Part shown: piece after piece, positions 1-21,652 of the stretch
Layout: each line of letters opens with the position of its first letter
How positions within the stretch are numbered: the first letter of the stretch is position 1
From: a virus
Virus record (IMG/VR): IMGVR_UViG_3300031951_001386
Location: 1 to 21,652 of that record
Reading direction: 5' to 3' (one strand)
DNA: 21,652 nt
The notes under the pieces: generated by a model
The model's input: the letters and a program-made list of their open reading frames with translations, nothing else
Database searches by the model: none
What the model was told of the DNA's origin: nothing
Made by a program: the position numbers and the translations under genes

Positions 1-126
1 GGCCACGGTCTTCCATCCTTCGGCTTCGTAGGCGGCCAAGTTGTCCTCTTTGGTGGACTCGTAAAAATTCGCCCAGGCGGCGGTTAGATCGGGAGAAGCC
101 AGGGCTGGCCTTTTTTTCTTTCGCAT
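1..126 (-). CDS. Small hypothetical protein, 3' end cut by window edge
   Basis: A 42-codon open frame starts at an ATG (124-126) and runs off the left edge without a stop. The visible protein begins MRKKKRP and continues with a helical, acidic-aromatic stretch (AAWANFYESTKEDNLAAYEA, then EGWKTVA). It overlaps the last 43 bases of the phosphoesterase gene in another frame, longer than the 1-4 base overlaps elsewhere, so the true start could be further in. The basic N-terminus and the EGWKTVA segment resemble the start of small phage DNA-binding regulators, but too little is visible to assign a function. It would be the next gene of the same leftward operon. Confidence 0.5.
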   Translation of the reverse strand, partial: MRKKKRPALASPDLTAAWANFYESTKEDNLAAYEAEGWKTVA

Positions 127-815
127 AGATTCACGGTCAGTGAGGTGTCGCAGTAGTGGCCGAAGGCGAAGCCTTGCGACCATGCCAGCGTGGCGCGGCG
201 TTCGGCGGCATACGGCATGTCGAAGTTGGCGAGCATTCCAACGCAATAGCCGGATGCGCCGTCGATGTTGCGGGCGCGTTCCCAGCCGACGCGGTGGAGG
301 TGGGCCATGACCACATTCCCGTAGGTCTCCGCGTGGTCCCTAATGGCGCTGACATTGAACATCGAGCCGTGGACGAATTTGGTGCCGCCGAGTTCGATAT
401 AGTTGCGAATGCCGTAGGGGGTGAGCGGGGCGCGGAGTTTTTTGGCGGTCTCCTCGATTTTTTGGATGGTTAGGTTGGCCGCGTAAGCGAGGAGGGCGTT
501 CGGGCTTTTGGAAAATTTCCAGAGTCTGGCTTCGTGGTTTCCGCAGAGGATTTGGTTGGGCTCGAGTTCGTGGAGGAACTCGATGCCGGCCATGAGGTCG
601 CCCGCGACATCGGCGGCGTGGTCGGCGTCGTTGCTGTCACGCACGGCTCCGGCGCGGAAACTGGCGAGGTCAATGAAGTCGCCGAGGTGGAGGGTGGTCT
701 GGGGCTTCCAGGTGGCCTTGAATTTTAAAACGGCGGCGCGGGCTTCGGGGTCGATCTCGGCGCCGTGCGAGCATCCGACGGCCATCCACTTTTTCCATTT
801 TTTAATCGGTGTCAT
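84..815 (-). CDS. Calcineurin-like metallophosphoesterase
   Basis: A 243-aa protein with the ordered motifs of the calcineurin-like phosphoesterase fold: GCSHG (residues 14-18), GDFID (45-49), GNHE (92-95), VHG (148-150) and AHLHR (171-175). These normally build a two-metal site that hydrolyses phosphoester bonds in nucleotides, nucleic acids or proteins; the substrate here is unknown. The first motif is odd: the family usually has DxH, but Cys15 takes the place of the Asp. The ATG overlaps the upstream stop as ATGA, which decides the start over a longer in-frame reading. Its place after the lysis genes suggests an accessory role rather than a virion part. No signal peptide is visible. Fold assignment is firm; function is open. 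Confidence 0.8.
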   Translation of the reverse strand: MTPIKKWKKWMAVGCSHGAEIDPEARAAVLKFKATWKPQTTLHLGDFIDLASFRAGAVRDSNDADHAADVAGDLMAGIEFLHELEPNQILCGNHEARLWKFSKSPNALLAYAANLTIQKIEETAKKLRAPLTPYGIRNYIELGGTKFVHGSMFNVSAIRDHAETYGNVVMAHLHRVGWERARNIDGASGYCVGMLANFDMPYAAERRATLAWSQGFAFGHYCDTSLTVNLCERKKGQPWLLPI

Positions 816-1072
816 GGTAGGTCGGGGATTTCGTTGTCCGTGCGGAGTTGCCAGATGTAAGAGCGGACTTTTTCGAGCGTGTGGTCGCAGCCCGTGACCA
901 GATTGCCGGTTTCCTCGTCTCGCCATTCGCGGAATTCACCGGCGCCGTGTTTAAGGTAGGAGCGGATTTCGTTAAGAAGGTCGTCGATTATTAAAATGGC
1001 ATCCATTCCTTTCACCGCCGCGATGTGCTCTGTGCGCTCGTCAGGCAGGGTGAATTCCAGCGTGGCCTTCAC
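812..1072 (-). CDS. Small phage protein of unknown function (86 aa)
   Basis: The frame starts at GTG (1070-1072), overlapping the upstream TGA as GTGA, the same coupling used by neighbouring genes with ATGA. A longer frame starting further upstream would add an Arg/Gly-rich stretch that is a shadow of the acidic gene and is rejected. The protein begins MKATLEFTLPDERTEHIAAV and is predicted mixed alpha/beta, with an acidic helix (DAILIIDDLLNEIRSYLKHG) and a second helix near the C-terminus (TLEKVRSYIWQLR). Proteins starting with this KATLEF-LP pattern are common in phage late or accessory regions; I know of no assigned function. It is translationally coupled to both neighbours. Confidence 0.8.
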   Translation of the reverse strand: MKATLEFTLPDERTEHIAAVKGMDAILIIDDLLNEIRSYLKHGAGEFREWRDEETGNLVTGCDHTLEKVRSYIWQLRTDNEIPDLP

Positions 1073-1323
1073 GCGGTTTCCTCCTCGTCGTCTTCCTCTT
1101 CTTCCTCGTCCTCGAGCGGCCAAAGGATTTCCTCGGCTTCGCGGGCGAGGTTACGGGCGGCGTGGCTGTTGCCGAATTTGAAGTCCATGTCGTAGGTCGT
1201 GCCTTGGTCTTCCCAGCTCACCACGCACACGCCGACCTCGAAATGCTCGGCGAGGGTTTGCCGGACTTGCAGGAGGATAGCCTCGCGGTCTTTGGGCAGG
1301 TGGGATTTTGATTTGCGGCTCAT
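1069..1323 (-). CDS. Acidic-tailed small hypothetical protein (84 aa)
   Basis: The ATG at 1321-1323 overlaps the amidase stop codon as ATGA. The first 65 residues look like a compact alpha/beta domain (helix around 13-27, strands around VGVCVVSWEDQ and TTYDMDFKFG, then a helix AARNLAREAEEIL). The last 15 residues are almost entirely Glu and Asp. Such a tail can act as a charge mimic or solubility segment, but that is inference. I do not recognise the family. Tight coupling to the amidase and to the next gene puts it in the lysis-distal part of the late operon. Confidence 0.75.
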   Translation of the reverse strand: MSRKSKSHLPKDREAILLQVRQTLAEHFEVGVCVVSWEDQGTTYDMDFKFGNSHAARNLAREAEEILWPLEDEEEEEDDEEETA

Positions 1324-1919
1324 GCGGCGCGGTTGAGTGCGGCGAGAAGGGCGGCGTGGGCGGCAGGACTGCAATCGTCTTTGCGGCCGGGCGCGATGTC
1401 GGCGTGGCGAATGATGTTGGAGAGTGGGATGTGGTATTCGTCGAGGATCGGCAAAAGGTATTCCACGGCGCTGAGGATGGCGTCTTCGCCCAGTGGGATT
1501 TGATAGGTGTCGCCTTCCCATGCAAGGCCGATGGCGAAGGAGTTGGCGTCTTTGCGGCCTTGCCACGAGGAAACGCCGGCGTGCCAGGTGCGTTGGCTGG
1601 GCAGGGCGAGCACGGTGCGCTTTCCCGAGCGCGCGATGATGCAGTGATACGAGACTTTGCTGACGGGGTCCATGCACCACGAGACGCTGCCAGCGTAAGC
1701 GCCAGAGGTGTGGTGGAGCACGATGTGAGTCGGCTTGATCACGCGGCCGGCCGAGACATTGGGTGTTTTCCGGTTGGTCTGCGGGTAGTATCGGACGGGG
1801 GCAGATGCCGTCGGGGACGACGGCGTTCCTGCGGGCTTCGACTTCGCCGGTGCTGGTGCTGGCTGGGCGGGCGGAATCGCGGCGGGGAACATCCGGCGTA
1901 AAAAATCGAAAATGTGCAT
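1320..1919 (-). CDS. N-acetylmuramoyl-L-alanine amidase endolysin
   Basis: A 199-aa Amidase_2 (AmpD / T7 lysozyme type) enzyme that cuts the amide bond between N-acetylmuramic acid and the stem peptide at lysis. The core runs from about residue 60 to 199. Zinc-ligand candidates are His69 (IVLHHTSG), His172 (RHADIAPGRKDD) and Asp182, spaced as in AmpD; His113 (TWHAG) and the segment NSFAIGLAWEGD are also typical. Residues 14-41 are a Pro/Ala-rich linker, with a short amphipathic N-terminus (MHIFDFLRRMF) before it; no cell-wall-binding domain is seen. The ATG at 1917-1919 overlaps the previous TGA by one base; a GTG one codon upstream (1922) is an alternative start. It lies in a cassette with a holin and a spanin-like pair. 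Confidence 0.9.
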   Translation of the reverse strand: MHIFDFLRRMFPAAIPPAQPAPAPAKSKPAGTPSSPTASAPVRYYPQTNRKTPNVSAGRVIKPTHIVLHHTSGAYAGSVSWCMDPVSKVSYHCIIARSGKRTVLALPSQRTWHAGVSSWQGRKDANSFAIGLAWEGDTYQIPLGEDAILSAVEYLLPILDEYHIPLSNIIRHADIAPGRKDDCSPAAHAALLAALNRAA

Positions 1920-2170
1920 CACTTGTCTTTCCAGGCTGGGAGGGTTTGCTGGAATTGGCTCAGGGCGTGCAGAAGGTTGGCGTTTTCGCGTTCGCCTTCG
2001 GTGAGGCGCGGCTCGAAGCGCACGACGGTCTTAATGTGCAGCGTGCCAGCCTCGCCGATGCGGTCACCAAAGGGCGGCACAGGGACGGCAACGCAGGAGG
2101 TGAGGAAGGCCATCGCTAGGCAGAGCCAACCGATGAGCATCAGCACGGCCGCGACTTGCTTGGGCGTCAT
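1919..2170 (-). CDS. Small lipoprotein, possible outer-membrane spanin
   Basis: An 83-aa protein with a short N-region (MTPKQ), a hydrophobic stretch and the lipobox LTSC ending at Cys26, so it should be processed by signal peptidase II and lipidated. The mature part is about 58 residues, with prolines right after the Cys (VAVPVPPFGD) and a helical C-terminus (RENANLLHALSQFQQTL). Size, lipobox and position between holin and endolysin fit an Rz1-like outer-membrane spanin subunit, but spanins diverge quickly and sequence alone does not prove it. The ATG overlaps the holin stop as ATGA. A longer upstream frame is Arg-rich shadow coding. A lipoprotein here implies a diderm host. Confidence 0.75.
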   Translation of the reverse strand: MTPKQVAAVLMLIGWLCLAMAFLTSCVAVPVPPFGDRIGEAGTLHIKTVVRFEPRLTEGERENANLLHALSQFQQTLPAWKDK

Positions 2171-2355
2171 TTTCCTTTTCGGAAAATGTTTATGACGCCG
2201 ACCAGCGAAAGCCCAGCGGCCACGATGGCTTCCTGATGCTCGGGCTCGACCTTTAGGCCGACAGCGGTGCCGACTAAAATAAGACCGCGCCATGTGGAGT
2301 TCTCGCTGAGCCGGTCGAGGATGTAGAGGAGTGCTTTCATCTCCCCTGCGGGCAT
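2167..2355 (-). CDS. Small holin-like membrane protein
   Basis: A 62-aa protein with two hydrophobic segments (about residues 23-36, WRGLILVGTAVGLKV, and 43-58, AIVAAGLSLVGVINIF) separated by a short charged turn (EPEHQ), ending in a basic tail (RKGK). This matches small two-pass phage holins, which pore the inner membrane to time lysis. The start at 2355 has GAGG about seven bases upstream, inside the end of the previous gene. An internal ATG at 2340 (57 aa) directly follows GGGGAG with no proper spacing, so it is less likely, although a dual-start holin/antiholin arrangement is possible. It precedes the lipoprotein and amidase genes. Confidence 0.75.
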   Translation of the reverse strand: MPAGEMKALLYILDRLSENSTWRGLILVGTAVGLKVEPEHQEAIVAAGLSLVGVINIFRKGK

Positions 2356-2364
2356 GTCAAAGCC

Positions 2365-2634
2365 TCATGGGCGATTGGCGAGGATTTGCTCGATTCGCTT
2401 GGTTCGTTCGTCGATGCGGGCGAGGGTCTCGGCGCGATCGGCGGCGGTGGCTTCGATCTTTTGCAGGCGGGCTTCCTGCTTTTCGTTTTCGACCTCCACG
2501 CGGGAGACTTTTTCGGGGAGGATCCACCAGGCTTGTGAGGCGCTGAAGACGGTCGCCACCAGGGCGAGCGCGGCGATGAACTCGCCGACGCTCATTTTGA
2601 TTCCTGGCCGGTTTCGGACGATCTCGCTGCTCAT
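2365..2634 (-). CDS. One-pass membrane protein with coiled coil, spanin/holin candidate
   Basis: An 89-aa protein with one transmembrane helix (about residues 16-40, VGEFIAALALVATVFSAS) and a charged heptad-rich coiled coil (about 42-86, EKVSRVEVENEKQEARLQ onward). This topology is that of inner-membrane spanins (Rz) and of some accessory holins. Paired with the lipoprotein two genes downstream it could form a two-component spanin, although the holin lies between them. The ATG overlaps the previous stop as TAATG. An internal Met14 just before the membrane helix could give a shorter product. Membrane topology is clear; the role is inferred from context. Confidence 0.7.
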   Translation of the reverse strand: MSSEIVRNRPGIKMSVGEFIAALALVATVFSASQAWWILPEKVSRVEVENEKQEARLQKIEATAADRAETLARIDERTKRIEQILANRP

Positions 2635-4073
2635 TAGCTGTTCGCCTGGGCTAGGAGGGTGCCGACGATGTTCGTGGTCGCCACATTGGCTAGTCGGTCG
2701 GTGTTCAACAGATCCGTCTTCGCTTTGATCGCGGTGATGTTGGCCGATGGGATGTCTCCGGTTGCTGCTGGTGATGCGGGCAGGTTGTCGGTTTTTGATT
2801 TGATCGCGCTGATGTCGCTGTTCGCTGGAGCCGTGTAAGAGCTGCTGGCGAGGCGGGTGCTGACTGCGGCATCCACTCGGCCAAGCTCGGTGCTGAGTTC
2901 GGTGCGAACGGCCGAGGCTACGGTGGCGGCGCTTGGCGCGGTGGCTCCGGAGATCGGCGCATCGATGCGGGCGAGTTCGGTGCTGAGTTCCGTGCGAACG
3001 GCGCTGGCGTTTTGCGCGGCGGTTGGGGCGGCGGTCGGGGCCGTGTAGTCTGCCGAGGCGAGGCGGCTGCTGATGCTTTGGTCGATTCTCGAAAGCTCAG
3101 TGGAAAGCTCGGTGCGTGTGGCGCTGGCCACTGCCGAGGCGCTTGGCGCGGCGGTCGTGGGGATGCTGTCGAGTTTTCCGCCGTTGCGCTCGAGGTCGGC
3201 GCGCACAGCGGCGACCAGTGAGACTTCGGAGAGGTTTTGGTTTCCGATGGCTGCCACGATGGCGTTGAGGACGGCTTGGCCGTCGGCTTCGTTGAGCAGC
3301 GAGCCTTCAACGGCAGCCGCGATGGCGGTGCGCTCGGCGCTCGTTAGGCTGTAGCCGGTTTTGTCGGCGGCGGCCCAGACTGCGGCGGTGATTTCTGCGG
3401 CGGTCGGAGGAGTTGTCGGGGCTGTATATGACGAACCGGCCAAACGCGAGGAAACGGAGGCATCCAGGCGACCCAACTCCACGGCCAGCTCGGCGCGGAT
3501 GTCTGCCACGGTTGGGGCTGATGTGGGGGCGGTATAGTCTGCATCGGCCAACCGGCTCGAGATGCTGGCGTCCAAGTTCGCGAGCTTGGTCGAGTTCGCA
3601 TCCATCTCCTGGCGGATTGCTGTGACCGTTGGAGCGGCGCTCGGCTCGGTGTAATCAGCGGCGGCGAGTCTGGATGAGATGTTTTGATCCACTCGGCCAA
3701 GCTCCACCGAAAGCTCGGTGCGGACCTGTGAGGCGATGGCGCTCGCGGAGGGCACAGATGGCGCGTTGGTGAGGGTCGTTGTGGTGGCGCACAGGGTGAC
3801 ATTGGCCACGGTGTCGGTGGAGGGGTTGAAGGTGCTGGCAGGAACCTCGGCGGTGCCGGACCACACGATGCTGCCGCTGCCGACATTGGCACCGGCGCTG
3901 CGGAATGCGAGTTGGTAGGTGCCAGCGCTGCCGGTCATGGTGCCGCTGTAGAATCCGGTGCTGCCGACTTCGGAGAGCGAAATGGCAGACCCGACGGCGG
4001 AGCCGGATTGGTAGGGTTGAGCGGTGACGGTGAGGCCGGTGGTGGCGAGGGCGATGTTGAGTTCGTTTGGCAT
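2634..4073 (-). CDS. Repeat-containing tail fibre-like protein (479 aa)
   Basis: Residues 1-80 look like a beta-sandwich (GFYSGTMTGSAGTYQLAF; GSGSIVWSGTAEV) of the kind seen at the start of phage tail-associated proteins. Residues about 105-420 hold degenerate repeats of 30-40 residues with the core VRTELSVELGRVDQSISSRL followed by AxxYTAPTxAPT, six or so copies, interrupted by a unique insert (AAVWAAADKTGY to KLDSIPTT). The C-terminus has two IKxKTDxL segments and ends NIVGTLLAQANS. The pattern of a short helix plus Pro/Thr-rich turn suggests an extended trimeric stalk. It is the last gene before the lysis cassette, where side fibres or tip adhesins often lie. No catalytic motif is visible, and the binding target is unknown. 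Confidence 0.75.
   Translation of the reverse strand: MPNELNIALATTGLTVTAQPYQSGSAVGSAISLSEVGSTGFYSGTMTGSAGTYQLAFRSAGANVGSGSIVWSGTAEVPASTFNPSTDTVANVTLCATTTTLTNAPSVPSASAIASQVRTELSVELGRVDQNISSRLAAADYTEPSAAPTVTAIRQEMDANSTKLANLDASISSRLADADYTAPTSAPTVADIRAELAVELGRLDASVSSRLAGSSYTAPTTPPTAAEITAAVWAAADKTGYSLTSAERTAIAAAVEGSLLNEADGQAVLNAIVAAIGNQNLSEVSLVAAVRADLERNGGKLDSIPTTAAPSASAVASATRTELSTELSRIDQSISSRLASADYTAPTAAPTAAQNASAVRTELSTELARIDAPISGATAPSAATVASAVRTELSTELGRVDAAVSTRLASSSYTAPANSDISAIKSKTDNLPASPAATGDIPSANITAIKAKTDLLNTDRLANVATTNIVGTLLAQANS
2815..3770. repeat. Degenerate in-frame coding repeats
   Basis: This stretch of the 479-aa fibre gene repeats the coding text for the unit VRTELSxELGRxDxxISSRL plus a linker ending APT. 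Repeated plus-strand phrases such as GCTCGGTGCTGAGTTC and GGTGTAATC/GTATAGTC near regular Pro-Thr turns show the recurrence. Units vary in length and are not perfect, with one non-repeat insert near 3200-3400. They stay in frame, so this is protein repetition rather than a CRISPR or satellite. Confidence 0.7.
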
Positions 4074-4085
4074 GGTCGTGGTTGG

Positions 4086-4325
4086 TTAGGAGTTTGCTGG
4101 AATCCACTGGCGCTCGACGCGGTCGGCGAACCAGACGAGGTTTGGCTCCCAGTCGCCTTGGTCGGGGCGTTCGATTTTGATGAGCGGGATGATTTGCGGA
4201 TCGACCCAATCTTCCGGGCAGGGATAAGGGCGGATGGTGTCGATGCGTGGTTCGTCGTTTTCGTCCAGAACTATGCTGGCAAGCTCTTGGCGTCCGTCTG
4301 CGAATATAAGTCCGTATGTTCTCAT
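4086..4325 (-). CDS. Small hypothetical protein (79 aa)
   Basis: A short acidic protein starting MRTYGLIFADGRQELASIVL and ending VERQWIPANS. It is predicted to be beta-rich with several Trp and Pro residues and no membrane segment. It sits between two fibre genes, 12-14 bases from each, so a fibre-associated role (chaperone, attachment or tip subunit) is possible, but I recognise no family. The ATG is preceded by an A/C-rich leader (CCAAAAACAACACC) rather than a Shine-Dalgarno sequence. Confidence 0.65.
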   Translation of the reverse strand: MRTYGLIFADGRQELASIVLDENDEPRIDTIRPYPCPEDWVDPQIIPLIKIERPDQGDWEPNLVWFADRVERQWIPANS

Positions 4326-4339
4326 GGTGTTGTTTTTGG

Positions 4340-5917
4340 TTAAGTTCCGTAGGCGATTTCGACGGCATCGACGCTGGCAACCCAGCGCCAGATGGTGGAG
4401 GTTGTGCCGGTGACGCTGACAACGAGAGCGTCTGACGCATCGCTCGCGGAGAGCGCGATGGATGTGCCTGCGGCGTTGTCAGTTCCGATGGTGATTGGCG
4501 CGTAAACCTCGCTTGTTGTGCCAGCGACATTCTTGAGGCAGTATTGCCGCATGTAGTGCGCTACTGCCGCTCCGGTGCTGGAGACTCCGGCGATGTTTAT
4601 TGTCAGAGCGATGATTTTGCCGCTTGGGACGGTGAGGCGGGTGCTACTGCCATTCAAAAAAAGCTCGACTGCGGAGTTTGTGGTCGTCTTGTTACGCATG
4701 ACGAATCTGGCGGATTGAGCGTCTCCGCTTGCGGAAAATTGCCCATTCGCCCTTCCAACCATTCCATATCTATTCGCGCTGGATTGAAGTCCACTTGCAT
4801 GGGAGTGATCTCCACTGGATGCATTGCTCTGCCCTAACGCTACTGCGTATTGGCCAGATGAAGAGTTGTTTGCACCAATCGAATATGAGCGGCTACCCGA
4901 TGATGTATTGGATTCTCCTATGCAAATTGAATCACTTGATCCAGTAGAATTATTTAATCTTCCAATTGCGATACAGGAATACTGGGTTGCCGTATTATTT
5001 ACACCAATAGATATGGCTTTATCCCCACCCGCAGAAGTCGATCCAAACGCATACCCTGATGTTGTGGTGCTGGATGCTCCTACTGCAACGCCTCCAAAAC
5101 TATTGGCTACAGTATTTTGTCCAATAGCTATACAGGTTCCAGCGGATGCGCTTGCGCTTGCTCCTAATGCAATTGTATTATCTGCTGATGCTGAACCTTG
5201 AATAGTTATTGAATTTACTCCAGATGCTGTTCCGCGAATACCTACTGCCCCAGTTCCAGATGCCGTTCCGCGAATACCTACTGCATCTGTTGCAGTTGCA
5301 GCTCCGCTAATCGCTAAAGATGTTGTTCCGCTTGCTGTTGCGCGGTAGCCTATAGCAACAGAATTTGACCCGGACGCAACTTGCGTTGCAGCAGACCGAT
5401 CTCCGACAAGGCAGATTGATTTTGATCCACGCGCATTTCCGCCAGTTAGAGTGCCATCCGGTTTCTGGCCTGCAATTAGCGCACCTGTGCCTTTCGGCGT
5501 GAGAACAAGAGCGGAGTCGGTTCCCGTGGTGTTTTGAACGATGGCCACATTAGCCTGGATGGCGATGATCGAGCCAGCGGTGATGTCGGTGGTAAAATTG
5601 ATCGCTGCGCCGCCGCTTGTCGCTGAGACCTTGAATGTGCTGCCGGAGATGTCGCGGACGAAATAGACGGTGGTGGTGTTTAACCCGCTGCCTCCTGTCA
5701 AGGATGGGAACATGACTCCTTGGTTAGCGATAAAATTGTGACCAGTGGCAGTGATGACATCGGTGGCGGCATCGCCTGTCGCCGAGTAAGCCACGATGGC
5801 ATCGTCCACAACGAGGCCGGAATTTTGCAGGATGGTTCCATCCGTGCCGTCGGCGCGGAGGATGGCGTTGTCAACTGAGCCTGCGGTGAGCGGGCGAGAT
5901 AGGGCGTTTGCGATCAT
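4340..5917 (-). CDS. Tail fibre with YadA-like head repeats (525 aa)
   Basis: Residues 1-160 contain fibre-type beta segments (LRADGTDGTILQNSGLVVDD; ALVLTPKGTGALIAG). From about 165 to 390 there are many short repeats of the form AIGxxAxASGxxS, for example SNSVAIGYRATASG and CIAIGQNTVANS. This matches the left-handed beta-roll head of trimeric autotransporter adhesins such as YadA, so this part is likely a trimeric adhesive body. Residues about 410-525 form a distinct beta-rich C-terminal domain (RLTVPSGKIIAL; STIWRWVASVDAVEIAYGT) of a type often found at fibre ends. No autotransporter membrane anchor follows, so this is a phage fibre and not a bacterial adhesin. The repeat zone (about 4740-5470) is less GC-rich than the flanks, suggesting exchange. 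Confidence 0.8.
   Translation of the reverse strand: MIANALSRPLTAGSVDNAILRADGTDGTILQNSGLVVDDAIVAYSATGDAATDVITATGHNFIANQGVMFPSLTGGSGLNTTTVYFVRDISGSTFKVSATSGGAAINFTTDITAGSIIAIQANVAIVQNTTGTDSALVLTPKGTGALIAGQKPDGTLTGGNARGSKSICLVGDRSAATQVASGSNSVAIGYRATASGTTSLAISGAATATDAVGIRGTASGTGAVGIRGTASGVNSITIQGSASADNTIALGASASASAGTCIAIGQNTVANSFGGVAVGASSTTTSGYAFGSTSAGGDKAISIGVNNTATQYSCIAIGRLNNSTGSSDSICIGESNTSSGSRSYSIGANNSSSGQYAVALGQSNASSGDHSHASGLQSSANRYGMVGRANGQFSASGDAQSARFVMRNKTTTNSAVELFLNGSSTRLTVPSGKIIALTINIAGVSSTGAAVAHYMRQYCLKNVAGTTSEVYAPITIGTDNAAGTSIALSASDASDALVVSVTGTTSTIWRWVASVDAVEIAYGT
5221..5284. repeat. 36-bp tandem repeat in fibre gene
   Basis: Two copies of a 28-base string (5221-5248 and 5257-5284) differ at one base and lie 36 bases apart. 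They encode consecutive 12-residue units (AVGIRGTASGTG, AVGIRGTASGVN) of the YadA-like head. The near identity implies recent duplication or conversion. Confidence 0.85.
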
Positions 5918-5923
5918 GGGTTT

Positions 5924-6298
5924 TTAAGAAAAATTGAGAGAGGTTTTGGAAGACCACGCGCCGGTGGCGCTGGCTTCGGTGCTGGTGTTTCCGTCTGCGG
6001 AAAATTGGGTTCGGGAGATTTCCCACGCGGTGGCGTCGTAGATCGAGCCGGTTGCCGGCACATCCGAATAAAGGAGGTATCCGAGGAAAGTAGTGTCGCC
6101 TGCGGAGTCGAAAACGAACACGCGGTCAGGTGCTTCGCCTGCGCCTGCGAGGCGATATACCTCTCCCGTGGAAGGGTTGCGCGAGTAGATTCTCCGGTCG
6201 CTGTGGTTCACACAAATCTCTCCCAACGAAAGCTGAGAGGTCGTCGGAATGGCTCCGGCGAGTGTGGATTTTTTCGGGACTATTGTGGGATTTGGCAT
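5924..6298 (-). CDS. Small tail fibre/tip protein (124 aa)
   Basis: The N-terminus (PTIVPKKSTLAGAIPTTSQL, then SLGEICVNHSDRRIYSRN) has the pattern K-S-x-x-x-G-x-P...L-x-x-GE-x-x-N-x-x-D-x-x-I-Y, common at the start of phage receptor-binding proteins and resembling the N-terminal domain of major tropism determinants. The C-terminal half (ATAWEISRTQFSADG ... GAWSSKTSLNFS) resembles the C-terminus of the 298-aa fibre protein encoded at 7577-8473. It may be a mini-fibre made of an anchor domain joined directly to a terminal domain. It is followed by the YadA-like fibre gene after six bases. Confidence 0.7.
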   Translation of the reverse strand: MPNPTIVPKKSTLAGAIPTTSQLSLGEICVNHSDRRIYSRNPSTGEVYRLAGAGEAPDRVFVFDSAGDTTFLGYLLYSDVPATGSIYDATAWEISRTQFSADGNTSTEASATGAWSSKTSLNFS

Positions 6299-6328
6299 GG
6301 GCCGGATTTATTCAGCGGAGATTTTAGG

Positions 6329-6371
6329 CTCCCCCGCTTGGCGAGGCGCTATGTAGCGCCCCGCCGGGGAG
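6329..6371. other. Large GC-rich intergenic hairpin
   Basis: Between two fibre genes lies an imperfect inverted repeat. CTCCCC (6329-6334) pairs with GGGGAG (6366-6371), GGCG (6340-6343) with CGCC (6362-6365), and GGCGCTA (6345-6351) with TAGCGCC (6354-6360), with a small bulge and one mismatch. No clear T tract follows on either strand, so a canonical intrinsic terminator is doubtful. It may be an RNA-processing or stabilising structure, or a REP-like host palindrome. Confidence 0.7.
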
Positions 6372-6385
6372 TGGTTGCGGGTGGA

Positions 6386-7303
6386 CTAGTAAACTCCGCC
6401 GTCGATGGTCGTCTCGAGCGCGGTGATGCGGGTCTCGTGGTCGGCGACATCGCTCTCGAGGTCGTCGAGGCGGCTGTCGGCGCTGGCGTTTTCGAGGGTG
6501 GTGATGCGGTTGCTGAGGCTGGTGTCGGCTGTCGCCCTGGTGGAGGCTTCGGCTGTGATCAAGCCAGTGACGGTCGTGATCGCTGAGGCGCGCGCTGTTT
6601 GCTCGCCCGAAATCGCGCTCTGACGAGCGGCGGTTTCGGCGGCGAGGTCGGTGCCGAGGTCAACGATGTCTTGCTCGGCTGCGGAAACGCGGCTGGTCAA
6701 CGCTGTCGCGGAGGTCTCGACCCCATCGATGCGCAGGCCCAACGCTGTGTCGCCGGACTGGCGTGAGCTGGTCTCGTCGGCAATATCGTCGTTGATTGAG
6801 AGGACGGCGGCCGCGAGGGCGTTGTCGTTGGTCAGGTCAACGCTGTTGATGAGGTCCACGACCTCTTTGAAAGTATCGGCATCCGCTGTGGAGGCGGAAA
6901 GGATCGCGTCGATGCGGCCTTTTTCAGTCGTGATTTTGCCGTCCAAAACGAGGTCGGCTGCTTCGCGGGCGCTCTGCTCTGCCGAAACAGCGGCGATGCG
7001 GGCTGTCTCTTCTGCTGTGATGTCGTCGGCGAGGTCGCTCTCGGCTCCCTGAGCGCGGGAGATTTCGGCGTTGAGATTGTTGGTCAGCGTGGTGTCGGCT
7101 GCTTCGCGGGCGGATTGCTCGCTCGAGACGGCGCTATCGACATAGGTTTTCTTTGCGAAAACATGCTCGCCGCCGATGGCAAGGACGCCTTCGGCGGTGC
7201 CGATGAAGAGGGACTTGTTGAGCAGGTCCATCGCGAGTTCGCCCTGTTGCAGGGAGACTGGCGCGCCGGAACCGCGTTTGATTTTGAGGATGGGATTAGC
7301 CAT
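6386..7303 (-). CDS. Coiled-coil tail fibre protein (305 aa)
   Basis: Residues 1-50 (NPILKIKRGSGAPVSLQQGE, then LAMDLLNKSLFIGTAEGV) match the receptor-binding N-terminal module with a GE-L-x-x-D-x-x-x-x-x-L-x-I-G core, like the 124-aa neighbour. From about 55 to 295 the protein is a long Ala/Asp/Thr/Glu-rich helical region with recurring phrases such as SAEQSAREAAD, AAETAARQSAISGEQTARAS and TSLSNRITTLEN, predicted to form a trimeric coiled-coil shaft. It ends ETTIDGGVY. There is no enzymatic motif. The leader before the ATG is A/C-rich (CACCCACCCACGAACACC and on) without a Shine-Dalgarno sequence, and a TTTTTGACA box at the upstream gene's stop lies about 50 bases away. Confidence 0.75.
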   Translation of the reverse strand: MANPILKIKRGSGAPVSLQQGELAMDLLNKSLFIGTAEGVLAIGGEHVFAKKTYVDSAVSSEQSAREAADTTLTNNLNAEISRAQGAESDLADDITAEETARIAAVSAEQSAREAADLVLDGKITTEKGRIDAILSASTADADTFKEVVDLINSVDLTNDNALAAAVLSINDDIADETSSRQSGDTALGLRIDGVETSATALTSRVSAAEQDIVDLGTDLAAETAARQSAISGEQTARASAITTVTGLITAEASTRATADTSLSNRITTLENASADSRLDDLESDVADHETRITALETTIDGGVY

Positions 7304-7352
7304 GGCTTTTTAGGTGGTGGTGTTTGGGTTGGTGTTCGTGGGTGGGTGATTG

Positions 7353-7580
7353 TCAAAAAGAGCCCGCATCGATGACGGGGATCATGAGCGCGTAGGCGTT
7401 CGCGGAGGGCGACCAACGCCACGGCATTCCCTCGTCCATTGCGTGATACAAGCGGTCGGCTTTTCCGATCGAAGGGAAGGCCGAGCGGGTGGGATATTCG
7501 ACGATTACGGCGGGGAGCGTGAGGTCGAAGGCCGAAAGGTCGAGCTGCTGGCGAATGTTGCTCTCGGTGATTGTTGTCAT
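7353..7580 (-). CDS. Small hypothetical protein (75 aa)
   Basis: A 75-residue protein starting MTTITESNIRQQLDLSAFDL and ending MIPVIDAGSF. It is predicted mixed alpha/beta with a central aromatic stretch (DRLYHAMDEGMPWRWSPSAN). Its ATG overlaps the stop of the 298-aa fibre gene as ATGA, so the two are translationally coupled and may act together, for example as fibre and accessory subunit. I do not recognise the family. Its stop codon lies inside a TTTTTGACA motif shared with other junctions. Confidence 0.65.
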   Translation of the reverse strand: MTTITESNIRQQLDLSAFDLTLPAVIVEYPTRSAFPSIGKADRLYHAMDEGMPWRWSPSANAYALMIPVIDAGSF

Positions 7581-8473
7581 GCGTAGGCGAGAGTCTCCCG
7601 GTTAGCCCACGAGCCGATGGCCGAGGCGGTTGAAAGCACGCGACCGGCGGCGTTGAGGGTGCTGCGTTTAATGGTCCAGGTGGTAGCGGTCTCGGGCAGG
7701 GCTGGCGCGGTGGGGCGGTCGGCGTTGAGGAGGCGGCCGCTGTAGGTGGTGAGGCCGTCGAGGGTGGAGTCGAAGGCGAAAAGATAGAGGGTCGGATCGA
7801 TGGGCGGCTGGACGGTTCGCAGGCCGAGGGCGGTGGCGGCGATCTGGGTTCCGGCGGCGGGCGGGGCGTCGAAAGTGATCGTGCCGCTGGCTTCGCTGAC
7901 GGTGTAGTCGGTGGAGGGGTTTTGCGTGACGCCGTTGAGGGCGACGAGGACATGGGCGGGATTGCTCGAGGCGAGGCCGCCGACGCTGTAGGTCGCCGTG
8001 GTGCCGGTGGCGATGTGCGTGGTCGCGGTGATCGAGAGCGCAGGCGCGGACGAGACGATGAACTCGGCGAGGCCGGTGATGGCGCTGGCGGCGTGGGTGT
8101 GAGTATTGAGTTGGGTCTGGAGCGTGCCGATGCTCGCGGCGGCCTCCGCGATGGAGTCGAGCGCGGCGGGGTCAAGGTTTTCTGCGAGGTGGTCGATCCT
8201 GGCATCCAGTGCGGTGTCGGCTGCGGAAAGGGCGGCGAGGTCGGCATCGAGGCCGGTGATCTCGCTCTTAAGGTGCGTGTGGGCAGACGGCGGGAAGGTG
8301 GCTGGCTTGCCGGTTATGGCTTCCCACCTCGTCGCCAATGATGTCACGACGCCTGCCGAGTCGATGGTGGCGAAGTCGCCGTTGGGCAGGAGATAGAGGC
8401 GCTTGCCGGATGCGGGCACCTCGGGAGCGCTTCCGGCGATGCCGAAATTGATGAAGCGGATTAGGTTACTCAT
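7577..8473 (-). CDS. Tail fibre-like protein with HxH linkers (298 aa)
   Basis: The start is taken as the ATG at 8471-8473, which overlaps the upstream stop as ATGA; an in-frame start 72 bases upstream would add a shadow of the neighbour gene. The N-terminus (SNLIRFINFGIAGSAPEVPA) leads into AITGKPATFPPSAHTHLKSE, a proline/HxH linker seen in trimeric phage fibres, and a second HTH at about residue 125 (NTHTHAASAITGL). A beta-rich middle domain (NGVTQNPSTDYTVSEASGTI) follows, where the plus of a putative-binding module would lie. The C-terminus (TTWTIKRSTLNAAGRVL ... GSWANRETLAYA) resembles the end of the 124-aa fibre protein. The role is likely host attachment; the target is unknown. Confidence 0.75.
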   Translation of the reverse strand: MSNLIRFINFGIAGSAPEVPASGKRLYLLPNGDFATIDSAGVVTSLATRWEAITGKPATFPPSAHTHLKSEITGLDADLAALSAADTALDARIDHLAENLDPAALDSIAEAAASIGTLQTQLNTHTHAASAITGLAEFIVSSAPALSITATTHIATGTTATYSVGGLASSNPAHVLVALNGVTQNPSTDYTVSEASGTITFDAPPAAGTQIAATALGLRTVQPPIDPTLYLFAFDSTLDGLTTYSGRLLNADRPTAPALPETATTWTIKRSTLNAAGRVLSTASAIGSWANRETLAYA

Positions 8474-8997
8474 GGCATGTAACCGATTCCGTTCGATGTA
8501 TTGAATGCGGCGACGGCCTGATGGGCGCGCAGAGGCGTCATCCACTTGTCGTTGTCGGTGCCTACTTCGGCCTCGGCTTGTGTGGCCTTCCCGTCAGGCA
8601 TGACGGCCGGTGTGCCTTCCGTGCCGAGAATTACGCTGTTTTGGATTTCGACCTGGAGCGTGGCGGTGCGGGTGGTCTCGCCGGCGGCAGTCCATCGCAC
8701 CTCGAGGTAGGCGGCGACGGCGAGCGGGTCGGCGTCGAAGGCGGCTTCAAGCGAGACGGTGTTGAGATTCAGCACGCCTGCCTCGGCGAGGGCGAGGTAG
8801 TTGGCATCGCCGAAGGATTGCTTCAGCGCGACCGTGAGGCCGGTGCCGCTTTGCGCGGCAACTACGGCTCCGTTTTCGACGAAGATGACCTCCACCGGCA
8901 GGAGGTCGCGGCGTTTTAAAACGAGGCGGTCGATGGCGACATTGCTTGCCGCCGACTTTGTGAACCGCCTGTTTTTTCTGTCGACGAAGAGTTTCAT
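8470..8997 (-). CDS. Short paralogue of fibre anchor domain (175 aa)
   Basis: This protein aligns along nearly its whole length with residues 1-165 of the 802-aa fibre. Both start MK[LF][FY][VI]D and share KRRD, VEV-FV, the exact segment QNSVILGTEGTP and the segments TGTDN/VGTDN plus KWMTPLR. It ends shortly after, with GIGYMP. It is therefore the anchor module without a fibre body. It could be a stand-alone base or attachment subunit, a decoy, or a remnant of a fibre that lost its distal part. The frame is intact and coupled (ATGA) to the following fibre gene, which may supply the distal part as a separate chain. Confidence 0.8.
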   Translation of the reverse strand: MKLFVDRKNRRFTKSAASNVAIDRLVLKRRDLLPVEVIFVENGAVVAAQSGTGLTVALKQSFGDANYLALAEAGVLNLNTVSLEAAFDADPLAVAAYLEVRWTAAGETTRTATLQVEIQNSVILGTEGTPAVMPDGKATQAEAEVGTDNDKWMTPLRAHQAVAAFNTSNGIGYMP

Positions 8998-9017
8998 GCC
9001 GCTGCACGAGCGGCGGG

Positions 9018-9027
9018 TGTCAAATCG
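9018..9027 (-). repeat. Junction box copy (minus CGATTTGACA)
   Basis: Copy of the junction motif shared with 18418-18428 and 20449-20459; with flanks it shares GGCGGGTGTCAAATCG (16 bases, plus strand) with the 18418 copy. Here it lies between the 93-aa gene stop and the ATG of the anchor paralogue at 8997, about 20 bases upstream of that ATG. No -10 promoter element is visible after the TTGACA. Confidence 0.6.
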
Positions 9028-9039
9028 TCTCCGCGCGTT

Positions 9040-9321
9040 TTATGGAGCGGTCGGGAGGGCTTCTAGTTCGGCGCGCTTGGCTTCGATGCGGGCGTCGAGT
9101 TCGGCCTCGTCGGCAGACCATGCGAGGCGCTCGCAAAAGAGGAGGTTTTCGTAGGTGACTTCGATTTCCTCGAAGAGGTCTTCCGGGCGGGGGAATTCGC
9201 CATCCGCCAGGACAAGCGTGGAGAGATCGCGCATCCGGCGCTCGATGCGCGTGGCGGCAGGGTCCCAGTAATTCACGCGGACAGATTGACCGATGTAGGC
9301 GTCTTTGGTGGTGGTGATCAT
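9040..9321 (-). CDS. Small hypothetical protein (93 aa)
   Basis: A 93-residue soluble protein coupled by ATGA overlap to the end of the 802-aa fibre gene. The N-terminal half (MITTTKDAYIGQSVRVNYWD) is beta-like; the C-terminal half is helical and acidic (ADEAELDARIEAKRAELEAL) and may form a coiled coil. Genes directly after tail fibres often encode fibre assembly chaperones, and its size and helical C-terminus are compatible with that, but no specific family is recognised. Confidence 0.7.
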   Translation of the reverse strand: MITTTKDAYIGQSVRVNYWDPAATRIERRMRDLSTLVLADGEFPRPEDLFEEIEVTYENLLFCERLAWSADEAELDARIEAKRAELEALPTAP

Positions 9322-11726
9322 GCGGTGGGTGAGGTAACGACGAGCTGGTCGGCGGCGTTGTGGTAGCTTAGGCGCGGTTGCCCGGAGGAGTTTTGTGAAA
9401 TTCTTTTGTGGAAAGAATTTCGAACGATTGATGCGTTCAACAGAGAAGAGTCTGCATTTATGTTTGCAAAGGAGTCTGCATCTATTGTGTTTTTGTAAAA
9501 ATAAGCAGGCGTTATTAAACGCGTTGCATTTTTGATTGTGTTGTATAGAAATTCAGCTCCACATGTTAAATATTGAATAAAATTTAACTCATTATATAAA
9601 ACAGCATTAGAAAAATTACAGCAAAGCAAATTGTTGCAAATATTATTTAAAAAATTACTATCGAAAATGCAAGAATTTGCTTCGTTTATTGTATTGTAAA
9701 AAAGAGTGTTGTTGTTTGAGGTGTTGTTATTAAATTCCTTTCCTATTTTGCATTGCACAAGGCCGACTTCATTGTTAAAAAAATTACCATCAATGTCACA
9801 GGTTTGTATCGTAAAATCATTTCCAACAACTGCACTTCCAAATTTATTAAATTGATTTAATGTCCCCATATAGCAGAAATTTGAAAAGAACATCAAGTCA
9901 GATGAATTGTTTGAAAATCCATAACCTAAAATGTTGTTTGAAAAAGCCCCTTGCACTGAATTGGTAAAACAAGATTTTCCAAAAACATTAAATGAACAAC
10001 CGTCTCCAAAAACATTTCCATTGCTTTCTCTTCCAAATGAATTGAAAGAACAATTATTTCCAAATGAATTTGTTGAGATTTTGTAGCCTATTTTATTGCA
10101 TTGGAATCCTGTTTTTGCATTTATGAAATAATTTTGCCCAAAAAATATATTGAATGAACTTCCTTCGCCGAGTTCAATGCTTGAAGAAGAGCCATAGAAA
10201 ATATTTCCGCGACCTTCTATTTTTATGTTAGTGCTGTGAAATGAATTTTGTGAATCTGTGGTATTTAGACCGTCTGCAAAAGTTGGTTTTTGTGCTCTCG
10301 TTGATGTATCCCAAGGGATTGAAATGTAGCTTTCTTGATACAATACAGGATTCCAATATTGTTGTGGCTTGCCATAAAATTGGCTGTATTTTGGCATGGG
10401 AGGATTCGATGTCTCACTCCAAGGCAATCTCCTAAACCATTTTTTTGGAATACAAAAAATAAAAGATGTTTCATTTAACTCATTAGTCGGGAAGTATGTC
10501 TGACTTTCCACAAATGGAGACACCGCAATCCACCAACTGAAATTCAACATATCATCTGGCGCTCCGTTTATATCTACGCGCGTAGCATCTGGGGCATTGT
10601 TTAAATTATTACTATTTGATGAGATAAATAGTTTTCCGTTGTATTTCACCAAATCTTTGCGACTATATGTATTTGATGATGTCCATTGCGGGACAGAAGA
10701 CAAATCAAGTTTGCAACAATTAAATGTCACATGTCGCCAATCGTATGTAATGTCAATATTTAGTTCCGTGGAAATTCTTCGATTTATCCACCCATGAGAA
10801 TTTGCAATGTTCCAATACCCATAACCAGGCGCTCCCCAAGGAATGTCAGAAAATCCGTAATAAATTGTATCTTTTGGATATAAATCAGAGTAAGAAAGTG
10901 GTGAGAAGTCGTTGTTTTTAATTGCAAAAACATTAAGGGGCTCGATCTCAAAACTTGTTATAACTCGTATGTCATTTGAACTCTGGTTCCACCATTTAAG
11001 CTGAAAGTCCGTGATTTTATACCACTGCCCGGGAACGAGCTGGTTGGCGTCTTTCAGAGTCTTCAGCTCGGCGTAGGTTTTTGAAATGATCAGCGCGCCG
11101 GCAGGAGGTGCCACAGCGGTGACTGCGGAGGCGAAGTCGGTGATCTGTGCGGCGGTGTGCGTGTGCTCCTCGGGCGGGAAGGTGCTGGGCTTGCCGGGGA
11201 GGTTCGCCCATGTGACGGCGGCCGTTGCCGCCTTGCGGATGGCGTCCCACACGCGCAGTGGCGTCATCCATTTCGTGTTGTCGGTGCCTGTCTCGGCGTC
11301 GGCCAGCGTAGCCTTGAGGTCTGGCACAGCGACCGGTGTCCCCTCCGTGCCGAGAATGACCGAGTTTTGCAGCTCGGCGGCCAAGGTGGCGGTGCGGGTT
11401 TCTTCGCCTGGGCGAGTGTATTTCACCTCGAGGAGCGCGGCGGCCGAGGCGGTGTTGCCGGGGAATAGTTCTTCCACGGCGATTGTGTAGAGGTTCAGCG
11501 TGCCGTCATTCGCAGCGGCGGCGAGGAACTGCGGGTCGCTGAAGCTACGCTTGAGGGCAGTCTGGAGCGTGGTGCCTAATGGAGTCGGGACGATGGCAGA
11601 GCGATCCACGAAGACAACCTCGACATCGATGATGTCTCGCCTCTTGAAAAACACGCGCTGGAGCGGCAGCGGCGAAGTCGGAGCCTTCACGAAGCGGCGG
11701 GTGGCGAGGTCGATGTAGAATTTCAT
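9318..11726 (-). CDS. Large tail fibre with AT-rich beta-helix-like body (802 aa)
   Basis: Residues 1-165 are the anchor module shared with the 175-aa paralogue. A linker with KPSTFPPEEHTH (179-190) leads to PGQWYKITDF (232-241), a phrase I associate with fibre and surface proteins. From about 233 to 777 the protein is rich in Asn, Phe, Ser, Cys and Tyr, with recurring N-N-x-F/N-x-F-G rungs such as NSFGNNCSFNSFG and FGDGCSFNVFG, suggesting a right-handed beta-helix with Asn ladders. The last 20 residues (GQPRLSYHNAADQLVVTSPT) return to the usual composition. The DNA for the body is strikingly AT-rich (12 G/C of 60 at 9541-9600). The role is most likely primary receptor binding, possibly glycan recognition; no catalytic site can be named. 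Confidence 0.85.
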   Translation of the reverse strand: MKFYIDLATRRFVKAPTSPLPLQRVFFKRRDIIDVEVVFVDRSAIVPTPLGTTLQTALKRSFSDPQFLAAAANDGTLNLYTIAVEELFPGNTASAAALLEVKYTRPGEETRTATLAAELQNSVILGTEGTPVAVPDLKATLADAETGTDNTKWMTPLRVWDAIRKAATAAVTWANLPGKPSTFPPEEHTHTAAQITDFASAVTAVAPPAGALIISKTYAELKTLKDANQLVPGQWYKITDFQLKWWNQSSNDIRVITSFEIEPLNVFAIKNNDFSPLSYSDLYPKDTIYYGFSDIPWGAPGYGYWNIANSHGWINRRISTELNIDITYDWRHVTFNCCKLDLSSVPQWTSSNTYSRKDLVKYNGKLFISSNSNNLNNAPDATRVDINGAPDDMLNFSWWIAVSPFVESQTYFPTNELNETSFIFCIPKKWFRRLPWSETSNPPMPKYSQFYGKPQQYWNPVLYQESYISIPWDTSTRAQKPTFADGLNTTDSQNSFHSTNIKIEGRGNIFYGSSSSIELGEGSSFNIFFGQNYFINAKTGFQCNKIGYKISTNSFGNNCSFNSFGRESNGNVFGDGCSFNVFGKSCFTNSVQGAFSNNILGYGFSNNSSDLMFFSNFCYMGTLNQFNKFGSAVVGNDFTIQTCDIDGNFFNNEVGLVQCKIGKEFNNNTSNNNTLFYNTINEANSCIFDSNFLNNICNNLLCCNFSNAVLYNELNFIQYLTCGAEFLYNTIKNATRLITPAYFYKNTIDADSFANINADSSLLNASIVRNSFHKRISQNSSGQPRLSYHNAADQLVVTSPTA

Positions 11727-11733
11727 TCGGCGG

Positions 11734-12036
11734 CTAATTTTTAGGCTCTGTCAAAACCGGTTCCCACTTGCCGAGCGGGCAGCGCTCGGTAGCCATGCGG
11801 AGTTTTGCCCATGTGGAGCAACCGCACTTGCGACAGCGGCCCGTGCCGTTTAGCGCGGTGGCGTCCCACTCAGGGCAGGCGCGGCAGGTCGATTCGCGGG
11901 CGGCGAGGGCTTCGGGCGGGGTGGTGGCGAAGCCTGCGCGAGCGAAGCTATGTCCCGCATTTATCGCAGACCGCATTTGCTGATGCGCCTCGCGTAAACT
12001 TTCCGGCATTTTGCTTAAAAAATCCTCGTATGTCAT
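11734..12036 (-). CDS. Small Cys-rich zinc-binding-like protein (100 aa)
   Basis: The first 50 residues are helical (YEDFLSKMPESLREAHQQM and on). The C-terminal half has six cysteines at 51, 54, 68, 71, 73 and 86 in the arrangement CxxC...CxxCxC...CPLGKW, a pattern typical of small zinc-ribbon proteins. The ending CPLGKW is seen in other small phage proteins of unknown role. It may assist folding or assembly of the adjoining tail-tip proteins. The ATG overlaps the previous stop as ATGA, and the large fibre gene starts eight bases after its stop. Confidence 0.75.
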   Translation of the reverse strand: MTYEDFLSKMPESLREAHQQMRSAINAGHSFARAGFATTPPEALAARESTCRACPEWDATALNGTGRCRKCGCSTWAKLRMATERCPLGKWEPVLTEPKN

Positions 12037-12605
12037 GACACGGTGACGGTGAAATTGAATGCAAAAGGTTCATCCTGGCAGTCAGGGGCTCCCGTATAGC
12101 AGGGGGGCTTGCATTGCGCGTAAACAGTTAAATTGTATGAACCGACGGGGCTATCGCTGGAAATGATTACCGAATCTGAGCTGATCACAGAACACAGATC
12201 TGGATACCCCATAAAGCAGCAATAGTCGAAGGTGCCTTCAACAAAGAGACTTAAAACCCAACAGCACGGAGTGCCGAAAGGGGCTCCATACCATCCACCA
12301 TAAGCTCTTACCAGATTGACGCCAAAGGATTTTTGGTCCATCGAATTTGTCCCAGAAAATGCCGACCAAGAATCTTCGCAATTTCGCGGGGGATCGTATT
12401 GTGTGGCGGTAGGATTTTGATATGTCGTAAGGCTTCCGACTTGATCCCCAGTGAGAGAAAATGTCCAATCCCCAAGAACCGGAGGGCAATCACGGCACGG
12501 TTGGAAGTCGATTGGCCCACAACACGCGCACTCCACAGCGCGGAGGCCTGCTTCGCCTTCGGTCTTGATCTTGATTGCGCCGGAAGATGTTCGCCCGAGG
12601 GTCAT
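12033..12605 (-). CDS. Cysteine-rich tail-tip region protein (190 aa)
   Basis: A 190-aa reading from the ATG at 12603-12605 contains 14 cysteines (26, 28, 29, 37, 40, 76, 114, 115, 129, 130, 138, 165, 169, 176), including CxCC, CxxC, two CC pairs and CKPPC. There is no signal peptide. The second half is beta-like (SDSVIISSDSPVGSYNLTVY). The frame is open back to 12737, but that extension translates heptanucleotide repeats and overlaps the previous gene, so the shorter start is preferred. The cysteines may bind metals or form disulfides after release. I do not recognise the family; the position suggests a tail-tip or adhesion part. Confidence 0.65.
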   Translation of the reverse strand: MTLGRTSSGAIKIKTEGEAGLRAVECACCGPIDFQPCRDCPPVLGDWTFSLTGDQVGSLTTYQNPTATQYDPPRNCEDSWSAFSGTNSMDQKSFGVNLVRAYGGWYGAPFGTPCCWVLSLFVEGTFDYCCFMGYPDLCSVISSDSVIISSDSPVGSYNLTVYAQCKPPCYTGAPDCQDEPFAFNFTVTVS

Positions 12606-12614
12606 TTGGAGAAA

Positions 12615-12674
12615 GTAGGAAGGATGAAGGAAGAAGGATGAAGGGGCTGAAAACTGAAATCTGAAAACTGAAAA
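12615..12674. repeat. Two adjoining heptanucleotide repeat tracts
   Basis: CTGAAAA is repeated four times in tandem at 12647-12674 (one unit CTGAAAT). Next to it, units of the GGATGAA type stand at 12622-12642 (GGATGAA, GGAAGAA, GGATGAA) with a weaker unit before. Both have a period of seven, which is not a codon multiple, and fill the gap between two tail genes. Such short tandem heptamers are known from some bacterial chromosomes, notably cyanobacteria, but are unusual inside a phage operon. Confidence 0.8.
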
Positions 12675-12681
12675 CTCATCT

Positions 12682-12981
12682 TCAGCACTCCTCCGTGGGT
12701 AGCCATTGGAATCTCCCGCCTGCAAAGCCGAGAACATAGGTTTTTCCGTCCAGCGGAGGCGGAGGGTTGAAGGTCAGAATACGGTTTGTTTTGTTCCCGC
12801 TTTTGTTTTCCTGCGTAGTCGAAAAGGGTTGCGGGGTGCCGTTGACCGAGGGGCGGGCATCGAGCGCGGCGAATTGAAAGTTCGCCATGAGGTCGGCGCT
12901 GGAAATCTGCGTCGGGTAGCCGCCGCCGGTGGCTTGCTTGGCCTGCCTGGCCTTTTGCTCGAAATCGACTGGGAAGTTCAT
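12682..12981 (-). CDS. Small tail-region protein (99 aa)
   Basis: A soluble 99-residue protein starting MNFPVDFEQKARQAKQATGG and ending GRFQWLPTEEC. The middle is Ser/Thr/Asn-rich and a PPPP tract precedes a beta-like C-terminus (KTYVLGFAGGRFQWLP). Its ATG overlaps the previous stop, with GAGG four bases upstream serving as a ribosome site. The position after the tape measure and before the fibres suggests a tail-tip component, but no family is recognised. Confidence 0.7.
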   Translation of the reverse strand: MNFPVDFEQKARQAKQATGGGYPTQISSADLMANFQFAALDARPSVNGTPQPFSTTQENKSGNKTNRILTFNPPPPLDGKTYVLGFAGGRFQWLPTEEC

Positions 12982-13595
12982 GACACCTCTGGAATGTAGC
13001 CTTTCATCACGGCGACTTCGTCATAAGCGCCGTAGTTGGTTCGCTGGATGTCGCGGATGCCGTCGTTCCAAGTGATCGAAAGTTCAGACGGCCCGCCGGG
13101 TTGAAAGTTTCCCGTGATCCACCGGCGCACGAGGGTTTTTTCCAAGTTGTTGCTGGGGGAGCTGTAGTTGTTGGAGCCGTTGTCCAGAACTGAGTATTTG
13201 GTCGCGGTTTCACACCGCCAGGCCTCATTCACGGTCCAGTTGTAATTGACTGGAGGGTCTTGAGTGAGGTCCACGCCGGTGTAGCTTTTCGATAACTCCA
13301 ACACCTCGGTGCCGAAAACCACTCTCGTGCTTAAGCTGAAGCCAGTTCCATAAGCTGTGACCTCCACCTCATCAAAAGCGTTGTCGTTCGAGCGAGTCAC
13401 GCGCGGCGCTGGGAAAATCTTTACCGTGCCCGCGCTGGTCACGATGGATTGGCCGACGGAAAATCCGAGCGAGCTGGCGCCTTTTTCGATGAGGTATGTC
13501 GCCGAATACTCCAAGAGGCCGGAGAAGCGCGTGGAAAGAGACTCGCGGATCTTGAGCGGGAAGGTGCCACTAGCGGAATAAATTTGAGTCGGCAT
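12978..13595 (-). CDS. Tail-tip candidate protein (205 aa)
   Basis: A 205-aa beta-rich protein that directly follows the tape measure gene (three-base gap). It begins MPTQIYSASGTFPLKIRESL and contains alternating strand-like segments (SSLGFSVGQSIVTSAGTVKI; DEVEVTAYGTGFSLSTRVVF) and many aromatic residues. In siphoviruses the gene after the tape measure usually encodes a distal tail or minor tail protein, so that role is the best guess by position. No Dit or lambda gpM/gpL motif could be confirmed by eye. Confidence 0.65.
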   Translation of the reverse strand: MPTQIYSASGTFPLKIRESLSTRFSGLLEYSATYLIEKGASSLGFSVGQSIVTSAGTVKIFPAPRVTRSNDNAFDEVEVTAYGTGFSLSTRVVFGTEVLELSKSYTGVDLTQDPPVNYNWTVNEAWRCETATKYSVLDNGSNNYSSPSNNLEKTLVRRWITGNFQPGGPSELSITWNDGIRDIQRTNYGAYDEVAVMKGYIPEVS

Positions 13596-13598
13596 AAA

Positions 13599-16085
13599 TT
13601 AAACGAGGGCGGCGACGGGGAGCTTGGGTTCGATTTTTTGCACGAGCTCGAGGATTTTCTCCACGAGGCCGTCGAGGCCGTTCTTGCCGCCGGATTTCTT
13701 TTCAGAGTCGCCTCGTGCCGGTGGCTTCTGGCCGTCTTGGCCGGGCTTATCGATTTCGGCGCGGCGGGCCGCGAGTTCGTCTTTCAGAGATCCCTTGGCT
13801 TTCATTTCCTCGAGGCGGGAGGAGGGTTTGGCGGTTTTGGAAAAGTCGTTGTAGACGCCATCCTCGCGGGCGGCGCGGATGCGCTCGCTGAAGCCGCTGG
13901 AGCTTTCGCCCAAACCGCGATTGAGGCCGTAATCTTTGCCGATGTCCGCCATGTCGCGCCGGTCGCGGTTTTGGCCGACGCCGGTGAGCGCGGCCTGCGC
14001 TTCGTTTTCGGCGATCTTGCTGGCGGTCTTGCGCGCGCCTTCAAAGTCTCCCCGGGCGACCTGGTCCTGGGCGCGCTTGGCGAGGCGGCCGCCTTTGTCG
14101 ATGCCCTCTTTGCCCTCGGCGTCGGCGATGTCTTTGAGGAGTTTCTGGGAGGCGGTCAGTTCCTTGTTGATGCCTGCCTGCTCGCTGCGGGCGCGGGCGA
14201 TCTGGTCGGCGAAGGCCTCGGCCTCGGACTTGCCCATACCGGCGTCGATGGCTTGCTTCAGCGCGGCGTTGTAATCTTTTTGGTAGTTGAGGGCTTTGAC
14301 CTCTTCCTCGTTGCCGCTGATCTGGGCTTTGAGGATGGATAGGTCGAGTTCGAGGTTTTCGCGGAGACCGGCTTGGCGCTCGGCTTGTTTGGCGGCGGCT
14401 TCTTTTTCCTTTTCCGTGCGCTTTGTCTCGGTATCGAGCAGGAGTTTTTTTAGCTCCGAGGCGGTCTCGAGTTGTTCGTTTTGGCCGCCGATGCTTTGGG
14501 TTTGCTCCTCGACTTTTCCGGTGATGGAGTCGGTGAGGGAGAAATTGCCCTCGAGCAGCGGCTTCGTGCCTGCGATCTTGGAGTTGAGGTCGGACCAGCC
14601 AGAAGAAATGCCATCTACCGTCGGCTTGAAATCCGAGTTGATTGTAAACGCGCTGGCGATGCTGTTGCCTGTGTCTTCAGCTTTTGAGGCGAGACCGGAA
14701 AATTCCCCGCTTGCGGCGGCGGCTTCGAGGCTTGCTTTGGTAAGTTTGCCGGATGCGTATTGCGCCGAGCCGCCGAGTTCTCCTAGGTGATTTCTCCAGT
14801 TCTGAGTAAAGCTGGCAGCCTGATCGAACTTTGAAGCGGCAGCGGCGGCAGTTTCTCCGACTTTTTGCACTCCTTTAGCTGCGGCTTCTTGCCCTGCTCC
14901 AGCTTCGGTGCCTTTATCCCGCAGAAGCATCATCAAATCATCCATTGGCGAGATGAATTTGACCGCTTCGTTCATCCAATAATTGAAGCCATTTAGAGAC
15001 TCTGCGACGGCGTTTACTGATCTGCCAGCAACCGTGGTGTTGTCCGGCGTGGAGGAAAGAAAATCTAAAAACTCTTTTCCGTATTTGATCGCGCCTTGCA
15101 TAGCCGGGATCAGGTCGTTGTTGAGCGTGGAGACAACCTCTAGCGTGGGTTTTTGCAGTCCATCGCCAATCGAGGTTTTGAGTTCAGCGTAGGTAGCGGA
15201 AAGGATTTTGAGCTGATTGGAAACAGACCCAGAGGTGTTGGCAAAATCCCCTTGTGCAATTCCGCTTTGTCCGAGAATGGCATTGTAGGCGGCAAGGGCC
15301 TTTGCCTGGGAGTCGATAGCTCCTTTGCCGTCATAGAGGCCGAGCTTCATTGCCTCGGCTTTCAGTGTGGCATCATCCAGCAGGATGCCATATTTGCGGA
15401 TCGGCTCAGACTCTCCGCGAAGCGCCGCGCCGATGGCTTGGATCGCTTCCTCTGGCGAGGTGTTGTAGAAGCTGGCAAAATCCGTGGCGAGTTGGACGAG
15501 GTTCCTTGAGAAGCCTACAAGCTCGCCGCCTGCCAATCCTGCGGACTTTCCAAAGACTGCAAAAGTAGAAGCGGCATCCAGAGCTTGCTGGCGGGTCATG
15601 CCGAGTTCTTGCACGGCAGTCGCGGCAAAATCGGCGACGGCTCCGGCGGCAGAGCCGAAGACGACATTCACCTTGTTCATCGTCTCGGCGAGGTCGGAGG
15701 ATTTCTTGATAGAATCCCCGATAAACATAAACGCTTCTTGGAAGCCCATGATCGCGGCGTAGGCCCCCGAGATCGCGCCGGTCAATTTGCCGAAGCTGAT
15801 GCCGCCAGCATTCACGGAATCATTGGCGCGGTCGAGTTGGCGGAGTTCACTTTCGAGGCGGTTCACCTGGGCGGCAGACTCAGCAGAGTTGTCTCCCATG
15901 GCCTTGATCCGCTTCTCCATGGATTCCACCTGCCCAATCCGGCGCATGGTTTTCTCAAGCTCCTCCATGGATAGCTCGCCGCTTTTCACGGAGGAGCGAA
16001 GCCCTGCCATCTCGTCTTGAATTTTCGAGAGGGTCTTTTGCAGACCGACATCCTGCGCGCCGAATTCTACTGTGACATCTGCCAT
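13599..16085 (-). CDS. Tail tape measure protein (828 aa)
   Basis: The longest gene of the window. Residues 1-90 are a charged coiled coil (EMAGLRSSVKSGELSMEELE and on), followed by a hydrophobic stretch near 100-125 (AISGAYAAIMGFQEAFMFIG). Residues about 130-360 hold the typical phage tape measure core: DLAETMNKVNVVFGSAA, TRQQALDAASTFAVFGKSAG, SPEEAIQAIGAALRGESEPI. Positions about 540-800 are highly charged and helical. It should set tail length and be ejected with the DNA; by the usual 1.5 angstrom per residue rule the tail would be near 120 nm. It follows the chaperone G/G-T and a 266-aa unknown. No peptidase or muramidase domain is visible. Confidence 0.95.
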   Translation of the reverse strand: MADVTVEFGAQDVGLQKTLSKIQDEMAGLRSSVKSGELSMEELEKTMRRIGQVESMEKRIKAMGDNSAESAAQVNRLESELRQLDRANDSVNAGGISFGKLTGAISGAYAAIMGFQEAFMFIGDSIKKSSDLAETMNKVNVVFGSAAGAVADFAATAVQELGMTRQQALDAASTFAVFGKSAGLAGGELVGFSRNLVQLATDFASFYNTSPEEAIQAIGAALRGESEPIRKYGILLDDATLKAEAMKLGLYDGKGAIDSQAKALAAYNAILGQSGIAQGDFANTSGSVSNQLKILSATYAELKTSIGDGLQKPTLEVVSTLNNDLIPAMQGAIKYGKEFLDFLSSTPDNTTVAGRSVNAVAESLNGFNYWMNEAVKFISPMDDLMMLLRDKGTEAGAGQEAAAKGVQKVGETAAAAASKFDQAASFTQNWRNHLGELGGSAQYASGKLTKASLEAAAASGEFSGLASKAEDTGNSIASAFTINSDFKPTVDGISSGWSDLNSKIAGTKPLLEGNFSLTDSITGKVEEQTQSIGGQNEQLETASELKKLLLDTETKRTEKEKEAAAKQAERQAGLRENLELDLSILKAQISGNEEEVKALNYQKDYNAALKQAIDAGMGKSEAEAFADQIARARSEQAGINKELTASQKLLKDIADAEGKEGIDKGGRLAKRAQDQVARGDFEGARKTASKIAENEAQAALTGVGQNRDRRDMADIGKDYGLNRGLGESSSGFSERIRAAREDGVYNDFSKTAKPSSRLEEMKAKGSLKDELAARRAEIDKPGQDGQKPPARGDSEKKSGGKNGLDGLVEKILELVQKIEPKLPVAALV

Positions 16086-16089
16086 GGCT

Positions 16090-16890
16090 TTACGCGGCCT
16101 CCTGGAGTTTGGGTTGGCGTTTCTTCAAGATCATCGCCATTTGCTTTTTCATTTTTTCAGCGACCACGGATTGCGCCATGAGCTCCTCGCTGGGGCGAAT
16201 GACCTTGTCGGCCCACGGAATGGAGTTGGTGAGTGAGACCGTGGGGCGGAAGAGGTTGCCGGTATTGTCCGAGACGCGGCCGAATCCTTGCTTGTGGCGG
16301 GTGACCCATTTGGGAATCCCTCGAGTGAGCGAGCCTGCGACAACTTTGCGAAGCTGGTTGGCACATTCAGCCCAGCCGCTCTTGGCGAGACCGGCGAGCT
16401 TTTGGCGCTCGATGATATATTTGTTGAGAGTGCTGGAATCGCTGGCGAGGTAAAATTTGCTTGGGCGTTTGTAAACGCGGCCGGTGTTTTTATTTCGGTT
16501 CTCTTTATGGATGCCTCCCATGGCATCACTGCCAACCACGGTGAAAGCCTCGGACCCCATGCCGATCTTGGCGAGTGTTTCGGCAAGGACGGTCCAGCGG
16601 TTCGCGAAGTAGTTTTTTCTCAGCGACGCCTTGAGCTTCTCGCTGGTTGTCTTTTGAAGGAATTTCAAAAAATAAACCGGCGGCTTGATGATGTTGGAGA
16701 TGTCCTTTCGGATGCGCTCGTTTTGCTGCTTTTCGCTGTCGGTTCCGAATGCCTGCGTGCGGCGGGCCAACTCCACGCAAAGAAGCCGAGCATTTGCATG
16801 AACGGCTGCCGGGATCGTGACCTCACGAATCTGCGCGTAGTCCTTCATGATCTGCTCGAATTTCAGATTGGTGAGTTTGAATTTTGGCAT
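16090..16890 (-). CDS. Hypothetical tail-region protein (266 aa)
   Basis: A basic, mostly helical N-terminal half (LKFEQIMKDYAQIREVTIPA; KPPVYFLKFLQKTTSEKLKA) and a more mixed C-terminal half ending in a Lys-rich helix (AEKMKKQMAMILKKRQPKLQ). It contains aromatic and Gly-rich loops (GMGSEAFTVVGSDAMGGIHK) but no membrane segment or recognised catalytic motif. It sits between the frameshifted chaperone and the tape measure, a slot usually empty in lambda-like phages. It may be a tail or tape-measure assembly partner. Gaps to neighbours are only a few bases. Confidence 0.7.
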   Translation of the reverse strand: MPKFKLTNLKFEQIMKDYAQIREVTIPAAVHANARLLCVELARRTQAFGTDSEKQQNERIRKDISNIIKPPVYFLKFLQKTTSEKLKASLRKNYFANRWTVLAETLAKIGMGSEAFTVVGSDAMGGIHKENRNKNTGRVYKRPSKFYLASDSSTLNKYIIERQKLAGLAKSGWAECANQLRKVVAGSLTRGIPKWVTRHKQGFGRVSDNTGNLFRPTVSLTNSIPWADKVIRPSEELMAQSVVAEKMKKQMAMILKKRQPKLQEAA

Positions 16891-16896
16891 CGCGGA

Positions 16897-17522
16897 TCAG
16901 AGTTTTTGGAACACGCTTTCTATCGCTTGTAGGGAGTCAAAAACCGCCGCTGGATCGTCGCGCAGATAAACGCGAGGTATGCCGCGGCTGAATGAATCGG
17001 CGTCCAGGATTTGCAGCCCGGCAGCATACGGGACTTCCCACATGATTTGGTGGAAGCCCCAACCGGTGACACTGGCGAGTCTGTAAACATACGAGGCGAG
17101 CCAGTTGGGGCTTGCTACTTTCCCCCCGTGGATCCGGTAGGCGCGGAGGCGTGCTGGGCGCGGGTTTCGCTGGCGTTGACTTTGTCCCACGCAGCGGAGA
17201 CCAGGCGGGAGAGTTCGTTTTGCTCCTCGAGGTCGGCGATGTTTTCGATCTGCCATTTGCGAACCGCCTTGTTGAAGGCGACGGGATCGGAATCCACGGC
17301 GAGGACATCATCGAGCGGGGCGGTGTGGACGAAGGCGAATGCGGCTACGAACCAGAACTCATCGCGTTTCTCAAGCATGTTCGAGCGGATGATGGAGATC
17401 GTGCCTGGCACGCAGGGGCGGAGTTTGAACTTTCCGGATGTGCGCGTGCCTTCGCGCATTCCTGCTTCGCGCAGGGCTTCGTCGTCGGTTTCGAGGTCTT
17501 GGTTTTCTTTCGTTTTTTTCAT
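16897..17522 (-). CDS. Tail assembly chaperone G-T fusion by -1 frameshift (208 aa)
   Basis: Predicted frameshift product. The ribosome reads the G frame to the heptamer G_GGA_AAG (17118-17124), slips back one base and continues with GTA GCA AGC, adding 73 residues: VASPNWLASYVYRLASVTGW and so on to IESVFQKL, stop at 16897-16899. The added part, with GWGFHQIMWEVPYAAGLQ, matches the T-domain style of tail assembly chaperones, where a W-x-x-P helix pair binds tube or tape measure. It has no start codon of its own with supporting signals; the frame upstream of the slip site is a nonsense Arg-rich shadow. Translation as a fusion is thus the only sensible way to express it. Confidence 0.85.
17054..17127 (-). 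promoter_or_regulatory. Programmed -1 ribosomal frameshift signal
   Basis: On the minus strand six G's and AAAG are followed at once by the zero-frame stop TAG (17115-17117). The heptamer GGGAAAG (17118-17124) is in the X_XXY_YYZ phase and is the same as the lambda G-T slip site. Four bases after it begins a stem: AAGCCCCAACTGG (17101-17113) pairs with CCGGTTGGGGCTT (17054-17066), 12 Watson-Crick pairs plus one G-T, with a 34-base loop. Slip site, stop and stem together form a complete signal. Confidence 0.9.
17115..17522 (-). CDS. Tail assembly chaperone G (135 aa)
   Basis: The zero-frame product of the chaperone gene. It begins with a charged Lys/Glu-rich stretch (KKTKENQDLETDDEALREAG), has a core around residues 30-75 (GKFKLRPCVPGTISIIRSN; FWFVAAFAFVHTAPLD) and a helical, acidic end (NIADLEEQNELSRLVSAAWD) followed by an Ala/Ser/Thr tail where the frameshift occurs. 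In lambda-like tails G and G-T coat the tape measure and recruit tube protein, and neither remains in the virion. Most ribosomes should stop at TAG (17115-17117). The leader is A/C-rich (AACCCAACCCAACGACAC) with no Shine-Dalgarno sequence. Confidence 0.8.
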   Translation of the reverse strand: MKKTKENQDLETDDEALREAGMREGTRTSGKFKLRPCVPGTISIIRSNMLEKRDEFWFVAAFAFVHTAPLDDVLAVDSDPVAFNKAVRKWQIENIADLEEQNELSRLVSAAWDKVNASETRAQHASAPTGSTGGK

Positions 17523-17538
17523 GTGTCGTTGGGTTGGG

Positions 17539-17928
17539 TTAAATGAATTTGGCGAAGCGCGCCTTGTCTTCGGGCGTGGCGTTTTCGGAGATGGAAATGA
17601 TTTTGCCGTTTCTCTCGAAGACGATCTGGCGGGGGGTTTGCTTAACGACGCTGACGAGTTCGTCGCGGTTTTTGAGCACGGCCATCATGTAGGCCACAGG
17701 AGAGTCGGGCTGGGCGGCGACGAATTCCTCGCCTTTGGCGAAGGAGCGCATGACATCGTCGGCGCGCTGGCCGGTGGGCGAGTCTGCGAGGAAGTGGAAG
17801 ACGGTGCTCTCGTCGCCGGATTCGCGCTTGATGCGGGTCGCGGGGCGGGCGGGATTCTCGAACTCAAAGCCAAGAGTCGCCAAGATGGCGGCGAGCTTGA
17901 GGTCGCGGGTGCTGAAGACGGCTTTCAT
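17539..17928 (-). CDS. Hypothetical protein, DUF5659-like pattern (129 aa)
   Basis: It begins MKAVFSTRDLKLAAILATLG, a pattern (T-x-D-x-x-L-A-A-x-L-x-x-x-G) that I associate with DUF5659-type small proteins, followed by a strand with aromatic residues (STVFHFLADS), a helix (DDVMRSFAKGEEFVAAQP) and a second helix (AYMMAVLKNRDELVSVVKQ). No catalytic residues are apparent. It lies between the tube candidate and the chaperone gene, so it may be a tail assembly factor, but the function is unknown. A strong hairpin lies in the gap upstream of its start. Confidence 0.7.
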   Translation of the reverse strand: MKAVFSTRDLKLAAILATLGFEFENPARPATRIKRESGDESTVFHFLADSPTGQRADDVMRSFAKGEEFVAAQPDSPVAYMMAVLKNRDELVSVVKQTPRQIVFERNGKIISISENATPEDKARFAKFI

Positions 17929-17953
17929 TTGTCGTGGGATTTCTCGTGGGGTG

Positions 17954-17991
17954 GCCTGCCGGGGAGCCGCGTGGCGACTGCCCCGGCGGGC
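17954..17991. other. Strong intergenic hairpin without T tract
   Basis: GCCTGCCGGGG (17954-17964) faces CCCCGGCGGGC (17981-17991) with one mismatch or wobble, and AGCCGC (17965-17970) faces GCGACT (17974-17979) inside it. It lies between the tube candidate stop and the next start. No run of T follows on the minus strand, so it is more likely an mRNA stability or processing element than an intrinsic terminator. Confidence 0.7.
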
Positions 17992-18003
17992 GGCGTTGGG
18001 GAA

Positions 18004-18366
18004 TTAGGACATCGAAGCCTCGTAGCTGCGGGCTGTGAGGCTGACAGTCTCGAACTGCTCCGAAGCAAAATTGCTGGTCAAACCAGTCACGATTGTGGTC
18101 GCGCCGAGCGTGACACTGGCCGGCATCGTGATGGAGAGCGTGCTGCCGACCGAAGCGGTAAATGAGCCAGTGCGCATTCCTTCGATGGAGATTTCCTTGA
18201 TCGGCTCGGCGACGGCGACGGCGACAACTCCGCCTTGGTCGTCCTTCACCTCGGTGAGGGCGGCGGTTTCGTTGACGCTGAAGCTAGTGCAGATGACGCC
18301 CGAAACATCTGGTGTGCCATAGGTGGCAGTTCCGAGGTCTGAGTGGCGGTAGAGTGTGGCGGCCAT
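18004..18366 (-). CDS. Putative major tail (tube) protein (120 aa)
   Basis: A beta-rich protein: SGVICTSFSVNETAALTEV, GVVAVAVAEPIKEISIEG, STLSITMPASVTLGATTIV, then NFASEQFETVSLTARSYEAS. This run of strands with a final VSLTARSY-type strand fits a tail tube subunit, and the slot (after the terminator candidate, before chaperone and tape measure) is where the tube gene belongs. It is short for the family, which is usually above 140 residues. The gap upstream carries a TTTGACA box and an A/C-rich leader (CAACCCAACCACCACCACC) without a Shine-Dalgarno sequence; downstream lies a strong hairpin, as expected for a highly expressed gene. Confidence 0.6.
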   Translation of the reverse strand: MAATLYRHSDLGTATYGTPDVSGVICTSFSVNETAALTEVKDDQGGVVAVAVAEPIKEISIEGMRTGSFTASVGSTLSITMPASVTLGATTIVTGLTSNFASEQFETVSLTARSYEASMS

Positions 18367-18417
18367 GTTATTGAGTGGTGGTGGTGGTTGGGTTGCGGGT
18401 TACGGAGAGGTGGCGGG

Positions 18418-18428
18418 TGTCAAATCGC
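18418..18428 (-). repeat. Junction box copy (minus GCGATTTGACA)
   Basis: Copy of GCGATTTGACA in which TGA is the stop codon of the 135-aa gene. With flanks it shares GGGTGTCAAATCGCGG (16 bases) with the copy at 20449 and GGCGGGTGTCAAATCG with the copy at 9018. It lies about 50 bases before the ATG of the tube candidate. Confidence 0.65.
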
Positions 18429-18827
18429 GGACTCGACGAGGCCGAGGGTCAGCGCGGCGGTGGTGATCCAGCGGCCGTCTTGCTGGCTCTCGGACCATGT
18501 GCGGAGGTCGGCGCCGGCGAGGGTGAGCGGCGCGGCGAAGGAGGCGGCGAGTTGGTCGGCGGCGAGGAGGGAGGTTTTGAGCGACGAGGCGAGGGCGGCG
18601 TGGGTCTCGAGCGCGGCCTCGACGACGCTCGGGGTGGCGAGGACGATCGAGGCGGTGACTTTGTAGAGGCCGCGCACGATGGCTTCGGTGGACTCGACTC
18701 CGACGATGAGGACGGGCTGGTCGTTTGGGATCGGGTCGCTGCTCTGGCCGGTGTGGACGGGGATGCCGTCAAAGGCGGGCGTGGCGCGGAGCCAGGCGGC
18801 GAGGGAGGTCTCGACTTCGAGGTTCAT
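18420..18827 (-). CDS. Tail terminator/completion protein candidate (135 aa)
   Basis: The start ATG (18825-18827) overlaps the previous stop as ATGA and has GGAGG six bases upstream, so it is well supported over a longer frame that begins upstream. The protein begins NLEVETSLAAWLRATPAFDG, has a strand-like segment QPVLIVGVESTEAIVRGLYK and a helical middle (AALETHAALASSLKTSLLAA). This layout of N-terminal helix, conserved PVL strand and beta-hairpins matches small tail terminator or tail completion proteins (lambda gpU, gp17 type), and the position between joining protein and tube supports it. The exact family is not certain. Confidence 0.65.
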   Translation of the reverse strand: MNLEVETSLAAWLRATPAFDGIPVHTGQSSDPIPNDQPVLIVGVESTEAIVRGLYKVTASIVLATPSVVEAALETHAALASSLKTSLLAADQLAASFAAPLTLAGADLRTWSESQQDGRWITTAALTLGLVESAI

Positions 18828-19150
18828 TGGCCACCTCCGGCGGGGCTGACGGTGGCGGTGTATTCGGCGGGGTTGTTGAGCGATTCGCCGACGGATTGGA
18901 CGAGGTAGCTGCGGCCGTGGAAGTGGATCGATTCGCCTCGGCGGGGGGCGCTCTCGAGGTCGCTGGCTTGAAAGCGGACGGTGAACTCGCCGCCTTGGCG
19001 GAGGCCGCCGCTTTCGAGATCGAAGGAGACGGCGACGGGGGAGATGCAGGCGCGGAGATCCTGCGCGCGGAATTTTACTGGAATGCCGAGGAGCGAATTG
19101 CGCGCGGAGGCGGCGAGGGTTTCGAGGCGGCTCTTTTGATCTGGCGACAC
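18824..19150 (-). CDS. Head-tail joining protein candidate (108 aa)
   Basis: The frame has no ATG; GTG at 19148-19150 is the first possible start after an in-frame TGA in the upstream TTTTTGACA box. The protein has a helical N-terminus (DQKSRLETLAASARNSLLG) and a beta-rich body with PRRGESIHFHGRSYLVQSVG, which matches the P-x-x-G-D-x-x-x-x-x-G-x-x-Y-x-V pattern of lambda gpFII-like head-tail joining proteins. Length also fits. It is coupled to the terminator candidate by an ATGA overlap. Its GTG lies inside a 7-bp hairpin arm, which may limit initiation. Confidence 0.6.
   Translation of the reverse strand: MSPDQKSRLETLAASARNSLLGIPVKFRAQDLRACISPVAVSFDLESGGLRQGGEFTVRFQASDLESAPRRGESIHFHGRSYLVQSVGESLNNPAEYTATVSPAGGGQ
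18834..18838 (-). promoter_or_regulatory. Shine-Dalgarno GGAGG before 18827 start
   Basis: GGAGG stands six bases before the ATG at 18825-18827, inside the end of the preceding gene. It is one of the few clear Shine-Dalgarno sequences of the window and decides the start of the 135-aa gene. Confidence 0.75.
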
Positions 19151-19167
19151 GCTTCTCGCTGCGTGTC
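19146..19167 (-). promoter_or_regulatory. Hairpin enclosing a GTG start codon
   Basis: GACACGC (19146-19152) and GCGTGTC (19161-19167) form a perfect 7-bp stem with an 8-base loop. On the minus-strand RNA the start GTG (19148-19150) of the joining-protein gene is within the second arm, so the start is paired when the hairpin forms. It directly follows the terminator hairpin. Confidence 0.7.
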
Positions 19168-19176
19168 AAAAAGCAG

Positions 19177-19208
19177 AACGCCCCGCCGGAGTGAGACGGC
19201 GGGGCGTT
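19177..19208 (-). terminator. Intrinsic terminator-like hairpin after head genes
   Basis: AACGCCCCGCC (19177-19187) and GGCGGGGCGTT (19198-19208) form a perfect 11-bp stem with a 10-base loop. On the minus strand it is followed by CTGC and then TTTTT (19168-19172), a short T tract a few bases from the stem. It lies 36 bases after the stop of the 80-aa gene. It may end or attenuate transcription between capsid and tail genes; the T tract is short and offset, so termination is probably partial. Confidence 0.75.
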
Positions 19209-19243
19209 TGCGGGCTGGCGCGGGGAATCGCGCGGGTAGCGGG

Positions 19244-19486
19244 TTATTTCTTCTTTGGCTTTGGTGAATCTTCTTCCGACTCGGCGATGACGGCGGGGGC
19301 GCTGGCTTTGCGGGCGTGGCGCTTGAGCGTGTCACCGAGGCTGACGACGAGGGTTTCGTCGGCAGTGAACTCGGCGGCGACTTGCTTGGCTTTGAAGTCG
19401 GCGAGTTGGTCGGCGAGCGGGACGCTCGGCAGGTGTGTGACCTGCCAAGCGTTGCCGATGCGGTTGAGTGTGAGGCCGAGGCGCAT
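19244..19486 (-). CDS. Small K-rich-tailed protein after capsid (80 aa)
   Basis: The ATG at 19484-19486 begins five bases after the capsid stop. A longer frame through the capsid gene is a shadow. The protein starts MRLGLTLNRIGNAWQVTHLP, has a helical or beta core (ADQLADFKAKQVAAEF; ETLVVSLGDTLKRHARKAS) and ends with EEDSPKPKKK. Its place after the capsid gene is where head-completion or decoration proteins lie, but I recognise no family. It is the last gene before the terminator-like hairpin, so it should be co-expressed with the capsid. Confidence 0.7.
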   Translation of the reverse strand: MRLGLTLNRIGNAWQVTHLPSVPLADQLADFKAKQVAAEFTADETLVVSLGDTLKRHARKASAPAVIAESEEDSPKPKKK

Positions 19487-19491
19487 CAGGC

Positions 19492-20397
19492 TTAGGCGCT
19501 GACGATACGCTTGAGGGCGGCGGCGTGGCCGAGGGCGAAGCCGTAGTTGACTTCGATGACGCTCTTCTCGGTGTCGGTGTCGGGGTCGCCCCAGCTGCGA
19601 TACTCGATGGAGAGACCAGTCTCGGGATCGACTGCCACTTCGTAAGCAGTGAGGTTGTTGCGGACGCCGGGGGATGGCTGCACGGGCGAGAAGGCAACCA
19701 AGATCGCCTCGGGGAGTGCGACCATACCGACGAGGTTCTGCGAGTTGCCGGGGATAAGGTTGGTGCCGACGACATCGAAGCCAGCAATCTGTGGGAGACG
19801 GCCGTTTTGGATGGCCGATGCGCTGCCGACTGCGGCGGCGTTCTTGATGCCGGAATCCTTGAGGAGCGCGCCTTCGTAGGCGTTGTCGAGGATCATCACG
19901 CGGCTGGATTTTGGCCACTTGGCTTGGTCGAGCGCGGTCTTGATGGTGATCATGTCGTCCGAATCAAACGCGGAAGCCGCGCCGGTGTGGATCGCTGCGC
20001 CGTAGTTGGCGAGGGTGACGACCGAAAGAACATCACGGAGGATGTCTTCGGCGAGCTTGCGGCCTTTCAAGAAGCCGAGTTGCTCAGGATTGAAATAAGG
20101 CTGGCGGGCGAGTTCCGAGCTAGTGAAGCTCAGCGCTTGATACTTGCGCTTGTTGACCGTGATCTCGCGGCTGTTGATGGCGTTTGTGTCGCCGAAAGAA
20201 TAGGTGCCGTTGAAGTCGCTCGTCGCGTCAGTGGCGAGAGGGTAGAACGGAACACTGATCTTGTCGGTGCCTTGGAGCGGGACCGAGTTATAAACGGTCG
20301 AGAAGGAGTTGAGCGGGAGAAGTGCCTCACGCAGTGCGACGAGCGCGCTGTCGAGGACGACATTCAGTTTGAGTTCGGAGCTGATGGTTGTGGCCAT
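19492..20397 (-). CDS. Major capsid protein (301 aa)
   Basis: An HK97-fold type coat protein by layout and context. The N-terminus (SELKLNVVLDSALVALREAL) is helical, followed by a beta-rich arm (TDKISVPFYPLA; GDTNAINSREITVNKRKYQA), a helix (QLGFLKGRKLAEDILRDVLS), the segment SSRVMILDNAYEGALLKDS typical of phage major capsids, and a C-terminal beta/alpha domain (AYEVAVDPETGLSIEYRSWG; EKSVIEVNYGFALGHAAALK). It follows the prohead protease gene at a 53-base gap. That gap starts at a TTTGACA box and continues as an A/C-rich leader without a Shine-Dalgarno sequence. Strong expression would be expected. Confidence 0.88.
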   Translation of the reverse strand: MATTISSELKLNVVLDSALVALREALLPLNSFSTVYNSVPLQGTDKISVPFYPLATDATSDFNGTYSFGDTNAINSREITVNKRKYQALSFTSSELARQPYFNPEQLGFLKGRKLAEDILRDVLSVVTLANYGAAIHTGAASAFDSDDMITIKTALDQAKWPKSSRVMILDNAYEGALLKDSGIKNAAAVGSASAIQNGRLPQIAGFDVVGTNLIPGNSQNLVGMVALPEAILVAFSPVQPSPGVRNNLTAYEVAVDPETGLSIEYRSWGDPDTDTEKSVIEVNYGFALGHAAALKRIVSA

Positions 20398-20448
20398 TTG
20401 AGTGGGTGGTTTGGTGGGTTAGGTTTTGGGTTTCGTGGATTGCGTGGG

Positions 20449-20459
20449 TGTCAAATCGC
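20449..20459 (-). repeat. Junction box copy (minus GCGATTTGACA)
   Basis: Copy of GCGATTTGACA in which TGA is the protease stop codon, about 50 bases before the capsid ATG. It shares GGGTGTCAAATCGCGG with the copy at 18418. A further copy of TGTCAAATCGC lies inside the protease gene at 20999-21009, 15 bases before an internal ATG. Confidence 0.65.
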
Positions 20460-21593
20460 GGCGGTCTTGGCGTGGGCTTCGAGGGCTTTGCGGTTCGCGC
20501 GGAAAATGCGGGTCTTCTCGGCGCCGGTGGCGTTTTTCCACTGGTCGTAGATGCTCGCGGTGTTTGCGGACTGATCGATTTCGGGAACGACGCGGGCGGC
20601 GGAGAGGCCGAAGGAGCGTTGCAACCGGCCGAGGTCTTCGCGGTCCTGAGCGAGTTCGCTGCGGAGGGTTTCGACTTCGCTGTTGAGGGCTTCAAATTTC
20701 GCGCGGTAGGCGCTGGCTTCAGCGAGGGCGGCGTCGCGCTCGGCGATTGCGCCGTTGAATTTGGCGAGGATCGAGTCGGCGGCGGAGATTTTGGCTTGAG
20801 GCTCAACGACCTCGGCGGGTTGCTCGGCGGCTGGGGCTTCGGGTGCTTCCTCGGCGACGGGAGTTTCGACAACTTCGGGCGCGGGGGCCTCGGCGTTTTC
20901 GCTGATGACGGTGGCCTCGACGGGCGCTTGAGCTTCGGGAGCCTCGGCGATCTCGGGCGTTTCGGTGACAGGTTTTTCAGTCATGCCCTTGGCGAAGCTG
21001 TCAAATCGCGCGCGGAGACTTTCCGGTGTGGCGGTGGCTGCGGCGGCGACGCCTTCCTCGATGGCGTCGGCGAATCCGAGGGCGACGGCTTCGACGGCAT
21101 CGAGCCAGGTCTCGGCGTCCATCATCTCGGCGATCTGGTCCTGCTCCATGCCGGTCTTGCGGACATACGCGTTGACGAGGGTGGACTTCAGCTTGTCGAG
21201 GAGGTCGGCTTCTTTGCGGAGCTGGTCGCTGTCGCCTGCGCTAACGGTCCACGGATTGTGGATCATCAAGAGAGCATTATCGGCGATATAGACCGGCGAT
21301 CCTGACATGGCGATGACGCTGGCCATCGAGGCGGCGAGCGCGTCGATGTGAACGGTCAGCCCGCCTTTGTGCCGGCGAAGGGCGTTGTAAATGGCCGTTC
21401 CCTCAACCACGGACCCACCGGGCGAGTTGATCCGCAAATGGATGTGTTGGCCGTCGAGTTTGCCGAGGTCGGCGAGGAACTCTTTTGAGCCTGAGCCGAA
21501 AGCACCGACTTCATCGTAGAGATGGATCGTTGCTTCGCCGTTGTCGGATTTTTCCAGTGCATAGAATTTCGGGGTGGTTGTGGGTGTGTTCAT
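20451..21593 (-). CDS. ClpP-like (S14) prohead protease with scaffold-like C-terminus (380 aa)
   Basis: Residues about 20-185 are a ClpP-type serine peptidase: RINSPGG (54-60) forms the oxyanion-strand motif, Ser89 in DALAASMAS is the nucleophile and His112 in MIHNP is the second catalytic residue. The third position falls in MDAETWLDA (158-166), where ClpP has Asp and phage relatives often have Glu. Residues about 205-265 are a Pro/Ala/Glu linker, and 270-335 are helical and coiled-coil-like (KFEALNSEVETLRSELAQDR). This fusion fits a protease plus scaffold in one chain. Met204, preceded by AAGGG, could start a separate scaffold protein, as Nu3 does in lambda gene C. The ATG overlaps the upstream stop. 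Confidence 0.9.
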   Translation of the reverse strand: MNTPTTTPKFYALEKSDNGEATIHLYDEVGAFGSGSKEFLADLGKLDGQHIHLRINSPGGSVVEGTAIYNALRRHKGGLTVHIDALAASMASVIAMSGSPVYIADNALLMIHNPWTVSAGDSDQLRKEADLLDKLKSTLVNAYVRKTGMEQDQIAEMMDAETWLDAVEAVALGFADAIEEGVAAAATATPESLRARFDSFAKGMTEKPVTETPEIAEAPEAQAPVEATVISENAEAPAPEVVETPVAEEAPEAPAAEQPAEVVEPQAKISAADSILAKFNGAIAERDAALAEASAYRAKFEALNSEVETLRSELAQDREDLGRLQRSFGLSAARVVPEIDQSANTASIYDQWKNATGAEKTRIFRANRKALEAHAKTAAI

Positions 21594-21652
21594 GGCTGTT
21601 GAGGGTCTTCTGGTGCGGGTTGCGCTGGCGCATCGGGTGCGGCGAGCGAGTT
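21590..21652 (-). CDS. C-terminus of upstream gene, probably portal (partial)
   Basis: An open frame enters from the right edge and ends with TGA (21590-21592), overlapping the protease ATG as ATGA. The 20 visible residues (NSLAAPDAPAQPAPEDPQQP) are a Pro/Ala/Gln-rich disordered tail. The portal gene normally precedes an S14 prohead protease in this gene order, and portal proteins often end in such a tail, so portal is the best guess. The sequence itself contains no domain that could prove it. Confidence 0.5.
   Translation of the reverse strand, partial: NSLAAPDAPAQPAPEDPQQP

Follow-up and report, generated by a model that had tools for sequence, protein, structure and literature searches.

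The G and T reading frames

The window, that is the whole stretch of DNA analysed here, is a virus record of 21,652 bases. On its minus strand the end of a short reading frame, G, reads ...ACG GGG GGA AAG TAG C AAGCCCCAACTGG... and is followed in the -1 frame by a second one, T (Table 1). An earlier note, made from the letters of this DNA alone, had described at this place an in-phase G_GGA_AAG, a zero-frame TAG immediately behind it, a stem of 13 bp and 73 open codons in the -1 frame, and each of these numbers is borne out in the sequence. Its statement that the stem begins four bases later holds if one counts from the heptamer, but counted from the TAG the distance is 1 nt. One pair of the stem is a G-U pair. 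The T frame is open from 17118 to 16900, and its TGA occupies 16899-16897. A 27-mer taken at the G/T junction occurs as a single copy in the window, with 0 copies expected in shuffles. Upstream of the G start codon no Shine-Dalgarno-like sequence is seen, neither in the window (17523-17545) nor at the same place in relatives; the leader is A/C-rich and reads AACCCAACGACAC ATG in the window and in many relatives.

Table 1. Features at and around the G/T junction of the window.
Feature	Position	Strand	Remark
Candidate tail tube subunit, 120 aa	18004-18366	minus	from gene order only; similar-looking gene at the same place in L095
G, zero-frame chaperone ORF, 135 aa	17522-17115	minus	ends at the TAG right behind the slip site
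Slippery heptamer G_GGA_AAG	17124-17118	minus	in phase X_XXY_YYZ
Zero-frame stop TAG	17117-17115	minus	adjoins the heptamer (0 nt)
Stem, 5' arm	17113-17101	minus	AAGCCCCAACTGG
Hairpin loop, 34 nt	17100-17067	minus
Stem, 3' arm	17066-17054	minus	CCGGTTGGGGCTT
T, 73 codons in the -1 frame	17118-16897	minus	no start codon of its own; TGA included
Tape measure protein, 828 aa	13599-16085	minus	phrog_7025, tail length tape measure, E 3.8e-23

The order of the genes, with a tube-like protein followed by G, T and the tape measure protein, is the order of lambda V-G-T-H. In the window the tube candidate is separated from G by a 129-aa gene, and T from the tape measure gene by one of 266 aa; the PHROG search gave no family match for the tube candidate. 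Compared by eye, the 266-aa gene (16090-16890) perhaps matches a 229-aa gene of L095 (638-1327). There the 229-aa gene is situated upstream of the tube-like gene and T runs directly into the tape measure gene, while several close relatives carry still other genes behind T.

Conservation of the junction in relatives

A scan of viral contigs with the predicted fusion yielded 48 loci with G homologues of the same length and position, and in all of these loci that are long enough to be judged the heptamer is directly followed by TAG, with a T homologue present in the -1 frame. Separate T and G profiles reached much further. A scan with G only, which has no bias towards T, resulted in 80 loci, again with G homologues of unchanged length and position, and T lies in the -1 frame beside the stop in all of them (80/80). 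Altogether the family comprises 110 distinct junctions, the window counted, to which one Porphyromonas phage can be added as an outlier (111).

In each of the 110 junctions a slippery heptamer directly adjoins the zero-frame stop (0 nt) and a T homologue follows downstream in the -1 frame. Six heptamers occur: AAAAAAC (33 junctions), GGGAAAG (27), GGGAAAC (23), GGGGGAG (16), CCCAAAC (9) and AAAAAAG (2). The canonical form X_XXY_YYZ is thus found in 94 of the 110, and the remaining 16 have GGGGGAG. The stop codon is TAG in 81 junctions, TAA in 27 and TGA in two. In a quick tree built from 107 G+T rows, with some long branches, the heptamer changed at least eight times and the stop at least six times, with the distance between them constant at 0 nt. 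The abutting stop, regarded before as a notable variant, is therefore real but not peculiar to this phage, being invariant across the whole family. The earlier note had further proposed to look for conservation of slip site and stem in relatives, and had named their loss by drift, while both frames stay conserved, as an argument against the signal. The heptamer stands at the stop in all 110 junctions and the stem is kept by compensatory changes (see below), so that both elements persist along with the two frames. It is this conservation across the family, and not the fold of a single sequence, which places the signal far beyond chance.

In one further contig, L219, the frame relation is broken around 1987-2010. 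Compared to L204, 34 nt are absent between the stem arms and T leaves the -1 frame; this loss is either a deletion of the hairpin or an assembly artefact.

The stem downstream of the slip site

Taken alone, the hairpin of the window is mildly unusual in comparison to dinucleotide shuffles (z -1.35). Because this z value is too blunt a measure, a control with synonymous recoding was added. Against recodings which preserve T the window reaches a z of -2.7, with 10 of 10 core pairs formed where 7.6 are expected. For 53 distinct proteins the same kind of control gives 9.4 of 10 core pairs kept versus 7.3, and a mean dG z of -2.6. We also considered whether the conserved SPNW and TGWG residues account for the stem, and according to the recoding control they do not fully do so.

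Pairing across the relatives was scored on the structure fixed from the window. The paired cells amount to 87.4%, and to 55.6% at most when one arm is slid by 1-3 columns. Double changes were observed in 70 cells versus 35.4 +/- 3.6 in shuffles; as the shuffles are blind to relatedness, the slid control and the recoding control weigh more. Column pair 15-68 switches from C-G to G-C (10 sequences), pair 14-69 from G-C to C-G (23) and pair 20-63 from A-U to G-C (26). In the pairs 20-63 and 15-68 a synonymous change in one arm pairs with an amino acid change in the other, for example the replacement of Asn in SPNW by Gly or Ser together with a change of GGT to GGC. Judged from these alignments, the stem is real and has undergone compensatory changes. 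In the AAAAAAG branch (L102, L105) the conserved stem has been lost.

Coding in both frames

Past the slip site the pN/pS values of the -1 frame are 0.14 in the GGGAAAG group, 0.20 in the GGGGGAG group and 0.34 in the AAAAAAC group, and those of the other two frames exceed 1.2. Upstream of the slip site no constraint on the -1 frame is visible. Purifying selection acts on the zero frame up to the slip site and on the -1 frame beyond it. The first codon of T is CTA in 63 members of the family, GTA in 45 and CTG in two. With GTA accounting for 7-9% of the Val codons and CTA for 5-10% of the Leu codons these are rare choices; it is this codon that spells the zero-frame stop.

Comparison with known frameshifting genes

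The window shares with lambda G/G-T the in-phase G_GGA_AAG near the end of G, a short T in the -1 frame and, if the tube candidate is the tube gene, the site between the tube and tape measure genes. The G proteins are of similar size (140 aa in lambda, 135 aa in the window), whereas the distance between heptamer and stop is 15 nt in lambda and 0 nt here, and T comprises 144 aa in the lambda annotation and 73 aa here. A conserved, covarying stem has been shown for the family of the window, and sequence similarity to lambda is not detectable. Lambda produces G and G-T in a ratio of about 30:1, G binding the tape measure protein and T the tube protein (PMC5009743), and for chaperone ORFs of this kind a low sequence similarity between phages is known (PMC5009743). 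HK97 has an annotated -1 frameshift join of gp13/gp14 upstream of the tape measure gene as well, but the last 90 nt contain no canonical in-phase XXXYYYZ, only a slip-like GAA AAG 15 nt before the stop, and again sequence similarity to the window is missing. In actinobacteriophages the motif GGGGGAA (PRFect 'fivetwo' motif) is one base off the GGGGGAG of one subfamily here, with a mean distance from slip site to stop of 26 nt compared to 0 nt (PMC10885494).

The term "lambda-like", which had been applied to the locus before, is accordingly appropriate for its anatomy and gene order but not in the sense of homology: G and T have no match in Pfam or PHROG, and their profiles do not match the lambda or HK97 chaperones. 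The locus has the coding features of a lambda-type G/G-T pair and would work like one. A tblastn search with G of the window and of L102 against annotated phages gave no matches. Searches with the G model (pLDDT 65.5) found nothing significant in PDB or BFVD, with no matches above noise, and the fold thus neither supports nor opposes a relationship. The T model consists of three helices (pLDDT 71.8).

The best tblastn matches of T among annotated phages are Porphyromonas phages (E 0.1). Phages of Porphyromonas, Bacteroides and Riemerella possess a T-like motif in the -1 frame just past a G-like ORF, the one of Porphyromonas belonging to phrog_11996. These T-like ORFs have at most 31% identity to T of the window, at E values of about 0.1, and where a slip site can be recognized one sense codon precedes the stop, as in the Porphyromonas site A_AAG_GGG, which is followed by AGT TAA. 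Such pairs of a G-like ORF and a T-like stretch are located at 3456-3701 in L159 (PP754930.1, Porphyromonas phage), 1001-1731 in L302 (BK010646.1, Bacteroides phage p00), 1037-1701 in L303 (HQ396194.1, Riemerella phage RAP44) and 836-1725 in L304 (ON453897.1, Bacteroides phage Versailles). In all four the annotators omitted T or assigned an internal start to it, and they look like unannotated -1 frameshift chaperones.

Proposed mechanism and alternative explanations

We consider it very probable that a tail assembly chaperone is made from this junction by programmed -1 ribosomal frameshifting of the type known for lambda G/G-T. The assignment as a G/G-T chaperone in the earlier note gains support from the conservation, the dual coding and the covariation of the stem in the sequences. 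The course of events that we infer includes the slippage itself, its rate, the partners of G and G-T and a role in length control. The majority of the ribosomes would read G and terminate at the TAG right behind the slip site, and their product would be the 135-aa chaperone. A smaller share, held up by the hairpin, would go back one base on G_GGA_AAG, where GGA AAG re-pairs as GGG AAA and still codes for Gly-Lys. These ribosomes would read 73 more codons, resulting in a G-T fusion with a predicted length of 208 aa and the junction ...TGGK-VASPN.... By analogy to lambda, G might coat the tape measure protein, with the T part of the fusion recruiting the tube protein, and in that case the ratio of G to G-T would matter for tail length and assembly.

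T could instead be made alone, without any fusion, if ribosomes re-initiated behind the G stop or used an internal or non-standard start. In the window the -1 frame is indeed open upstream of the slip site and contains an ATG at 17256, and in Bacteroides phage p00, Riemerella phage RAP44 and Bacteroides phage Versailles the T-like -1 ORF was annotated as a gene of its own with an internal start. However, in 81 of the 110 relatives the -1 frame contains no ATG, GTG or TTG from its last upstream stop to the slip site, a region in which this frame is not under selection. The first start within T is found at shifting codons, mostly codon 26 but also 7, 11, 14, 17 or 35, and in most cases falls behind highly conserved residues. 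A T gene with its own start in relatives had been named beforehand as evidence against the frameshift; none of the relatives has such a start just past the slip site, and we give a separately made T little chance.

Still less credit is due to transcriptional slippage, in which the polymerase and not the ribosome would produce the -1 product on runs of G and A. The G6A3 at the site of the window and the six-A run of the AAAAAAC relatives would suit it, but many relatives have merely G3A3 or C3A3, and the conserved RNA stem downstream fits slippage of the ribosome rather than of the polymerase. The idea that a single G-T gene was broken into two frames by an error of assembly or sequencing deserves practically no weight. 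Nothing in the window points to it, and among the contigs only L219 with its pattern-breaking 34-nt loop deletion does, while the same frame relation recurs in 110 distinct junctions with six heptamers; the relatives have already refuted this explanation. The preferred reading therefore remains the ribosomal frameshift.

The stop codon next to the slip site

A stop right behind the heptamer occurs naturally in RSV and BYDV (PMC4373837). This intercodon layout, with the stop immediately 3' of the heptamer, is present in 110/110 junctions of our family; RSV and BYDV are eukaryotic RNA viruses with unrelated genes, and common descent is not implied. With a stop placed at this position of the HIV-1 site, slippage competes with the release factor in E. 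coli and in human cells (PMC4373837).

For the phage family it is fairly probable that the abutting stop is merely the end of G and has no part in setting the frameshift rate. It would be kept because no other zero-frame stop is near and its loss would add a long out-of-frame tail. In agreement with this, 68 of the 111 junctions lack a further zero-frame stop within the roughly 35 codons examined, and the others have one at a distance of 13 codons or more. Furthermore, a stop at this place lowers frameshifting in HIV-1 reporters, so it is not needed as a help (PMC4373837). On the other hand, the distance remains 0 nt in 110/110 junctions despite repeated changes of both heptamer and stop codon, whereas elsewhere it drifts: it is 15 nt in lambda and HK97, and two phage sets, SEA-PHAGES and the Xu set, have means of 26 and 36 nt (PMC10885494). 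As the stop occupies the A site once the heptamer has moved on, any late slip would have to compete with the release factor. It is conceivable, if rather doubtful, that the stop itself functions in the signal, with slippage happening at least partly after translocation while the stop is in the A site, and with this competition setting the ratio of G to G-T. The fixed distance under repeated rewriting leans towards such a ratio-setting stop, yet the end of G suffices to explain it. If the stop is a working part, the ratio of G to G-T could track the termination capacity of the host, and the family would keep the layout while exchanging heptamers, including GGGGGAG with its G-U re-pairing.

The 16 GGGGGAG junctions read TCG GGG GAG TAG and do not fit X_XXY_YYZ. 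tRNA-Glu on GAG would have no standard re-pairing with GGA, which one G-U pair can allow; for GGGGGAA of actinobacteriophages G-U re-pairing has been proposed as well (PMC10885494). As T is under purifying selection in this group too, some change of frame must still occur.

Implications, host and further genes

Most likely a chaperone family without Pfam or PHROG model joins the frameshifting tail chaperones, the trick itself being known from lambda. Ordinary gene callers would split the G-T signal in two. The family offers a natural series of variants of one conserved junction: the heptamer takes six forms and the stop codon three, the stem covaries, and the stop always stands at 0 nt. This makes possible a direct test of the role of each part, and of release factor competition at a natural site of a bacterial virus; the published tests of such competition that we found used stop codons engineered into HIV-1 sites (PMC4373837).

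In a genome scan one contig of a Verrucomicrobia MAG was found to carry a copy with 99% identity in G, and a profile search in 388 genomes of the Verrucomicrobia phylum revealed no further copy. With this lone contig among the genomes searched, a host in the Verrucomicrobiota is suggested. Two further genes of the window are probably tail fibre or adhesin genes. The product of one (9318-11726) has 802 aa and a very high content of Asn and Ser; that of the other (2634-4073) has 479 aa and contains many imperfect repeats of the type SRLADADYTAPT.
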